DNA from: Chloroflexota bacterium
GTDB taxonomy: Bacteria; Chloroflexota; Anaerolineae; UBA1429
Reading direction: 5' to 3'
Assembly (NCBI GenBank): GCA_019873625.1
Contig: JAIOAW010000011.1
Coordinates: 1 to 64,000, forward strand
DNA: 64,000 nt
The translations under genes were made by a program, and so were the position numbers. Under the pieces are notes generated by a model. It did no database searches. It was given only the letters and a program-made list of their open reading frames with translations, and had not been told where the DNA came from. This document shows positions 1 to 64,000 of this stretch, in pieces; the stretch's first letter is position 1, and every line of letters begins with the position of its first letter.

Positions 1-269
1 ATACCCCTCAGGGCATCGGGTTTTTCTCACTCTGTTGACTGCGGTGGGGGCAATTATGGTCTCCGCGTGGAGGTGTCTTAATACCCCTCAGGGCATCGGG
101 TTTTTCTCACCCATATACAGACTGCCCCCAGGCGCGCGGATAGGGTCGCCTCCGTCTTAATACCCCTCAGGGCATCGGGTTTTTCTCACACTTCGCAACG
201 GCGGGCCGTGTGGCTTTCCGTATGGCAACGTGAGTCTTAATACCCCTCAGGGCATCGGGTTTTTCTCAC
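1..269 (-). CRISPR. CRISPR array, leader-proximal end (4 repeats, runs off left edge)
   Basis: Four near-identical 36-nt repeats are visible: 75-110, 154-189 and 234-269 complete, and 1-30 cut by the window edge. The plus-strand repeat starts GTCTTAATACCCCTCAGGGC and ends TTTTTCTCAC. Spacers are 31-74 (44 nt), 111-153 (43 nt) and 190-233 (44 nt), a length usual for type III systems. Read on the minus strand the repeat ends in ATTAAGAC, which resembles the 8-nt ATTGAAAC-type crRNA 5' handle. This, and the position next to cas2, indicates transcription on the minus strand with 234-269 as the leader-proximal repeat. No spacer visibly matches elsewhere in the window. Confidence 0.97.
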
Positions 270-480
270 CCCTTTGCGCCCATCGCCTTTTCCTCCCACC
301 GGCACCGCTAAAACTGCCTTTGTATCGCATCTTTCCTCCCACTAGGCCCCTTTGTTCGGCCTTCACCAGCCAACTGCTATCCCACTGTTTATATCTCTGC
401 GTATGACGCCTCAAAAAGGCCCATTTTTCGCCCCGAAAAAAGGTGTCCTACGCAAACCGCCCCTTGAGTTTATACTCACC
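270..480 (-). promoter_or_regulatory. CRISPR leader with candidate promoter
   Basis: This gene-free interval lies between the last repeat and the cas2 stop codon, where the leader is expected. On the minus strand it carries TTTTGA (411-416), a 17-nt spacer and TATAAA (388-393), so a transcript would enter the first repeat after a leader of about 110 nt. The sequence is richer in A/T runs than the flanking genes. A plus-strand ORF over this interval and cas1/cas2 is an antisense shadow. Promoter assignment is by eye. Confidence 0.65.
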
Positions 481-762
481 CTATACAACGAGCAACCCCA
501 ACTCCTGCGTCGGCTCGCCTTCGCCCAACACCTCGCGCTGTGCGCAGCAGGCCGCACACAAGGAGTAGATGCGCACGCTCCCGCCCTCCTCCACCTCGCG
601 CGCCAACGCCTTCTTTATATACGCGAGTTGTTTCTCTGTCAACCACACTTCGAACACGCTGTACTGCACCCGCTGCCCGTACCCTTCCAGCAGGTGGGCA
701 ATGCGCAGGCGGTGCCGATCGCTCGGGATATCGTAACTGATGAGATAAAAGGCCCGCGCCAT
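481..762 (-). CDS. cas2: CRISPR-associated endonuclease Cas2
   Basis: Cas2 is the dimeric core of the Cas1-Cas2 spacer integrase. The 93-aa product has the family's usual length and a ferredoxin-like pattern beginning ARAFYLISYDIPSDRHR, with the conserved Asp of the YDI strand at residue 11 and a following basic helix. VQYSVFEVWL matches the second conserved strand, and the C-terminal half contains SVRIYSLC. The gene is last in the cas operon, 9 nt after cas1 and directly upstream of the leader, as expected for an adaptation module. ATG start. Confidence 0.95.
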   Translation of the reverse strand: MARAFYLISYDIPSDRHRLRIAHLLEGYGQRVQYSVFEVWLTEKQLAYIKKALAREVEEGGSVRIYSLCAACCAQREVLGEGEPTQELGLLVV

Positions 763-771
763 CGTATCGGC

Positions 772-1770
772 TCATCGGAACACCAAGGCCCGGTAATCCG
801 GCTGGCCCTCGCGCAAGCAGCGGGCCACCTCTTGCGCCTGCAAATGCACAAAGCGCCAAAGGGGCATCTGCTCCTGTGTGCGCGGGTGCTTCAAGGGCCG
901 CTTGAAGCGCTCATCGTAGGCCTGCACATAGCGCTTGATGGCCTCCCGTTCCATTACCAAAGGGCGTTCCCCCTCTTCGCCAGGGCGAAAATCCTCCGGG
1001 CGGATCACATCGTGATGGCATACGTGGAGCACGAGGCCTTCGATGACGCAACGGAACTCTTCGCACAGGTCGAGCGCAAGCGAAGGCCGGTTGTACTCAT
1101 CCTGATGGAGAAACCCGGCGTAGGGGTCCAGCCCCACGCCTTCCACGGCGCTTTCGGCCAGGCGGGTGAGGAAGGTATAGCCCAGCGAAAGGAGCACGTT
1201 GATGGCATCCGTCGGCGGGCGGCGCGTGCGCCGCTCAAAGTGCCACGGCTCGCGAAAAAGGAGCCGATAGGCGGCGAAATAGCGCGCCGTAGCGCTCCCC
1301 TCCACGCCGCGCAGGGAATGCAGCGTCTGCGTGCGCTTGGCGCGCGCTTCAAAGAGTTCGAGATCTTCCAGCGCCTCCTCCAACCCCTCGCTGCCTTGAG
1401 CGGCCTGGCGCCGTAAGAGGGTGTGCTGGTTACGGATTTTGCCGGCTACCATCCGCTGGGCCATCGCCAAGACAAAGGGCGGGTGCCCCTGCCAGAGGTA
1501 CTGCTGGCGCCGCAGGGCGATGTGCGGGGCCATTTGCCCCACCAGGCGGCCGTAGTAACGGCCATCCATCCCCAAGAAGACGAGCGGGATGCCCCGCGTG
1601 AGGAGGCGCTTCATCGCCGGCGTGGTGATGTGCACGTTCCCCAGGATCATCACGCGTTCCACTTGCCCCAAGGGGCACTCGGCGAGCACGGCCTCTTCTT
1701 TGGTGATGAGGAGCCGGTGATGATCCAGGCTGAGGCGCGCGCCCTGCTCTGTAACCCACACCTCGCCCAT
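772..1770 (-). CDS. cas1: CRISPR-associated endonuclease/integrase Cas1
   Basis: Cas1 is the metal-dependent integrase that inserts new spacers together with Cas2. The 332-aa protein starts MGEVWVTEQGARLSLDHHRL, typical of the N-terminal beta domain. The C-terminal helical domain carries the metal-site regions: RRPPTDAINVLLSLGYTFL follows the conserved Glu-containing stretch, His lies in GFLHQDEYNRPSLALDL, and acidic residues in DLCEEFR. The ATG follows the cas6 TAA with no gap, so the two genes are probably translationally coupled. Confidence 0.96.
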   Translation of the reverse strand: MGEVWVTEQGARLSLDHHRLLITKEEAVLAECPLGQVERVMILGNVHITTPAMKRLLTRGIPLVFLGMDGRYYGRLVGQMAPHIALRRQQYLWQGHPPFVLAMAQRMVAGKIRNQHTLLRRQAAQGSEGLEEALEDLELFEARAKRTQTLHSLRGVEGSATARYFAAYRLLFREPWHFERRTRRPPTDAINVLLSLGYTFLTRLAESAVEGVGLDPYAGFLHQDEYNRPSLALDLCEEFRCVIEGLVLHVCHHDVIRPEDFRPGEEGERPLVMEREAIKRYVQAYDERFKRPLKHPRTQEQMPLWRFVHLQAQEVARCLREGQPDYRALVFR

Positions 1771-2595
1771 TTACGGCCTCTCCTCGGGCGCGGCCCAACG
1801 CGCCTGGCCCATACCCATCGTCGTGTGGGCGCCCACGCCGGCGTAAAAGGCATAGGCGGCCAAGAGCGAAAGCACCCGTCCCCAATAGCGGTCGGAGTCC
1901 AGCCGGGCGAAGGTTACCTGGCCTGTGAACCCAATCTGCACGCCGGCTTCGTGCGCCTCCCAGGGGCGGCTGCGCAGGCGATATTGCGAAAGGGCCACCC
2001 TCTCGGCGGCATAGCGCGGCACCTCGGCGCTCACGGCCACGGGGGCGAAGGCCTGCCACCGCTGCAATAGGCTCCCGAACACCAGGTGCGGCAAGGGCAA
2101 GGGGATGTTCACCCCCTGGCTGCGAAAGGCCGTGGGGCTGGCGAAGGTCAGCCGCAACCGCCGAGGCGCGGGCGCCTCTGGCCCTAGGCGCTCCTCCACG
2201 AGCGCCCGGTAGGAGCACTTTCCCGCCCAAGGGTGCTCGGCGCCATCCAGCGTGGCCTGCACCACGCGCAGGCTGGCCCCGTCGAGTTCCACCTGCTCCG
2301 GCGGATCGTTCGCCAGGGCGCACAGGTGGGCGCTGAGTTCCGCCGTGAGGCCGGTGTAGCGCAACCAGGCCGTCTCGCCAGGCTCCAGCGTGAGGGTCTG
2401 CTCGCGCCCATGGCCGCCCACGAGCGCCGAACAGGTAAAGGGGCGCGGGCCGGGGGCGTTATGCAGGGCCTCCGCAAGGGCGGCATCTCGCCGTTGCACC
2501 AGCCGCAAAAAGAGGGCGTGGCTGGCGCGCCCTAGGTAGCGGTTCAGCCTCACGGTGTGCGGCGCCTCCAAGGTGATGACCAGGCTCGTGAGCAT
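1771..2595 (-). CDS. cas6: CRISPR pre-crRNA endoribonuclease Cas6
   Basis: Cas6 cuts the repeat RNA to release crRNAs with the 8-nt 5' handle used by type III complexes. The 274-aa product ends in the glycine-rich loop GVGAHTTMGMGQAR, the hallmark of Cas6 RAMP folds. The central EAGVQIGFTGQVTF also fits the second ferredoxin-like domain, and a His in the N-terminal domain (HALFLRLVQRRD) lies where the general base is often found. It sits between csx15 and cas1 on the operon strand. Assignment of the catalytic His is inference. Confidence 0.93.
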   Translation of the reverse strand: MLTSLVITLEAPHTVRLNRYLGRASHALFLRLVQRRDAALAEALHNAPGPRPFTCSALVGGHGREQTLTLEPGETAWLRYTGLTAELSAHLCALANDPPEQVELDGASLRVVQATLDGAEHPWAGKCSYRALVEERLGPEAPAPRRLRLTFASPTAFRSQGVNIPLPLPHLVFGSLLQRWQAFAPVAVSAEVPRYAAERVALSQYRLRSRPWEAHEAGVQIGFTGQVTFARLDSDRYWGRVLSLLAAYAFYAGVGAHTTMGMGQARWAAPEERP

Positions 2596-2609
2596 CCCCT
2601 CCCCTCCTC

Positions 2610-2990
2610 TTAGCGACGTCCACGCGCCGCATCGCGCTGGGCGGCGAGATCGAGGATTTCGGCCACCTCAAAACGCGGCGGCAGGCAGTTGGCCTTAGGG
2701 CGCAGGCGCAGCACGGGCGGAAAGTAGCCCATCCGCCCGTGCAGTTCGGCCAAGAGGAGCGCCACGATGGCGTTCAACGTGGGCGGGTTGATGAGGATCG
2801 GCTCGCCCTGCCACTGGCGCGGCGTCAGGCCCACGGCATCCACCAGGGCCACCACTTGCGGCCCAAACGGCTCTGCCGGGTCGAACTGGGCGGGGCACTC
2901 GATGACCCTCGTCACCGGCGCCCCGAGGAGGGCCTCCAGTTCGCGGAGGTTTTCAGGCGTGAGCGGATGGCCAAAGTTGATGAGGATCAT
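2610..2990 (-). CDS. csx15: Csx15-like CRISPR accessory protein
   Basis: This small 126-aa protein starts MILINFGHPLTPENLRELE and contains ILINPPTLNAIVALLLAELHGRMGYFPPVLRLRP, a signature I associate with the Csx15 family found only in type III CRISPR loci. Such small Rossmann-type proteins (Csx15, Csx16, Csx20) are thought to bind or degrade cyclic oligoadenylates. The start used is the ATG at 2988-2990, which overlaps the csx1 stop as ATGA. A longer frame to 3056 would add 22 residues of low-complexity sequence over csx1. Its role here, damping the signal read by Csx1, is inference. Confidence 0.75.
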   Translation of the reverse strand: MILINFGHPLTPENLRELEALLGAPVTRVIECPAQFDPAEPFGPQVVALVDAVGLTPRQWQGEPILINPPTLNAIVALLLAELHGRMGYFPPVLRLRPKANCLPPRFEVAEILDLAAQRDAARGRR

Positions 2991-4246
2991 CGCGGCTCCG
3001 TGGGTGTTAGGGTATGTTCGCCGGGCAAGGGCAGGCCTTCGATGGTCTGGAGGCACGACTGCAAGGCTTCGATGAGCGCCTCGGCCGGCCGGTGGCCCCG
3101 GCGCATCCCGGCGTGGTCGAGGTCATTGCGGCCGTCGGTAATTTGCCCCCAAAGGACGCCGAGGGTTTCTGAGCAGGGCACCTCGTCAGAAGAGGCCCGC
3201 ACCCCTTTCTTGGCCAGGGCGAGCAGGCGCCCTAACAGGTCTTCCGCCTCGGAGCGCGCACTTTCTTGGCGGAGATCGCCCTCTCCCCGCCAAGCGGCCA
3301 CCCAAGAGACGAGCCACTCTCGCGCGAGCGTGGCTGCCTGGATGTAATGCTGATGCTCCAGATACCAGCGGATGAGCCGGCGCTGGCGGGCCAAATTCGC
3401 CGCCAGGTTTTCGGGCGCCTCTGGGTTCGGCAGGGCGAATTGGACAAAGGCGCTTTTGACCTGCTGAGCGACCTCGGCAAAGGGCCGCAACTTGGCCGGG
3501 TAGGCCTCCTCGGCCAAGTCGAAGCGGCGGGCCAATTCCCCCGAAATGCGCATCATATCATATACGCGAACCAACAGGAGCGCGAGCGACATCTCATCCA
3601 GTTTTTTGGCCAAGGGGCCGAGGCGCCGGCCCAGGTCGCGCAGGGCGGGGTCCTGCCGTTGCAGCGGCCCCGGCGGGTTGGCCTGCCGCAGGAGGGCCGC
3701 CAGGTCGCGCGCATCGCCCAGGCGGGCAAAGCGGTCGGCCGCCACGGCCCATTCCAAGAGCACAAACATCGGCTTGAGGTCGAACATCGGCACGCGCGGC
3801 GGTGAGGCGCTCGCATCGCGCGCCTCATAGGCCCCGTAGAGGATGTGCTCCACCTCCACGCGGCGCGCTGCCCGCAAGAAGCAGACGGCCATCAAGACGA
3901 CCATCGGCAAACTGCGAAAGCCGTGGGTTACATCCAAGGCGAGGCGTTCCCCCGGCCCGATGGCCTCCGCCACCAGGCCAAAGAGGCGCCACAGTTCGTT
4001 CTCATTTTGCCCGGAGGGGATTTCGATCACCCTCACCGGGGCGACGCCCTCCACCGCCGCGCACAGGGGGGAAAGGTGCGCGGCGGTGGCTTCGGGCGTA
4101 GCCAAAAGGAGAATCTCCTCTGGCTGCAAAAAGTGGGCGGTGGCGGCCGGCGCGTAGCGCGAGACGTATTCCCTCTCGCCCTCCGTGGCCCATACATAGG
4201 CCACCTCGGAATAAGGCGTCGTGCCGATGACGGTGAGCAGTTTCAT
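2987..4246 (-). CDS. csx1: Csx1-type CARF-HEPN ribonuclease (DxTHG family)
   Basis: This 419-aa protein is a predicted cyclic-oligoadenylate-activated RNase. The N-terminal half is a CARF Rossmann domain: MKLLTVIGTTPYSEVAY at the start and LALDVTHGFRSLP with the DxTHG motif at residues 105-109. The C-terminal half is helical and ends in a HEPN active site, RNDLDH, with Arg373 and His378 (R-x4-H). It overlaps csm5 and csx15 by ATGA junctions at both ends, so it is embedded in the effector operon. When Cas10 makes cyclic oligoadenylate, CARF binding should switch on non-specific RNA cleavage by HEPN. It may be annotated under TIGR02221/Csx2; the domain logic is the same. Confidence 0.9.
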   Translation of the reverse strand: MKLLTVIGTTPYSEVAYVWATEGEREYVSRYAPAATAHFLQPEEILLLATPEATAAHLSPLCAAVEGVAPVRVIEIPSGQNENELWRLFGLVAEAIGPGERLALDVTHGFRSLPMVVLMAVCFLRAARRVEVEHILYGAYEARDASASPPRVPMFDLKPMFVLLEWAVAADRFARLGDARDLAALLRQANPPGPLQRQDPALRDLGRRLGPLAKKLDEMSLALLLVRVYDMMRISGELARRFDLAEEAYPAKLRPFAEVAQQVKSAFVQFALPNPEAPENLAANLARQRRLIRWYLEHQHYIQAATLAREWLVSWVAAWRGEGDLRQESARSEAEDLLGRLLALAKKGVRASSDEVPCSETLGVLWGQITDGRNDLDHAGMRRGHRPAEALIEALQSCLQTIEGLPLPGEHTLTPTEPR

Positions 4247-5328
4247 CCTTCCCTCCGCACAAAGGTCAACTTGACCCAGCCAAAGGGCGCGGAGGGGGAT
4301 TCATCTTGCCCCATGGCCATACGCCGCGTGGCCGGGAAGGGCGCCTGCGGGTCTCTCCGGCCGCGGCCCAGCCGGTAGCGGCGTAGGATCTCCGCCCACA
4401 AGGCGGGGTCCTTTTGCAAAGTGGCGCCGAGGGTTTTGCTATCCCACCCGCCGGCCCAGCCGATTTGCAGGAAGCATTCGTTCGGCTCCTTCGGGTTCAT
4501 CATACCATGGCAAAACTGTGCCAAGCGCGGCAGGTTGCGCTGCTCGTACCACTTTAAGGTGGCCTGCAAGCGCCCCTGAGAGAACCGCTGCACGATGCCC
4601 GGGAGGTCCTCGAGGAGGGCCTGACCCTTTAGCCGCAAACCGTGATGCGCGGCCCACTCGCCAAAGAGCGCCGTATCCACTTTCAGGCGCAGGTGAAAGG
4701 CCGTGCGTGGGCGGATGGCCTCCACCTTGATGGGCGCGCCCTGCTGCGTACGCCCGCCGATGACCTGGGCGTTGGCGAGCATCAGGGCCTCCGCGCCCAG
4801 AGGGGCGCTATCCCCCACCTGGAGGGCGCGCAGGAGGTCATGGTTGGGGTCGGCGCCTAGAAACTTTTGTTCGATGCGCAAGGCCGCCCGTTTGGGGTTT
4901 TCCCCGAGATCCCCAGCCGCAATGCGCTCTCCACCTCTCCGCACCGCCTCCCACAAGAGGGCCGTGCGCAGCGCCCCTTTGAGCGAGGAGCCGGGCAGAT
5001 AGGGGCGGTGCCAGGCGTCTTTGATCTGCTCCTGAAGTTGGGCGCCCGCCTCTTGAGAGCGCGGCTCCCCGCGCAAGACGTAGTGAAACAGCGGGCTGCC
5101 CTCGACGTAATCCTGCGGGCGCAGGAGTCTCGCCGGCGGCACCATAGAAAGGCGTTTGATCGTTTGCTCGTCGGTGCCCCTTTCTTCAAAGAACACGTCC
5201 AGGTTCAGGCGCCAGGTGCGGCCGTCATACACGGCGTAATCATAGTCTTTGAGCAAAACCTCGCCCGAGCCGATGTGCAACGGCGAGTAGGTCTCTACCG
5301 TGACATCGTACAGGATGTACTCAGCCAT
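4243..5328 (-). CDS. csm5: Type III-A effector subunit Csm5
   Basis: Csm5 is the RAMP subunit that caps the 3' crRNA end of the Csm complex. The 361-aa protein starts MAEYILYDVTVETYSPLHIGSGE, and carries the RAMP glycine-rich segment YLPGSSLKGALRTALL, followed by a long helical region and a second conserved block near LPRLAQFCHGM. The ATG at 5326-5328 is chosen because it overlaps the csm4 stop by 8 nt and begins the conserved strand. A frame open to 5442 adds 38 non-conserved residues inside csm4. Confidence 0.93.
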   Translation of the reverse strand: MAEYILYDVTVETYSPLHIGSGEVLLKDYDYAVYDGRTWRLNLDVFFEERGTDEQTIKRLSMVPPARLLRPQDYVEGSPLFHYVLRGEPRSQEAGAQLQEQIKDAWHRPYLPGSSLKGALRTALLWEAVRRGGERIAAGDLGENPKRAALRIEQKFLGADPNHDLLRALQVGDSAPLGAEALMLANAQVIGGRTQQGAPIKVEAIRPRTAFHLRLKVDTALFGEWAAHHGLRLKGQALLEDLPGIVQRFSQGRLQATLKWYEQRNLPRLAQFCHGMMNPKEPNECFLQIGWAGGWDSKTLGATLQKDPALWAEILRRYRLGRGRRDPQAPFPATRRMAMGQDESPSAPFGWVKLTFVRREG

Positions 5329-6439
5329 CGCGCACCTCCATCCGCACCCCCAGGGCCAACCCGTAGCGCCACACGGGGTGCGGGAACTCCGCCTGCTCGT
5401 ACCGTGGGCGCGCGTCCACAAGGTCGCCCATCGGCTGAGCAAGCGCTATGAGGACGCTCCCTTCCTCCACAAAGCGCACGCCCCGCCGCCGCTGGGCCGC
5501 CTGGCCCACCGACTGGAGATACCCGGCCACCCAGCCGAGGCGGTAGCGCACGGCTCCCCCTTGGAAGGCGGCCGGCACCTCTTCGGGGCGCGGGTGGTAG
5601 CGGCTCAGGAGCGCCACGGGCGCGCCCGGCGTGGGTTCGGGCCATTCCGCCTCACCTCCCACGGCCCAGGTGAACCCACCCAGGCCAGCGGCGCGGTCGC
5701 CGCCCAGGCCCTGGTCTCCGAGGAGCGTCAGCGCTCGCTCAAAGGCGCGGCGCCAGGTCAGGCCCGCATCCGCGGGGGCCTCCGGGCGGCGCCAGGCCAC
5801 CGGGAACCACAGCCCGCACCCCTGGGCGAACGAGACGCGCCCCGTGTAAAAGATGGCCGTGCCGCACTGGAGGCGATCCACCGTAACGCGCGGGGCGCGC
5901 CAAACCCGATAGACCTCCATATGGCGCAGGGCCTCCACCGCACGCGGGTGCTTGCCGCCCGACGGCCCCGAGACCCTCTGCAGTGCCTCCGGCAGGGCGG
6001 CTACCTCTTGGCGCGTCAACCAGAGCGCGCCGCCCTGCAAGAAGGCGCCCTCGCCCCCCTTCCCCTCGTCGAAAAGGGGCGCAAGCGGTTCGCCCCGCAA
6101 AATTCGCCGCCAGATCGCCTCCGAGATGAAGGCGATGTGCTTGAGGCGTTTGGGGTCGTTCGCCGAAAGGCCCAGGGTGGCCAGGTCTACTATGGGCAAA
6201 GGGTAAAAGCGCACGTTCCCCGCGTAGGGGAAGGCCGAACCGAGGAGGAGCGGCGCGTCGCCCGCCGCAAAATCCCGTTCCCAGGCCTCCGGCGGCGGCC
6301 CTGCCGGGGCCGAGGCGCTCACGAGCGCGGCGTACAGCGTATCGGAAGGCAGGGTGTGGCGAGATGCCTCCTGCTCCAGGCCCCGTTCGCCGAGGTGCAC
6401 CGCACCCTTGAACGCAAGATGGTAGTATGTTACACGCAT
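5321..6439 (-). CDS. csm4: Type III-A effector subunit Csm4
   Basis: Csm4 binds the 5' handle of the crRNA and contacts Cas10 at the foot of the Csm complex. The 372-aa product has the expected N-terminal HTLPSDTLYAALVSA segment and the glycine-rich LGGDRAAGLGGF loop of its second RAMP fold. Its length is slightly above the usual 300-350 aa. It lies 15 nt after csm3 in the canonical csm1-2-3-4-5 order. Confidence 0.93.
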   Translation of the reverse strand: MRVTYYHLAFKGAVHLGERGLEQEASRHTLPSDTLYAALVSASAPAGPPPEAWERDFAAGDAPLLLGSAFPYAGNVRFYPLPIVDLATLGLSANDPKRLKHIAFISEAIWRRILRGEPLAPLFDEGKGGEGAFLQGGALWLTRQEVAALPEALQRVSGPSGGKHPRAVEALRHMEVYRVWRAPRVTVDRLQCGTAIFYTGRVSFAQGCGLWFPVAWRRPEAPADAGLTWRRAFERALTLLGDQGLGGDRAAGLGGFTWAVGGEAEWPEPTPGAPVALLSRYHPRPEEVPAAFQGGAVRYRLGWVAGYLQSVGQAAQRRRGVRFVEEGSVLIALAQPMGDLVDARPRYEQAEFPHPVWRYGLALGVRMEVRDG

Positions 6440-6454
6440 AGCGGGCCTCCTAGG

Positions 6455-7261
6455 CTATTGGGCAAGGCCAAGGCGCCGGCGGATGGTCTTCAAGATCTTT
6501 TCTTTTTCGGCCTCCAATGCGGCCAACGAATCAAAGGGGCCAGCGATCCATTCCGGCTCGGCGGTGTACGGCTCGGCCACCTTCAGGCCGATGCGCACGT
6601 TCTCCACGCGCACCTGGCCCGACCCGCGCGACCCCAGCCCGCCCAGGTAGTCATCCTCAAGGAGTTTCAGGCCCGTAAAGACCACATCGAGGAATTGGAC
6701 ATCCTGTTGGGGGTCGCAGGTATCCCCAGAGTAGATGCTGTAGACCATCTCGGCCGGCCCAAAGATGGCCCCCGCCGGCACGCGCTCGAACTGGCGCGGG
6801 TTAGCCACGGAGGTGACGCGGTCAATGGCCACCTCCGTCTTGACCTCGGTAAAGGGCAGGTCGGTATGCGCATCCCTCAACTGGCGAACGCTTTCTGAGG
6901 TAAGGGGCACGTCCCGCACGATGAGGCGCGTGGGGGTGTTGAATTTTACCTCGGCAGGGACGCCATAGGTGCGGCACACCTCACATATCGCATAGTCCTC
7001 TTCTCTCTTGCACGTATGGATCTTCGCCTGGCCGATGGGCTGATTTTGCGGCAGCCCTCGGTATTTCTCCGTAAGGGAACGCATCTTGCCGCGCAAGGAG
7101 GAACCGGGGATGTAAGGCTGATTGGTCAGTTTATCGCGGATGACCGTGCGATCTACCCCGCCGATCTCCACGCCGACATCGGAACCGCCAATTGCCAACC
7201 CGCTCAAGGCCTTGAGCGAAAACTCAAAGAACACGCGCCCGATGAGTTTGATCTCTGCCAT
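6455..7261 (-). CDS. csm3: Type III-A backbone RNase subunit Csm3
   Basis: Csm3 forms the helical backbone of the complex and cuts target RNA every 6 nt. The 268-aa protein shows the RAMP motif IPGSSLRGKMR, the DYLGGLGSRGSGQV glycine-rich loop near the C terminus, and IGGSDVGVEIGGVD. The Asp at residue 37 aligns with the catalytic Asp33 of characterised Csm3 proteins. Cleavage of target RNA by this complex is therefore expected to be intact. Confidence 0.96.
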   Translation of the reverse strand: MAEIKLIGRVFFEFSLKALSGLAIGGSDVGVEIGGVDRTVIRDKLTNQPYIPGSSLRGKMRSLTEKYRGLPQNQPIGQAKIHTCKREEDYAICEVCRTYGVPAEVKFNTPTRLIVRDVPLTSESVRQLRDAHTDLPFTEVKTEVAIDRVTSVANPRQFERVPAGAIFGPAEMVYSIYSGDTCDPQQDVQFLDVVFTGLKLLEDDYLGGLGSRGSGQVRVENVRIGLKVAEPYTAEPEWIAGPFDSLAALEAEKEKILKTIRRRLGLAQ

Positions 7262-7276
7262 TTTCTGCTCCTTTCG

Positions 7277-7750
7277 TTACCGGCCGCCATAGGCGCGGTG
7301 ATAGGCGAGGATTGACTCAAAAAACTCGACGAACCGCTGAAAGTTATCCGTATTGCCTTGGACCAAGTCTACGGCGGGCTTGAGCACCTTGACCAAATCT
7401 TCGACGCCTCGCCCGCTTTCCTTCTTGGCGCGATAATCCATCTTGGGCTTGAGCAAAATCAAGCGACGATGAGCGCGTTGGGGGTTATGCTGCCAATCCG
7501 CCTCGATGGAGCGCACTTCGCCAAAAATCGCCCGGATTTGGCTGGTCGAAAGCGACTTGGCGGTGTGTGCTCCAATCCTTTCGGCCTCTTTGACCATCTC
7601 CTGAGCGCTGTTCGGGTCAGTGATGATCCTTTTTAGCAGATCATCGGGCGTCCCCTGAAAAGTTTCTCGTTGCTCCCGAGGGCCTCCCGCTGGCTGAGGG
7701 GCTGACCCTCGACCGCTTGCGCCAGGCCTCGTATTGCCATATCCCGTCAT
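7277..7750 (-). CDS. csm2: Type III-A small subunit Csm2
   Basis: Csm2 is the small helical subunit that lines the target RNA. This 157-aa protein has a low-complexity N-terminal tail (about residues 1-30, rich in Gly, Arg, Pro) and then an all-helical domain including TSQIRAIFGEVRSIEADW and a C-terminal segment ending ILAYHRAYGGR, typical of Csm2. It lies 4 nt after cas10 and 15 nt before csm3. An internal start past the tail is possible. Confidence 0.9.
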   Translation of the reverse strand: MTGYGNTRPGASGRGSAPQPAGGPREQRETFQGTPDDLLKRIITDPNSAQEMVKEAERIGAHTAKSLSTSQIRAIFGEVRSIEADWQHNPQRAHRRLILLKPKMDYRAKKESGRGVEDLVKVLKPAVDLVQGNTDNFQRFVEFFESILAYHRAYGGR

Positions 7751-7754
7751 CTCG

Positions 7755-10172
7755 TCATCTCCTTTCGCTTCGTTCTCGGTTCAGCAATTCGGCCCAACGG
7801 GCCGCCAACCCAATCCACGCGATGCTCCGATAGTCCTCTTCGCGCAGGCGGCTGCGCAAGTGGTGCAGATCCTCCGCCAGGGCCTTTTCGCGCTCTGCCA
7901 GGCGCGTTAGGGCATATTCCAGGCGGGGAATCCATGGCCCATAGTAACCCTGGGGCGCGCCCTCAGCCCCTTCGCGTTCGCGCCGTTCGACCATCTCTTC
8001 GTAGGCCTCCTGCGCTCGCATCAATAGCCGCAAGAGGCTTTTGGGGGCCTTGCCGCCCTGCACCCACTCATCCAGCCGGCGCGCCTCTTCCGCCGCTTGG
8101 GCGAATGTAGGCCACGGGAGCGCCCGCCCCAAGAAGGAAAAGGCGTTCTTGCCCTCCAGGCTTTTCGCCTGCCTCTCGGCCTCCGCGGCCTCGTTCGCCG
8201 CCAGGTAAAGGGGATAGGTACCCCCCGCCAAGATCGCCCCGCCCGAAAGATGCACGGCGGGGTTAAACCCGCTGAAGGCGGCGAAATCGCTCGAGAGGCG
8301 CTGGGCCAAGTCCACCACCGCATCCCAGGCGCCCACGAAAAAGAGGTCATCTCCACCGGCATAGATGCTATAAAGGGAGTTCGCCCTTTCGCGGTTCATC
8401 TGGCGGGCGAGGGCCTCCACCCAGCCCTCGAAAAAGATGCGGATGGAGAGGCTCAGGCTAGCCAGGCGCGAAAGGCTGGCCAGGCCCCCCAGGCCCTTGT
8501 TAAAGATGTGCCCCAAGTTATCCACATCCATCCTGAGCACGCCCAAGCGCGCGATGCCGCGCGAGGCCTCCGCCAACTCATCGTTGGAGGCGACGCGCCC
8601 CTTTGCGATGGGCGTCACGTTCACCAGCCACTGCCGCCCCACGGCCCAGCGCGGCGCGAATTGGAGCGCGTTCAGCGCCTCATCGTCGAGCGCCAGGACC
8701 TGGGCGCGGAGAGTGCCTTCGGACGTTTCAGCGGGAGGGCGCTCCAAGAGGCGCGCCCTCAGCCCCAGGGCCGCTAACACGTCCTCATAGGTGCCGGCGG
8801 GCTGGCCCAGGGCAACCTCCACAGGAGGGATTTCCTCCAAGTAGAGGTACCTCGCCCGTCGGAGGGCGTCGCCCAGTTCCTCAAAGGCGATGCAGGCCGG
8901 GCACTTGCGCCAGGCGGGGGCATCTTCTTCCCGCACCTCGCGCGTCTGCGGGTGCTCGTGGTGGCATACCTGGCATTCCAGGTCTTGATTCCCTCGGTCC
9001 CTTCCTTCGGCAAAGACTAACGGGTACATCTCGTCGCCGAGTTCGGCGAAACGGCGCTCTTTGACCAGGCGCAGCATTTCGCCCAAGGCTCCCCAGGCCT
9101 CGGAGAAACGTCCCTCAAAGAACTCCCTACGTGCGAGGGGCCGGCAGGCCAGGGCAAGGTACAGGTCTCCCCTATGGTGATGGAGGAGGATGCGGCTGAT
9201 TTCCCGCTGCACCTCGGCAATGACCGGCCCCGCCGTGCGCGGCGCAAGAAGATCAAAGCGTCCCCCGCCCGCGTAGATGAGGTTCGTGGGCGGCAGGCCC
9301 AGGCGCCGCAGGAGATAACTCGCCGTCGCCTCCGTCAACAGGTGCAAGTAGAACGATCGCCCTCTCAAAGCGGCCAATGCCCCGCGCGGCGTAATGGTGT
9401 AGATGAAATCCTGCACGCCGGAAATATCCCCACCCACCAGCAGGGCGACTTCCTGTTCGCTCTCATCGGGCGAATGGGCCAGGGATCGCAGGGTCGCCTC
9501 GTCCTCCTCCGCCAAACAGGCGGCCAGGGCCGCCGTCGTCCGCGAGTGGTCGTACAGGCTGACATCCGGCACGGTGTGATAAGACGCCGAGGGGATGCAC
9601 CACGTATAGCGCAAGAGGAGGTGCTGAAGGCTGGCCAAATACGCCGTTACGTCCGCCCCCTTTTGGGCAAAGGCCTCTTTCAGGGCCTTGGCCTTGGCTC
9701 TGAACTCATCCCAGAGGGCTTTGTATTCCGCCTCAGGCCGGCCGCTCGGCGCCCCTTCGCGCGGGAAGACGATGGGCCTCTCCATCCTCAGCGGCTCGAG
9801 GGGGGCATACCATTCCCCCGGCGCCCCTCCCGACACGCGCGTCAGAATAGGGCGCAAATACAGCGGCTCCGCATGCTCCGACTTCTCCCGTTCCTCTGCG
9901 GAGAGGCGATCTGCCACGGCCACGGCAAGGGCCGCAGGCCCCTTTTGGAAGGCATGATGGTTCGCCGCCCCCTCATAGGCCTCGCCTACGATCCACTGTT
10001 CCGGCAGGTAATGCGTGAGGAAATGCGCCGTGAGTTCGGCATGCTTGTAGCCGAAATCCTTATGGGCCTCATCATCCCAAAGGCGGCCCCCACCCTCCCC
10101 GGCCCGCAGGGCAAACTTACCGATATCGTGCAACAGCCCACCCAACGCCAAAAGAATCCTCCGCTCGTTCAA
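7755..10172 (-). CDS. cas10: Type III-A signature protein Cas10/Csm1 (HD nuclease and cyclase)
   Basis: Cas10 is the large subunit that cuts ssDNA through its HD domain and makes cyclic oligoadenylates through its palm domain. The N terminus carries LGGLLHDIGKF with His15-Asp16. A CxxC...CxxC zinc module (CQVC and CPAC) lies near residues 400-440, and the palm has YAGGDDLFF with GGDD at 606-609. Both activities therefore look intact. The start chosen is TTG at 10172, six bases after AAAGGGAG; a TTG at 10193 would add seven residues but lacks a clear ribosome site. It is the first core csm gene, with csm2 four bases downstream. Confidence 0.95.
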   Translation of the reverse strand: MNERRILLALGGLLHDIGKFALRAGEGGGRLWDDEAHKDFGYKHAELTAHFLTHYLPEQWIVGEAYEGAANHHAFQKGPAALAVAVADRLSAEEREKSEHAEPLYLRPILTRVSGGAPGEWYAPLEPLRMERPIVFPREGAPSGRPEAEYKALWDEFRAKAKALKEAFAQKGADVTAYLASLQHLLLRYTWCIPSASYHTVPDVSLYDHSRTTAALAACLAEEDEATLRSLAHSPDESEQEVALLVGGDISGVQDFIYTITPRGALAALRGRSFYLHLLTEATASYLLRRLGLPPTNLIYAGGGRFDLLAPRTAGPVIAEVQREISRILLHHHRGDLYLALACRPLARREFFEGRFSEAWGALGEMLRLVKERRFAELGDEMYPLVFAEGRDRGNQDLECQVCHHEHPQTREVREEDAPAWRKCPACIAFEELGDALRRARYLYLEEIPPVEVALGQPAGTYEDVLAALGLRARLLERPPAETSEGTLRAQVLALDDEALNALQFAPRWAVGRQWLVNVTPIAKGRVASNDELAEASRGIARLGVLRMDVDNLGHIFNKGLGGLASLSRLASLSLSIRIFFEGWVEALARQMNRERANSLYSIYAGGDDLFFVGAWDAVVDLAQRLSSDFAAFSGFNPAVHLSGGAILAGGTYPLYLAANEAAEAERQAKSLEGKNAFSFLGRALPWPTFAQAAEEARRLDEWVQGGKAPKSLLRLLMRAQEAYEEMVERREREGAEGAPQGYYGPWIPRLEYALTRLAEREKALAEDLHHLRSRLREEDYRSIAWIGLAARWAELLNRERSERR

Positions 10173-10204
10173 TAGGCACTCCCTTTCACCCAAACAAGGC
10201 TAAC

Positions 10205-10223
10205 CTATGCAAAAGGAGCATAG
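10205..10223. repeat. Short inverted repeat upstream of cas10
   Basis: CTATGC and GCATAG arms (10205-10210 and 10218-10223) with a 7-nt loop lie in the 108-bp gap between the CARF-LuxR gene and cas10. They could be an operator or weak hairpin controlling cas10 separately from the regulator. No further evidence. Confidence 0.35.
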
Positions 10224-10280
10224 CACCTTTTGATCCACTTTGCATCGGGAGGATATCCCAAATTCTATGGGAAGAGTTAC

Positions 10281-11141
10281 CTATATGGAGGCCGCATAGT
10301 GGTCGTGCAGCCAGGCGATAAGCGCGTGCCGATCCACCCGGCGGTCGTACCAGCCGAGGTAATCGGCCAGTTTCGCGTAAGCATTCGAAAGTTGGTTGGC
10401 CACCGTTTTGGCGCTGCGCCCCAGGCGCACGCCGATCTCCTCGTTCGTCAGCCCCTCGCGTACGAGGAGCGCCACGGCCTCCTCCTCGGCGCGCGTCAAG
10501 ACGTGCTCACAGAAAGAGGCCTTGTGCTGGCGTTCTGCGCGGCGCTGAAGTTCACCGCCCCGACGCAAGGCCTCCAGGGGATTCTCGTAGCGAAGGATGT
10601 CAGCCAAGAGCGCCGCATCGCTCGTCCACGGAATAAAGGGCACGGGCAAAAGGTGCACGGGATCGCCCGGCCGAAGGATGAGGCGGCGCTCAGCCAGGAA
10701 CTCTGGCGCCGAAACGAGGAGATACAGGCCATCTCGCCCGTCAAAGAGCAATTGGGCCACGGCCAGGCCATAAAGCGCCATAATTTTGCGCCCGCCGGCG
10801 GCGCAGAAATGGATCTCGGCGCCCTGTTGCTTGAGGTGTCGCACCAGGCTAAAAATGGCGTGAAAGGTCGCCTCGGCCTCCTCGGCCGTGGTGATATCGC
10901 TCAACGGGAGGCCCTCAGGGGTGGCCAGGGGTTCAAAGGTCAAGGGGTAGGCGTTCAGCGGGGGTTCGGCGAAGGCGTGCTTCAAATCTCCAAGGGCCCG
11001 TGCGATGGCCGGATCATACGGTGCCGTATGGATGACCCGCACCGCGCCGATGCGGACGCCCTTTTGGACCAAAAGTTGCAGCGCAAGCGTCACCACCTGG
11101 GGCTCGGCGCCTAGGGTGGCAAGAAAGACGGGCGAGAACAT
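10281..11141 (-). CDS. CARF-domain (NE0113-type) LuxR-HTH regulator
   Basis: The 286-aa protein has two parts. Residues 1-172 resemble the CRISPR-associated NE0113 family (ring-nuclease-like CARF): VFLATLGAEPQVVTLALQLL at the N terminus, DITTAEEAEATFHAIFSLVR, and HFCAAGGRKIMALYG with GGRK at 116-119. Residues 214-262 are a LuxR/GerE-type helix-turn-helix with LTNEEIGVRLGRSAKTVANQL. This predicts a transcription factor that binds, and perhaps degrades, cyclic oligoadenylate. The ATG has a strong GGAGG site and lies 24 nt after a small ORF. It is the first large gene of the cas transcript. Whether it activates or represses, and whether the ring-nuclease activity is retained, cannot be seen. Confidence 0.8.
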   Translation of the reverse strand: MFSPVFLATLGAEPQVVTLALQLLVQKGVRIGAVRVIHTAPYDPAIARALGDLKHAFAEPPLNAYPLTFEPLATPEGLPLSDITTAEEAEATFHAIFSLVRHLKQQGAEIHFCAAGGRKIMALYGLAVAQLLFDGRDGLYLLVSAPEFLAERRLILRPGDPVHLLPVPFIPWTSDAALLADILRYENPLEALRRGGELQRRAERQHKASFCEHVLTRAEEEAVALLVREGLTNEEIGVRLGRSAKTVANQLSNAYAKLADYLGWYDRRVDRHALIAWLHDHYAASI

Positions 11142-11165
11142 AGGAACCTCCCTGCTACGCGCACC

Positions 11166-11252
11166 TCACCGGAGCGCCAAGAATGAATGAGGGCGCCCTT
11201 TTCCATTATCCTGGCGGTTGAGGCGGTAAATCAGGTCTTCCTGGGCTGCCAT
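11166..11252 (-). CDS. Small ORF ahead of the CRISPR regulator (28 aa)
   Basis: An ATG at 11250-11252 is preceded by GGAGGTGCTT, one of the strongest ribosome sites in the window, and opens a 28-aa frame starting MAAQEDLIYRLNRQ, with charged, non-hydrophobic composition and ending LALR. It stops 24 nt before the CARF-LuxR start. It could be a leader peptide or a tiny protein that tunes translation of the regulator. The frame also extends upstream to 11555, but that part crosses a hairpin block and looks non-coding. No homologue recognised. Confidence 0.45.
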   Translation of the reverse strand: MAAQEDLIYRLNRQDNGKGRPHSFLALR

Positions 11253-11295
11253 AAGCACCTCCTTGGGCCGGGTGAAGGGTTCTGCTGCGTCAAGG

Positions 11296-11326
11296 TTTAT
11301 ATGCCGCGAATGGGCGGGGATGTCAA
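11296..11326 (-). promoter_or_regulatory. Candidate promoter of the cas operon
   Basis: On the minus strand TTGACA (11321-11326) is followed, after 19 nt, by TATAAA (11296-11301); an ATATAA one base earlier gives an 18-nt spacer. It lies about 45 bp upstream of the small ORF that opens the operon. It is the best promoter-like match on this strand of the intergenic region. The long spacer would suit a regulated promoter. Confidence 0.5.
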
Positions 11327-11354
11327 GGGGCGGCGGGTATAGGCCCTCACCCTG

Positions 11355-11526
11355 CCCTCTCCCATAGGGGTGGGAGAGGGAAGAATAGGAGCGCGAGGCG
11401 AGAGCCTCGCACGCGGGCCGGGAGGCCCGCGCTCCATAACAGACCCTACCGCAGGTTGGGAACCTACGGGAGGGCGCCACAATACCCCTCAGGGCTGCCG
11501 ACGCCAGGGCGCGTTGTAACGCGCCC
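11355..11526. repeat. Cluster of five hairpins
   Basis: Five inverted repeats follow one another: 11355-11364 with 11371-11380 (10 bp); GCGAGGC with GCCTCGC at 11393-11410; GCGGGCC with GGCCCGC at 11413-11430; an imperfect pair at 11449-11469; and GGGCGCGTT with AACGCGCCC at 11507-11526. The second and third sit inside an outer GGAGCGCG/CGCGCTCC pair (11388-11435), giving a cloverleaf shape. This looks like REP-type dispersed palindromic DNA. It lies between the divergent cas and beta-helix promoters and contains no gene. Confidence 0.75.
11481..11495 (-). repeat. 15-bp fragment identical to the CRISPR repeat
   Basis: AATACCCCTCAGGGC is identical to positions 6-20 of the CRISPR repeat as read on the plus strand, in the same orientation as in the array more than 11 kb away. 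Flanking bases do not match. A chance match of this length in 64 kb is very unlikely. It may be a relic of a lost array end or a recombination scar. Confidence 0.6.
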
Positions 11527-11573
11527 CGACGCCATAAGGTTCGTAGAGAGGACAAGGGCCTAGATCCCGCTAT

Positions 11574-11626
11574 GGAAATATTTACCTATTTATCGGAATA
11601 TTCTTATAGTATGTAGGGATATTCTT
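11574..11626. promoter_or_regulatory. Three phased AT-rich motifs upstream of a promoter
   Basis: GGAAATATTT (11574-11583), GGAATATTCT (11595-11604) and GGATATTCTT (11617-11626) are close variants spaced 21 and 22 bp apart, two helical turns each. They sit about 40-90 bp upstream of a consensus promoter, where an activator or bending protein would bind on one DNA face. No binding protein can be assigned. Confidence 0.4.
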
Positions 11627-11631
11627 TCGTA

Positions 11632-11649
11632 AAAATCAGTTCTGATTTT
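11632..11649. promoter_or_regulatory. Candidate operator palindrome
   Basis: AAAATCAG-TT-CTGATTTT is a perfect 18-bp dyad with a 2-bp centre, 12 bp upstream of the -35 box at 11662. Size and position fit a dimeric regulator's site. Confidence 0.45.
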
Positions 11650-11661
11650 ATGAAAAACCCC

Positions 11662-11690
11662 TTGACATTGCCATCATCTTCTGATATAAT
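11662..11690 (+). promoter_or_regulatory. Perfect consensus sigma-70 promoter
   Basis: TTGACA (11662-11667), a 17-nt spacer and TATAAT (11685-11690) match the housekeeping consensus at every position. It faces the beta-helix gene at 11917. The upstream dyad and phased motifs suggest that so strong a promoter is under control. Confidence 0.85.
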
Positions 11691-11696
11691 ACCTGC

Positions 11697-11916
11697 AGTA
11701 ATGCGCTGGGACATCGCCCTCCGAACTGGGTGTAGGGCGCGATGGACTGAAGGCCCCTACCCGGAGAGCGTGCAAGGCGCGCCCGGGCATATGGCCCGAT
11801 ATGGTTTCATCCTTTTGCATGATGAATGCGTGAAAGGAGGTGCCCCAGGGCAGCGAGGCCAGGGGAGAGCGTAGGGGGGATGGTTCGCCAAAACATTGCA
11901 GCAGGGAGGACGCACG
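11697..11916 (+). other. Long untranslated leader of the beta-helix gene
   Basis: About 220 nt separate the expected start of transcription from the ATG. The stretch is GC-rich with several possible local helices and holds no ORF with a good ribosome site. I compared it by eye with c-di-GMP, TPP and SAM riboswitch cores and did not recognise any. It may be a structured regulatory leader or simply untranslated sequence. Confidence 0.35.
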
Positions 11917-14900
11917 ATGAGTTCGAAAGTTCGGCTTCTGATGGCGCTGGCTTTGGTGGCCAGCATGGCGTTGAGCATGGCGCCGGCCTCTGGGGCCACT
12001 GGCAGCACGACGTACTATGTTTCGCCCAGCGGAAACGATGGGAATGACTGTCTCTCGCCCACAACGGCCTGCGCCACAATTAAAGCGGCGGTGAACAAGG
12101 CTTCTGCGGGGGATACGGTCATGGTGGCCGCGGGCACGTACACCCTCACCTCGGCGGATGGCGTGACCGTCAATAAGGAGAGCCTGACGATCACCGGGGA
12201 GGGCGCTAGCACCGTCCTTTCCGTTTCGGGCAGCGATTGGAACGTCTTCCAACTTCTCGCGAACGGTGCCACGCTCCAGAATCTCAAGATCGTCAAGACG
12301 GATAAGGCCGGCGTACACAACCTTGTGTGGATCAATGCGGATAACGTCACCGTGAAGCAGGTTACGTTCCTTGGGCAGTATGTGTTAGGAGACTCTGACG
12401 TAACCCGCGCTATGGTGATTTCCGGCGGGTGTGACGATCTCACGATCGAGGCAAACACGATCGAGGGCCTGCGCCAGCCTGCTTATATCACCGGCATCTC
12501 CACAGGCAACGTGAAGGATAACGTTGTGAAGGGCACCCGAGGTTGGGTGGTCGAGGGTGGAAATTTGACCTTTACAAATAACCGTGGTGAAGGGAACTAC
12601 CTCGACATCGCTATCCTTGCCCTGGTAGGCTCCGGCTACTACCCGGATATCGTCGCCATCAGCGAGGCGAATAACAACGCGGTGGTGGAGGATCAGCGCG
12701 TCTCTCCGGCCGTCCTTTCGGACGTGTTTGTGGATGCCTCGGCGCCTGCGGGCGGAGATGGCACGCCGACGAAACCCTATCAAACCATCGGGCCAGCCAT
12801 TGCGCGGGCCGTGGCGAGGGGTACCATCTATGTGGCTGCGGGCACCTACCAGGAGCAGGTGGTCGTCAATAAAGACCTCACCCTGGAGGGCGAAAGCGGC
12901 GCCACCATCCTAGCCCCGAATGCGCCGCAGGCTTTCCAATTCCCCGAGTCAAGCGCTTGGTGGGAGCCGGTGATCATCGCCTTCGGTGGCACAGCCACGG
13001 GTGGGAGCATCTCCGGGGATGGTAAGGTCTCGGTGAACATCTCCGGGTTCACGGTGGATGGCAATAACCGCGCGCCCACGAGCGGCAAGCGTTCGGCGGG
13101 CATCCTCTACCGCAACGCCGGGGGCGACATCGCACAGAACACTGTGAAAAATATGTATGTGGATGGCGCACAAACCTTCGGCATCATCGCCTACGGCGAC
13201 TCGGATGTGATCATCGAAGAGAACACCGTGAGCGGTTATGCCCGCGGCGGCATCACGGCCAACGGGGATATCGGTGACTTGCCTGACCCGCACGCCATCA
13301 TCCGCAACAACATCGTGACGGGGCCTGGGCTAGGTGTACCTGTTACCTGGGCGCCGAACGGCATCCAAATTGGCTGGGGCGCCACGGGCCAGATCCTCAC
13401 GAATACGGTGACGGCCAACGGCTGGCCGGGCACGAATTGGACCGGCTCTGGTATCATCATCGCCGGTTCGGATGACGTGCTCATCCAAGGGAACACTGTC
13501 ACCGGCAACGAGACGGCCATCAGCGTTGTGGGAGATAACTTTTTCGGCAGCGGGATGACGGCGGATGGCACTGTGATTCGCGGCAACTCCGTCACCGGTA
13601 ACACCTACGGCATTTCCTTGCAGGATCGCGTGTTGGATACCCTCATCGAGGGGAACACCATCGCAAGCCAGGAATACGATGGAATCGACATTTGTAACTT
13701 CCACAACCTGCCCCCAATGGGCACGGTGATCCTCAATAACAGCATCGCCGGCAATAACACGGCGAACGATTCGAGCTCCGGCGGCCTGTGGGTGGATGAT
13801 AGCATCACCACACCAAATTTCGTGAATGCCGAGCACAACTGGTGGGGCGCTGATTCCGGGCCCTATCACGCCATAGATAACTTGTCTGGCGGGGGAGATG
13901 CTATCATCGCCAATAGCGGTGTGGTGGACTTTGACCCGTGGATAAGCACCAAGCCGCTCTGGCAACTGGTGGAAGAGGCCGAGGAGGGCGCTACGATCAC
14001 CCTGGCTGACAACACCTACTACCCCGGCGGCGTCGTCATCAACAAGCCCGTGACGATCGTGGGCGGCGAGGGCACCGTCATCGGCCCAGGCTCGGATGGC
14101 ATCGTGGTGGCGGCGGATGACGTGGCCATCGAGAACGTCACCTTTGACGGCACGGGCGGCGAAACGGGCAATGTGGGCATCCGCGTGCTCGACGGGGTGC
14201 GCCGCCTGCGCATCGAGGGGTGCGAAATCAAGAACTGGCCCGATGACGGCATCCACTTTGAGGGAGCCATCGCCGACCTCAAGATGGTAGATAACTACAT
14301 CCACGATAATAGCGGCGACGGCGTCGAGTTCACCCAAGCGCCCGCGGATACGGTCAACATCTACGGGAACGCCTTCCGCTCAAACACGGGCTACGGCATC
14401 AACCTGGGGAGCGGCTCCGTGGTGGCCGAGTATAACGAGTGGGGCGATATCGCTGGGCCGACGGGCACGAATGGTGATGGCGTCGCTGGCAATGTAGACT
14501 ATGATCCGTGGGTGTTCGGCAAGGTCTATGCCGAGAACGCCTCCGGCCGCGAAGGCGAGACGGTGACGGTGCATATCAAGGCGGATGCGGCCAACCTTTA
14601 CGGCGCCCAACTGCAGGTGTCGTTCGACGAGACCGCACTCCAGGTCAAATCCATCACCACCTCGGGCACCGGCTACTTTGACGATGGCTCGAACGCGAAC
14701 CGCCAGTGCTCGGCCACACCCGATAACGACGCGGGCACGGTAACCTATTTCTGCTCGCGCATTGACGGCGACCCGGCCTACAGCGGCACGGGCGCCAAAC
14801 TCCTCTCCATCACCTTCGACGTGGTGGCGGATGTGGACGGCGTCCCGGTTGAGACGACCATCGATCTCGATGCGAGCTCCGTAGGTCTGGCGGCGCTGGG

Positions 14901-15408
14901 CGGCGTGAACATTTATGTGGATTCCGTGACGGATGCAATGGTCACCCTCTACGGCACCACGGATGTCAGCGGTCGCGTAGACCTGCAAGGCCGCACGAAC
15001 GACTCGGGCGCCGAGGTCACCTTCCCCGCTGGGCCGCTCTATGCCGGTGCGTCAGATACGACGGATTCTTGGGGCCGTTATGACTTTACCGGCGTGACGG
15101 ATGCCTCCTATGAGGTGACTATCGAAATGGCCCGCTACCTGGATGCGAAGGCCACGGTCGTCGTTGCGGGGGATGCCGATGACGCGATCGTTCTGAACAC
15201 GGCGCTCCTCCTGGGCGGCGACGTAAACGATGACGACCAGATCGCCATTGGCGACCTGACGAGCATCGCCGGCATCTTTGGCACCTCGCCGGTAAACCCG
15301 GCCACGACGGCGCAGGATATCAACTATGACGCCAAGGTGGATATCCTCGACCTCGTGCTCGCTGCCGGCAACTATGACCTGATCGAGTCTCCGTGGACGC
15401 CGCAATAA
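11917..15408 (+). CDS. Secreted right-handed beta-helix protein with cohesin-like and dockerin-like modules
   Basis: The 1163-aa product has a signal peptide (about 1-28, hydrophobic core LLMALALVASMALSM). Three parallel beta-helix modules follow, each opening with a segment like GDTVMVAAGTYT, TIYVAAGTYQEQVVV and ATITLADNTYY, and rich in NN and GN turns as in PbH1/DUF1565 proteins. Residues about 868-1010 are cohesin-like (LYGAQLQVSFDETALQVKSI), about 1012-1095 a CnaB/carboxypeptidase-regulatory-like fold, and about 1100-1155 a dockerin-like pair of calcium loops, DVNDDDQIAIGDL and DINYDAKVDILDL. The ATG at 11917 has GGGAGGA seven bases upstream. It heads a three-gene group of cohesin-like proteins. 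A role in binding or cutting polysaccharide at the cell surface is inference. Confidence 0.85.
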   Translation: MSSKVRLLMALALVASMALSMAPASGATGSTTYYVSPSGNDGNDCLSPTTACATIKAAVNKASAGDTVMVAAGTYTLTSADGVTVNKESLTITGEGASTVLSVSGSDWNVFQLLANGATLQNLKIVKTDKAGVHNLVWINADNVTVKQVTFLGQYVLGDSDVTRAMVISGGCDDLTIEANTIEGLRQPAYITGISTGNVKDNVVKGTRGWVVEGGNLTFTNNRGEGNYLDIAILALVGSGYYPDIVAISEANNNAVVEDQRVSPAVLSDVFVDASAPAGGDGTPTKPYQTIGPAIARAVARGTIYVAAGTYQEQVVVNKDLTLEGESGATILAPNAPQAFQFPESSAWWEPVIIAFGGTATGGSISGDGKVSVNISGFTVDGNNRAPTSGKRSAGILYRNAGGDIAQNTVKNMYVDGAQTFGIIAYGDSDVIIEENTVSGYARGGITANGDIGDLPDPHAIIRNNIVTGPGLGVPVTWAPNGIQIGWGATGQILTNTVTANGWPGTNWTGSGIIIAGSDDVLIQGNTVTGNETAISVVGDNFFGSGMTADGTVIRGNSVTGNTYGISLQDRVLDTLIEGNTIASQEYDGIDICNFHNLPPMGTVILNNSIAGNNTANDSSSGGLWVDDSITTPNFVNAEHNWWGADSGPYHAIDNLSGGGDAIIANSGVVDFDPWISTKPLWQLVEEAEEGATITLADNTYYPGGVVINKPVTIVGGEGTVIGPGSDGIVVAADDVAIENVTFDGTGGETGNVGIRVLDGVRRLRIEGCEIKNWPDDGIHFEGAIADLKMVDNYIHDNSGDGVEFTQAPADTVNIYGNAFRSNTGYGINLGSGSVVAEYNEWGDIAGPTGTNGDGVAGNVDYDPWVFGKVYAENASGREGETVTVHIKADAANLYGAQLQVSFDETALQVKSITTSGTGYFDDGSNANRQCSATPDNDAGTVTYFCSRIDGDPAYSGTGAKLLSITFDVVADVDGVPVETTIDLDASSVGLAALGGVNIYVDSVTDAMVTLYGTTDVSGRVDLQGRTNDSGAEVTFPAGPLYAGASDTTDSWGRYDFTGVTDASYEVTIEMARYLDAKATVVVAGDADDAIVLNTALLLGGDVNDDDQIAIGDLTSIAGIFGTSPVNPATTAQDINYDAKVDILDLVLAAGNYDLIESPWTPQ

Positions 15409-15439
15409 GCGCGCCCGGCGACGGGCCTTGAGGGATGTT

Positions 15440-15468
15440 CGGGAGGGACGGCTTTACCGCCCCTCCCG
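15440..15468 (+). terminator. Intergenic hairpin without T-tract
   Basis: CGGGAGGG (15440-15447) pairs with CCCTCCCG (15461-15468), with an inner CGG/CCG extension around a CTTTA loop. There is no T-run after it. It may attenuate or stabilise the transcript between the beta-helix gene and the first cohesin gene. Its presence argues that the ORF open to 15435 does not start there. Confidence 0.5.
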
Positions 15469-15503
15469 AGATGCTGCCTAAAACTACCCTGAGGGGGCAA
15501 GAC

Positions 15504-16586
15504 GTGCCACAGCACAAACCAACTTGGCTATGGGTCTTTTTCATCCTCTTTTGGGCCTTTGTGTGGGTGGCCCCTTGGTGGGAGGGGTCGGCTCAGGGTG
15601 CTGCGCGCGTGAGCCTCTCGCCGGCCTCGGCTGAGGTGGGCGAAGGGCAGACCGCCGCCGTACAGGTGTGGGTGCGTGACGTACAGGACCTCTACGGGTT
15701 GGATATCCGTTTGCAGTTCGACCCGAACGTGGTCGAGGTAATGGACGAGTATCCCCAGCAGGCGGGAGTGCAGATGCGCCCCGGTGATTTTTTGAGCGTG
15801 GATTTCATCATCCGCAATACCGCAGACAACGAGGAGGGCACCCTTTGGTATGCCCTCACCCAGGTGAACCCTACGCAGCCGCGCAGCGGAAGCGGCGTGG
15901 TCCTCATCATCCGCTTCAAGGGGAAGCAGTTGGGCGAGACGAGCGCCCTGACCTTTACCCGCTGCGAACTGGCCACGCGCACGGGAGCCACCATTCCTTG
16001 CACCACGGAAGACGGCAGCATCCGCGTGGTGCCGGCCCAGGAAGCGCCGCCTACGCCCACCCAGGCGCCGCCGCCGCCCGAGCCGACCATCCTTATGCCC
16101 ACACCAACGAATACGCCCTATGGGGCGCCCAGCCCCACGCCCACCCGCACGCGCACGCCCACTTTCACGCCTGGTGCGACGGGGGCCGCCACGGCCACGC
16201 CTACGCGCACCGGCCTGCCTTCGCCCACGGCCAGCCCCACTGCGACCGCGGCCGCCACCAGAGCGCCTTCGCCCACGGCGGGCGGGCCTGCGGGCCAACC
16301 CACCGTGCCGCCCACGGCGCCGCCGCAGGCCACCCAGGCAGGCCCCAGCACCCCCGCGCCCACCGCGACCGCGGCTTGGACGGCCACGCCCACTTCGCTG
16401 GCTGCTGCGGCCCAGGCGCCCACCCTCGCGCCCCCTACCATACCGCCCACGCTGGAGGCGCAAGGGCAGCGCTCGCCCCGGAATATCTCGCTCTGGGTAG
16501 CCATTGCGGCGGGGGTGATCTTAGCTGTGATCATCATCTGGGCTATTATGCGGCAAGAAAAGACCTCCGGCGGGGCTGGAGAGTGA
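15504..16586 (+). CDS. Membrane-anchored cohesin-domain surface protein
   Basis: The 360-aa protein begins with a hydrophobic export segment (about 7-26, WLWVFFILFWAFVWVAPWW). A cohesin-like domain follows (about 36-172: VQVWVRDVQDLYGLDIRLQF, VLIIRFKG), then a Thr/Pro/Ala linker of about 150 residues. The C terminus is a membrane helix, WVAIAAGVILAVIIIWAIM, plus a short charged tail. Start: GTG at 15504, seven bases after GAGGGGG; an ATG frame from 15435 would run through a hairpin. The layout fits a surface anchor presenting a cohesin away from the membrane, possibly to hold dockerin proteins such as the upstream gene product. Confidence 0.8.
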   Translation: MPQHKPTWLWVFFILFWAFVWVAPWWEGSAQGAARVSLSPASAEVGEGQTAAVQVWVRDVQDLYGLDIRLQFDPNVVEVMDEYPQQAGVQMRPGDFLSVDFIIRNTADNEEGTLWYALTQVNPTQPRSGSGVVLIIRFKGKQLGETSALTFTRCELATRTGATIPCTTEDGSIRVVPAQEAPPTPTQAPPPPEPTILMPTPTNTPYGAPSPTPTRTRTPTFTPGATGAATATPTRTGLPSPTASPTATAAATRAPSPTAGGPAGQPTVPPTAPPQATQAGPSTPAPTATAAWTATPTSLAAAAQAPTLAPPTIPPTLEAQGQRSPRNISLWVAIAAGVILAVIIIWAIMRQEKTSGGAGE

Positions 16587-16638
16587 AGAGACTCTCAGAT
16601 TGGCCTCTCGGGATCACTGGCGAATGGGGGAGAACAAG

Positions 16639-17403
16639 ATGCACCAATTCGCTGCCGCGCTAAAGCCCTTGGGGCGCCTTCTGCATTCGTTTTGGCTCGT
16701 GATCTGTGTGCTGGCCTGGGCAGCCCTAGGGGCTTTGGCCCCGTGGAACGAGCCCGCCTCGGCGAACGTGCCCCAGGATGGAGGATCGTTCCCCGCCGGG
16801 CCTATCGGCTCGCAGAACGGTGCCGGCACGTTGCACATCCTGCCCAACCCTGCCTATGTGGATGTGGGGGGCACCGTGACTGTGTACGTTTGGCTAGAGA
16901 ATGCCGAAAACTACTATGGATTGGATTTTCGCTTTACCTTTGACAAGAACCGAGTAAGCATTCCGACGAACAAAGTCAGCCCCCTGTGGGAGGTCTTTGA
17001 TGAAGACAACCACTTTATTATCAGAAATGTGGTAGATAGCGTGGATTCTACTTACAACCGGCTGTGGTATGCCGTGACGAACGTCAGCCCTGCGGAACCC
17101 TTCACGGGCACCGGACGGCTGGGCGCGATCACGTTTCAAGGCCTCTCCGAGGGGACGACAGTGCTTCATTTTATCTACGCCCAAGGGGGGACGAAGAACG
17201 GCGATCCGCTCAACCCGATCACGGTAGATGGGAGCATCATCGTGCTTGGTCCTTCGCCCACCCCCACGGAGACGGCCACGCCGACGGCGACCCATACGCC
17301 CACTCTCACACCGACCCCGACGGCGACACCCGTATTGCGAAACAAGTTCATCTATATGCCGCTTATGTTCAAACTCAAGACGGTGACGTTCTTCACCCCA
17401 TAG
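16639..17403 (+). CDS. Secreted cohesin-domain protein with YMPL-type C-terminal tail
   Basis: The 254-aa product has a signal peptide (about 1-42), a cohesin-like domain (about 60-200, VTVYVWLENAENYYGLDFRF and GRLGAITFQGLS), and a Thr/Pro linker. It ends in KFIYMPLMFK plus a short tail. YLPL-xx-K tails are frequent at the ends of secreted Chloroflexota proteins and probably mediate sorting or anchoring; this is knowledge of the lineage, not shown here. The ATG at 16639 has GGGGGAG six bases upstream. It lies 52 bp after the membrane-anchored cohesin gene and resembles it closely in domain design. Confidence 0.75.
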   Translation: MHQFAAALKPLGRLLHSFWLVICVLAWAALGALAPWNEPASANVPQDGGSFPAGPIGSQNGAGTLHILPNPAYVDVGGTVTVYVWLENAENYYGLDFRFTFDKNRVSIPTNKVSPLWEVFDEDNHFIIRNVVDSVDSTYNRLWYAVTNVSPAEPFTGTGRLGAITFQGLSEGTTVLHFIYAQGGTKNGDPLNPITVDGSIIVLGPSPTPTETATPTATHTPTLTPTPTATPVLRNKFIYMPLMFKLKTVTFFTP

Positions 17404-17448
17404 ATCGAGCGGCCTGAGGAACCCAAACCCTTCGAACTCGCCTGCGCT

Positions 17449-17476
17449 GCCGTGAGGATGTATAATTCCTCACGGC
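17449..17476 (+). promoter_or_regulatory. TATAAT box inside a perfect 10-bp inverted repeat
   Basis: GCCGTGAGGA (17449-17458) and TCCTCACGGC (17467-17476) flank the loop TGTATAAT, whose TATAAT (17461-17466) is placed as a -10 box for the gene at 17513. No good -35 is seen. It may be an operator, a hairpin closing the cohesin transcript, or both. Confidence 0.5.
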
Positions 17477-17512
17477 GGTCGTTCTATCGCGATATGGCCC
17501 TTGTGGAGACCT

Positions 17513-18847
17513 ATGGAAGGCGAGATCTTTCTATCCCCTTTGGCCCAGCGTTTCCTCCGCAAACTTTCCGCCCGGGCTGCGCGCGTCGGCATCATCGGGC
17601 TGGGGTACGTGGGGTTGCCCCTAGCCATGGCCTTTGCGCGGGCGGGGGTGCGCGTCACGGGGGTGGATGTGGATGAGGCCAAGTGCGCCCGCCTGAACGC
17701 CGGCCAGAGCACGGTGGAGGATGTGCCCTCCTCCGCTCTTGCCGAGGCCGTGGCCCAGGGGCGCTTCTCCGCCACGGCGGATTATGCCGCGCTTGCCGAG
17801 TGCGATGCGGCAATCATCTGCGTACCCACGCCCTTGAGCAAGAGCAAGGCGCCCGATATCTCCTACATCCTTGCCGCCGCCGAGGGGCTGGCCCCACAGG
17901 TGCATGCGGGGATGCTCGTCGTCTTGGAGAGCACCACCTATCCCGGCACCACGGAGGAAATCCTCCTTCCGCGCCTCACGGCGCGCGGGTTTTGCATCGG
18001 CGAAGACGTCTTTCTCGCCTATTCACCCGAACGCGTGGACCCCGGCAACCGCCGCTATCACATCGGGAATACGCCCAAGGTCGTGGCGGGGTATACGCCG
18101 GCCTGCCGGGTGCTAGCCGAGGCGCTCTATGGCCTCGTGGTGGAGCGCCTCGTGCCCGTCTCCAGTTTGGCCGCCGCCGAGATGTGCAAAATCCTTGAGA
18201 ATACCTTCCGCGCCGTGAATATCGGCCTGGTGAACGAGATGGCCCAAATCTGCCACCGTTTGGGGCTGGACGTGTGGGAGGTCATCGCCGCGGCGAGCAC
18301 GAAACCCTTCGGGTTTATGCCGTTCTACCCCGGCCCTGGGTTAGGGGGCCACTGCATCCCCATTGATCCCTTGTACCTCACCTGGAAGATGCGCACCCTG
18401 GGGATGCAGACGCGCTTTATCGAACTGGCGGATGTGATCAACGGCGAAATGCCCCACTATGTGGTAAGCCGCCTACAAGATGCGTTGAATGAGGAGGGCC
18501 GGCCCCTCAAAGGGGCGCGCATCCTCATTTTGGGCGTGGCCTACAAGCGCGACGTGGGCGATGTGCGCGAAAGCCCCGCCTTGCCCATCATCGCCGCCCT
18601 GCGGGCGCGCCACGCCCAGGTCTCTTACCATGACCCTTACGTGCCCACGCTGACTTTGGAAGACGGCGAGCGCCTAGACGCGGTGCCCCTCACGGTCGAG
18701 GCGCTGGAGGGGGCCGATGCCGTGCTCATCCACACGGATCACTCGGCCTACGATTGGCCGTGGGTCGCCGCGCACGCCCGCCTTCTCTTCGATACACGCA
18801 ACGCCCTGGCCGGCGTTCCAGCACGGGGCAACGTGGTACGCTTGTAA
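17513..18847 (+). CDS. wbpA: Nucleotide-sugar dehydrogenase (UDP-GlcNAc/UDP-ManNAc 6-dehydrogenase type)
   Basis: This NAD-dependent enzyme oxidises the C6 hydroxyl of a UDP-sugar to a uronic acid for surface polysaccharide. The 444-aa protein has the NAD Rossmann motif VGIIGLGYVGLPLAMAFA near the N terminus, the substrate-binding KILENTFRAVNIGLVNEM segment, and PGPGLGGHCIPIDPLYLTWK. That last segment carries the catalytic Cys of the GGHCIPxDP type seen in WbpA and WecC rather than the GGxCFPKD of UDP-glucose dehydrogenases. The C-terminal domain includes GVAYKRDVGDVRESPA. ATG at 17513 is used because GGAG lies six bases before it. Exact sugar unknown. Confidence 0.88.
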   Translation: MEGEIFLSPLAQRFLRKLSARAARVGIIGLGYVGLPLAMAFARAGVRVTGVDVDEAKCARLNAGQSTVEDVPSSALAEAVAQGRFSATADYAALAECDAAIICVPTPLSKSKAPDISYILAAAEGLAPQVHAGMLVVLESTTYPGTTEEILLPRLTARGFCIGEDVFLAYSPERVDPGNRRYHIGNTPKVVAGYTPACRVLAEALYGLVVERLVPVSSLAAAEMCKILENTFRAVNIGLVNEMAQICHRLGLDVWEVIAAASTKPFGFMPFYPGPGLGGHCIPIDPLYLTWKMRTLGMQTRFIELADVINGEMPHYVVSRLQDALNEEGRPLKGARILILGVAYKRDVGDVRESPALPIIAALRARHAQVSYHDPYVPTLTLEDGERLDAVPLTVEALEGADAVLIHTDHSAYDWPWVAAHARLLFDTRNALAGVPARGNVVRL

Positions 18848-18874
18848 GATGCATTGCATCGCGGAGAAAAAGGG

Positions 18875-19654
18875 ATGCACCGGACCCTGAAGCACCTTTG
18901 TTCGTTGGGCGCTCTTATGTTAGGCGCCCTCGTCGCCCTATTGGCTTGCACCACGCCAACGGAGGCGCCGGCGGGTGAATCTCCTCCCCTCGTTACGCCC
19001 CAAGCACTCCAGGCCTCGCGGCCCATAGCCCCTACGGCTACGGCCCCTCTTCCCTCGCCTGCCCCCACGCTGACGGTGCCTAGCCCTGGCCCTGCCTGGC
19101 CTCCGGCGGCGCTCCAAGTGCAGGCGGCCTTTGCGCAAGAGTTCGGCTTTGCGCCGGAACAGGTGCGCATCGCGGCCGTGGAACCGATGCAGTGGGAGAA
19201 CGATTGCCTGGGCGCCCCGCTGCCCGGCGAGGCTTGCGGAAACGGCCCTCTCTCGGGCTACCGGGTGACCCTGCGCGTGGCCGACGAGGATTATGTCTAC
19301 CACGTGGACGAATCGGGGCGACTCATCCGCCCGGCTACGCCGCCCAGCGCGCCGCAAGAAGGGCCTCTCCTCCTTTGGACGCGGGAAGATCCCTCGGGCT
19401 GCACGATGGCCCTCGTCGGGCCAAACGAGGTGCAGTTCGGCCCTTGCAGCGGCCCGGCCCTGCATCGCCCCCTTTCGAAGGCCGAAAAGGAGGCCTTACA
19501 GACCTTCGTGGCGCGCTATGGCGCGTTCGAATCTTCGACGGAAGGGGGGTTTGTGCAGTTGACCGGCCAGGGCGCGGCCCAACCCTCCCCTGAAGAGGCC
19601 CTGCATATGGCCAACTGGGCCAAAACGGTGGCCCAGATGTCCCCATCCCCCTAA
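18875..19654 (+). CDS. Putative lipoprotein, unknown function
   Basis: The 259-aa product starts with a lipoprotein signal: MHRTLKHLCSLGALMLGALV, then lipobox LLAC. A Pro/Thr-rich spacer leads to a domain with paired cysteines (WENDCLGAPLPGEACGNGPLSGYRV). I have seen this pattern in Chloroflexota lipoproteins without a known function. A second Cys pair lies in SGCTMALVGPNEVQFGPCSG. It is probably anchored outside the membrane. The ATG at 18875 is preferred over a TTG at 18854, as the shorter form gives a clean signal peptide. It follows the dehydrogenase by 27 bp, likely on the same transcript. Confidence 0.65.
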   Translation: MHRTLKHLCSLGALMLGALVALLACTTPTEAPAGESPPLVTPQALQASRPIAPTATAPLPSPAPTLTVPSPGPAWPPAALQVQAAFAQEFGFAPEQVRIAAVEPMQWENDCLGAPLPGEACGNGPLSGYRVTLRVADEDYVYHVDESGRLIRPATPPSAPQEGPLLLWTREDPSGCTMALVGPNEVQFGPCSGPALHRPLSKAEKEALQTFVARYGAFESSTEGGFVQLTGQGAAQPSPEEALHMANWAKTVAQMSPSP

Positions 19655-19663
19655 ACGCCCCTC

Positions 19664-20254
19664 CTATGCCGTTCCCTCGCCCTTTGAGCGCCCCTTGCCG
19701 AAAGGCCACCAGGGTTTGCGCCTTCTCGGGGCGCGGGGAGCGAACTCCTGCCAATGGACGCGCGAGGCGTCATACTGCGTGCGGGGCGGTTTCGTCTCGG
19801 CCGGATGGCCCACATAGGCCACCCCGAGCGGGATGACGTGCTCTGGCAGGTTCACGAGCGAGGAGACGGCGCGCACCAACAGGCCGATGGGGTAGATCCC
19901 CACCCACACCGAGCCTAGGCCCATCCCTGTGGCTGCCAGGAGGATGTTCTGCATCGCCGCGCTGCAATCGCAGATCCAGAAATCGCGCCCCGGCGCCGGG
20001 TAGGCGCGCCGCATATCCCCACAGACGACGATCGCGAGCGGGGCGTTGTAACGCCCGAAGGGCAATCGAGCGCGCAAGGCCTCCAAACGCTTCTCGTCGT
20101 TGATGACGACAAACTCCCAAGGGCGGCGGTTGCTCGCCGAGGGCGCGGCCATCGCCGCCTCGAGCAAGGCTTGAATCTGCTCCTGTGAGACGGGCTCCGC
20201 CGTAAATTTGCGGATGCTTCGCCTCCGCTTGATGATTTCGAGGATATCGCTCAT
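19664..20254 (-). CDS. Nitroreductase-family FMN oxidoreductase
   Basis: The 196-aa protein matches the nitroreductase fold: SDILEIIKRRRSIRKFTAEPVS at the N terminus (FMN phosphate-binding Arg residues), AAMAAPSASNRRPWEFVVI (flavin contact), AAMQNILLAATGMGLGSVWVG, and VIPLGVAYVGHPAETKPP near the C terminus. Such enzymes reduce nitro compounds, quinones or flavins with NAD(P)H; the substrate cannot be told. The last 20 residues are basic and poorly conserved. It converges on the lipoprotein gene with a 9-bp gap. Confidence 0.88.
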   Translation of the reverse strand: MSDILEIIKRRRSIRKFTAEPVSQEQIQALLEAAMAAPSASNRRPWEFVVINDEKRLEALRARLPFGRYNAPLAIVVCGDMRRAYPAPGRDFWICDCSAAMQNILLAATGMGLGSVWVGIYPIGLLVRAVSSLVNLPEHVIPLGVAYVGHPAETKPPRTQYDASRVHWQEFAPRAPRRRKPWWPFGKGRSKGEGTA

Positions 20255-20321
20255 CGCTCAGGACCGCCTTTCCATATTTTGTTCAGCGTTCCAATTGGGG
20301 GTTTCTCTTTTCAAAACCCAT

Positions 20322-20350
20322 TTTGCCCCCCTTGGGCGGGATGATATAAT
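20322..20350 (+). promoter_or_regulatory. Candidate promoter of the glycan operon
   Basis: TTTGCC (20322-20327), a 17-nt spacer and TATAAT (20345-20350) lie about 55 bp upstream of the reductase ATG at 20407, in the divergent gap with the nitroreductase gene. Confidence 0.6.
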
Positions 20351-20406
20351 GCCCCTGCATCGCCATCAAGCCGCCGCGCATCATCCTTGCCAGGAGATCT
20401 CTCGGT

Positions 20407-21243
20407 ATGCGCATCGCCATCACGGGGAGCACGGGCCAGTTGGGCCGGGCCCTGCAAGGGGCCTTGGCCGGCGAATCGCTTCTACTCCTCAAGCGCCCTG
20501 AACAGGATATCACCCTCCTCGACCCCCTTATGGCGGCGGTGAAGGATTTTCAGCCGGAGGTCATCATCCACGCCGCCGCGATGACGGACGTGGATGGCTG
20601 CGAACGGGATCCTGACCTCGCTTATCGGGTGAACGTCCTCGGCACGCGGAATGTGGCCTTGGCCGCCCAAGCCTGCGGCGCGGCGCTCGTGTACATCAGC
20701 ACCGATTACGTCTTTCGCGGCGACCGCGCCGAGCCGTATCGGGAGTATGATACGCCCGACCCGCAAAGCGTTTATGCGCGCACCAAGTGGTGGGGCGAGA
20801 ACATCGTGCGAGACCTGACTACCCGCTTTTACATCGTGCGCGTCGCCTGGCTCTATGGAGATGGCCCCCGCAATTTCGTCAAGACGGTGCTGCGCCTGGC
20901 TGCAGAGCGCCCGGTTTTGAGGATGGTAACCGACGAGGTCGGTTCCCCCACCTATGCGGAGGACGTCGCACAGGCTCTGGCGCGCCTGGTGCGCGTGCCC
21001 GCCTATGGGATTTACCATCTGCCCAACGCCGGCGTCTGCTCGCGTTACGAGTGGGCCGCGGAAATCTTGCGCCTGGCTGGGCGCGACGAGGTGCGCCTGG
21101 AGCCGATGGAAAACTATCCGCGGCCGGCGCGGGTGCCCAAACGGGTGCACTTGCTGAACGTTTTTGGGAGCGAACTCGGCCTGGTTATGCGCCCTTGGCA
21201 GGAGGCCCTGGCGGATTATATGGAGCGCTTGCGGCATGGGTGA
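20407..21243 (+). CDS. rfbD: dTDP-4-dehydrorhamnose reductase
   Basis: RfbD reduces dTDP-4-keto-L-rhamnose to dTDP-L-rhamnose, the donor for rhamnose in surface glycans. The 278-aa short-chain dehydrogenase has the NAD(P) motif ITGSTGQLGRAL, the DVDGCERDPDLAYRVN segment typical of RmlD, STDYVFRGD, and the catalytic Tyr/Lys in YARTKWWGE. The late GSPTYAEDVAQAL and YGIYHLPN blocks are also typical. It has a CAGGAG ribosome site and overlaps the next gene by 8 bp. The other rml genes are not in the window. Confidence 0.9.
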   Translation: MRIAITGSTGQLGRALQGALAGESLLLLKRPEQDITLLDPLMAAVKDFQPEVIIHAAAMTDVDGCERDPDLAYRVNVLGTRNVALAAQACGAALVYISTDYVFRGDRAEPYREYDTPDPQSVYARTKWWGENIVRDLTTRFYIVRVAWLYGDGPRNFVKTVLRLAAERPVLRMVTDEVGSPTYAEDVAQALARLVRVPAYGIYHLPNAGVCSRYEWAAEILRLAGRDEVRLEPMENYPRPARVPKRVHLLNVFGSELGLVMRPWQEALADYMERLRHG

Positions 21244-22201
21244 TCATCCCGGCGAGGCGCCGCGCGTCTCGATCATCATCCCCAATTGGAATGGCCTCCA
21301 CTGGCTGCGCCCCTGCTTGGATTCCCTTCGCCGGCAGACCTACCGCCGCTTCGAGGTCATCGTGGTGGATAACGCCTCGCAGGATGGCTCCGCCGAGGCC
21401 TTGGCACAAGAATACCCCGAGGTGCGCGTCTTGCGGATGGCGCGCAACCTGGGTTACGCGGGCGGTTGCAACGCGGGCCTTCGCGCAGCGCGCGGCGAGA
21501 TCCTCGTGGTGCTCAACAACGATACGGAGGCCGACCCGGGCTGGCTGGCTGCCCTGGTTGAGGCGCTGGATCGCCATCCGGAGGTGGGTTCCGTGGCCAG
21601 CCGTGTGATGATTTACGATCAGCCGCACCTCCTCAACGCCGCGGGCGACCTCTACCGGCGCGATGGCACGGCGGATTCGCGCGGGGTGTGGCAGCCCTTT
21701 GGCCCCCCGTACGATGAGGAGGCCTATGTATTCGGGGCAAGCGGCGCCGCGGCGGCCTATCGCCGCCAAATGCTCGAGGAGATCGGCCTCTTTGAGGAGC
21801 GCTTTTTTATGTATTACGAAGATGTGGACCTAGCCTGGCGCGCGCAAAAGGCCGGCTGGAAGTGTCTCTACGTACCGGGGGCGGTGGTCTATCATCACCT
21901 GAGCGCCTCGGGCGGGGGGGCGCTCTCCAGTTATTATGTGGGGCGCAACACGCTGTGGGTGCTCGTGCGGCATTACCCCGCTTCTCTCCTGCGCCGCAAC
22001 TGGCGGGCCGTGCTCCGCGCGCAGAGGCGCATTGCCTGCCAGGCTTTGAGGGCCTGGCGAGGCGCGGCGGCGCGCGCTCGGCTGAAGGGCATCTTCGTGG
22101 GCGCGTTCACCGCCTGGATGTGGCTGGGCTATCGCCGCGCCCAGGCCCGCGCCACCCGCGTGGATGATGCTTATCTCGAAGGGATCCTCGAGGAGGTCTA
22201 A
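21236..22201 (+). CDS. Family 2 glycosyltransferase (rhamnosyltransferase-like)
   Basis: A GT-A fold enzyme that adds a sugar, plausibly rhamnose, to a surface glycan. The 321-aa product shows VSIIIPNWNGLHWLRPCLDSL, VIVVDNASQDGSAEAL, VVLNNDTEADPGWL (the DxD-like metal site) and YYEDVDLAWRAQKAGW, all features of WcaA/RfbN-type GT2 proteins. The C-terminal part is basic with an amphipathic stretch, fitting membrane association. The ATG at 21236 overlaps rfbD, pointing to coupling and to rhamnose as donor (inference). Confidence 0.87.
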   Translation: MGDHPGEAPRVSIIIPNWNGLHWLRPCLDSLRRQTYRRFEVIVVDNASQDGSAEALAQEYPEVRVLRMARNLGYAGGCNAGLRAARGEILVVLNNDTEADPGWLAALVEALDRHPEVGSVASRVMIYDQPHLLNAAGDLYRRDGTADSRGVWQPFGPPYDEEAYVFGASGAAAAYRRQMLEEIGLFEERFFMYYEDVDLAWRAQKAGWKCLYVPGAVVYHHLSASGGGALSSYYVGRNTLWVLVRHYPASLLRRNWRAVLRAQRRIACQALRAWRGAAARARLKGIFVGAFTAWMWLGYRRAQARATRVDDAYLEGILEEV

Positions 22202-22205
22202 TCGC

Positions 22206-22988
22206 ATGGCGGAACGCCCTTACCTTTCGGTGGTGGTGCCGTGCTATAACGAGAGCGCCAACTTGCGCCGCGGCGTGCTGGAAGAGATGCACGCCTACCT
22301 TGCCGCCCAACCCTACACCTACGAGGTGATCATCTCCGACGATGGCAGCACCGACGAGAGCCGCGCCCTCGTGGCGGAGCGCCTGCCGAGCCTGCCCCAC
22401 TTTCGCCTCCTCGAGAACCCCCATGGCGGCAAGCCCTCGGCCGTGTGGTATGGCATCCAAGCGGCGCGCGGCGAAATCGTCCTCTTTACCGATATGGATC
22501 AATCCACGCCCATCCACCAGGCGGCGCGCCTCCTTCCGGCCTTTGCCGAGGGGTATGACGTGGCTATCGGCTCGCGGGGCCTGGCGCGGGCCAACTTCCC
22601 CCTCTATCGGCGGATCGGCTCGGCCGTGTTCGGCGCCTTCCGAAGGATGCTTCTCCTGCGGCGCATCGCCGATACGCAGTGCGGCTTCAAAGCGATGCGC
22701 CTTGAAGTGGCCCGCGAACTCTTTCCTCGCCTAGAGGCCATCGCCAAGCCGGCGCATGTTACAGGGTGGAAGGTAACCGCCTTCGATGTGGAACTTCTCT
22801 ACCTCGCCGAACGGGCCGGCTACCGCATCGCCGAGCGCACCGTGGAGTGGGCCGATCGCGATGTGGCCCTCGGCAAGGGCAAGAGTTATTGGGCCGAATC
22901 TCGCGAGATGGCCGCTCAGGTCCTGCGCGTCAAGATCAATGCTTGGCGCGGCCTTTATGGCCCTAAAAAGCCCCCGCGTTCGAGTTAA
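22206..22988 (+). CDS. Family 2 glycosyltransferase (dolichyl-phosphate-mannose-synthase-like)
   Basis: The 260-aa protein opens YLSVVVPCYNESANLRRGV, followed by VIISDDGSTDESRAL and VLFTDMDQSTPIHQA, the metal-binding region of DPM1/GtrB-type transferases that load a sugar onto a polyprenyl phosphate. ADTQCGFKAMRLEVARELF is the typical second signature. No membrane helices follow the catalytic domain. It starts five bases after the previous transferase and ends 12 bp before a membrane sensor. Confidence 0.87.
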   Translation: MAERPYLSVVVPCYNESANLRRGVLEEMHAYLAAQPYTYEVIISDDGSTDESRALVAERLPSLPHFRLLENPHGGKPSAVWYGIQAARGEIVLFTDMDQSTPIHQAARLLPAFAEGYDVAIGSRGLARANFPLYRRIGSAVFGAFRRMLLLRRIADTQCGFKAMRLEVARELFPRLEAIAKPAHVTGWKVTAFDVELLYLAERAGYRIAERTVEWADRDVALGKGKSYWAESREMAAQVLRVKINAWRGLYGPKKPPRSS

Positions 22989-23000
22989 GGGAGGCGCGCG

Positions 23001-24311
23001 ATGTACTGGCGCTACGGCCCGTTCTTCATCCCGCTCATCTTGACGGCAGCCGTCAGTGGCTTTGTGGCCGCCTTGCTCTGGTCGCACCGCACTACGCCGG
23101 GCGTCAAGAGGATGATCGCCCTAATGGGTGCGTTATCCTTTTGGTCTTTGGCCTACGTTCTGGAACTGGGCTGCACTCGCCTTGAGGATAAACTGTTCTG
23201 GGCGAACCTCATTTACTCGGCGCAGATGATCATCCCGGTTCTATGGTTCTATTTTGCGCTCGACTATACGGGCCACTGGCGCTTTCTGCATAGGCGCCTT
23301 TACTATGCTTCCCTCTGGGGCATTCCCCTCCTCACTATCGCCCTGATTTGGACGAACCCCCTGCACAGCCTGGTGCGGCGGGCCATTTATACTCGGCACA
23401 TCGCCGGGATGGACGTCTTTACCTTTGATTACGGCCCGTGGTTTTGGGTCTCCGTCGTGTGGGATTACCTCCTCCTCCTCGCAGGGTCCGTTCTCCTCAT
23501 CCGCTCGACGCGCCAGCCCACGGCCATCCCTCGGAACCGGGCGATTCTGCTCATCGTGGCCGTGGCCCTGCCGTGGCTCGCCAATATCGAATACTCCCTG
23601 GGCCGGCACACCATCTGGCCGCTGGACCCCGCGCCCATCGCCTTTACCATCAGCGGCGTGATCATTGCCATCGGTTTTTGGCGGCTGGGGCTATTCGAAC
23701 TCGTGCCGGCGGCGCGCCAGGCGCTCATCGAACAGATGGAGGATGGTTGGATCGTTACTGACCGCGAGGGGCGCATTGTAGACGTCAACCAGGCGGCATG
23801 CCGCATCTTGGGGATGTTCGGGCCTGCCCAGATGATGGGCCGCCTGGTGCACGATCTCTTGCCCCTGCAAGCCGGCCCTGAACGAGGCCCCTTCTCCATC
23901 GCACTCCCCTCGACAGATGGTACCCAGCGCTATTACGATGTGCGCCGCGCCCCGCTGCGCGACCATGCGGGCCGCCGGGCGGGCGAACTCTTGGTCCTTC
24001 GGGAGATCACCGAGCGCGTGCGTTTTGAGGAGGAACAGGCGCGCCTCATCGCCGAACTGAACGAGGCCCTCGCCCAGGTGAAAAAACTGAGCGGCCTTTT
24101 GCCCATCTGCGCCATCTGCAAAAAGATCCGCAATGATGCCGGCTATTGGACGGAGGTGGAGGAATACATCGCATCGCACTCCGAGGCCGATTTCACCCAC
24201 GGCATTTGCCCAGAATGTATGGCGCGCTACTATCCGGATTTGTTCGAAAATGAGGCGAAGGTCTCGCCTCAAGGCACCTCTCCGGGAGAATCCTCTGATG
24301 ATGACCTCTAG
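23001..24311 (+). CDS. 7TM-PAS membrane sensor without output kinase
   Basis: The 436-aa protein has an N-terminal region of seven hydrophobic helices (about 5-230) like the 7TM/histidine-kinase N-terminal module. A PAS domain follows (about 245-355, MEDGWIVTDREGRIVDVNQA) and a coiled-coil-like link, then a C-terminal cysteine module LPICAICKKIRNDAGYW...HGICPEC. That module is found at the ends of various bacterial signalling proteins and probably binds metal. No His-kinase, GGDEF or EAL domain is present. It may act by protein contacts. Start ATG with GGGAGG. Confidence 0.75.
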   Translation: MYWRYGPFFIPLILTAAVSGFVAALLWSHRTTPGVKRMIALMGALSFWSLAYVLELGCTRLEDKLFWANLIYSAQMIIPVLWFYFALDYTGHWRFLHRRLYYASLWGIPLLTIALIWTNPLHSLVRRAIYTRHIAGMDVFTFDYGPWFWVSVVWDYLLLLAGSVLLIRSTRQPTAIPRNRAILLIVAVALPWLANIEYSLGRHTIWPLDPAPIAFTISGVIIAIGFWRLGLFELVPAARQALIEQMEDGWIVTDREGRIVDVNQAACRILGMFGPAQMMGRLVHDLLPLQAGPERGPFSIALPSTDGTQRYYDVRRAPLRDHAGRRAGELLVLREITERVRFEEEQARLIAELNEALAQVKKLSGLLPICAICKKIRNDAGYWTEVEEYIASHSEADFTHGICPECMARYYPDLFENEAKVSPQGTSPGESSDDDL

Positions 24312-24843
24312 CCTATTAGGTGAGCGGGATGAGCCGTTCGCTTTTCTCGACCCCGGCCTTCTGGTGGATGGGGACCTGACCTTGACGCTCCGCATCTGCT
24401 TGCCTGGGGACCCTGCCCGGGGCTGGGCGCCGAGTTACGAATTCGAGATGCGCCACACTGAGCGAGGGACCCTCTTGGGGCACATCTCCCTGCGCATCGG
24501 CGAGAACGACCATCTACTCCTTTATGCGGGGCACATCGGCTACGAGGTGCTCCCCGAACATCGTGGCCATCATTATGCAGCGCGCGCGTGCCGGCTCCTT
24601 TTGCCTTTGGCGCTTCGCCACGGGCTGGAGACGGTCTGGATCACCTGCGACCCCGATAATTGGGCCTCGCGGCGCACGTGCGAATTGGCGGGGGCGCGCT
24701 TTGTGGAGATCGTGCGCGTCCCCCCAAGCGACGTGCTCTACTTGATGGGCCACCGTTGGAAGTGCCGCTATCGGCTGGATACCCGCCCTTGGCGGAAGCC
24801 CCATCCGGAGCCGCTGGCGAACGCCCAGCCGAAGGGGCGTTAG
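24298..24843 (+). CDS. GNAT-family N-acetyltransferase
   Basis: The 181-aa protein has the GNAT core: HISLRIGENDHLLLYAGHIGYEV (strand beta-4), LPEHRGHHYAARACRLLLPLAL (the acetyl-CoA-binding Q/RxxGxG/A-like segment), and ITCDPDNWASRRTCELAGARFVE. The substrate is unknown; RimJ/RimL-like proteins have similar late motifs. It overlaps the sensor gene's end by 14 bp and is probably co-transcribed with it. Confidence 0.82.
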   Translation: MMTSSLLGERDEPFAFLDPGLLVDGDLTLTLRICLPGDPARGWAPSYEFEMRHTERGTLLGHISLRIGENDHLLLYAGHIGYEVLPEHRGHHYAARACRLLLPLALRHGLETVWITCDPDNWASRRTCELAGARFVEIVRVPPSDVLYLMGHRWKCRYRLDTRPWRKPHPEPLANAQPKGR

Positions 24844-24918
24844 ATCGTGGCGGCAATAGGGCCTCGCAGCGCTTCCCCAATCCTCAGATACCCATACGCC
24901 CGCAAGAGGTAAACGCTT

Positions 24919-25590
24919 ATGCCCCTTCGCGCCATCCTGTTTGATTTCGACTTTACCCTGGTGGATGCCTCGCTTGGCGTGGTGGAGAGCGTGAATTACG
25001 CCCTGCAGCGGATGGGCCTACCCCCTGCCCCACGGGAGCGCATCCTCCCTACCATTGGCCTTTCGCTCAAAGAGACGCTGATTGCCTTGGCGGGGCCAGA
25101 ACACGCGGGGCGCTTGCGCGCATTTCACGATGCGTTCGTCTCCAAGGCCGACGAGGTGATGACCCCTCTCACGCGTCTCCTCGAACCCACGCCGGGGGTA
25201 CTCCGCACCCTGCGCGCCTGGGGGCTAAAGTTGGCCATCTGCACGAACAAGTACCGTTACCGCGTCGAAGACATCCTGCGGTGCAACGGCCTGGAGGGCG
25301 CCGTAGATGTCATCATCGGGGCAGATGACGTCTCCTACGGTAAGCCGCACCCCGAGCCGTTGGAACGTGCCATGGCAGCCCTTGGGGTAGCCCCCAATGA
25401 GGCCCTCTACGTGGGAGATAGCGCCGCCGATGCCGAGGCGGCCCAGCGCGCGGGCGTGGCCTTTGTGGCGGTGCGCTCGGGTTGCACACCGCACGAGGCG
25501 CTGGAGGCCTTCCCGCGCCTCGCCGAACTGGATGATGTGGGGGAACTGCCGGCCTGGTTGGCCGCGCAAGGGTTCGCCCAAACGCCTTAG
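24919..25590 (+). CDS. HAD-superfamily phosphatase (phosphoglycolate phosphatase-like)
   Basis: The 223-aa protein shows the HAD motifs in order: ILFDFDFTLVDAS (nucleophile Asp and acid Asp), ICTNK (motif II), KPHPEPLERAM with the motif III Lys, and YVGDSAADAEAAQRAG (motif IV). A helical cap between motifs I and II matches subfamily I enzymes such as Gph and PpaX. It ends in a 4-bp convergent overlap with the LysM gene. Confidence 0.88.
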   Translation: MPLRAILFDFDFTLVDASLGVVESVNYALQRMGLPPAPRERILPTIGLSLKETLIALAGPEHAGRLRAFHDAFVSKADEVMTPLTRLLEPTPGVLRTLRAWGLKLAICTNKYRYRVEDILRCNGLEGAVDVIIGADDVSYGKPHPEPLERAMAALGVAPNEALYVGDSAADAEAAQRAGVAFVAVRSGCTPHEALEAFPRLAELDDVGELPAWLAAQGFAQTP

Positions 25591-27335
25591 CGCCAGGTGA
25601 AGACGTGTTCTTCGCTGGGCGGGCTTTGGGGAATCTCGACCGTGCCCTCGGCGGCTAGGCGCACCACGGTAACATCCCAATATACCTGCCGCGAACGCCT
25701 CCCTTCCGGGTAGACGCGATCCGTCAGGCGGTAAGAGGTGGCCTTGGTATAAAAGACCACCGGCGCCTCGCGCTCCCCCTGGCCCCACACGCGCAGGCGA
25801 TACCACTCATCTTCTGCTAAGATGCCCACCGAGGTCCAGTTGAGGAGCGGCAAAACCGTCGCGCCCTGCAAAGAACTGCCGTTCGTCGGCCACAAGGGCA
25901 CGGGGGCGCGGTAGCGAAAGGCCGGCGTGGGCAGGCGCGTCAGCGTGGGCGAAGGGCTGGGCGTGGGCGTAGCCGTGGGGGTTTCGGTAGGCGTCTCCGT
26001 AGGGGTGAGGGTGAGTGCCGCCCCGGCCGAGGGGATGGTCAACACCTGACCAATTTGAAGGAGGGTGCGTTCTGTAATCCCGTTGGCCTTGGCGATCTCG
26101 GCTGTGGAGACGCCGAAGCGCACCGCAATGCTCCCCAGCGTATCTCCCTTGACCACCGTATAGGTGATGGAAACTGGCGTCGCCGTGGGCGTAGGCGTGG
26201 GGAGCGGCGTGCGGTTGCTCGTGGGCGTGGCCTCAGGAAGGGGGGCACCCTCCTCGCCCTCGCTGGGGATGCGCAGGACTTGGCCGATTTGGAGTTTCGT
26301 CTCCAGCGTGATGCCGTTTGCCTCCGCGATGCGCGCCGCCGAGACGTCATACAAGAGCGCGATGCGCCCCAGCGTATCGCCCTTGGCCACGGTATGCACG
26401 CGAGGGGTCGGCGTGGGAGTGGCCGTCGGCGTCACGGTGGCGCCTTGGCGCGCCGCCTCGGCGGCACTGAGGCCGGCCAGGCTCGCCAACCCCAAGCCCG
26501 GCGGCGTCGGCGTGGCCGTGGGTGCCAAAGTCGGCGTGGGCTGTTCCGTGGGGGTAACCGAGGGCGTAGGGATCAGGGCCGCCGCGAGCGGCTGTTCGCT
26601 CCCCTTCGCGGGGGGGATGAGGAGTTCCTGCCCGAGTTGCAGAATCGAATCCTCTTTGATGCCATTGAGCGCTGCGATTTCGGCCACGGTTACGTCATAT
26701 TGGGCGGCGATGCGCCCGAGGATATCCCCCTTGGCCACCACGTGCACCCGCAGCGTGGGCGTGGCCGAAGGCGCCTCGAGCGGGGCAGATGGGGCCGTTG
26801 CCGCCGGTGAAGCCGTAACCTCAGCATTTGTCGGCACCGGCGTGGGCGAAAGCCCGGTGGGGATGGCCGTGATGCTCGGCGTAACCGTTGGCGTGGCCGT
26901 AGGCCGCCGCGTGGCCGCGCGGGTAGGGCTGGCGGAGGCGGCCAGGGAAGGCGTCAGCGAAGGGGAGGGAATCTCGAGGAGGGCCTGAGCGGCCTGGGAG
27001 GCCACCTTTTTCACAGTGCCGGCCAAGCCGCTGGTCGGGAGGGCTGACCCTACCCGCCAGATTTGCCACCCCCCGAATGCCATGAGAGCGACAACCCCCA
27101 CCGCGAGGAACGCAAGCCGCCAGGGCACGCGGCGCTGAGGCGCAGCACTCACGCGCGGCGCCCCACAGATGAGGCAGACGGTATCTTCGGGTGCATAACG
27201 CGCCCCACACGAGGGGCAGTGCTCGGAGATTTTCGGCGTTTCGAGGGTGGCGCCGCACACTGGGCACACAGCCACGCCCTGTTGCACACGGGCCTTGCAG
27301 GCACGGCACCGCCTTTGGCTTAAGAAAGGTAACAT
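25587..27335 (-). CDS. Zinc-ribbon, membrane-anchored protein with three LysM domains
   Basis: The 582-aa protein starts with two zinc-ribbon modules (CRACKARVQQGVAVCPVCG and CPSCGARYAPEDTVCLICG). A single membrane helix follows (about 95-115, RLAFLAVGVVALMAFGGWQIW), then Thr/Pro-rich linkers separating three LysM domains, each of the form HxVAKGDxLGRIA...LQIGQxLxIP. A C-terminal fibronectin-like domain ends the protein (WPTNGSSLQGATVLPLLNW). The ribbons would be cytoplasmic and LysM outside, binding N-acetylglucosamine polymers. Start: ATG at 27335, ten bases after the HD gene stop; an extended frame to 27440 overlaps that gene. Confidence 0.82.
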   Translation of the reverse strand: MLPFLSQRRCRACKARVQQGVAVCPVCGATLETPKISEHCPSCGARYAPEDTVCLICGAPRVSAAPQRRVPWRLAFLAVGVVALMAFGGWQIWRVGSALPTSGLAGTVKKVASQAAQALLEIPSPSLTPSLAASASPTRAATRRPTATPTVTPSITAIPTGLSPTPVPTNAEVTASPAATAPSAPLEAPSATPTLRVHVVAKGDILGRIAAQYDVTVAEIAALNGIKEDSILQLGQELLIPPAKGSEQPLAAALIPTPSVTPTEQPTPTLAPTATPTPPGLGLASLAGLSAAEAARQGATVTPTATPTPTPRVHTVAKGDTLGRIALLYDVSAARIAEANGITLETKLQIGQVLRIPSEGEEGAPLPEATPTSNRTPLPTPTPTATPVSITYTVVKGDTLGSIAVRFGVSTAEIAKANGITERTLLQIGQVLTIPSAGAALTLTPTETPTETPTATPTPSPSPTLTRLPTPAFRYRAPVPLWPTNGSSLQGATVLPLLNWTSVGILAEDEWYRLRVWGQGEREAPVVFYTKATSYRLTDRVYPEGRRSRQVYWDVTVVRLAAEGTVEIPQSPPSEEHVFTWR

Positions 27336-27345
27336 CGCACTCTCA

Positions 27346-27942
27346 TCAATCGGTCTGGCCCGTTTCGCCCTTTGAGCCGGCCAGGCCCAATTCCTCGGCA
27401 ATGGGTTTGAGCGCCTCGATAACAAAGGCGATGTGCTCATTAAGGTCCACGCCGAGTTCGGCCGCGCCGCGCTCGATTTCTTCGCGGTTCACACCGCGTG
27501 CGAAGGCCTTATCCTTCCACTTTTTGCGCACGGAACTCGCCTGCAAGTTGGCGATATCCTTATCGGGCCGCACCAACACGCAGGCGGCGATGAGGCCGGT
27601 CAGTTCGTCTACCGCAAAAAGCGCCTTCGCCATCCGCGTTTCGCGGGGGACGTTCAGATAGGAGGCATGCCCCTTCACGGCGTCAATGATCTCTTGGGGC
27701 CAGCCCATCTCCTCAAGGATGCGCACCCCAGCCATCGGGTGGTGCTCCAGGCTGATCTCCGGGTGCTCTTCGTAGTCGAAATCGTGGATCAAGCCGGCAA
27801 TCCCCCACAATTCCTCATCCTCGCCATATTTGGCGGCATAGGCGCGCATCGCCGCTTCTACCGCCAAGGCGTGCTTGATAAGGCTAGGGTTATGCGTGTG
27901 CTCGGTGAGCAAAGCCCAGGCTTCTTCCCGCGTCGGTTTCAC
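27346..27942 (-). CDS. HD-domain metal-dependent hydrolase
   Basis: The 198-aa protein carries an HD domain: HTHNPSLIKHALAVEAAMRAYA (first His), GIAGLIHDFDYEEHPE (HD pair) and HHPMAGVRILEEMGWP, with a closing ITGLIA-like helix. These uncharacterised proteins (often annotated HDIG/HDOD-type hydrolases) probably cut a phosphomonoester or nucleotide. The operon partner downstream is the LysM protein; rph lies 46 bp upstream. Confidence 0.85.
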   Translation of the reverse strand: MKPTREEAWALLTEHTHNPSLIKHALAVEAAMRAYAAKYGEDEELWGIAGLIHDFDYEEHPEISLEHHPMAGVRILEEMGWPQEIIDAVKGHASYLNVPRETRMAKALFAVDELTGLIAACVLVRPDKDIANLQASSVRKKWKDKAFARGVNREEIERGAAELGVDLNEHIAFVIEALKPIAEELGLAGSKGETGQTD

Positions 27943-27988
27943 GGTAACCTCCTGGAATTCAGCAGCCGTCAGCGCGCAGCCGCTGGGT

Positions 27989-28702
27989 TTACTTTACAAT
28001 ATTGGCTTGCAATGTCAAGAGGTGGGCAATCCCCTCGCGCGCCAAGGCCAAAAGGGTCTCCAACTGGCCTGGCCCAAACGTGGCGCCCTCGGCCGAACAC
28101 TGCACTTCTACATATTCGCCGGCGCCGTTCATTACGATGTTGCAATCCACCTGGGCGCGCGAATCCTCGGCGTAGCAAAGGTCGAGAAGGGGCACGCCCT
28201 CCACGAGGCCCACACTCACCGCGGCCACCGGAGCGCGAAAGACCTCTGGCCCGAGGAGGCCATTTTCTATCAGGCGTTGCAGCGCCAGGCGTAACGCCAC
28301 ATAGCCCCCGGTGATGGAGGCCGTGCGCGTTCCGCCATCCGCCTGGAGCACGTCGCAATCCACCGTAACCATCCGTTCGCCCAGGGCAGCGAGGTCCACG
28401 GCGGCCCGCAGCGAGCGGCCGATGAGCCGGCGGATCTCCTGCGTGCGCCCGGAGAGGTGATCCACCTCGCGCGGGCTGCGCGGCGAGGTGGAACCGGGTA
28501 ACATCGCATACTCGGCGGTTACCCACCCCGTGCCGCGGCCGGCCATCCACGGGGGCACCGTATCGGAGATGGAGGCCGTGCACAGGACGATGGTCTTCCC
28601 CCACGTGATGAGGGCGGAGCCATCGGGCGCTTCCAAAAAGTTCGGCTCGATGCGGACGGGCCGCAAGGCGTTCGGCAGTCGGCCATCTATGCGCCGTTCC
28701 AT
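27989..28702 (-). CDS. rph: Ribonuclease PH
   Basis: RNase PH trims tRNA 3' ends by phosphorolysis. The 237-aa protein has the family length and motifs: [76 protein letters not shown] and [21 protein letters not shown]. It begins inside the iorB end (16-bp overlap). Confidence 0.96.
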
Positions 28703-29292
28703 CCCAGGCCCCTTTCATCAATGTAGGCCCACCCCTGGTGGAAGGCCTCCAGGTTCATCGCGGTGGTGCGTTCGGGCACGCGCCGGCGGATCACCTCTTC
28801 CCATACCGTCGCACCGATGGGGAGGAATCGGGCCAGGGCGCCGATGAGGACCACGTTATTCACCCGCGCGCTGCCCGCTTGCTGGGCAAGCGCCATAGCC
28901 GGCACGAGCACGCGGTTCGCTGAGGCAAAGGCGGCCGCCTGCACCTCCTCGCCGGGGTAGGGCATCAGGCCCGCGCTCACCACGAGCGGCGGGATGCGGT
29001 AATCGTTGATGAGCGCCACGCCCCCCGGCCTCAGCCAATGGGTATAGCGCAGGGCCTCCAGCCGCTCAAAGGCGAGGAGGTAATCCACCTCGCCCTGGGG
29101 GATAAGAGGCGAGAACACCTCTTCGGCCCAACGCACCTGGCTGATGACGCTCCCGCCCCGCTGGGCCATGCCGTGCACTTCGGATTTTTTGACATCCAGC
29201 CCCGCCGCCACGCCAGCCAAGGCGATGAGATCCGCCGCAAGGAGCGTCCCCTGGCCGCCCACGCCCGCCACAAGGAAATTCGCCCGCATCAT
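28687..29292 (-). CDS. iorB: Indolepyruvate:ferredoxin oxidoreductase, beta subunit
   Basis: IorB is the gamma-type subunit of a 2-keto acid:ferredoxin oxidoreductase that decarboxylates aryl pyruvates from aromatic amino acids. The 201-aa protein contains [20 protein letters not shown] and [16 protein letters not shown], the signature of this subunit. The ATG at 29292 follows GGAGG by seven bases and overlaps iorA by 4 bp; the longer frame to 29361 lies in iorA. The AB order and overlap match other organisms. Confidence 0.92.
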
Positions 29293-31085
29293 CGGCGCAC
29301 CTCCTCCCCCTCCTGGGGCGAGACGGCCTGCGCTGGGCAGAGTTGTTGGCAGATGCCGCACCCCGCGCAGAGGAGCGGGTCAATCTCCGCCACGGGGCGG
29401 CCATTTTGGGCCTGGTGCGTGGCGCTCTGAGAAAGCGCCGGGCAACCAAGGCTCAAACAAAGGCCGCAACCGAGGCAGGCCTCCGCGCGGACGGCCATCG
29501 GGGCCCGTTTGAAGCGTACCTCCGGCAGGAGCGCACAGGGGCGACTGGCGATGAGCACGGCCGGCTCATCGATCTCGAGATAGGCGCGCAGGGTCCGTTC
29601 GAGGGTCTCCAGGTCATAGGGGTCCACCGTGGCCACATAGCGGATTCCAAGTGCCCGCACTAGGGTCTCGAGATGCACAGGCGGGGCGGGTTGCCCTTGC
29701 AATGTGTGGCCCGTGCCGGGGTGATCTTGATGGCCCGTCATCGCCGTGGTGCGGTTATCGAGGATGATCGTCACCGTTTTGCCGCCGTTGTAGGCGATGT
29801 TCAAGAGCGCCGGGATGCCGGCATGGAGAAACGTCGAATCTCCGATGACGGCGACGTTCTTTTGCGTGATGCCCGCCTTGGCCACGCCGTGGGCCACGCC
29901 GATGCTTGCCCCCATACACCCCGTGGAATGCACGGCGCTGAGCGGGGGCGCGAAGCCCAACGTGTAACAGCCGATATCCCCGTTGACCACGACCTTGAGT
30001 TTGCGCAGGGTTATGTACACCGGCCGATGGGGGCACCCTGGGCAGAGCACGGGCGGCCTCGGCGGGAGATTGGCAATCGGCGCGGCCCTCGGTTCGGGGC
30101 TTACGGGCAAGAGGCCGGCCCTTTGCGCGCAATCCCGCACCTGCTCCGGGGTGAACTCGCCCACGGCGGGGAAGATGCTCTTCCCCTCACAGGGAATGCC
30201 CAGAAGGCGAATCTCCTCCTCCAAGAAGGGATCCAGCTCTTCAAGGACGATGAGCCGTTCGACGCCTTGGGCAAACTCGGCCACCAACCGCGCCGGGATG
30301 GGATAGGTCATCCCCAGGCGCAAAAAAGAAGCCCCAGGGAACACCTCTCGTGCGTATTGGTAGGCCACCCCGCAGGAGACGATCCCCAGCCGCCGGTCCC
30401 CCCATTCGAGGCGGTTCACCTCCAAGGTATTGGCATATTCCGCCAAACGCACGATGCGCTCTTCCATCACCGGGTGGCGCTGGCGCGCATAGGCCGGCAC
30501 CATCACATATTTCGGGGCGTCTATGCGGTAGGGGCGGGGCGTACTGTTCGCCTCAAGAGGGCGGTCTGGCCCTAGGGTCACAAGGCTTGAGGAGTGGGAG
30601 ATGCGCGTCGTCAAGCGCACCATCACGGGCGTATCGAAGGCCTCGCTCAATGCAAAAGCAAGGCCGACCATCTTCTTGGCCTCTTGGCTATCGGAGGGTT
30701 CCAGGCAGGGGACGCGCGCGAACTTGGCATAGCGGCGGCTATCCTGCTCGCCCTGAGAACTGTGCATTCCGGGGTCATCGGCTACAGCGATGACGAGACC
30801 GGCCTCAAGGCCCGTCATCGCGGCGTAAAAGAGGGCATCTGCCGCCACGTTGAGGCCCACGTGTTTCATCACGGCCATAGCGCGTTGGCCCGCATAGGCC
30901 GCGCCAATGGCCACGTCGAGGGCGACTTTCTCGTTAGGCGACCATTCGGCGTATACGCCGGGCATAGGCGCCAAGGTTTCCAAAATCTCGGTGCTGGGGG
31001 TGCCGGGATACCCGGCCGCAACGGCTACCCCTGCTTCCCACGCACCCCGGGCGAGGGCCTGGTTGCCAGATAGGAGTTGCTTCAA
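29289..31085 (-). CDS. iorA: Indolepyruvate:ferredoxin oxidoreductase, alpha subunit
   Basis: IorA carries the thiamine diphosphate site and two 4Fe-4S clusters. The 598-aa product has the N-terminal pyrimidine-binding domain (GYPGTPSTEILETL), the TPP domain with GDIGCYTLG and GDSTFLHAGIPALLNIAYNGGKT, and a C-terminal ferredoxin part with CLGCGLCLSLGCP and CAGCGICQQLCP. Start: TTG at 31085, six bases after GAGGG, giving LKQLLSGNQALARG as the conserved beginning; the ORF to 31178 adds 31 unconserved residues. It supports anaerobic use or synthesis of aromatic amino acids. Confidence 0.92.
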   Translation of the reverse strand: MKQLLSGNQALARGAWEAGVAVAAGYPGTPSTEILETLAPMPGVYAEWSPNEKVALDVAIGAAYAGQRAMAVMKHVGLNVAADALFYAAMTGLEAGLVIAVADDPGMHSSQGEQDSRRYAKFARVPCLEPSDSQEAKKMVGLAFALSEAFDTPVMVRLTTRISHSSSLVTLGPDRPLEANSTPRPYRIDAPKYVMVPAYARQRHPVMEERIVRLAEYANTLEVNRLEWGDRRLGIVSCGVAYQYAREVFPGASFLRLGMTYPIPARLVAEFAQGVERLIVLEELDPFLEEEIRLLGIPCEGKSIFPAVGEFTPEQVRDCAQRAGLLPVSPEPRAAPIANLPPRPPVLCPGCPHRPVYITLRKLKVVVNGDIGCYTLGFAPPLSAVHSTGCMGASIGVAHGVAKAGITQKNVAVIGDSTFLHAGIPALLNIAYNGGKTVTIILDNRTTAMTGHQDHPGTGHTLQGQPAPPVHLETLVRALGIRYVATVDPYDLETLERTLRAYLEIDEPAVLIASRPCALLPEVRFKRAPMAVRAEACLGCGLCLSLGCPALSQSATHQAQNGRPVAEIDPLLCAGCGICQQLCPAQAVSPQEGEEVRR

Positions 31086-31132
31086 CGATTTCCCTCTCGG
31101 TTTTAGGTTGGGCTTTGGGGGGAAAGGAAGCC

Positions 31133-31612
31133 CTAGCCGGCACGCCACGCCGCCAAGATAGTCTCTTGGCGCGCCCACATCTGGCGTTCGCTTTCCTCAT
31201 CGGCATGGTCATACCCCAAAAGGTGCAAGCACCCATGCACGACGAGGAGCGCGAGTTCATCCTCTATGGCGTGCCCTTGCTCAGCCGCCTGCCGAGCGGC
31301 CGTCGGAAACGAGATGATCACGTCGCCGAGGTAGTCTGCCGCCTCTTCTTCGGGTACGATGAACGGCTCAGCAGACCCCTCCGCCGGGAAGGACAGGACG
31401 TCCGTCGGGGCATCGTTGCCCAGAAAATCGCGGTTCAGGGCACGGATCTCTTCATCGCCCGTGATGACAAGCGTTACGCCGCCGCGTGTGCGCCCCTCCG
31501 CCCGGAGCACGGCCTCCACCAAGCCGCCTAGCCAAGCCTCCGAGAGCGCCTCGCGATACGGCTCATCTATCTGCACCTCGATGGAAAGGGCCTGCTCGGC
31601 GTGATCCGTCAT
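31133..31612 (-). CDS. ybeY: Endoribonuclease YbeY
   Basis: YbeY is a zinc RNase needed for 16S rRNA 3'-end maturation. The 159-aa protein has the metal-binding motif HGCLHLLGYDHADEESERQM (three His) and ITGDEEIRALNRDFLGNDAPTDVLSFP upstream. The ATG overlaps the plsC stop (ATGA), so the longer frame to 32095 is rejected. Confidence 0.95.
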   Translation of the reverse strand: MTDHAEQALSIEVQIDEPYREALSEAWLGGLVEAVLRAEGRTRGGVTLVITGDEEIRALNRDFLGNDAPTDVLSFPAEGSAEPFIVPEEEAADYLGDVIISFPTAARQAAEQGHAIEDELALLVVHGCLHLLGYDHADEESERQMWARQETILAAWRAG

Positions 31613-32343
31613 ACGGGCAGTACCTGCAAATCGCCCCGCTCGCCGGCCAAATAGGCCGCGATGCGCTCGGCATACACCCCGCGATAGCGCTCCGGCAGGT
31701 ATTGACCGATCTGCACCATCACCAAATCCGCCAGTTCCTGGAGTTGATCCGTCGTAACCTTGCCGGAGAGTTGCGGCAAGCGGAAGGGCTTGCCGATGAC
31801 GACGTGGCATTCCGGTCGCCGCAGGTGGCGCCACTCGCCCACGCGTTCCACGCCCCAATGCGCCACCGGCACGATGACCGCATTGACCCTTTGGGCAATG
31901 TAGGCCACGCCGGGCTTGGCGCGTTGCATCGCGCCCGTCTTGCTGCGCGTCCCCTCTGGGGCGATGGCCAGCATCGTGCCCGATTCGAGGACGTCCATAC
32001 AGGCCTTGAGCGCCCGACGGTCCACCTCGCCGCGCTTGACAAAGATCACCCCGGCGAGTTTGAGAAAGGTGTTGATGACGATGTGATCGCGCCACTTGCC
32101 CGCGGCCAGGGTGACGATTTTGCGCGAGACGGCGGTAGCCACCACGCCGGGGTCAAACAGGTGCAGGTGGTTCACCACCAAGATGGCCGGCCCGCTCGGG
32201 GGGATGTTCTCCATCCCCTCGGCGTGGTAGCGGTAGACAATCCGCACCAGGCCGCTGATGATGAACCGCAGTAAACGGTACACAAGCGCCCCGCTGCGGT
32301 AATACGGGCTGGTGCGCTTCCTAGCCAAGGCTGTAACGGTCAC
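31609..32343 (-). CDS. plsC: 1-acyl-sn-glycerol-3-phosphate acyltransferase
   Basis: PlsC makes phosphatidic acid from lysophosphatidic acid at the membrane. The 244-aa protein contains VVNHLHLFDPGV (the H-x4-D catalytic motif), FVKRGEVDRRAL and IAPEGTRSKTGAM (EGTR motif), followed by IVPVAHWGVE. A hydrophobic N-terminal segment (YRLLRFIISGLVRIVY) suits membrane binding. It is coupled to ybeY. A PlsY-like gene lies at 36.4 kb. Confidence 0.92.
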   Translation of the reverse strand: MTVTALARKRTSPYYRSGALVYRLLRFIISGLVRIVYRYHAEGMENIPPSGPAILVVNHLHLFDPGVVATAVSRKIVTLAAGKWRDHIVINTFLKLAGVIFVKRGEVDRRALKACMDVLESGTMLAIAPEGTRSKTGAMQRAKPGVAYIAQRVNAVIVPVAHWGVERVGEWRHLRRPECHVVIGKPFRLPQLSGKVTTDQLQELADLVMVQIGQYLPERYRGVYAERIAAYLAGERGDLQVLPV

Positions 32344-32436
32344 AGCATAACCCCTTGTATCAAAAGGCTTGAGGCGAATACCACACCCATTTTACCACAA
32401 GCCCTTTGGAAGGCAATATCCAAGCCTCGGACCATC

Positions 32437-33135
32437 CTAGGTCTTATCCATCTCCCCGGCGTGAGGATCCGTTTGAATCGCCTTGCGCAAGCGCGCCGCA
32501 TTCTCTGAGATGCTCGCCCCCGGCCAAAAGAGGCTGCTCGTCCCCCCCACCAGGATGTTGGCGCCCGCCTGGATCATCCGGGGCGCCGCCTCGAAACTCA
32601 CATTGCCATCCACCTCGATATCCAAATCCAGGCCGCGCGCCTGAAGCATCGCGCGTGCCTCAGCGACCTTGCGCAGTGTGGCGGGCACGAGTTTTTGGCC
32701 GGTGAAACCGGGGTTCACCGTCATAATGAGGAGGAGGTCGAGATCTTCTAGGATGTATTCAAGCGTACAGAGCGGCGTGGCCGGGTTGAGCGCCACGCCG
32801 GCGCGCGCCCCCAAGGCACGAATCTCCGCCAGGGTGCGTTGCAGGTGCCGCGTCGCCTCTTGATGCACGATCACATACGCCGCCCCCGCCTCGATGAAGC
32901 GTGCCACATACCGCTCAGGCGCCTCGACCATCAGGTGCACGTCCATCGGGAGCGTGCAGACTCGGCGCACGGCCCGCATCATATCCAGGTTGAGCGCAAA
33001 GTTGGGCACAAAGGCCCCATCCATTATGTCAATATGGAGCATCTCCACGCCGGCCTCGGCGATAGCCCTGAGGTCGCGCTCCAAGTGGAGCCAATCGGCG
33101 CAAGCGAGCGAGGCGCTCAAACGCAGGGGCGGCAT
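32437..33135 (-). CDS. rpe: Ribulose-phosphate 3-epimerase family protein
   Basis: This TIM-barrel enzyme interconverts ribulose-5-phosphate and xylulose-5-phosphate or a related pair. The 232-aa product has LRLSASLACADWLHLERDL, MLHIDIMDGAFVPNFALN (metal His and Asp), MDVHLMVEAPERYV, LLIMTVNPGFTGQKLV, IEVDGNVSFE and ANILVGGTSSLF. The usual pattern is VDGGV; here it is VDGNV, and GTSSLF replaces G-S/T-A-I/V-F, so it may act on a different ketose phosphate. Start at ATG 33135 after GGAGG. Confidence 0.88.
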   Translation of the reverse strand: MPPLRLSASLACADWLHLERDLRAIAEAGVEMLHIDIMDGAFVPNFALNLDMMRAVRRVCTLPMDVHLMVEAPERYVARFIEAGAAYVIVHQEATRHLQRTLAEIRALGARAGVALNPATPLCTLEYILEDLDLLLIMTVNPGFTGQKLVPATLRKVAEARAMLQARGLDLDIEVDGNVSFEAAPRMIQAGANILVGGTSSLFWPGASISENAARLRKAIQTDPHAGEMDKT

Positions 33136-33163
33136 AGCCAAGCCTCCAGCAGCGCGACCCTTT

Positions 33164-34237
33164 TCACGCCAGGCCCTCCTCACCGTGCGGCAAGAGCACC
33201 ACACGGCTATAAAAGGCGCGCCTTTCGCGCATCATCTCCAGCGCTTGAACCCCTCCCTCCAAGGGTAAACGATGGCTAATGAGCGAGCGCACATCGAGCC
33301 TTCGGCCGGCGATCATCTCCACTGTAACACGCCATTCGTCCACAGGCAGGGCCGTGAATTGGGAATGCCACGTGCCGTAGAGGGCCAGTTGTTTGCGCAC
33401 CATCTGCGCCGCCGTCTCTCGCGGCAGGATGACGTCTCCATTCGGCTCCCCTAACACGACCACGCGCCCCAAAGGGCGCACCATGCGCATGGCCTGCTCC
33501 AAGGTCACGCTCGCCCCCGCCGCTTCGATGGCCAAATCTACGCCCAGGCCGAGGGTTTGCTCCCAGGCCCAGGCCACGGGGTCGCCTTCGCGGGCGTTCC
33601 AGGTCTCTCCCAGCCACAGGCGGCGGGCGAGTTCCAACTTGCGCTCATCGAGATCCACAAGGAGGATCGTCCCGGCGCCCCCAATGCGCGCCCACTGCGC
33701 CACCATCATACCGAGCGGCCCTGCGCCCAAGATGGCGACGCAATCCCCCGGCTGGATACCCCCCTGCCGCACGGCGTGAAGCGCTGCCGCCGCCGGCTCG
33801 GTGAGCGCGGCCTCGGCCAGGTCCACCTCTTTGGGCAAGCGGACGAGGTTCTGCACGGGCACGCAGACGTACTCGGCAAAGGCGCCATCGCGCCCAAAAC
33901 CCAGGGAAGTAGAGGCCTCGCACTGGCCGTAAGCGCCCACCTGGCAGTAGCGGCAGGTGCGGCAGGGGATGATAGGTTTCACCGTAACCCGCTCGCCCAC
34001 GTAGGAGAGGGGGGCGCCGTTCACGGCCTCCACCACGCCGGCCACCTCATGCCCTGGGATGACGGGATAGCGCATCGCCCGGCGCTCATAGATGTGGGGG
34101 ATATCGGAGCCGCATATGCTCGCCGCCGCCACGCGCACCAGGGCCTCGCCTGGCCCCGGGTGCGGCTTGGGCACCTCCTCCAAGCGCACATCGCCCACGG
34201 CGCGGAGCACCAGCGCCTTCATCGTCGGTTCAGCCAT
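33164..34237 (-). CDS. Zinc-dependent alcohol/polyol dehydrogenase
   Basis: A medium-chain dehydrogenase of the threonine/sorbitol/galactitol-phosphate dehydrogenase type. The 357-aa protein shows the catalytic zinc site (ICGSDIPH, GHEVAGVVE), the structural zinc lobe with four Cys (CRTCRYCQVGAYGQC), and the NAD motif AILGAGPLGMMVAQWA. The neighbouring epimerase and isomerase-like genes suggest a sugar alcohol or sugar phosphate as substrate. Start ATG 34237; a second ATG at codon 6 (MKALVL) is nearly as likely. Confidence 0.88.
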   Translation of the reverse strand: MAEPTMKALVLRAVGDVRLEEVPKPHPGPGEALVRVAAASICGSDIPHIYERRAMRYPVIPGHEVAGVVEAVNGAPLSYVGERVTVKPIIPCRTCRYCQVGAYGQCEASTSLGFGRDGAFAEYVCVPVQNLVRLPKEVDLAEAALTEPAAAALHAVRQGGIQPGDCVAILGAGPLGMMVAQWARIGGAGTILLVDLDERKLELARRLWLGETWNAREGDPVAWAWEQTLGLGVDLAIEAAGASVTLEQAMRMVRPLGRVVVLGEPNGDVILPRETAAQMVRKQLALYGTWHSQFTALPVDEWRVTVEMIAGRRLDVRSLISHRLPLEGGVQALEMMRERRAFYSRVVLLPHGEEGLA

Positions 34238-34281
34238 GGGAACCTCTCCTTGGATTATGCCTCATCGCACGGCCTGCCATA

Positions 34282-35205
34282 TTATGCGCCAGGCCATTCC
34301 ATCCCATCGTAGGGGATCAACTCGCGCCAATAGGCCGCCGAAGCCACCAAATCGCTCAAGACGCGCTCTTCTTCTTCCCACCGTTCGCGGTGCAGCACCT
34401 CAAACCCCAGCCACACCTCGTCTATGCCTGTGCGGGCGATCGTATCCAGCACGCGGCGCGGTTCCACGATGCCGAGGGCGTTATAATCGGGCGTGAACGG
34501 CCAGTGCCGGGAATGGCCGTGCTCCGTCTGTTGCAGGTGGATGAGCGGTGCATAAGCGCCCAAACGCTCCAGCCAGAGATAAGGGTCGCGCTCGGCGGGA
34601 TGGGGCGCATGGCCCACATCGAGGCAAAGGCGGATGGGCACGCCCGCCCGCTCATTCAGCCGCGCATAGAGGGCCTGGGCCTCCTCTACAGTATAGCCCA
34701 TTTCGCGGGGGATGGACATCGTCTCAAAAAAGAGGTAGGCCAGCCCCTTTTCTTGCGCATAAAAACTCAATTCTTGCCAGAGCGTTATGGCCTCGTCCAC
34801 ACGGGCGCGGTAGCGTTCGGGGTCGTTGAGGTCTCGGAAGGAAAGGATGCCCAGATGGCTGCCCACGGCCTGGGCGCCGAGCACGGCGGCCAGGTCTATA
34901 AAGCGCTTGTACCAGTCAAAATACATCCTCCGCAGTTCCTCATATGGAGACATCAAAAGACCCAAGCGCGTCAGCCCACCCGTCATCAGCGTATGGATGG
35001 TGATGCCGTATTTCGCCACCGCGGCCAGCACCCGGCCGGTCTGCGCCTCAAGGACGTCGCGCGGCCAGAGGGGGTTGAGCAGGTCGGAGACGAGTTGCAC
35101 CGAGTGCAAACCCATCTCCACGGCCACCACACGCGCCCATTCCTCCGGCTCGGGCCAGCGATTCACGGCAAAGCACATATTCGTGCCCAAGGTAAAACGG
35201 GTCAT
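34282..35205 (-). CDS. Sugar phosphate isomerase/epimerase (TIM barrel)
   Basis: The 307-aa protein is of the xylose-isomerase-like/AP-endonuclease-2 barrel family: TRFTLGTNMCFAVNRWPE at the start, LFFETMSIPREMGYTVEEAQAL, IRLCLDVGHAPHP (metal-binding Asp and His) and LIHLQQTEHGHSRHWP. These enzymes isomerise or epimerise free or phosphorylated sugars; its substrate is unknown. Start ATG 35205 after GAGGTG. It is first of a minus-strand trio with the dehydrogenase and epimerase. Confidence 0.82.
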   Translation of the reverse strand: MTRFTLGTNMCFAVNRWPEPEEWARVVAVEMGLHSVQLVSDLLNPLWPRDVLEAQTGRVLAAVAKYGITIHTLMTGGLTRLGLLMSPYEELRRMYFDWYKRFIDLAAVLGAQAVGSHLGILSFRDLNDPERYRARVDEAITLWQELSFYAQEKGLAYLFFETMSIPREMGYTVEEAQALYARLNERAGVPIRLCLDVGHAPHPAERDPYLWLERLGAYAPLIHLQQTEHGHSRHWPFTPDYNALGIVEPRRVLDTIARTGIDEVWLGFEVLHRERWEEEERVLSDLVASAAYWRELIPYDGMEWPGA

Positions 35206-35324
35206 ACACCTCACTCCCAAAGAGCATCTCGCACAGGTCTGTTAGGGGCTTGCGCCAATATACGCGATTCGGCCAAGCCTGCAAAACATCGAGGCCCGCC
35301 TTTCGGATGGACGATTTGACAGCG

Positions 35325-35340
35325 CACACTATAATGTGTG
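35325..35340. promoter_or_regulatory. TATAAT centred in a CACAC/GTGTG dyad
   Basis: CACAC-TATAAT-GTGTG lies in the 262-bp divergent gap between the TIM-barrel gene and degV. A TTGACA at 35316-35321 is too close to pair with this TATAAT. It may be an operator covering a -10 box. The rest of the gap shows nothing clear. Confidence 0.35.
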
Positions 35341-35467
35341 TGAATGATAAAGATTGGCCGCACGGGGTTGCGGCGTTACCCGGCACGGTCTGCCGTGTTT
35401 ATAAAGACAGAGTTCCGATTGGGAGGGATGGTCGCGCCGTTACTCATTCTGGCAAGGAGCGAGCACC

Positions 35468-36340
35468 ATGGCAAGCGATTTGCAACGCATCGCCATCGTT
35501 ACAGATAGCGCCGCATGCGTGCCCGAACCATTTCGACAGGAGTATGACATCCGCGTCGTGCCCTATCGGCTCATTTGGGATGGTGTAACCTACCTCGATG
35601 GGCGCGATCTGACGCCCGCCGAGTTCTATGAGCGCTTCCGCTCCTGCCGCACCTACCCCACCACGGCCCAGCCTTCCCTCTCGGATTTCCTGGATATCTA
35701 CCGGGATTTGCTCAGTCGCTATGAGGGCATCGTCTCCATCCATGTGGCCGAACGGCTGACCACGGCCTTGCAGGTGGCGCGGTTAGCCATCCGTGAGTTG
35801 GGGAGCGAGCGGATTCGCCTGGTGGATTCTCACACGGCGGCCTCTTCCGAAGCGTTCGTGGTCTTGGCGGCGGCGCGCACCGCCGCCAAGGGCGCCAGCC
35901 TAGAAGAGGTGGTGGCCGCCGCTGAGGAATGCACCGGCCGCGTGGGGATGGTCTTTACGATGGAGACGCTCGAGCACCTTCATCGCGGCGGACGCATCGG
36001 CCAGGCGGCGACGTTGCTCGGTTCGCGTTTGCGCATTCAGCCCGTGCTCACGGTAATGGATGGCCAGGTGCGCCCCATCACGATCAAACGCCAGCGGGAT
36101 CAGGCTAAGGCGCAACTCCTCGTCGAACTCAAACGGCGCGCAGGGGATCGGCCCCTGCGGGCAGGCGTCTTTCACGCCGATGCCCCGCAGGAGGCCCAAG
36201 AACTCCTCGAGGCGGTGCGTGCGCGCTTCGAATGCGTGGAGTTGTTCATCTCTGAATTCACGCCCGTGATGGGCGCCCATACAGGCCCCGGTATCGTCGG
36301 CATCGGCTACTGTTTGGAGCATCGCGAGACCAGGGGGTAG
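35468..36340 (+). CDS. degV: DegV-family fatty-acid-binding protein
   Basis: DegV/FakB proteins bind a fatty acid and present it for phosphorylation. The 290-aa protein has IAIVTDSAACVPEPF at the start, YPTTAQPSLSDFLDIY, SIHVAERLTTALQVAR, and VDSHTAASSEAFVVLAAA, plus a late GPGIVGIGY block. The plsY-like gene follows 22 bp downstream, giving a lipid-related pair. No FakA kinase is in the window. Start ATG after GGAG. Confidence 0.9.
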   Translation: MASDLQRIAIVTDSAACVPEPFRQEYDIRVVPYRLIWDGVTYLDGRDLTPAEFYERFRSCRTYPTTAQPSLSDFLDIYRDLLSRYEGIVSIHVAERLTTALQVARLAIRELGSERIRLVDSHTAASSEAFVVLAAARTAAKGASLEEVVAAAEECTGRVGMVFTMETLEHLHRGGRIGQAATLLGSRLRIQPVLTVMDGQVRPITIKRQRDQAKAQLLVELKRRAGDRPLRAGVFHADAPQEAQELLEAVRARFECVELFISEFTPVMGAHTGPGIVGIGYCLEHRETRG

Positions 36341-36362
36341 ATCGAAAGAGGGGGGATCTCAG

Positions 36363-37025
36363 ATGGTCGTGCGGTTGTTGCTCGTTGTGCTGGGGTATCT
36401 CTGCGGGAGCCTGTCGTTCGTTTACCTCATAGGGCGTTGGTTGCGTTCGATGGATATGCGCCGTTATGGCAGCCACAAACTGAGCGCCTCGAACATCTAT
36501 CACCATGCCGGGCTATGGGCAATGGTCTTGGCCGGCATCGGCGACCTCAGCAAGGCTGCCTTCCCCGTGTGGCTCACCAAGCGTTTGGGGTTCGAACTGA
36601 GCACGGCCATCTTTGTGGGGTTAGCGGCTATGCTGGGGCATAATTGGCCCCTCTTTTTCGCCCTCAAGGGCGGGCGGGGCATCGGCACGGCCCTCGGCAC
36701 GCTCGTCATCCTTTACCCCTTGGGCGCCGCCTGGATCCTCGCCTGGGTGGTGGCCGGCCGGCTCACGCCCAAGGCCGCAGCCGTGCCTGCGCTGTTGGGG
36801 TTCCTCACGCTGCCCATCTTGGCTTTGGCCCAAAACCAGCCGCCGGCCATCGTCTGGGGTGCGGTGGGGATGCTCCTCATCACCATCGTCAAACGCATCG
36901 AGGGCAACCGCGAGCCGCTCCCCGAAGGCGAGAAGCGCTTGGCCGTCTATGGGCGGCGGTTGCTCCTCGACCGCGACATCCGCGATTTCGACGCCTGGAT
37001 CCAGCGCCGGCCCGACGAAATTTAA
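36363..37025 (+). CDS. plsY: Glycerol-3-phosphate acyltransferase, PlsY family
   Basis: PlsY transfers an acyl group from acyl-phosphate to glycerol-3-phosphate. The 220-aa membrane protein starts with a helix (LLLVVLGYLCGSLSFVYLIGR) and has SHKLSASNIYHHAG where PlsY usually has GSGNxGATN, so this first signature is altered. LGHNWPLFFALKGGRGIGTALG is the second, well-kept signature. It overlaps pfkB at the 3' end by 4 bp, convergent. Altered specificity is possible. Confidence 0.85.
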   Translation: MVVRLLLVVLGYLCGSLSFVYLIGRWLRSMDMRRYGSHKLSASNIYHHAGLWAMVLAGIGDLSKAAFPVWLTKRLGFELSTAIFVGLAAMLGHNWPLFFALKGGRGIGTALGTLVILYPLGAAWILAWVVAGRLTPKAAAVPALLGFLTLPILALAQNQPPAIVWGAVGMLLITIVKRIEGNREPLPEGEKRLAVYGRRLLLDRDIRDFDAWIQRRPDEI

Positions 37026-37975
37026 CCCTCCGCTCGCCGGGGAACGCCGATGGGCGCCCCTTGCCTGGCCAAAAAGGCCAGGGCCTCATCCATCGTAGGA
37101 ATGCCGGCCCGGCCTCCCAGTTGGGTGCATTTGAGGGCCGCCACCGCGCTTGAGAACCTCGCCACGGTGCGCAGGTCCCACCCCTGGAGCAGCCCCACGA
37201 GATAGGCACCGTGGAAAACGTCCCCTGCTCCGGTGGTATCCACCACCTCCACCGCGAAAGCCGGCGTGTGAAAGCGTTCCTGAGCGGTGAGGGTGTAACT
37301 TCCTTCAGCACCCAGGGTTTGCACCACCACGCGTGGCCCAAGGGCCAACGCGGCCTCCGCAGCGGGCCACAGGCCCTCCACCCCCGTAAGGGCCTGGGCA
37401 AACCCCTCGCCGCAGATGAGGATATCCACATAGCGGATGATTTCCCGTAGGTGCGGTGGGATCGGGCCGCGCGTCTTGCCGCCGTCAAAGGTTACAGTTT
37501 TGCCCGCGGCGTGCATCCACTGGGCCGCTGCGAGGGCGGCTTCGGGATGGTGGCCATCCAAGTGGAGGTACTGCGCCGAAAGGAGCCATTCACGGTCGAG
37601 TTCTTCGGGGCGCAAAGGGTGTTGGCCCATCCGCTCCGGCCCCGAAAAGACGCGTTCGCCCGTGCCCTCTTGCACATAGACGAGGACGATCGTCTCCTCT
37701 GGCCCTGGCCGCCGCACGAGGTGGCTGAGGTCCACGCCGTGTTCCGCTAAAAAACGTTCCTTCAGTTGGCCGGCGGTATCCGTGCCGGCCGTCCCCACAA
37801 AGGCTGCCCGTGCCCCTAAGCGCGCCGCGGCCACCATCGCCGTGGCCACAGGCCCCCCGCCATCGAGCCGAAAGGCGCTAAAGCGCGTCCCCCGCTCCCA
37901 GGTGGGCATCTCTTTGAGGCGGATGAGCACATCGAGCGTCGCCATACCCAAGCCGATGATTTGCGGTGCGGCCAT
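37022..37975 (-). CDS. PfkB-family sugar kinase
   Basis: The 317-aa ribokinase-like enzyme has the N-terminal glycine region FRLDGGGPVATAMVAAARLGA and the C-terminal active-site signature VEVVDTTGAGDVFHGAYLVGLLQG with the catalytic Asp. It phosphorylates a sugar or nucleoside with ATP. The fucose-isomerase-like gene lies 4 bp upstream, which suggests that the kinase acts on that enzyme's product (inference). Confidence 0.9.
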   Translation of the reverse strand: MAAPQIIGLGMATLDVLIRLKEMPTWERGTRFSAFRLDGGGPVATAMVAAARLGARAAFVGTAGTDTAGQLKERFLAEHGVDLSHLVRRPGPEETIVLVYVQEGTGERVFSGPERMGQHPLRPEELDREWLLSAQYLHLDGHHPEAALAAAQWMHAAGKTVTFDGGKTRGPIPPHLREIIRYVDILICGEGFAQALTGVEGLWPAAEAALALGPRVVVQTLGAEGSYTLTAQERFHTPAFAVEVVDTTGAGDVFHGAYLVGLLQGWDLRTVARFSSAVAALKCTQLGGRAGIPTMDEALAFLARQGAPIGVPRRAEG

Positions 37976-37979
37976 TGCC

Positions 37980-39437
37980 TCACTCCACCACGATGGGTTG
38001 AATATCCAGGAATTTGCAGGCTTCGAGCAGAGGGGCCGTCTGGTCGCCGTGGATCATACTCGCGTGATGGATGAACCCCTCCTCGACGAGGGTGCGGTAG
38101 AGGCGCGTATGGTCAGGCACGGCCACCCAGGCCCACGTGCCGGCGAGCGTCTCGGCTGAGGGGATGATCTCGCCGCGCGCGATGAGCATCTTCCACTTGC
38201 CGTCATACTCGGCCAGCCGCACAAAGGTAACCCGGCCAGGTTTCACTTGGAATTGATACAGCCCCGCCTGCACATCGCCCTCGCTGGGAGGGTTGGCGCC
38301 GAGCATATCGCGCCGCGAGCGGAGCGCCGTGCGCGCTGGGTCGCAGGCGAGAGAGACGGGGGCATTGCCGCAGTGCCAGGCGAGGAGCCAATTGGGGTTT
38401 TCGCGATGCTGGATCGTCCAATCCACAAAGTGGGGCAGGGTCTCGCCCAGCGCCGCGCGGTAGTTCACCAGCATCGAAAGCGCGCCCAAGATATCCACCT
38501 CGCACGCAGTGAGCATCCCTTGGTTGGTGAGGCGCCCAAACACCGCGCACACCGAGAGGCCCATCATCCGCTGGATGGAAGGCCAGCACTGCACAGCCAT
38601 GGCCGAAAGGCGGTTTGCCCTCCAGAACTCGGCGAGGGCCACCTCCAGCCTCGCCGCCTTGGGGATGTAATCCTCCGCTACGGTGATTTCGGCCACGCCC
38701 GCGCGGATGGCTGCGATCGTCTCCTGAAGAGCAGGGTCATCATCGGGCAGGGCCAAGGCCCTATCCACAATATCCGCCATATTCGCATAGATCACATTCT
38801 GCCCGAATGTGCGGATGAGCGCCGCCTCGTCATAGCCCACCGTTTCAAAGGTGGGCGGGCGCACACCTATTTGCCCCAAGCGCGCCCCCTTTACCCCTTT
38901 GACGACCGACACGGCCCGCACAAAGGTCTCGACCTCCCGGCGGAAGGTCGGTTCGTTGGGGAAAAAGATGCCCGCAAAATGGAAAGGAATCTTGCGGCGG
39001 TACAGCCCAGAGGCCATCGAGAGGTTGCCGCAGTAGGAATCGGAAAGGCGCGCTAGGCTCACGTCCTCGGGCACGGGTGGCTCCTTGGTGGCATAGAGGA
39101 GCACCGGCACGCGCAGGATCTCGGCCACCTTGACGGCGCTGCGCTCATCGCCAAAGTTGAGCGGGCAGAGGATCAACCCATCCACCCTTTGGCGTTGAAA
39201 ATAGGCCGCCAATCCCTCGGCCTCATCCAGCGTGGCCACCACGCCCTCTGCCGTAAACCCCTGCTCCGCATCGGCTGGGGTGCCCGGCGGGGCCGGTTGC
39301 GGCGCGATAATCTCCAGGCCGGGCACCTTGGCAAAGGCGTCGAGGCTTTCTTGCCGCATCTTGAGGTACCAGGGCGCCCCCGTTCGGCTCCGCGAGCGCA
39401 CCGAAGGCACAAACCCCAGCCGTACCGTCATCCCCAT
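37980..39437 (-). CDS. L-fucose/L-arabinose isomerase-like protein
   Basis: The 485-aa protein resembles the FucI/AraA fold: VRLGFVPSVRSRSRTGAPWY, VDGLILCPLNFGDERSAVKVAE and VPVLLYATKEPP in the N-terminal half. Later come SAMAVQCWPSIQ, NQGMLTACEVDILGALSMLV (metal-ligand Glu region) and WHCGNAPVSLA. Such proteins isomerise aldoses to ketoses with Mn2+, though many members are uncharacterised. It begins the isomerase-kinase pair on the minus strand. Confidence 0.82.
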   Translation of the reverse strand: MGMTVRLGFVPSVRSRSRTGAPWYLKMRQESLDAFAKVPGLEIIAPQPAPPGTPADAEQGFTAEGVVATLDEAEGLAAYFQRQRVDGLILCPLNFGDERSAVKVAEILRVPVLLYATKEPPVPEDVSLARLSDSYCGNLSMASGLYRRKIPFHFAGIFFPNEPTFRREVETFVRAVSVVKGVKGARLGQIGVRPPTFETVGYDEAALIRTFGQNVIYANMADIVDRALALPDDDPALQETIAAIRAGVAEITVAEDYIPKAARLEVALAEFWRANRLSAMAVQCWPSIQRMMGLSVCAVFGRLTNQGMLTACEVDILGALSMLVNYRAALGETLPHFVDWTIQHRENPNWLLAWHCGNAPVSLACDPARTALRSRRDMLGANPPSEGDVQAGLYQFQVKPGRVTFVRLAEYDGKWKMLIARGEIIPSAETLAGTWAWVAVPDHTRLYRTLVEEGFIHHASMIHGDQTAPLLEACKFLDIQPIVVE

Positions 39438-39526
39438 AGGAACCTCCTCACCCTCTCATCTCAAGGCACGCGCCGCATTATACCACCGTGGCTGCGGCGC
39501 CAAAAGCGCCTTGCCGTGCGGACTCG

Positions 39527-39555
39527 TTGACGCCGCCCCCTCGATGGGGTATGAT
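39527..39555 (+). promoter_or_regulatory. Candidate promoter of the aldo/keto reductase gene
   Basis: TTGACG (39527-39532), a 17-nt spacer and TATGAT (39550-39555) lie 30 bp before the ATG at 39585, in the divergent gap with the isomerase gene. Confidence 0.55.
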
Positions 39556-39584
39556 GGGATATACTTTCCGAAAGGAGGTCTCTT

Positions 39585-40628
39585 ATGCGCAAGATCCGCC
39601 TAGGATGCACGAACCTCTTCGTCTCCGAAATCGGCTTCGGCGGCATCCCCATCCAGCGGCTCACCGCCGAAGAGGCGGTGGCCGTGGTGCGTCGCGCTCT
39701 GGATTTGGGCGTAACCTTTCTCGATACGGCGCACGGCTACACCACGAGCGAGGAGCGCATCGGCCAGGCCATCGCCGGTCGGCGTGAGGGGTTGGTGCTC
39801 GCCTCCAAAAGCCCCGCGCGAGATGGCGCCACGTTCGCCGAACACCTGGAACTCAGCCTGAAACGGCTCGGCACGGAGTATATTGACATTTACCAATTCC
39901 ATGGCGTGAACACCCCCCAGGATTATGAGCGCATCTTGGCACCGGGCGGGGCGCTGGAGCGCGCCCGCGAGGCGCAAGCGGCAGGGCGCATCCGGCACAT
40001 CGGCATTACGACGCACTCCCTTGCCCTGGCGCAGGAATTCGTCCGTTCGGGCCATTTTGAGACGGTGATGTTCCCCTTTAACTTTATCAGCACGGAACCC
40101 GAGACGGCCCTTTTGCCCCTCTGCCGCGCGAACGATGTGGCGCTCTTGGCGATGAAACCGATGGGCGGCGGTGTGTTCGAGGATGCTCGCCCCGCTTTTC
40201 ATTACCTGCGCCAATTTCCCGACGTATTGCCCGTGGTGGGCATTCAAGATGTGCGCGAAATCGAAGAGATCGTCGCGCTCACTGAAGAGCCAAGCGAACT
40301 CACCCCCCAAGATGTCGCCGACATCGAGCGCCTGCGCCGAGAACTCGGCACGCGCTTTTGCCGCCGCTGCGATTACTGCCAGCCCTGCCCGCAGGGGATT
40401 GCCATCTCCACCGTGCTCAGCCTGCGCGGGTTCTCGCGGCGCTTCCCTGAGGCGCGCACTTTTGGTCCCTGGGGGCAAGAAGTCATCGAAAAGGCCAAAA
40501 CCTGCCGGGAATGCGGCGAATGTGAATCGCGTTGCCCCTATAACCTAGGCATCCGCGACCTGTTGAAAGAGGCCATCGCCTGGTACGAGGGTGCTTTGGC
40601 GGCCTATCGGGCCGGGCAAGGCGGCTGA
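39585..40628 (+). CDS. Aldo/keto reductase with C-terminal 4Fe-4S domain
   Basis: The 347-aa protein combines an aldo/keto reductase barrel with a ferredoxin-like end. The barrel has VSEIGFGGIPIQRL, FLDTAHGYTTSEERIG with the catalytic Asp and Tyr, the Lys in VLASKSPARDG, and YQFHGVN with its His. The end has FCRRCDYCQPCPQGI and CRECGECESRCPYNLGI, two Cys clusters. Members of this group are predicted oxidoreductases with unknown substrates. Strong AAAGGAGG ribosome site. Confidence 0.9.
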   Translation: MRKIRLGCTNLFVSEIGFGGIPIQRLTAEEAVAVVRRALDLGVTFLDTAHGYTTSEERIGQAIAGRREGLVLASKSPARDGATFAEHLELSLKRLGTEYIDIYQFHGVNTPQDYERILAPGGALERAREAQAAGRIRHIGITTHSLALAQEFVRSGHFETVMFPFNFISTEPETALLPLCRANDVALLAMKPMGGGVFEDARPAFHYLRQFPDVLPVVGIQDVREIEEIVALTEEPSELTPQDVADIERLRRELGTRFCRRCDYCQPCPQGIAISTVLSLRGFSRRFPEARTFGPWGQEVIEKAKTCRECGECESRCPYNLGIRDLLKEAIAWYEGALAAYRAGQGG

Positions 40629-40664
40629 TCCACCCAAGATATGCCAATTCTAGGAGAGACGACT

Positions 40665-41393
40665 ATGACCGAACTGTCTATCCAAGAGATGCTCAAAGCG
40701 CTGGAGGCGTTTGACACGCCTTCCATCACGAACGTGGTGGCCACGTATCCATCGAACCCGTTGTGCCTGGGCCTGTACAACCCGTGGACGCAAAACTGGT
40801 ACACGGATCAGACCCTCCGCTGTATGTACCCCGAACTCGGGCCGAGGGCGGGGTTCGCCGTAACCTGCGTCTACGGCCTGCCAGACCCGAACTATCGGCG
40901 GCTCTCCTTTATGGATGTGTTGGAGGCCCTCGATGCTTCGCCCAAGCCGACGATTTTGGTCATCAAACAGGAGTTCCCACCCCATATCGCTGGTAAGGTA
41001 GGGCTGGCCGGCGGGAATATGACCTCGGCGATGAAGGCCTTGGGCTGCGTGGGGGTCATCTCCAACGGCCCCTCGCGGGATATTGACGAAATCCGCCCGA
41101 TGGGCGTGCAGTACCTCTTGAGCGGGGTAACGCCCGGCCACGGCGATATGGCCGTGCACGCGGTGAACGTGCCCGTCTCGGTGGCGGGGATGGACGTTGC
41201 CCCTGGGGAGATCATCCATATGGATGAGAACGGCGCCTGCAAGTTCCCGGCCCACAAACTTCAGGCCGTGCTCGAGGCCGTGCGCGCCCTGCGCGATCAG
41301 GAGGGCGACCGCATCCGCCGCCTCCTCGAGGCCCAATCGCTCGAGGAGGTCAAAGCGATTATGAGCGGGCAGGGGTATGAGAGAAGGGGATAG
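40665..41393 (+). CDS. RraA-like / HMG-aldolase-family protein
   Basis: The 242-aa protein has the RraA fold: LEAFDTPSITNVVATYP at the start, GRAGFAVTCVYG-like strand, GKVGLAGGNMTSAMKALGCVGVISNGPSRDIDEI (the metal- and substrate-binding GxxxG...RD segment), and GDMAVHAVNVPVSVAG. Related enzymes are HMG/oxaloacetate aldolases or the RNase E inhibitor RraA; in this genome an aldolase or decarboxylase role is likelier. Start ATG 40665 after GGAGAG. Confidence 0.82.
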   Translation: MTELSIQEMLKALEAFDTPSITNVVATYPSNPLCLGLYNPWTQNWYTDQTLRCMYPELGPRAGFAVTCVYGLPDPNYRRLSFMDVLEALDASPKPTILVIKQEFPPHIAGKVGLAGGNMTSAMKALGCVGVISNGPSRDIDEIRPMGVQYLLSGVTPGHGDMAVHAVNVPVSVAGMDVAPGEIIHMDENGACKFPAHKLQAVLEAVRALRDQEGDRIRRLLEAQSLEEVKAIMSGQGYERRG

Positions 41394-41447
41394 ACGCCCG
41401 TACCTCTGTTGACCGAGATTGAGCAGCGAGATCAAGGCACGCTATCT

Positions 41448-41477
41448 GATGCGGCGGCCTCTATAGGCCGCCGCATC
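41448..41477 (+). terminator. Strong hairpin between rraA-like gene and atp operon
   Basis: GATGCGGCGGCC (41448-41459) and GGCCGCCGCATC (41466-41477) form a perfect 12-bp stem with a 6-nt loop. The following sequence has scattered T runs but no clean tract. It probably ends the upstream transcript. Confidence 0.7.
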
Positions 41478-41510
41478 ACGTGTTGTTCCTCGCCCTTTTC
41501 GCCTTATTGT

Positions 41511-41566
41511 TTGCGCAAATCCCCCTATCTCACTATGATAAGCCAAACTACGCTTGCCGGCTTATC
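41511..41566 (+). promoter_or_regulatory. Candidate atp promoter with overlapping dyad
   Basis: TTGCGC (41511-41516), a 17-nt spacer and TATGAT (41534-41539) precede the operon by about 70 bp. GATAAGCC (41537-41544) and GGCTTATC (41559-41566) form an 8-bp inverted repeat that overlaps the -10 and the start region, a possible operator or leader hairpin. Confidence 0.5.
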
Positions 41567-41597
41567 GGCCAGAGAGGCCTTTTCAATATGCCCGTAG

Positions 41598-43374
<1,777 letters not shown>

Positions 43375-43378
<4 letters not shown>

Positions 43379-43692
43379 ACGCGGTATGGGCAATAGGCAT
43401 CGGGGCCTTGGCGGGCACGCTCAGCGCAGCGGCGCATCTGTGGCTCCTTGGGCAGCATCTGAGGCGCGCTGAGACGTATGGCCTCTGGGCGGCGCGCGAC
43501 TTTATGCTGCGCCGGTTCGTCTGGCGGGTTATCCTCTGGCTGCCGGGGTTGTACCTCGTGGTGCGCCTTGGGCTGGGGGCCTGTTTGGCCTTCTTATTGG
43601 GCGCTTGGGCCGTGCGTTGGGGCGCCCTATGGCGCTTGGCAAAGCGCGCTCACTCTTTGGGAGCGCCGGTGGGGAAGCGGCTGTGGCCATAG
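43375..43692 (+). CDS. atpR: Small membrane protein, AtpR-like (N-ATPase accessory subunit)
   Basis: The 105-aa protein has three hydrophobic segments (about 5-25, 45-65, 68-88) and an Arg-rich stretch ARDFMLRRFVWRV before the second helix. Position between epsilon and a, size and the FxLRR pattern match AtpR of N-ATPases, thought to aid assembly or contact the c-ring. An AtpQ/AtpI-type gene usually next to it is absent. GTG start overlapping atpC by 4 bp. Confidence 0.7.
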
Positions 43693-44363
43693 AAGAACTC
43701 TTTCCCAAAATCCTTTTCTATATCGGCGGGGTCGGCATCCGCGACACCGTCTTGCATACGTGGGTGGTCGTCATTTTCCTGGCGGGCTTTGCCGTGTGGG
43801 CCTCTCGGGGGCTACGCATCTGGCAGCCCCAAACTTGGCAACTCGCTGTCGAATATCTGGTGGAATACGTCGAGAGCCTGGTGGCGAATATGGCGGGGCG
43901 CGACCTGCCCATCCTCGTGCCCTACCTGACCACGATGATCGCCTTTATTGCCATTGCCAACCTGTTGGGCCTGTTGCCCGGTTTTATGGCCCCCACGCGA
44001 GACCTAAACACCACAGCGGCGCTTTCGCTGATTTCGCTCGCCTCCTGCCAATATTTCGGCATCCGCCAAAAGGGTCTTTGGCGGCACGTGCGGGCCTTGG
44101 CGGAGCCGGTGGCCTTGATGCTGCCGCTTAACCTTCTGAGCGAGTTGAGCCGCACCGTCTCGATGGCGCTCCGCCTCTTTGGCAACGTCCTGGCGGGGGA
44201 GGTCATCACCGGGGTGATGTTTCTCTTGGTGCCCATCTTGGCGCCGCTGCCCTTGGCCCTTTTGGGGATGATCACCGGCGTTTTGCAAGCGCTGGTGTTC
44301 ACCGTGTTGACGCTTGTCTTTGTCGCAGATGCGATCGGCGAAGAAGAAGAGGAAACCATCTAG
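43683..44363 (+). CDS. atpB: ATP synthase subunit a
   Basis: Subunit a forms the ion half-channels beside the c-ring. The 226-aa product has at least five membrane helices and the conserved LSELSRTVSMALRLFGNVLAG, in which the Arg of ALRLFGN is the essential stator Arg. LQALVFTVLTLVFVADAIGE is the typical last helix. Start: GTG at 43683, overlapping atpR by 10 bp and giving MAIEELFPKILFYIGG; the longer frame to 43605 is inside atpR. Confidence 0.93.
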   Translation: MAIEELFPKILFYIGGVGIRDTVLHTWVVVIFLAGFAVWASRGLRIWQPQTWQLAVEYLVEYVESLVANMAGRDLPILVPYLTTMIAFIAIANLLGLLPGFMAPTRDLNTTAALSLISLASCQYFGIRQKGLWRHVRALAEPVALMLPLNLLSELSRTVSMALRLFGNVLAGEVITGVMFLLVPILAPLPLALLGMITGVLQALVFTVLTLVFVADAIGEEEEETI

Positions 44364-44391
44364 CCCATCTTTAGAAAGGAGTTTTCTCAGG

Positions 44392-44664
44392 ATGACCCCA
44401 GAATTGACCACGCGTTTTGCCATCGTAACGACCATCGTCGTCGGCGCCTCCATCGTCTTTGGCACCATCACCGCGGCGCTGATGGAAGGCCGCGCCGTCG
44501 TGCGCGCTTTTGACAATATGGCGCGCCAGCCCAGCGTCGCCGATCGCATTCGTGGCTTGCTCTTTGTGGTGCTCGCCATCCTCGAATCCACGGCCATCTA
44601 CGTCCTGCTCATCTGCCTGATTCTGCTTTTCGCCAACCCGTTTCGCACCATTTTCGGCTTCTAG
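44392..44664 (+). CDS. atpE: ATP synthase subunit c (two-carboxylate, sodium-type ligands)
   Basis: The 90-aa rotor subunit is a two-helix hairpin joined by the ARQP loop (44-47). The second helix has LAILESTAIYVLL with Glu65, Ser66, Thr67 and Tyr70 in exactly the register of the sodium-binding c subunit of Ilyobacter tartaricus. Position 32, Gln in that protein, is Glu here (AALMEGRA), so there are two carboxylates per hairpin. The ion used, Na+ or H+, cannot be decided by eye. ATG with AAAGGAG ten bases upstream. Confidence 0.95.
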   Translation: MTPELTTRFAIVTTIVVGASIVFGTITAALMEGRAVVRAFDNMARQPSVADRIRGLLFVVLAILESTAIYVLLICLILLFANPFRTIFGF

Positions 44665-44674
44665 GGGGTAGCGA

Positions 44675-45460
44675 ATGCTGAGATTCGACTGGGCGACGTT
44701 GGGCTTTCAAGTCATCAACTTTCTCATCTTGCTCGCTGCGCTCACCTATTTCCTCTTTCGGCCTTTACGCGCCAAACTGAACGAGCGCGGCCGCCTCCTC
44801 GCCGAGATGCACCAGCGCGCCCGCGAACAAGAGGCAGAGGCCGCCCGGCTGCGCGCCGAGTGGGAAGAGCAAATGCGCCTTGCCCAACAACGCGCTCAGG
44901 AGATCATCGAGGCCGCGGAACAGGAGGCCTCTCAGCAGATCGCCGCGCTGATGGAAGAGGCGCGGCTGCGCTTCGACCGCCTTTCGGAACAGATGCGCGC
45001 CGACTTGGAACGCCAACGCGACGAGATCGTCGCCCAGCATTACGAAGAGATCCTCGATACGGTCATCACTATGGCGGGGCATATCGTCCAATCGGTGACG
45101 ACGCGCCGCACCCATGACGACCTGGTTATCAACTTTTGCGCGAGCATTTATCAACTGCCCCAGGCCGAAGTCGCGGAATATCGGCGTATGATGGCCGACC
45201 GCACGCCCGTCGCTTTTGTCAAGACGCCCGTTCCCCTCACGCCGGAACAGAACAAGACCTTATCCGACACCCTTTCTTCGCTCATTGACCGCCATGTGAC
45301 ACTCCAGGTGAGCACCGATCCCTCTTTGGTGGCGGGTTTGCAGGTTCGCTTGGGAGATCGCCTCATTGATAACAGCATCCGCCAGCAACTGTTGCGCGCC
45401 CGCGAACGGGTGCACCGCGCCTTGATTGCCCAAATCGAGGATGAGGTGGCCAGTGGCTGA
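44675..45460 (+). CDS. atpF: ATP synthase subunit b fused to delta C-terminal domain
   Basis: The 261-aa stator has an N-terminal helix (FDWATLGFQVINFLILLAALTYFLF), a long charged coiled coil (about 35-150, rich in Glu, Arg, Ala), and a C-terminal region (about 175-250) resembling the delta C-terminal domain: TPEQNKTLSDTLSSLI, VTLQVSTDPSLVAGLQVRLGDRLIDNSIRQQL. No separate delta gene exists, and the six-helix N-terminal delta domain is missing. This matches N-ATPases, where the extended b is taken to replace delta. Confidence 0.92.
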   Translation: MLRFDWATLGFQVINFLILLAALTYFLFRPLRAKLNERGRLLAEMHQRAREQEAEAARLRAEWEEQMRLAQQRAQEIIEAAEQEASQQIAALMEEARLRFDRLSEQMRADLERQRDEIVAQHYEEILDTVITMAGHIVQSVTTRRTHDDLVINFCASIYQLPQAEVAEYRRMMADRTPVAFVKTPVPLTPEQNKTLSDTLSSLIDRHVTLQVSTDPSLVAGLQVRLGDRLIDNSIRQQLLRARERVHRALIAQIEDEVASG

Positions 45461-47168
45461 AGGGAAGGTCATCGAACGGCTGAAAGCGGGCCACGCCCTG
45501 CAAACCCTGCGAGAGGCGAGCGCTCGCGTGGTAGAAGGCGCGGCTCCCCTGCCTCTCATCGGGTCGCTCAGCCCAATGGCACTCTTGGGGCACCCCGCCT
45601 TGGGCGGAGCGGACATCCACGCCTTGCCGCCTCGCTTTCTGGAGCGCCTACGCCGCCGACCTTTCACGGCCTTTCGGGATGTGCTTGCCGCCTTGGATCG
45701 CGAGACGCGCACCGTCCGCGCTAGCCTCGTGATGCAGGATATTGGCACGGTGCGCCAGGTGGGCGATGGCGTCGCCTCGGTGTGGGGCCTGCCCCAAGCC
45801 CGCACCGATGAACTCGTGCGCTTTGGAGACGTGTTCGGCCTCGTGATGAACCTCGACACGGATTGGATAGATTGCATCCTTCTGGGGTCCGATGAAGGCA
45901 TCCAAGGGGGCGATATCGTCTGGAGCACGGGGGGGCAGATCTCCATCCCCGTGGGAGAGCGCCTGTTGGGCCGCGTCATCTCGCCCCTGGGGCAGCCGCT
46001 TGATCTCAAAGGGCGCTTGTTCGTGGACGAGCGGCGCTTCATCGAGCGCGAGGCCCTTGGCGTCGTCGAGCGGCAGGCCGTCAGCGTGCCCCTGCACACG
46101 GGCATCAAGGCGGTGGATGCACTCATCCCCATCGGCCGCGGCCAGCGCGAGTTGATCATCGGCGATCGGCAGACGGGTAAGACGAGCCTGGCCCTCGATG
46201 CCATCATCAACCAGCGCGATCAAGGGGTGCTCTGTGTATACGTGAGCATCGGCCAGCGCAAAAGCGCCGCCCTCCAGGCCATCCACACCCTCGAAGAGAC
46301 CGGCGCCTTGGAGCATACCGTCGTGGTCGTGGCCGCGCCGGATGATCCCCCAGCCTTGACTTACCTTGCCCCCTACGTCGGGTGCACCATTGCCGAATCT
46401 CTTATGGATCGCGGCTACGATGTGCTCATCGTCTATGATGACCTCACCAAACATGCGGACGCCTACCGCGAACTCTCCCTCCTCTTGAGGCGACCGCCTG
46501 GGCGGGAGGCTTATCCCGGCGACATCTTTTATCTCCACGCCCGCCTTCTGGAGCGCGCCGGCCGGCGGCGCGACGACCTTGGCGGCGGGAGCATCACGGC
46601 CCTGCCCATCGCCGAGACACGGCGTGGGAATATCTCCGCGTATATCTCGACCAACCTCATCTCCATCACCGATGGGCAAATCTACCTCAATGCGGACCTA
46701 TTCAACCAGAATATCAAGCCTGCCATTGATGTGGGCCTTTCCGTCTCGCGGGTGGGCGGCGCGGCGCAAACGCCCATTATGCGCCAGGTGAGCGCTCAAC
46801 TGAAACTGACCCTTGCGCAGTATGAAGAAGTGGCCCATTTTGCCCGCTTTGGCGCGGAAATTGACCGCGCCACGCAGCAGCAGATCAACCGTGGCTTGCG
46901 CCTGCGTGAGGTCCTCAAGCAACCCGCCTTTCAACCGCTTCCGCTCGCTCGGCAGGTGCTCATCCTTTACGCCGTGGATCACGGGTACCTCGACGACGTG
47001 CCCATCGAAGAGATCGCGCATTACGAAGAGAACCTTTGGCACTTTGCGCGGCGGGAATATCTCGGGGTTATCCGCGCCATCGAAGAGCAAAAGCGCCTCG
47101 ATGAACCCCTGGAGCGCGAATTGAACGCCCTTCTACAAGCCTTTGGGCATAAACGGCTCGCCGGATGA
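45453..47168 (+). CDS. atpA: ATP synthase subunit alpha with N-terminal extension
   Basis: The 571-aa alpha subunit has the regulatory nucleotide site (IGDRQTGKTSLALDAI), LIVYDDLTKHADAYRELSLL, and the long conserved VGLSVSRVGGAAQTPIM region. The family's first strand (DIGTVRQVGDGVASVWGL) begins only at about residue 96, instead of about 27, so there is a 65-70-residue extra N-terminal segment rich in Leu, Arg and Pro. Start GTG at 45453 (after GAGGTGG) is chosen, overlapping atpF by 8 bp; ATGs at 45426 and 45441 are alternatives. The extra segment is still required by any of these starts, unless translation begins far inside. Confidence 0.92.
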   Translation: MAEGKVIERLKAGHALQTLREASARVVEGAAPLPLIGSLSPMALLGHPALGGADIHALPPRFLERLRRRPFTAFRDVLAALDRETRTVRASLVMQDIGTVRQVGDGVASVWGLPQARTDELVRFGDVFGLVMNLDTDWIDCILLGSDEGIQGGDIVWSTGGQISIPVGERLLGRVISPLGQPLDLKGRLFVDERRFIEREALGVVERQAVSVPLHTGIKAVDALIPIGRGQRELIIGDRQTGKTSLALDAIINQRDQGVLCVYVSIGQRKSAALQAIHTLEETGALEHTVVVVAAPDDPPALTYLAPYVGCTIAESLMDRGYDVLIVYDDLTKHADAYRELSLLLRRPPGREAYPGDIFYLHARLLERAGRRRDDLGGGSITALPIAETRRGNISAYISTNLISITDGQIYLNADLFNQNIKPAIDVGLSVSRVGGAAQTPIMRQVSAQLKLTLAQYEEVAHFARFGAEIDRATQQQINRGLRLREVLKQPAFQPLPLARQVLILYAVDHGYLDDVPIEEIAHYEENLWHFARREYLGVIRAIEEQKRLDEPLERELNALLQAFGHKRLAG

Positions 47169-48094
47169 CTATGGAAGATATCGAACGCCTCAAAGAGCGC
47201 CTAGAGAACATCCAAAGTGTGGAGCCGATCATCACCTCTTTGCGGACGATCGCCGCCTCGGGGTGGCGCGTCGGTATGAGGCGCTTACAGGCTTGCCGTC
47301 GTTATGTAGAGATCCTTACGCGCGCCTTGGCGGAGGTCCTGCCCTATGCGCCCGAGGAGGCCCTGCAAGGGCCTTTTATCTACCGGCAGGCGCCCCCACC
47401 CCGGCGAGCGCTGATGCTCGTCATCGCCTCCGAACGCGGGTTGTGCGGCGCGTTCAATGATGTGGTTCTCAGCGGCGCAGAACGCCTCATCGCCCAGCAG
47501 GCGCTGCAATCCAGCGAAATCTTGATCGCCACGTTGGGGAGCCGGGCCGCGCAATACTTTCGCTCGCGGGGCCGGTATGTACACTGGGCCACACCCCTCC
47601 CCGTAACGCGGGTGGCCGATTTTGCCCTGGTGCGCGCCCTTGCCGAGCAACTCATCGCCCTCTTGGCCGAGGGGCGGTGCGACGCGCTTTATGTCATCTT
47701 TTCGCCATATCAGGCCGGGGCTATCGCGGCGCCCGTCTCGCGGCGATGGCTGCCGCTCGACGTGGAGGCCCTGCGCCCCCAAGCGCCCGCTTGGCCCCCG
47801 CCGATCATCGAGACGGGGCCTACGCGCCTTTTTCACCAGGCCGTGCGCGAGGCGATGTACGCGCAATTGTACCAATACGTGCTCGAATCGGCCGCCGCCG
47901 AGAAAGCGGCGCGTTTTCACGCGATGGACGCGGCCAGTACGAACATTGCGCGCCTTGTAGAAGAACTGACGCTCGTCTATCATACGGCGCGCCAACATGG
48001 CATCACGATGGAGATGCTCGATCTCATCGCCAGTTCTGGCCTGCTCAAGCGCCGGCCGGGCGGCATAGCCCAGTCGGCTGAAAAGGGGACCTAA
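47165..48094 (+). CDS. atpG: ATP synthase subunit gamma
   Basis: The 309-aa rotor shaft has the N-terminal helix (EDIERLKERLENIQSVEPIITSLRTIAASGWR), the VIASERGLCGAFND segment typical of gamma, and the C-terminal helix (ARFHAMDAASTNIARLVEELTLVYHTARQHGITMEMLDLIA). It is relatively divergent, as usual for the N-type. It overlaps atpA as ATGA. Confidence 0.93.
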   Translation: MTMEDIERLKERLENIQSVEPIITSLRTIAASGWRVGMRRLQACRRYVEILTRALAEVLPYAPEEALQGPFIYRQAPPPRRALMLVIASERGLCGAFNDVVLSGAERLIAQQALQSSEILIATLGSRAAQYFRSRGRYVHWATPLPVTRVADFALVRALAEQLIALLAEGRCDALYVIFSPYQAGAIAAPVSRRWLPLDVEALRPQAPAWPPPIIETGPTRLFHQAVREAMYAQLYQYVLESAAAEKAARFHAMDAASTNIARLVEELTLVYHTARQHGITMEMLDLIASSGLLKRRPGGIAQSAEKGT

Positions 48095-48106
48095 GGAGAA
48101 CCCACG

Positions 48107-49015
48107 ATGTGGAACCGCGTCGTCTTGCTCCTCTCGGGCGTGGCCTTTGGCTGGAGCCTGGTGCACTATGCCTCGGCCCCGGAGGAGGACTTCCCCGCCC
48201 TGAGATGGGGGCTTATCGCCTCGGGGGGCATTGGCCTCGTCCTTGCGGTCGTCATCGGCCTGAGCAACCCCGTCGCCGGCCTTTTGGCCTTGCTTGTGCT
48301 CGGCTTGAGCGCTCTGGTGGCCTACGCCGCCAACGCCAAGCAGGTCAGCCGCCCGCCGGCGCCGCCGCTCCTCCATGGGGCGATTACCCCCCAAACGCAA
48401 GATCATCGCACGGGCCTAATCCTCGTCTTTGGCGGCGAGCCGGCCCGCTACGAAGGCCCTGCCTTTTGGGCCTGGTGGCTGAAGACAAGCCCCTCGGCTA
48501 AACGGGCGAACTGGTTCCTCAACCCCTGGAGATTTGGGCGCATCCGCCGCGCTTACAGGGCGATGGGCGGCGCCTCGCCCCTCCAAACCGCCATCGAAGG
48601 GCTTATCGAACAGTTGAAGGGCGCGCTTGGCGAGGGCTATGTGGTGCGCTATGCGCGGCTCTTCGCCTCTCCCCCTGTGCGAGATGCCCTTGCGCAACTG
48701 GCCGAGGCCGGCCTCACGCGCACGATCGTCCTGCCCATCGCCCAGGCCTTCGCCTACTCGCCGGCCCTCAACGAGCAGGTTGCCCTATCTCGCGCGCGCG
48801 AAGCGGGCATGCGCGTCATCATCGCACCCCCCATTGCCGCCGAGGGGTGGCTGGGGGCGCCCCCCGCCCAGCGGTTAGATGCCCTTCTCGCGGGCACCAT
48901 TCCACCGCCCCCCAACGGCGAGGCAGCCCCCACTCTGGAGATTATCCAAGCCGTAGAGCACGCTGAACGGGCGCATCTCGCTCTCCCTCACGCATCGGAG
49001 GCCGCGCATGGATAG
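48107..49015 (+). CDS. Membrane-anchored ferrochelatase-like half protein
   Basis: The 302-aa protein has three N-terminal hydrophobic helices (about 5-22, 32-53, 56-75) and then a domain like the first half of ferrochelatase: [43 protein letters not shown] and [32 protein letters not shown]. The second half, which holds the catalytic His and Glu of ferrochelatase, is missing or replaced by a short tail. It may be a single-domain chelatase or a metal- or tetrapyrrole-binding relative. It lies 12 bp after atpG with an AAGGAG site, so it is probably part of the atp transcript, and overlaps zwf by 8 bp. Confidence 0.65.
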
Positions 49016-50465
49016 ACCGCCAGACCCCTGCACCATCGTGATCTTTGGCGCCTCGGGAGATTTGGCCCATCGCAAACTCATCCCGGCGCTCCACAGCCTG
49101 GCCTGCGAGCGCCTTTTGCACCCCGAAACGCGCGTCCTCGGCGTGGCGCGTTCGGCCATCGCCCCGCAGGCCTTTAGCGCCACCCTTTACGAGGGTGTGG
49201 AGGCCTACGCCCGCCTCAAGCCCTGGATGTGCGCCCTTTGGCCGCGCTTTGCGAGCCGCCTGGACTATCTCTCGGGCGACTATGCCGACGAAGAGACCTA
49301 TCGTCGCCTCGGTGAGCGCTTGGAGGCCGCAGCGCAGGGAGGCGCTTCTGACAACGTGCTCTACTATCTGGCCGTGCCGCCCGTCCTCTACCCCACCATC
49401 GTCGAGAACCTGGGCCGCGCCGGCCTAAACCGCCGCCCGCGCGGGTGGGCGCGGATCATCATTGAAAAACCCTTTGGGCATAACCTGGCCAGCGCCCGCG
49501 AACTGAGCGCCCAAGTGCACCGCGTGTTCGATGAAAACCAGGTCTATCGCATTGACCATTATCTCGGCAAAGAGACGGTTCAAAACATCCTCGTCTTTCG
49601 CTTCGGCAATGCCATTTTTGAGCCGCTGTGGAACCGGCAGTATGTGGATCACGTGCAGATTACGATGGCCGAGACCGTAGGCGTCGAGCATCGCGCGGGC
49701 TATTATGACCAAGCCGGCGTCGTGCGAGATATGTTTCAGAACCATCTGCTCCAACTCCTCACGCTCACGGCGATGGAACCCCCGGCCGCGGCCACGGCCA
49801 AAAACCTGCGCGATGAGAAGGCCAAGGTCTTGCAGGCGGTGCGCCCCATTGCCCTGGAAGATTGCGTATGGGGCCAGTATGAGGGCTACCGGCAAGAGAT
49901 GGGCGTTCGCCCCGATTCGATGACGCCAACCTACATCGCCTTGAAACTCTATGTGGATAACTGGCGCTGGCAGGGGGTGCCCTTTTACGTGCGTTCGGGC
50001 AAGCGCCTCACCGCCAAAACGACCGAAATCCTCCTCCAGTTCAAGAGCGTGCCGCATCGCCTCTTTCCGGAGAGCCTCGACCTCGCCCCGAACCGCTTGA
50101 GGCTCTTTATCCAACCCAACGAGGGAATCCACCTGAGTTTTGAAACCAAGGTTCCCGGCGCGGGGATGCGGGCGGAACCCGTGAATATGGTCTTTGAATA
50201 CGGCCAGCATTACGGCGAAAGGGCCATCCCCGATGCCTATGAGCGCCTCCTTCTCGATGCCATCCAGGGGGATGCCTCCCTCTTTGCGCGCGATGACGAG
50301 ATCGAACTCTCGTGGCGGCTGGCCGACCCCATCGCTGCACCCCGTACGCTGGAGACCTACCTCCCTTTCAGCGATGGGCCGCGCGCCGCGCACGATTTGC
50401 TCGAACGCGAGGGGCGCCGCTGGATGCCCCTGCCCGATGTGCCCCAGGAGGCATCGGGCGGTTGA
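49008..50465 (+). CDS. zwf: Glucose-6-phosphate 1-dehydrogenase
   Basis: Zwf oxidises glucose-6-phosphate with NAD(P)+ and feeds the oxidative pentose phosphate route. The 485-aa protein has the coenzyme motif [18 protein letters not shown], the catalytic [22 protein letters not shown] with Lys and His, and [11 protein letters not shown]. It overlaps the ferrochelatase-like gene. 6-phosphogluconate enzymes are not in the window. Confidence 0.96.
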
Positions 50466-50550
50466 CAGGCGGCTCCATTATGCCTATCATCAGGCCGACA
50501 AAGACGTCTACCATCATAGGGTGGCGTGAGCACACAAGGAGGCAAGAGGT

Positions 50551-51696
50551 ATGTACGATATAGGCGTTGTCGTCGTGGGAACGGGATTCATCGGGCCTGT
50601 GCATATCGAGGCCTTGCGGCGCATCGGCGCCCACGTAGTTGGCGTGTGCGACGTGGCCCAAGAAAAGGCTAAGCAGGTGGCCCAAGCCTGGGGCTTGCCC
50701 AAGGTGTACTTCCGCTATGAGGACGTTCTAGCCGACCCCGATGTACAGGTGGTCCATCTGTGCACCCCTAACCGCCTACACTACGGCCAGGCCAAGGCCG
50801 CTCTGGAGGCTGGCAAGCACGTGCTGTGCGAAAAACCTTTGGCGATGAACTCCACCGAGTCGGCCGAACTCGTGGCCCTTGCCGCAAAGACCGGCCGTGT
50901 GGCGGCGGTGGATTACAACCTGCGCTTTTACCCCTTGGTCATCGAGGCGCGGGATATGGTGCAGCGCGGCGACGTGGGCGAAATCTTTTCCGTCTGCGGC
51001 AGTTACGTGCAAGATTGGCTCTTTTACCCCACCGACTATAACTGGCGCGTGCTCGCAAGCGAGGGGGGCCAATTGCGCGCCATCGCCGATATCGGCACAC
51101 ACTGGTTGGATATGATCCATTACATCACTGGGCTGGAGGTCGAATCCGTCTGCGCCGACCTCAAAGTGGTGCACCCCATCCGCCAGCGGCCCACAGGCGA
51201 GGTGGAGACCTTTGCCGGAAAAGTGCAAAAGATCATCCCCACGGAACCGGTCGAAATCACTACGGAAGACCATGGCGCCGTGCTGTTGCGCTTCAAAGGC
51301 GGGGCGCGGGGCGTGCTCTGGTGCTCGCAGGTTACGGCGGGGCGCAAGAACTGTCTACGCTTCGAACTGGCCGGCAGCAAGTGCGCTCTGGCCTTCGAGA
51401 GCGAATCTCCCAACCAGATGTGGATCGGCCACCGCGAACGCGCCAACGAGTGGCTCCTGCGCGACCCGGGCCTCGTTTCCGAGGCGGCTCGCAGGGCTAT
51501 CACCTACCCCGGCGGGCACAACGAGGGCTTCCCCGATACGCTCAAGCAGGCCTTCAAGGCCCTCTATGACTATATCGCCGCCGGAGATTACACCGCGCCG
51601 CCCACCTATGCCACCTTCGCCGATGGCCACCGTGAGATCCTCCTCTGCGAGGCGATCCTCAAGAGCCATCAAGAGCAGCGCTGGGTGAACGTCTAG
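50551..51696 (+). CDS. Gfo/Idh/MocA-family oxidoreductase
   Basis: The 381-aa NAD(P)-dependent sugar oxidoreductase has [22 protein letters not shown] (Rossmann motif), [21 protein letters not shown], and [19 protein letters not shown] with the conserved EKP Lys. The substrate-binding domain includes [16 protein letters not shown] with the His of the family. Substrate unknown; myo-inositol and related sugars are typical. AAGGAGG and AGAGG sites lie before the ATG; a terminator follows. Confidence 0.9.
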
Positions 51697-51721
51697 CCGG
51701 AACGCGTTCGGCTCGCTTTGG

Positions 51722-51753
51722 GGCGGGGCGTTCGAGGGAACGCCCCGCCTTTT
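51722..51753 (+). terminator. Rho-independent terminator
   Basis: GGCGGGGCGTTC (51722-51733) pairs with GAACGCCCCGCC (51738-51749) around a 4-nt loop and is followed by TTTT. It closes the Gfo/Idh gene. Confidence 0.9.
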
Positions 51754-51819
51754 GCCCTACCCCTAAAAGGCTCCGCAAAGGCGCCTAGGAGGATGGGCCT
51801 ACACCTTGCAAGGCGGTTT

Positions 51820-51886
51820 TTGACAAAATGATCCGTTGACCGTTATATAGGTTTGACAGAGGCCCTCAGCAATGATAAAATCATTG
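51820..51886 (+). promoter_or_regulatory. Tandem promoters of apt with dyad over the -10
   Basis: P1: TTGACA (51820-51825), 17 nt, TTATAT (51843-51848). P2: TTGACA (51853-51858), 17 nt, TAAAAT (51876-51881). The P2 -10 sits in CAATGAT-AAA-ATCATTG (51870-51886), a perfect 17-bp dyad that a repressor could use. Both -35 boxes are consensus. Confidence 0.75.
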
Positions 51887-51941
51887 TTCAAAGAGGGTGC
51901 GCGTTCGCCAAATGTTTTTTTATGACGCGAGGGGAAAGGAT

Positions 51942-52463
51942 ATGACGGCGGAAAACCTGGCCAAGTACATTCGAGATATTCCGGATTTTCCCATCGAAGG
52001 CATCCTGTTCAAAGATATCACGCCCCTTTTGCAGGATGCGGCGGCCTTTCGGCAAGCGGTGGACCTCCTCGCCGAGAGGTATACGCAAAGCCAGGTGGAT
52101 GTCGTCGTGGCCATCGAATCGCGCGGGTTCGTGTTCGGGGCGCCCCTCGCTTACAGGTTGGGGGCTGGCTTTGTGCCCATCCGCAAGCCGGGCAAACTGC
52201 CAGCCGAAACGATCAGCGTCGAATACAGCCTGGAGTACGGCACCAACACGCTGCAAATGCACAAAGATGCCATTCGCCCAGGGCAACGCGTCTTGGTGGT
52301 AGATGACCTATTGGCAACCGGTGGGTCAGCCAGAGCGGCGATCGAACTCGTAGAGCGTTGCGGGGGCATCGTAACCGGGGTGGCTTTTCTCATCGAACTC
52401 GAGTTCCTCCACGGGAGGGCCAAACTCGACGGCTACGACGTCTATACGCTGCTCAAGTTCTAG
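51942..52463 (+). CDS. apt: Adenine phosphoribosyltransferase
   Basis: Apt makes AMP from adenine and PRPP. The 173-aa protein starts MTAENLAKYIRDIPDFPIEG, has FKDITPLLQD, VVAIESRGFVFGAPLAYRLG and the PRPP-binding loop VLVVDDLLATGGSARAAIEL. ATG at 51942 after GGGGAAAGG is preferred to an upstream frame at 51897. The dksA-like gene follows by 19 bp. Confidence 0.95.
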   Translation: MTAENLAKYIRDIPDFPIEGILFKDITPLLQDAAAFRQAVDLLAERYTQSQVDVVVAIESRGFVFGAPLAYRLGAGFVPIRKPGKLPAETISVEYSLEYGTNTLQMHKDAIRPGQRVLVVDDLLATGGSARAAIELVERCGGIVTGVAFLIELEFLHGRAKLDGYDVYTLLKF

Positions 52464-52482
52464 GCGCCGAGGAGATATACGT

Positions 52483-52956
52483 ATGGCGAAGCAAACAGAA
52501 GCGATCCAAGTCCTTGAAAAGGCGCGTGAGCGCACGCTTATCGAACTCACCCGCCTGCGAGAACAACTTCAAGAGGAGATCGAGCCGGCCTCTGCGACGG
52601 ATGATGACTCGGCCGATGTGGCCGCCGATATCTATGAGCGCGGCAAGATTCTCTCCCTTATCCAGAATTTGGAAGGCAAACTCCATGCCATCGAGCATGC
52701 CATCGAACTGGCCCATGAGGGGCGCTATGGCATCTGCGAAAAATGCGGCGCCGTCATCCCCCAGGAGCGGCTGGATATTATGCCCGAGACGACCCTTTGC
52801 GTGAAATGCGCGAGCGAACGCGAGCAGGGCATCCGGCGGAGCCTCCTCAATGCCTCCTATACCGAGACCACTCGTCGCCGCCGACCCTTTGAGGAAGAAG
52901 AGGAAGAGGTCGAGGAGGAGGAAGAGGAAGAAGACGAATTGGATTATGAGGAGTAG
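52483..52956 (+). CDS. TraR/DksA-type zinc-finger protein with acidic tail
   Basis: The 157-aa protein has a helical coiled-coil N-terminal half (QVLEKARERTLIELTRLREQLQEEIE), a DksA-like zinc finger (GICEKCGAVIPQERLDIMPETTLCVKC, four Cys), and a C-terminal tail of over 20 residues almost all Glu or Asp. DksA relatives act in the RNA polymerase secondary channel; whether this one does is unknown. The acidic tail is unusual. Confidence 0.88.
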   Translation: MAKQTEAIQVLEKARERTLIELTRLREQLQEEIEPASATDDDSADVAADIYERGKILSLIQNLEGKLHAIEHAIELAHEGRYGICEKCGAVIPQERLDIMPETTLCVKCASEREQGIRRSLLNASYTETTRRRRPFEEEEEEVEEEEEEEDELDYEE

Positions 52957-52997
52957 CCTTAAAGCGACCCAAGGCGCGTGCCGCGTGGTGGAACGGT

Positions 52998-53027
52998 TTG
53001 ACAAAGAGGCGCTTCTGGCCTTACAAT
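52998..53027 (+). promoter_or_regulatory. Promoter of the por operon, long leader
   Basis: TTGACA (52998-53003), an 18-nt spacer and TACAAT (53022-53027) lie 226 bp before porG. The long leader contains CCGAGA/TCTCGG, a short hairpin near 53070. A 69-codon frame in it has no good start context and is not called. No known riboswitch was recognised. Confidence 0.65.
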
Positions 53028-53252
53028 AGCCCAGCGGTTCGCTTGGGAGGCTTGCTCTTGTGCCGAGAGATGATCTCGGTTATTCTGTGCCAAAGAACAA
53101 CCCATTCACGATGAATCGAACGGTATCGCTCGCGCTACGCTTGCGCACTGAAGAGATTGCCGCGATGCACTCGCCGTGTTCAATGAGAGGCGACGAGGGG
53201 CATCGCGGTTTATTTGGCCGAGAATACTCTCAATCCCCAGGAGGTAGCGACG

Positions 53253-53825
53253 ATGAGCCAAATGTATGAAATTCGCTGGCACGGGCGGGCAGGCCAAGGC
53301 GTGGTAACAGCCGGCGAACTCCTCGGTGAGGCCTGCATGGAGACGGGCAAATACTTTCAGGCCTTCCCCGAATATGGCGCCGAGCGTATGGGCGCCCCCA
53401 TCAAGGCGTATACCCGTGTCAGCGATGAGCCGATTGAGGTGCATGCCCCCATCCTTGAGCCGGATATGGTGGTCGTCGTCAACCCTAACCTCATCGGCAT
53501 TGTGGACCTGACCGAAGGCCTCAAGCCCGATGGCACCATTGTCATCAACACCCCCGAAGATCCGGCGACCATCCGGCGCCGCCTAGGGTTTTACACGGGC
53601 AAGGTGTGGTGCGTAGATGCCACCAAAATCGCGATGGAAGAACTCAAGCGCGACATCCCCAGCACGATGCTCATCGCCGTCATCGCCCGTGCGAGCGGCA
53701 TTGTGGACTTGGAGGCCGTCATCCACCTGACGCGCGAATCACTGAGCGGCCGGCTGCGCCCTGAAGTGATCGAGGCGAATGTGCGTGCGCTTCGCCGCGC
53801 CTATGAGGAATGCGTTGAGGGATAA
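53253..53825 (+). CDS. porG: Pyruvate:ferredoxin oxidoreductase, gamma subunit
   Basis: The 190-aa protein opens YEIRWHGRAGQGVVTAGELLGEA and has FPEYGAERMGAPIKAYTRVSDEP, the signature of the gamma subunit of 2-oxoacid:ferredoxin oxidoreductases. ATG at 53253 lies seven bases after AGGAGG. Operon order gamma-delta-alpha-beta is that of four-subunit archaeal and Thermotoga-type enzymes. Confidence 0.94.
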   Translation: MSQMYEIRWHGRAGQGVVTAGELLGEACMETGKYFQAFPEYGAERMGAPIKAYTRVSDEPIEVHAPILEPDMVVVVNPNLIGIVDLTEGLKPDGTIVINTPEDPATIRRRLGFYTGKVWCVDATKIAMEELKRDIPSTMLIAVIARASGIVDLEAVIHLTRESLSGRLRPEVIEANVRALRRAYEECVEG

Positions 53826-53853
53826 CGAATCACACGTTTTGGAGGTTTTGGCA

Positions 53854-54204
53854 ATGCCCAAGTATGAGGCCCCTCGGCTTGATCGCCCGTGGAGAGAGGC
53901 AAACCCCGGCGGAGTCGTCCTCGAACCGGGAAATTCGGTAACCTACATTACGGGCACTTGGCGCGTTATGCGCCCCGTGCGCGACCTGGCCCAGTGCACC
54001 CAATGCCTCATCTGCTGGATTATGTGCCCCGATGCCGCCATCACCATCGAAGAGGGCAAGGTGACCGGTTTCGATTATGACCACTGCAAGGGCTGCGGCA
54101 TTTGCGCCACGGAATGCCCCGTGAACGTCAAACAGCCTCACGCCGTTACGGGGCAAATGGGCAAGGTGATCCAGATGGTGCCCGAGACGGACTATACTTC
54201 CTGA
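53854..54204 (+). CDS. porD: Pyruvate:ferredoxin oxidoreductase, delta (ferredoxin) subunit
   Basis: The 116-aa protein has two 4Fe-4S motifs, CTQCLICWIMCP and CKGCGICATECP, and the linker DAAITIEEGKVTGFDYDHC seen in PorD. It passes electrons from the TPP site to ferredoxin. ATG at 53854 with GGAGG upstream. Confidence 0.94.
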   Translation: MPKYEAPRLDRPWREANPGGVVLEPGNSVTYITGTWRVMRPVRDLAQCTQCLICWIMCPDAAITIEEGKVTGFDYDHCKGCGICATECPVNVKQPHAVTGQMGKVIQMVPETDYTS

Positions 54205-54230
54205 CCAACCCCTTCGAGGAGAGATAGACG

Positions 54231-55427
54231 ATGGTTACAAGCAAATATATGCCTCTGGACGGGGCGAATGCGGTCTCTCAAGCGATGCGCCAGATTGATC
54301 CGGACGTCGTCGCGGCCTACCCCATCACCCCGCAGACGGCCGTAGTGCAAAACTTTTCGCAATATGTGGCTGATGGCATCGTGCACACCGAGTTCGTGGC
54401 CGTAGAGAGCGAGCATGCCGCGATGAGCGCCTGCGTGGGCGCCTCAGCGGCCGGTGCGCGCGTGATGACGGCCACCTCGGCGAACGGCTTGGCCCTGATG
54501 TGGGAAATGCTCTATATTGCCTCGGGCCTGCGGCTCCCCATCGTGATGACCGTGGTCAACCGCGCCCTTTCCAGCCCTTTGAACATCCACTGTGACCACT
54601 CGGATAGTATGGGCGCGCGGGATTCGGGCTGGCTCCAACTCTATGCGGAGACGGGCCAAGAGGCCTACGATAACACCATCCAGGCCATTCGCATCGCCGA
54701 GCACCCCGATCTCCTATTGCCCGTGATGAGTTGCCAGGATGGGTTTATCACCGGCCACGGCGTGGAGCGCGTGGGCATTTTGCCCGACGAGGCCGTGCGC
54801 GAGTTCGTAGGCGAATACAAGGCCAAGTTTTCTTTGCTCGATGTGGATAACCCCATCACGATGGGTGCTTGGGATTTCACCGACTACTACTTCGAACACA
54901 AGCGTCAGCAGACCGAAGCGATGAATAACGCGATGCCCATCGTGCGCGCGGTGAGCGAAGAGTACGAACGCCTTTCGGGGCGGCCTCAACCCATCGTCGA
55001 TTACTTCGGGATGGATGACGCCGAGTATGCCATCGTCGTGCTCAGTTCTACGGCGGGCACCTCGCGCGCGGTGGCGCGGCAGTTGCGCGCCCAAGGGTGG
55101 AAGGTGGGCGTGGTCAAGCCGCGCGTCTTCCGGCCCTTCCCCGCCCAAGAGATCATCGAGGCCATCAAGGGGTGCAAGGCCGTGGCCGTGCTCGACCGCG
55201 CCATTTCGTTTGGCGCGCTCTATGGGTCTGGCCCGCTGTTCACCGATACGTGTTCGGCCCTCTACAACCTGGGGGTAACGGGCCTGCCCATCGTCAATTA
55301 CATCTACGGCTTGGGCGGGCGCGATACGCTCCCCTCGATGATCGAGAGCGTCTATCGCGATTTGCGCCAAGTGGCCGAAAGCGGCGATCGCGGCGCCCCG
55401 GTGCGCTACCTGGGCCTGCGCGAGTAA
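54231..55427 (+). CDS. porA: Pyruvate:ferredoxin oxidoreductase, alpha subunit
   Basis: The 398-aa subunit has DGANAVSQAMRQIDPDVVAAYPITPQTAVVQ, FVAVESEHAAMSACVGASAAGARVMTATSANGLALMWEML and HCDHSDSMGARDSGWLQLYAE, matching PorA. The C-terminal GVVKPRVFRPFPAQEI is also typical. It follows porD by 26 bp. The enzyme makes acetyl-CoA from pyruvate, or runs in reverse. Confidence 0.95.
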   Translation: MVTSKYMPLDGANAVSQAMRQIDPDVVAAYPITPQTAVVQNFSQYVADGIVHTEFVAVESEHAAMSACVGASAAGARVMTATSANGLALMWEMLYIASGLRLPIVMTVVNRALSSPLNIHCDHSDSMGARDSGWLQLYAETGQEAYDNTIQAIRIAEHPDLLLPVMSCQDGFITGHGVERVGILPDEAVREFVGEYKAKFSLLDVDNPITMGAWDFTDYYFEHKRQQTEAMNNAMPIVRAVSEEYERLSGRPQPIVDYFGMDDAEYAIVVLSSTAGTSRAVARQLRAQGWKVGVVKPRVFRPFPAQEIIEAIKGCKAVAVLDRAISFGALYGSGPLFTDTCSALYNLGVTGLPIVNYIYGLGGRDTLPSMIESVYRDLRQVAESGDRGAPVRYLGLRE

Positions 55428-55484
55428 CGAGACCAACTCTACCCCACTGCCCAAGCGGCAGGGTATATTGAAGGAGAGACGATC

Positions 55485-56429
55485 ATGACCGACCGTATTC
55501 GCATCAACTTGCGGCAGATCGTAAATAACGAAGAGCGTTTGGCCCCTGGGCACCGCTTGTGCGCGGGGTGCGCCGAGCCGACCGCTGTGCGCCAGATTCT
55601 CCACGCCATCGAGGGGCCGGTGGTCTTGAGCACCGCCACGGGCTGTTTGGAGGTTTCGACCACCGTATACCCGTACACCTCCTGGCGCGTGCCCTGGATC
55701 CACAGCGCCTTCGAAAATGCCTCCACGACCATCGCCGGGGCCGAAGCGGCCTACAAGGCCCTCAAGCGCGCCGGCAAGATTCCGGAAGATCGCCAAATCA
55801 CCTTTGTGGCTTTTGGCGGAGATGGCGCGAGTTACGACATCGGCCTGCAGTGGATCTCGGGCGTCCTCGAGCGCGGGCATAAGGTCATCTACGTATGCCT
55901 CAACAACGAAGCCTATATGAATACGGGCATCCAGCGTTCGGGGGCTACGCCGCGCGGCGCGCACACCACCACTTCGCCCGCCGGCGAAGTGCTCCCTGGG
56001 AAGACGCAATGGCGCAAGCCCTTTACGCGTATTATGGCCGCGCATGACATCCCCTATGTGGCCCAGGCCTCGCCGCACAACTATCGTGACCTGATGATGA
56101 AAGCGAAAAAGGCCGCCGCGGCCGATGGCCCGGCTGTGCTGAACGTCCTCGTACCTTGCCCACGCGGCTGGCGGCACGAGAGCGACCAGACGATGGCCAT
56201 CGCGAAACTCGCCACGGATACGTGCTATTGGCCCCTCTACGAGGTGGATCACGGTAAGACGATCATCAACTACAAGCCCCGTGAGAAACTGCCCGTTACC
56301 GAGTGGCTCAAGGCCCAGGGGCGTTTTCGCCATCTCTTCCGCCCCGCGTACGCGGGCCTTTTGCAAGAGATTCAGGCCAAGGTAGATGAGGAATGGGAGC
56401 GCCTCCTCAAAGAAGAGGCCAATTCGTGA
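55485..56429 (+). CDS. porB: Pyruvate:ferredoxin oxidoreductase, beta subunit
   Basis: The 314-aa TPP subunit has HRLCAGCAEPTAVRQIL (cluster Cys), VLSTATGCLEVSTTVYPYTSW, and the TPP motif AFGGDGASYDIGLQWISGVLERGH followed by NNEAYMNTGIQRSGATP. It ends the por operon, with a terminator 18 bp downstream. Confidence 0.95.
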   Translation: MTDRIRINLRQIVNNEERLAPGHRLCAGCAEPTAVRQILHAIEGPVVLSTATGCLEVSTTVYPYTSWRVPWIHSAFENASTTIAGAEAAYKALKRAGKIPEDRQITFVAFGGDGASYDIGLQWISGVLERGHKVIYVCLNNEAYMNTGIQRSGATPRGAHTTTSPAGEVLPGKTQWRKPFTRIMAAHDIPYVAQASPHNYRDLMMKAKKAAAADGPAVLNVLVPCPRGWRHESDQTMAIAKLATDTCYWPLYEVDHGKTIINYKPREKLPVTEWLKAQGRFRHLFRPAYAGLLQEIQAKVDEEWERLLKEEANS

Positions 56430-56446
56430 GGTGATCATTGAGGGAG

Positions 56447-56483
56447 AGAGGGTAGCCTATCCGTATGGGGCTACCCTCTTTTT
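56447..56483 (+). terminator. Rho-independent terminator after porB
   Basis: AGAGGGTAGCC (56447-56457) pairs with GGCTACCCTCT (56469-56479), followed by a TTTTT run. It lies 22 bp before the upp ATG. Confidence 0.9.
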
Positions 56484-56504
56484 GTGCAAAGGAGCGAACA
56501 CGAG

Positions 56505-57170
56505 ATGACAGAGTTTGGAGACCGCGTCTTCCCTTCACGGCACCCCTTGGTGAAGCACAAATTGACCCTTTTGCGCAGCGTAAGCACGGAGCCGAAAAAG
56601 TTCCGCGAACTCATCCGCGAAATCTCTATCCTCCTGGCCTACGAGGCCACGCAGGATCTCGCGCTTGAGGAAGTTTCGGTGACGACGCCGCTTGGGGTCG
56701 CCAAGGGGGGCCACCTTAAAGAGAAGATCGGCCTGGTGCCCATCTTACGGGCAGGGCTTGGCATGGTGGATGGCATTTGGGAGATGATGCCCGGCGCGGA
56801 GGTCTGGCACATCGGCCTTTATCGCGATCACAAGACGCTTCAACCCGTGCAGTATTATAATAAATTGCCCGTCAGCCCCACGGTGCAAGTGTGTCTGGTG
56901 CTGGACCCTATGCTCGCTACGGGCGGTTCGGCCGTGGCCACGGTGGATATCCTCAAGCGCTGGGGGGCCGAGCGCATCAAGTTCGTGGGCATCATCGCCG
57001 CGCCGGAGGGCCTGCGCGCCCTCACCCAGGCCCACCCCGATGTGGATATCCACATCGCGGCCATTGACGACCACCTCACGCCGCGGCCCACCCAACCGGG
57101 CGATCCGCCCGAAGGGTACATCGTGCCGGGGTTGGGCGATGCGGGAGACCGGCAGTTTGGCACGGGCTAA
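56505..57170 (+). CDS. upp: Uracil phosphoribosyltransferase
   Basis: Upp makes UMP from uracil and PRPP. The 221-aa product has [56 protein letters not shown], the PRPP loop [19 protein letters not shown], and the C-terminal [20 protein letters not shown] at 56505 (after AAAGGAG) is used. WecA-like gene 20 bp downstream. Confidence 0.96.
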
Positions 57171-57190
57171 GGCCCGCGCTGGGAGAAAAG

Positions 57191-58234
57191 ATGATGTCTC
57201 CTCTCATCTATGTGAGCGTCTTTTTGCTGGGGGCAGGCCTCACCGCCCTCCTCACGCCGCTGAGCATTTATTTGGGCCGGCGTTGGGGCATCGCCGATGC
57301 CCCCGGCGGCCGCCGCCGCCATAAGGGGATCGTCTCGCGCCTGGGCGGGTTGGGCCTCTACCCCGCTTTCGCCATCGCCGCCCTGGCCCCGCTGGTTATG
57401 CCCGTGCCCCGCAACGATCCACTGGAGGCGACGCGCCTGGTCGGCGTCGTCCTCGGCACGGGGGTGATCTGGGTGATGGGCCTCCTCGATGACCGCTTCA
57501 AACTGCCGGGCTGGGCGCAGTTGGTGGGTATCCTCTTGGGCGCTGGGGTGGCCATCGCCTTCAAGGTCTTCATTGAGGTCTTTAACAGCCCTTTTAGCGA
57601 TCGGCAAATCTGGGTGGATTGGTACCTGATGGTGCCCATCACCCTGGTGTGGATTACGGGCCTGACCGGCACGATGAACCTGGTGGACGGGCTGGACGGC
57701 CTGGCCGCTAGCGTTTCGGCCATCGCCGCGCTTGTCCTCCTAATCCATATGCTGCGGCTGGGCCAGCAGGGGCCGGCGCTCCTGCCGCTCGCGCTTTTGG
57801 GGTGCTGCATAGGGTTCTTGCCCTACAACATCAGTCCGGCGCGCATCTTTTTGGGGGGCGGGGCTTATGTCCTAGGGTATATCGTGAGCACGGCCTCCAT
57901 CGTAGCGGGGGCCAAGGTGGCCACTGCGCTCCTCGTGCTCTGGTTCCCCATCGTAGATGTCATTTGGCAGGGGTATTCGCGCTGGCGAAGGGGCCAGCCG
58001 GTATCCTTAGGAGATCGCGGCCACCTGCACCTGCGTTTGCAGGATATGGGTTGGCCCACTTGGCGCATCGTGCTGATGTACGATGCCATTACGGCGGCCC
58101 TGGGGGCCATCGCCCTCTTTTGCCCTTCGCGGCTCCTCAAACTGGGCGCCCTGGTCGGGGTGGCGCTCATCGCGCTCCCCCTGCTCGCCGCCGTGACACG
58201 CCGTTCGGGCGATGCAACGCCGACGGGGCATTAG
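57191..58234 (+). CDS. WecA/MraY-family polyprenyl-phosphate GlcNAc-1-P transferase
   Basis: The 347-aa protein has about ten membrane helices and the family motifs GLLDDR (metal Asp pair), MNLVDGLDGLAASVSA, and a late GHLHLRL with its His pair. It probably loads GlcNAc-1-phosphate onto undecaprenyl phosphate to begin glycan synthesis. At the FMGDxGS position there is FLGGGAYVLG, without the Asp that takes part in catalysis in MraY. Other Chloroflexota proteins of this family, as I recall, also lack it. It overlaps mobB by 4 bp, convergent. Confidence 0.85.
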   Translation: MMSPLIYVSVFLLGAGLTALLTPLSIYLGRRWGIADAPGGRRRHKGIVSRLGGLGLYPAFAIAALAPLVMPVPRNDPLEATRLVGVVLGTGVIWVMGLLDDRFKLPGWAQLVGILLGAGVAIAFKVFIEVFNSPFSDRQIWVDWYLMVPITLVWITGLTGTMNLVDGLDGLAASVSAIAALVLLIHMLRLGQQGPALLPLALLGCCIGFLPYNISPARIFLGGGAYVLGYIVSTASIVAGAKVATALLVLWFPIVDVIWQGYSRWRRGQPVSLGDRGHLHLRLQDMGWPTWRIVLMYDAITAALGAIALFCPSRLLKLGALVGVALIALPLLAAVTRRSGDATPTGH

Positions 58235-58761
58235 CGAGAGCGCTCTCCTTGGGCGCCGTCAGGGCCTGGCAAGATCCCCTTGGCGGCAAGGATTGCGAGA
58301 GCGCGTTCGGCGTCCTCGGGCGAGATGCGGGGCACGCCGGGCCACGCCGGGCCATCTGCCTCGGTGACGAGGGCGAGGAGTTGCTCATCCGGGGTGATGC
58401 GCTCTGGGGGGGCGCCCGCGCGCAGGACCTCGAACTTGGGCAGGGCGCTCCCTTTGTACCCCTCGACGATGACGAACTGGATATCCTCCGGCAGACGCGC
58501 GAGGATTGCTTCAAGTGTTGGTTCTTCGAGGGGGCGTTCCAGCCAGGCGAGAAGATCGTGCCCGGCGATGATGACGAGGTCGCTCCCCGCCTGGGCGAAC
58601 CGCCACGTATCGGTGCCCGGGTGGTCTATCTCGATGGGGCCGTGGGCGTGTTTGATGGTCGCCACGCGCAGGCCGCGCCCTTTGAGCGCCCGCACCAGGG
58701 CTTCGATGAAGCGGGTCTTGCCCGCGTTGTGCCAGCCGACTACCCCAATGGCCGAAATCAA
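58231..58761 (-). CDS. mobB: Molybdopterin-guanine dinucleotide biosynthesis adapter MobB
   Basis: The 176-aa P-loop protein has GVVGWHNAGKTRFIEALVRAL (Walker A variant), VATIKHAHGPIEIDHPGTDTWRFAQAG (the MobB signature), and VIVEGYKGSALPKFEVLR. MobB aids molybdenum cofactor guanylation. No molybdoenzyme is in the window. Confidence 0.93.
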   Translation of the reverse strand: MISAIGVVGWHNAGKTRFIEALVRALKGRGLRVATIKHAHGPIEIDHPGTDTWRFAQAGSDLVIIAGHDLLAWLERPLEEPTLEAILARLPEDIQFVIVEGYKGSALPKFEVLRAGAPPERITPDEQLLALVTEADGPAWPGVPRISPEDAERALAILAAKGILPGPDGAQGERSR

Positions 58762-58889
58762 AGTCTTGCCTCCTCGGTGCGATGGGATATGTGCAGTGTA
58801 ACCAAGGAACGCGCCCCTTCCAAATGCCGTTATGCGTAAAATAAGGTTCGGCGGACGCGGAAGCGCAGCCTCTGGGCGCCATAAGCGAC

Positions 58890-58918
58890 TGGACAGGCTC
58901 GCTCGGAGCCTCTATAAT
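58890..58918 (+). promoter_or_regulatory. Promoter of the SWIM-finger gene
   Basis: TGGACA (58890-58895), a 17-nt spacer and TATAAT (58913-58918) are the only promoter-like match in the 279-bp divergent gap after mobB. A leader of about 115 nt follows. Confidence 0.65.
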
Positions 58919-59040
58919 ATCCTTGGAACACGAGGAGGGCGAGATCAGGGCGATGAAGGGCCTTCAGATAGCGCGCGATAGGTCTGGCCAGGGCGGAGGT
59001 TATGCCCTGGCGATTCATTTTTTATAGGAGGGATCGCGAC

Positions 59041-59283
59041 ATGGATTCCGGGATGATCAGCAAAATTCAAAAGGCCAAGCGCTATGCCGAGGAGCCGGAA
59101 CGCATCCATATCGAGGCGCTGCGCGTTACGTTCCGGGGCGATCACGGCACGTATGCGGTGACGTTAGAAAAGGGCGCCTGGCATTGCGAATGCCCCTTCT
59201 TCCAGCAGCGGGGCGTGTGCAGCCATACGATGGCCTTAGAGCGCTTGCTTGACCCGATGCTGCAGCCCGAGCCGGAAGAATAG
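59041..59283 (+). CDS. Small SWIM-type zinc-finger protein
   Basis: The 80-aa protein consists of a charged helix (ISKIQKAKRYAEEPERIHIEAL), two strands (VTFRGDHGTYAVTLEKG) and HCECPFFQQRGVCSHTMALERLL. The C-x-C...C-x-H set is the SWIM zinc-finger pattern. SWIM domains bind nucleic acid or protein, usually in SNF2 or transposase proteins; here one stands alone. It has its own promoter and a GGAGGG site at the ATG. No partner gene is evident. Confidence 0.75.
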   Translation: MDSGMISKIQKAKRYAEEPERIHIEALRVTFRGDHGTYAVTLEKGAWHCECPFFQQRGVCSHTMALERLLDPMLQPEPEE

Positions 59284-59367
59284 CGCCCAACCGCAGCGAT
59301 TGGCTGGCGATTGCCTTTCCCCTATAATGTGAGTTCACCGAACCCCAAAAGGTAGGAGGGCACCCTT

Positions 59368-60699
59368 ATGCGCATCGGGATCGTCGGCGGCGGGGCCGCC
59401 GGGGTGATGGCGGCCTACCGCCTGTGCCAGGCAGGGCATCAAGCCGTGGTGTTCGAGGCCGAGCCGGAACTCGGCGGCCAGGCGGGCACCTTCCCCATCG
59501 CTGGGACGCGCCTGGAGCGGTTTTATCATCACTTTTTCCACAGCGACCGCGTGGCCTTTGCCCTGTTGGAAGAATTGGGGCTGAACGATCGCCTCCTCTG
59601 GGCGCCCGATCGCTCGGCCTATTTCTGGGGGGGCCGCGTTTACCCCTTTGTGACGCCGATGGACCTCTTGCGCTTTCGGCCCCTCTCGTGGCCCTCGCGC
59701 CTCATCTTTGGCCTGCAGACGGCCTATCTCCTGTTCGCGGCGCGGTGGCGGCCTTTGGAACGCATCACCGCGCACGAATGGCTCCTCAAATGGGGCACGC
59801 ACGAGGTGTATGACCGCGTCTGGGGGGCGCTGTTGCGCTCGAAATTCGGCGGCTATGCCGACCGCGTGAGCATGGCCTGGCTGTGGGGCAAACTGAACGC
59901 CCGGCGCGGCAAGAGCCTCCGTGGCCGAAAAGAGGCGCTCGCCTATCTGGACGGGTCTTTCCAGACCCTGTTTGACGCCCTCGCCGAACGGATTACCGCC
60001 CTGGGCGGGGAAATCCACCTTTCCGCGCCAGCCCAACAGGTGCTCGTAAAAGACGGCGCCGCGCAAGGGTTGCGCGTCTCCGAAGGGGGGCGCACGGTGG
60101 ATTATCCCTTCGATGCCGTCATCCTCACCGTGGCCTCGCCCATCGCCCTGCGCTTGGCGCCCGATTTGCCCGAGGACTATGCCGCGCTCCTCAGGAACCA
60201 GCCCTATGAGGGGACGATGACGCTCGTCTTGGCGCTCGATCGGTCGCTCATCCCGTGCTATTGGCTGAGCAGCCTTGTGTAAGATATCCCTATGGTGGTC
60301 GCCGTGGAGCACACCCGGTTCGTGCCGCCCAGGGTCTATCGGGGGAGGCACATTGTCTATTTCGGGCGCTATTTGATGAGCAATAGCCCGGAATTCGCCT
60401 GGAATAAAGACGAGGTATTGGCCTACTACACGCCCTTCATCCGGCGCCTAAACCCGCATTTTGATGTGGGCTGGGTGGTGGAGAGTTGGCTTTTCAAAGA
60501 TCCCTACGGCCAGCCGGTGATCGAGCCGGGTTACTCGGCGCGCATCCCGCCGCACCAGACGCCTATCGCCAACCTCTATCTGGCGAATACGACGCAGATT
60601 TACCCCGAAGATCGCGGCGTGAATTATTCGCTCCTTTTGGGCGAGGTCATCGCTCACATCGTGCAGGGCAGGCCGGCGCGCGCCTCCCTTTTGTGGTAA
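59368..60699 (+). pseudogene. FAD-dependent oxidoreductase gene interrupted by one in-frame TAA
   Basis: Reading through, this is a 443-codon flavin oxidoreductase of the amine-oxidase/protoporphyrinogen-oxidase-like family. It has the FAD motif RIGIVGGGAAGVMAAYRL, GGQAGTFPIAGTRLERFYHHFF, and near the end NLYLANTTQIYPEDRGVNYS, the C-terminal FAD contact. A TAA at 60280-60282 splits it after YWLSSLV; the next in-frame codons continue as DIPMVVAVEHTRF, where intact relatives run on without a break. No frameshift is needed. The downstream part has no ribosome site before its first ATG (60292). It may be a recent nonsense mutation, a sequencing error, or readthrough. Confidence 0.8.
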
Positions 60700-60702
60700 G
60701 GT

Positions 60703-61077
60703 ATGGAACAGCCCCCCCTCAGCGTCGGCGTGGATATCATCGAGATCGCGCGCATCGCCCGCGCCCTGGAGCGCTTTGGCGATCGCTTTCTGCGGCGCGT
60801 CTATACCCCCCGCGAGATCGCCTATTGCCGAGGGCGCATCCCCGAACTGGCCGCGCGTTTTGCCGCCAAAGAGGCCATCTCCAAGGCGCTCGGCACGGGC
60901 CTCAACGGCATCTCTTGGGTGGAGATGGAGATCCTCGCCGATGCGCGGGGCAAGCCCTATATCCTGTTGCACGGCAAGGCCGAGGCGCGTGCACGGCACC
61001 TCGGCCTGAACCATTGGGCCATCAGCCTATCCCATCACGATCGCGATGCGATTGCCTTCGTCGTGGCGAGCGTTTAA
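60703..61077 (+). CDS. acpS: Holo-[acyl-carrier-protein] synthase
   Basis: AcpS transfers phosphopantetheine from CoA to acyl carrier protein. The 124-aa protein has VGVDIIEIARIARALERFGDRFLRRVYT (metal Asp), RFAAKEAISKALGTGL (catalytic Glu-Lys motif) and a C-terminal ISLSHHDRDAIAFVV. It starts 3 bp after the interrupted oxidoreductase. Confidence 0.95.
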   Translation: MEQPPLSVGVDIIEIARIARALERFGDRFLRRVYTPREIAYCRGRIPELAARFAAKEAISKALGTGLNGISWVEMEILADARGKPYILLHGKAEARARHLGLNHWAISLSHHDRDAIAFVVASV

Positions 61078-61090
61078 GAGAACCCTTCCC

Positions 61091-62134
61091 CTAGGCGATT
61101 TCTGCTACCACGCGCTGGATAACGGCCAGCGCCGTCTCGATATCCTCGCGCTCGATGCCGTAATGCGTGACGGCGCGGAATTGCGTCGCCGTCATCGGGT
61201 TGATCTTGACGCCTTCCGCTGCCAAGCGCGCCGACACTTCGGCAAGGGATACGCGCGAATTCGCGAGGCCGAACATCACGATGTTCGTCTGCACCGAGGA
61301 GGGGTCAATCACGATGCCGGGGATGTTGGCTAACCCCTCCGCCAGGCGTTTGGCGTTGGCGTGATCCTCCGCTAGGCGATCCACCATCTGCTCGAGCGCG
61401 ACGATGCCCGCCGCCGCGATGATGCCGGCCTGGCGCATCCCGCCGCCCACCATCTTGCGCGTCCGCCGAGCCTCCTCGATGAAGGCCTTGCTCCCGCAGA
61501 TGAGCGACCCCACCGGCGCGGCCAGCCCCTTGCTCAGGCAGAACTGCACCGAATCCGCATAGGCGGCGATGGCGCTCGCGGGCACGCCCAAGGCGATGGC
61601 CGCGTTGAAAATGCGCGCCCCATCCAGATGCACGGCGAGGTGGTGCCGATGGGCAATTTCTCGCACGGCGGCCATATGCGCAAGGGGCACCGCCGCGCCC
61701 CCGCAGCGGTTGTGCGTGTTCTCCAGGCAGATCACCTTCGTGCGCGGAAAGTGGATGTTCGGGCCTCGAATGGCCTCCTCAACCCTGGCCAAATCCATCC
61801 CCCCATCCGGCGTGTTGGGCACGGTATGCACGTGGATGCCCCCCAACGCCGAGACGCCCCCCGCCTCATACAGAAAGGTGTGCGCCTGGTCTCCCATAAT
61901 GATCTCGTCGCCCCGGCCGCAGTGCGTCAGGAGCGAGACGAGGTTGCCCATCGTGCCGCTCACCACCAAGAGCGCCGCCTCCTTGCCCATACGCTCGGCG
62001 GCCATCTCTTGCAGGCGGTTGACCGTAGGGTCCTCGCCATACACGTCGTCGCCCAATTCGGCGCGGTAAATCGCCTCTCGCATCGCCGGCGAGGGCAGGG
62101 TTACCGTGTCGCTTCGCAAATCCACAATGCGCAT
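61091..62134 (-). CDS. ltaE: Low-specificity L-threonine aldolase
   Basis: This PLP enzyme cleaves threonine to glycine and acetaldehyde. The 347-aa product has VDLRSDTVTLPSPAMREA, GDDVYGEDPTVNRLQ, IICLENTHNRCGG (family motif), HLDGARIFNAAIALG, and SVQFCLSKGLAAPVGS, with the PLP Lys in the SKG motif. Start ATG 62134 after GGGAGGAAGG. Confidence 0.94.
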   Translation of the reverse strand: MRIVDLRSDTVTLPSPAMREAIYRAELGDDVYGEDPTVNRLQEMAAERMGKEAALLVVSGTMGNLVSLLTHCGRGDEIIMGDQAHTFLYEAGGVSALGGIHVHTVPNTPDGGMDLARVEEAIRGPNIHFPRTKVICLENTHNRCGGAAVPLAHMAAVREIAHRHHLAVHLDGARIFNAAIALGVPASAIAAYADSVQFCLSKGLAAPVGSLICGSKAFIEEARRTRKMVGGGMRQAGIIAAAGIVALEQMVDRLAEDHANAKRLAEGLANIPGIVIDPSSVQTNIVMFGLANSRVSLAEVSARLAAEGVKINPMTATQFRAVTHYGIEREDIETALAVIQRVVAEIA

Positions 62135-62157
62135 TGTCCTTCCTCCCAAGTACTCCC

Positions 62158-62970
62158 TTAGTACATTTTCACCACTTGGCGGTAACTGCGCGGCTGCCGC
62201 GCCTGAAGGAGTTGCGTCTCTTCCTGTGCGCGCCGCACCAAATCCAAATCAATCGTCGCGATGGCTACCCCCGGTTCGTCATCCTCTAGCCGGGTATGTA
62301 CCGCACCGCGCGGGCCAACGAGCCAACTCTCGCCGAAAAAGGTATAGGTTGGCTCCTGCCCTACGCGGTTGCACGCGGCGACGTACACGGCGTTTTCGTA
62401 GGCCCTGGCAAACCCCAAACTGCGCCACTCGTGGGCATAGGGCGTCTCCCAGGCGCCGCATACGCAGAGGATCTCGGCGCCGTCGAGCGCTAGGCAACGG
62501 GCCGCTTCGGGGAAGGCGAGATCCCACCCCACCAGGAGGCCAATGGCCCCCAGGCGCGTCTCGGCCACGGTGTATTTGAAGCCGGGGCGAAAGATCAGCC
62601 GCTGTTCGCCCTTGAGGTGCACCTTTTGATAGTCTGCCGCGATTTCGCCCTCCGGGTCTACGAGGATAGCCGCGGAGTAGATGACGCTTTCCACCTTTTG
62701 CCGCTCTGCAAACCCAAAGGCGATATGGGTATTGTGTTCGGCGGCGCATTGGCTGAGGGCGGTTACCGTGGTATCGGTTACGCGTTCGGCCAAATCGGCA
62801 AAGCGCACGCCGCACTCATAGCCCGTCGTGCACAATTCGGGGAAGACGAACAGGTCCACCTTCCTTTGGAGTGAGACGTCCTCCACCAAGCGGCACATCG
62901 AACGGACGTTTTCCTCCACCTCGCCCAACCTGGGGCTGACCTGGGCCAGGGCCACGGTGATCTCGCGCAT
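62158..62970 (-). CDS. Nitrilase-fold protein lacking the catalytic cysteine
   Basis: The 270-aa protein has the carbon-nitrogen hydrolase fold. It keeps the catalytic Glu45 (FPELCTTGYE) and Lys116 (YQKVHLKGEQ). But at the nucleophile position, usually I-C-Y-D in this family, it reads LLVGWDLAFPE: Gly148 replaces Cys. It is therefore probably inactive as an amidase and may bind a substrate or partner. The ATG at 62970 overlaps the rluD stop (ATGA) and follows AGGAGG. The ORF open to 63267 runs through rluD and is rejected. Confidence 0.85.
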   Translation of the reverse strand: MREITVALAQVSPRLGEVEENVRSMCRLVEDVSLQRKVDLFVFPELCTTGYECGVRFADLAERVTDTTVTALSQCAAEHNTHIAFGFAERQKVESVIYSAAILVDPEGEIAADYQKVHLKGEQRLIFRPGFKYTVAETRLGAIGLLVGWDLAFPEAARCLALDGAEILCVCGAWETPYAHEWRSLGFARAYENAVYVAACNRVGQEPTYTFFGESWLVGPRGAVHTRLEDDEPGVAIATIDLDLVRRAQEETQLLQARQPRSYRQVVKMY

Positions 62971-63923
62971 CACATACCTCCTATCTTCTCGGGCTGTAGG
63001 GCGTCCATCTCCTCTTCGGTGAGGCCCAAGGCCCCCAGCACCTGTCGCAAATCTGCGGGCAGAGGGGCCTCGAAGGCCATCCGTTGGCCCGTGGCGGGGT
63101 GGTCGAAAGCGAGCCGCCAGGCATGCAGGAACTGGCGCGGCGCGCCGATGGCCTGCCGTCGCGGGCCATAGGTGCGATCTCCCACCACGGGGTGGCCGAT
63201 GGAGGCCAAATGCACGCGAATTTGGTGCGTGCGCCCCGTGCGGAGCCGCACCTCCAGAAGGCTGCACCCCTCGAACGCGCGCAAAAGGCGGTATTCCGTC
63301 CGCGCCCGCCGCCCTTCGGGGAGCACGGCCATCCGCTGCCGGTGGAGAGGATCGCGCCCCAGAGGGGCCTCGATAGCCGCCTGCGCGGGGGTAACGTGCC
63401 CATAAGCGAGCGCCAGGTAGCGCTTTTCCACCTTCCCCCGGCGAAACTGCGCCTGCAATGCCCTGAGGGCCGCTTCCGTCGCGGCCACCACGAGCACGCC
63501 GGAGGTCTCACGATCCAAGCGGTGGACGATACCGGGCCGAGAGGGGTCGGCGCCGACGGAGGCGATTTCGGGCCGGTGGGCCAAAAGCGCGTTGACCAAC
63601 GTGCCCGTGCGGCGCCCTGCGCCGGGGTGCGTGGCCATACCGGCGGGTTTATTCACCACGAGGAGATGCGCGTCCTCATAGAGGATGGCAAGGGGAACTG
63701 CCTCGGGTTGGGGGCGCTCGTCTTCGGGCGGGGGCAGGAGGATCATCACCTCATCGCCGGGGCGTAGGCGCTGCCCCGCTTGCGCCAAGGCGCCATTGAC
63801 CCAAATGCGCCCTTCGGCGATGAGCCTTTGTGCCGCCGAACGCGACAAACCTTGGCAGACCCTGGCCACAAAAAGATCGAGCCGGCGCTCCGGCTCGCTC
63901 ACGCGCCATACCTGCTCTGCCAT
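62970..63923 (-). CDS. rluD: RluD-type ribosomal large subunit pseudouridine synthase
   Basis: The 317-aa protein has an S4 RNA-binding domain at the start (RLDLFVARVCQGLSRSAAQRLIAEGRIWVNG) and the RluA-family core: YEDAHLLVVNKPAGMATHPG, IVHRLDRETSGVLVVA with the catalytic Asp in HRLDRETSG, and RTGRTHQIRVHLASIGHPVVGD. The ATG at 63923 lies near the window end. Confidence 0.94.
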   Translation of the reverse strand: MAEQVWRVSEPERRLDLFVARVCQGLSRSAAQRLIAEGRIWVNGALAQAGQRLRPGDEVMILLPPPEDERPQPEAVPLAILYEDAHLLVVNKPAGMATHPGAGRRTGTLVNALLAHRPEIASVGADPSRPGIVHRLDRETSGVLVVAATEAALRALQAQFRRGKVEKRYLALAYGHVTPAQAAIEAPLGRDPLHRQRMAVLPEGRRARTEYRLLRAFEGCSLLEVRLRTGRTHQIRVHLASIGHPVVGDRTYGPRRQAIGAPRQFLHAWRLAFDHPATGQRMAFEAPLPADLRQVLGALGLTEEEMDALQPEKIGGM

Positions 63924-63926
63924 ATG

Positions 63927-64000
63927 TTACGCCCGCGGGGCAGGATCATCTTGAGGCACGCCCGCCCTCTCTTTGGCCCCTTCGACAAAGAGAACATAAT
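63927..64000 (-). CDS. C-terminal fragment of an upstream gene
   Basis: A minus-strand frame open from the window edge ends in TAA at 63927-63929, four bases before the rluD start, and codes for about 23 residues (YVLFVEGAKERAGVPQDD near its end). The spacing fits an operon neighbour of rluD. Too short to name. Confidence 0.35.
   Translation of the reverse strand, partial: YVLFVEGAKERAGVPQDDPAPRA

What the first reader, a model, noticed from the sequence alone, without database searches (positions are those of the whole stretch)
10281..11141. CARF (NE0113-type) domain fused to a LuxR helix-turn-helix at the head of a type III-A operon
The N-terminal 172 residues match the ring-nuclease-like NE0113 CARF family (GGRK at 116-119), and residues 214-262 form a LuxR-type DNA-binding domain. 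A cyclic-oligoadenylate-responsive transcription factor, possibly with a built-in off switch, would connect phage RNA recognition to gene expression. Most CARF regulators known (Csa3 type) use a winged helix, not LuxR.
Basis: partly seen in the sequence, partly recalled or inferred. Interest (0 to 1): 0.75.

Follow-up and report, generated by a model that had tools for sequence, protein, structure and literature searches.

The report
CRISPR alarm-sensing gene switch with operator
This bacterium's type III CRISPR operon is preceded by a gene for a predicted regulator that joins a sensor for the CRISPR alarm molecule to a DNA-binding domain, and the DNA just behind that gene carries a conserved paired binding site at the promoter of the CRISPR genes, suggesting the alarm sets how much CRISPR machinery is made.

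Summary
Confirmed: minus strand 11141-10281 encodes a 286-aa protein with an NE0113/CARF3 CARF domain (PF09623, 8.8e-28) and a LuxR/FixJ-type HTH (GerE above cut-off), first in a III-A locus (cas10, csm2-5, Csx1, Csx15, cas6, cas1, cas2, array). The fusion is not a one-off: 40 of 40 aligned relatives have both domains, in at least two phyla, and in all 21 loci holding csm2 the gene lies 19-246 bp upstream of cas10 on the same strand. The 'built-in off switch' is not supported: the catalytic motif-I Ser of Crn1 ring nucleases is absent in 99 of 99 HTH-bearing homologues, while cA4-binding residues (D82, R118) are kept. New: the DNA behind the regulator gene holds a conserved promoter with dyads beside the -35 (centre about -42.5, the classic LuxR-activator position): GGGN4CCCGCATGACN18TANNNT in the main csm branch, tandem TAGGAAN4TTCCTA + GGGAAN4TTCCC in the window's branch, including III-B cmr1 loci. 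Operator sequence changes with the recognition helix. Best reading: a cOA-sensing CARF-LuxR transcription factor controlling the type III effector operon. Ligand binding, DNA binding and direction of regulation remain untested.

The parts
10281..11141 (-). CARF-LuxR HTH regulator gene, 286 aa (CARF residues 4-175, linker helix 188-214, HTH 215-262, C-terminal helix 271-285)
10268..10283 (-). Distal dyad (box 1) TAGGTAACTCTTCCCA, beginning at the regulator's stop codon; 2 mismatches to TAGGAAN4TTCCTA
10247..10259 (-). Proximal dyad (box 2, degenerate in the window) GGGATATCCTCCC, starting 24 nt after box 1 as in L105 and L110; next to the -35
10217..10245 (-). Predicted cas10 promoter: -35 ATGCAA (10245-10240), 17-nt spacer, -10 TATGCT (10222-10217)
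   Evidence: same register in L105 and L110
7755..10193 (-). cas10/csm1 with HD and GGDD (cOA cyclase) motifs; a likelier start is the TTG at about 10172 behind GGGAG
7277..7750 (-). csm2
6455..7261 (-). csm3
5321..6439 (-). csm4
4243..5442 (-). csm5
2987..4246 (-). Csx1-type CARF2-HEPN effector (family known to be cA4-activated), HEPN RNDLDH at residue 373
2610..2993 (-). Csx15, proposed cOA sponge
1771..2595 (-). cas6
772..1770 (-). cas1
481..762 (-). cas2
1..276 (.). End of CRISPR array, 4 repeats at 79-80 nt spacing

Best explanation
The gene encodes a dimeric, cyclic-oligoadenylate-sensing transcription factor: an NE0113/CARF3 (Crn1-like but catalytically altered) CARF domain joined by a long helix to a LuxR/FixJ-type HTH. 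When the Csm complex sees foreign RNA, Cas10 makes cOA (most likely cA4, because the operon's effector is a Csx1-type CARF2-HEPN). cOA binding at the CARF dimer changes how the HTH pair engages dyad operators directly behind its own gene: a distal dyad at the regulator's stop codon and a proximal one centred about 42-43 bp upstream of the predicted cas10 start site, next to the -35. That geometry is the class-II activator position, so I favour activation of the cas10-csm operon, i.e. amplification of the defence during infection. Shown here: domains, conserved gene order, conserved promoter/operator, its uniqueness per genome, its change together with the recognition helix, loss of the ring-nuclease motif-I Ser. 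Inferred: dimerisation, that this protein binds those sites, that cA4 is the ligand, and the sign of the effect (the confidence covers a cOA-sensing regulator of this operon; activation alone about 0.45).
For: Domains and fold; 40/40 relatives have CARF+GerE. Conserved head position: in all 21 loci with csm2, cas10 follows at 19-246 bp, same strand. Operator, main csm branch: GGGN4CCCGCATGAC within 2 mismatches in 20 of 28 junctions against a shuffle mean of 0.11 (max 2), with TANNNT exactly 17 nt beyond the hexamer in 17; all 20 sites listed from the scan of 85 loci lie at the regulator-cas10 junction; whole-genome scans of 9 relatives give 0-mismatch hits only there, in 5 genomes. Window branch: TAGGAAN4TTCCTA within 3 mismatches in 12 of 18 junctions against 0.85 (max 4); full module in the window scores 24, reached by 0 of 300 shuffles (max 21), in the same register as L105 and L110; unique in the genome. 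Perfect 6-4-6 dyads: 17 of 65 junctions against 1.5 expected, upstream regions 4 of 65 against 1.7. Operator follows recognition helix: TVEQHL with GGGN4CCC, T(V/I)AN(Q/H)L with TAGGAAN4TTCCTA, TVN(T/S)HKT with TCAGCAN4TGCTGA. III-B loci with the tandem dyads have cmr1 next. Ligand residues: D82 and R118 align with Sso2081 D75 and R105, K119 with K106.
Against: No binding or expression data. The window's own proximal dyad is degenerate and its -35 (ATGCAA) is poor; it rests on register with relatives. Patterns were defined after looking at the sequences, so shuffle counts are descriptive; relatives are not independent. Several loci (L064 Rhodothermus, L066, L106, L113, L136, L140) show no such module. 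The window copy has lost W140, H141 and H155, near-invariant in the family, so its ligand handling may differ.
Confidence: 0.72

Rival explanations
1. It is a ring nuclease (Crn1-like) whose HTH only serves structure or auto-inhibition, as suggested for archaeal Sso1393/Sis0811 CARF-wHTH ring nucleases; it switches the alarm off and does not regulate genes.
For: CARF closest by profile to Sso2081/Crn1 and by fold also to Sis0455 and Sis0811; NCBI names the Rhodothermus homologue 'CRISPR-associated ring nuclease'; motif II GGRK intact; no other proven ring nuclease in the locus (Csx15 showed none, PMC12409355).
Against: Catalytic motif-I Ser is Q/E/K/R/N in 99 of 99 HTH-bearing homologues, but Ser in 8 of 15 HTH-less PF09623 proteins; HTH-less ones sit on the other side of one branch (support 77). 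Recognition helix is conserved and matched by dyads behind the gene. Ser11 is not critical in Sis0455 (PMC10018336), so residual cleavage is not excluded.
Confidence: 0.12
2. It is a repressor of the csm operon that cOA releases (or that cOA strengthens, giving negative feedback), acting at the same dyads. (A sub-case of the regulator reading with the opposite sign.)
For: Same operator evidence; a protein close to the -35 could hinder polymerase; LuxR-family regulators can repress (own knowledge).
Against: Proximal dyad is centred about -42.5, upstream of and not covering the -35/-10, with weak promoter hexamers, which suits activation better; sign not tested.
Confidence: 0.27
3. The dyads are bound by another regulator, and the CARF-HTH acts elsewhere.
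For: No binding data; the protein could have further targets, e.g. a second site in Bellilinea before a 109-aa protein.
Against: Operator sequence changes with the CARF-HTH recognition helix while its place and 24-nt geometry stay; sites are essentially confined to the junction.
Confidence: 0.1

Closest known systems
CARF3 / NE0113 family (PF09623; PADLOC CARF3--CARF PDLC01851)
   Same: Full-length match E 8.8e-82 over residues 4-283 of 286: this protein is a member; the C-terminal region is already inside that model.
   Different: The PADLOC name lists only CARF, NCBI names a homologue a ring nuclease, and the 2014 paper speaks of winged HTH; here the HTH is LuxR-type and an operator is proposed.
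Csa3 (CARF-wHTH transcription factors of archaeal type I-A)
   Same: CARF plus DNA-binding C-terminus, cA4-binding, no ring nuclease activity (PMC8844856, PMC8699464); fold hits 6wxq and 2wte.
   Different: LuxR-type HTH, no Csa3 motif 1 (G-F-D/N), bacterial type III loci, site at the effector operon promoter rather than adaptation genes.
Crn1 ring nucleases Sso2081/Sis0455 and the CARF-wHTH Sso1393/Sis0811
   Same: Closest CARF by sequence profile (E 3e-10) and close by fold; D75/R105/K106 equivalents kept.
   Different: Motif-I GTS replaced by GAE; 286 aa with LuxR HTH.
LuxR/FixJ/NarL regulators
   Same: HTH sequence and four-helix layout; dyad at about -42.5 is the class-II site known for LuxR (own knowledge).
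   Different: The sensor is a CARF, not an acyl-homoserine-lactone or receiver domain.

Membership tests
CARF3/NE0113 (PF09623) | Profile match above curated cut-off | tested here: met
   98 bits against 23
LuxR-type HTH (GerE PF00196) | Profile match above cut-off, tetrahelical HTH | tested here: met
   24.1 against 23.5 bits; 40/40 relatives match at E up to 0.1; model helices
Csa3 | Winged HTH and motif 1 G-F-(D/N) | tested here: not met
   LuxR-type HTH; motif 1 region is G11-A-E-P-Q
Crn1 ring nuclease | Motif I GxS/T | tested here: not met
   GAE in window; 0 of 99 HTH-bearing homologues
Crn1 ring nuclease | Motif II G-R-K | tested here: met
   G117 R118 K119
Crn1 ring nuclease | cOA cleavage | not testable with these tools
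   needs a biochemical assay
cOA-responsive transcription factor | cOA binding that changes DNA binding | not testable with these tools
   Binding residues conserved
Class-II (LuxR-type) activator | Dyad centred near -42.5 beside the -35 | tested here: met
   Relatives clear; window copy degenerate but in register; activation itself untested
Type III-A locus | csm1-csm5 with active Cas10 motifs | tested here: met

The most novel reading that the evidence does not exclude
A family-wide class of bacterial cOA-gated LuxR-type transcription factors that sit in front of type III-A and III-B effector operons and control them from tandem dyad promoters behind their own genes, with operator and recognition helix changing together: an amplifying loop from alarm signal to CRISPR expression, and a set of ready-made cA4-responsive switches with different DNA specificities.
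Probability: 0.5. Interest if true: 0.75.

Novelty: new variant of a known kind. Interest (0 to 1): 0.62.

Why it matters
Csa3 (archaeal, type I-A) was, per a 2022 review (PMC9704534), the only experimentally characterised non-nuclease CARF effector, a transcription regulator; whether type III systems tune their own expression through their alarm molecule is open. This work names a widespread bacterial regulator family, gives a precise operator to test at each locus, and says that automatic 'ring nuclease' names on its members are probably wrong.

Tried and rejected
Single-protein scans of genome contigs and viral contigs found no relatives; viral contigs with the alignment also none, so no phage copies seen. 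Palindromic motif search upstream of the regulator gene gave nothing convincing above shuffles, and the dyad count upstream was at background: no sign of autoregulation from that side. The perfect 18-bp palindrome at 11632-11649 is unique in the genome and unlike the operators, so it was not used. Rfam finds nothing in the window's first 20 kb or in six relatives' loci. The 2020 CARF classification paper (gkaa635/PMC7498327) is not held, so what it says on HTH in CARF3 could not be read. Dimer or ligand modelling was not possible with the tools.

Full report
Observation. The span 10281-11141 is a minus-strand ORF of 286 aa. Pfam gives Cas_NE0113 (PF09623) over residues 13-173 at E 8.8e-28 and, over 215-258, Sigma70_r4_2 and GerE above their cut-offs. 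NCBIfam gives sub-threshold Csx14 and NE0113 matches. PADLOC's CARF3--CARF model covers residues 4-283 at 8.8e-82. AlphaFold2 on an alignment of 40 relatives gives pLDDT 95. Foldseek against PDB finds Cad1-CARF, Sis0455, Sso2081, Csa3 and Sis0811. A profile of 40 relatives hits Sso2081 with the CARF part (3e-10) and FixJ/NarL/LuxR-type HTHs with the C-terminal part (4e-10).

Locus. Downstream on the same strand are cas10 (HD, GGDD), csm2, csm3, csm4, csm5, a CARF2-HEPN Csx1, Csx15, cas6, cas1 and cas2, then a CRISPR array. This is a complete type III-A system with a cA4-type effector. Per PMC12409355, extrinsic ring nucleases found with effectors occur only with cA4-dependent ones, and Csx15 lacks clear ring nuclease activity and may be a sponge.

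Relatives. Of 400 genomes of the phylum 60 have PF09623. A scan of genome contigs with an alignment gave 44 loci, mostly Chloroflexota but also KSB1, Abditibacteriales, Poribacteria, Latescibacterota, Bipolaricaulota and Deltaproteobacteria MAGs; Rhodothermus marinus plasmids carry it too, with the same regulator-csm1-csm2-csm3-csm4-csm5 order. All 40 aligned members match both PF09623 and GerE. In every locus where csm2 was found (21 distinct) the regulator gene is 19-246 bp upstream of cas10 on the same strand. In III-B loci it stands directly before cmr1. The fusion is therefore a standard architecture, foreseen in outline by PMC4012209, which predicted that NE0113-family proteins regulate transcription.

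Off switch. In Sso2081 motif I is G9-T10-S11 (Ser11 needed for cleavage), motif II G104-R105-K106, and D75 and R105 make the main binding contributions (PMC10018336). Aligned, the window has G11-A12-E13, D82, R118, K119. Across 99 HTH-bearing homologues position 13 is Q 44, E 33, K 18, R 3, N 1; across 15 HTH-less PF09623 proteins it is S 8, A 4, Y 2, H 1. The HTH-less proteins lie on one side of one branch (SH-aLRT 77). No HTH was found in nine of the HTH-less proteins by Pfam. The HTH branch keeps the binding residues and lacks the catalytic Ser: a sensor rather than a ring nuclease, though weak cleavage cannot be excluded. The window copy also lacks W140, H141 and H155, near-invariant elsewhere.

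Operator. Reading the gap between the regulator gene and cas10 in relatives showed a repeated block: TTAGGGGAAAACCCGC-ATGACA-N17-TACACT. Against dinucleotide shuffles, GGGN4CCCGCATGAC with up to 2 mismatches occurs in 20 of 28 junctions (null mean 0.11, max 2), and TANNNT follows exactly 17 nt after the hexamer in 17. All 20 sites listed in the scan of 85 loci are at this junction, same strand (up to 1 mismatch, or 2 with TANNNT in place; a few listed loci are second records of one genome). In whole genomes of 9 relatives exact hits occur only there; one extra 1-mismatch site precedes a 109-aa protein in Bellilinea. If the -35 hexamer starts at -35, the dyad is centred at about -42.5, the site of class-II activators such as LuxR (own knowledge).

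Window branch. The window and relatives with T(V/I)AN(Q/H)L recognition helices have instead two dyads 24 nt apart: TAGGAAN4TTCCTA near the stop codon and GGGAAN4TTCCC adjoining the -35 (12 of 18 junctions for box 1 within 3 mismatches against 0.85). Window: TAGGTAACTCTTCCCA (10283-10268), GGGATATCCTCCC (10259-10247), ATGCAA, 17 nt, TATGCT (10222-10217); module score 24 against a shuffle maximum of 21 in 300; same register as L105 (perfect dyads) and L110. The module is unique in the genome: other hits have 3 mismatches and are at control level. A third group (TVN(T/S)HKT helix) has TCAGCAN4TGCTGA at the same place. Without fixing any sequence, perfect 6-4-6 dyads occur in 17 of 65 downstream junctions (1.5 expected, max 5) and in 4 of 65 upstream regions (1.7 expected). 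Place and geometry stay while sequence changes with the recognition helix, which is what binding by the protein itself predicts. Caveats: the patterns were chosen after inspection, and the loci are related.

Mechanism. Cas10 makes cOA on target recognition; the CARF dimer binds it; the linker helix passes the change to the HTH pair; occupancy at the dyads changes cas10-csm (or cmr) transcription. Activation is favoured by the -42.5 position and the weak hexamers; repression is the main rival. None of the papers found describes a CARF-LuxR regulator or such an operator, but the main 2020 CARF survey could not be read, so novelty is claimed only for the LuxR assignment plus operator, not for the existence of the family.

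Noticed in passing
L070, L072, L073, L107, L108, L111, L129, L139, L067: leader between the conserved promoter and cas10: Predicted cas10 mRNA leaders often hold a hairpin with variable stem sequence and a loop carrying two GGGG(G)A runs: 9 of 16 leaders against a shuffle mean of 0.2 (max 2); no Rfam match. Possible cis-regulatory RNA; the window lacks it.
   Followed up: partly
11481-11495 (+): Solo copy of a 15-nt CRISPR-repeat core (AATACCCCTCAGGGC) upstream of the regulator gene, the only copy in the genome outside the arrays.
   Followed up: partly
11632-11649 and 11662-11690 (+): Perfect 18-bp palindrome AAAATCAGTTCTGATTTT, unique in the genome, just upstream of a perfect sigma-70 consensus promoter (12 of 12) for the divergent ORF 11896-15408.
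   Followed up: partly
L191:1501-1541 and 1603-1932: Bellilinea has a second copy of the operator-promoter (1 mismatch) about 60 nt before a 109-aa protein with no family match that looks like a small membrane protein; possible further target.
   Followed up: partly
L107:8142-10256: A Schlafen/AlbA plus NACHT (STAND-like) gene of 704 aa lies between cas10 and csm2; similar 2-kb gaps occur in L116, L119, L123, L129, L139, L144 (contents not checked).
   Followed up: partly
10281-11141 (-): The window's CARF has lost three residues near-invariant in the family: W140 (Y), H141 (L), H155 (I).
   Followed up: no
L045:1477-3060 (-): A 527-aa variant with about 220 extra N-terminal residues of unknown kind before the CARF and only a weak HTH.
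   Followed up: no
L083: In another branch the CARF-HTH gene is followed by a Card1-like nuclease gene.
   Followed up: no
L064 (Rhodothermus marinus pRMAR01): The same plasmid locus has both the CARF-HTH before csm1 and a separate HTH-less PF09623 protein with GIS in motif I annotated Csm6, consistent with sensor and ring nuclease being split.
   Followed up: partly
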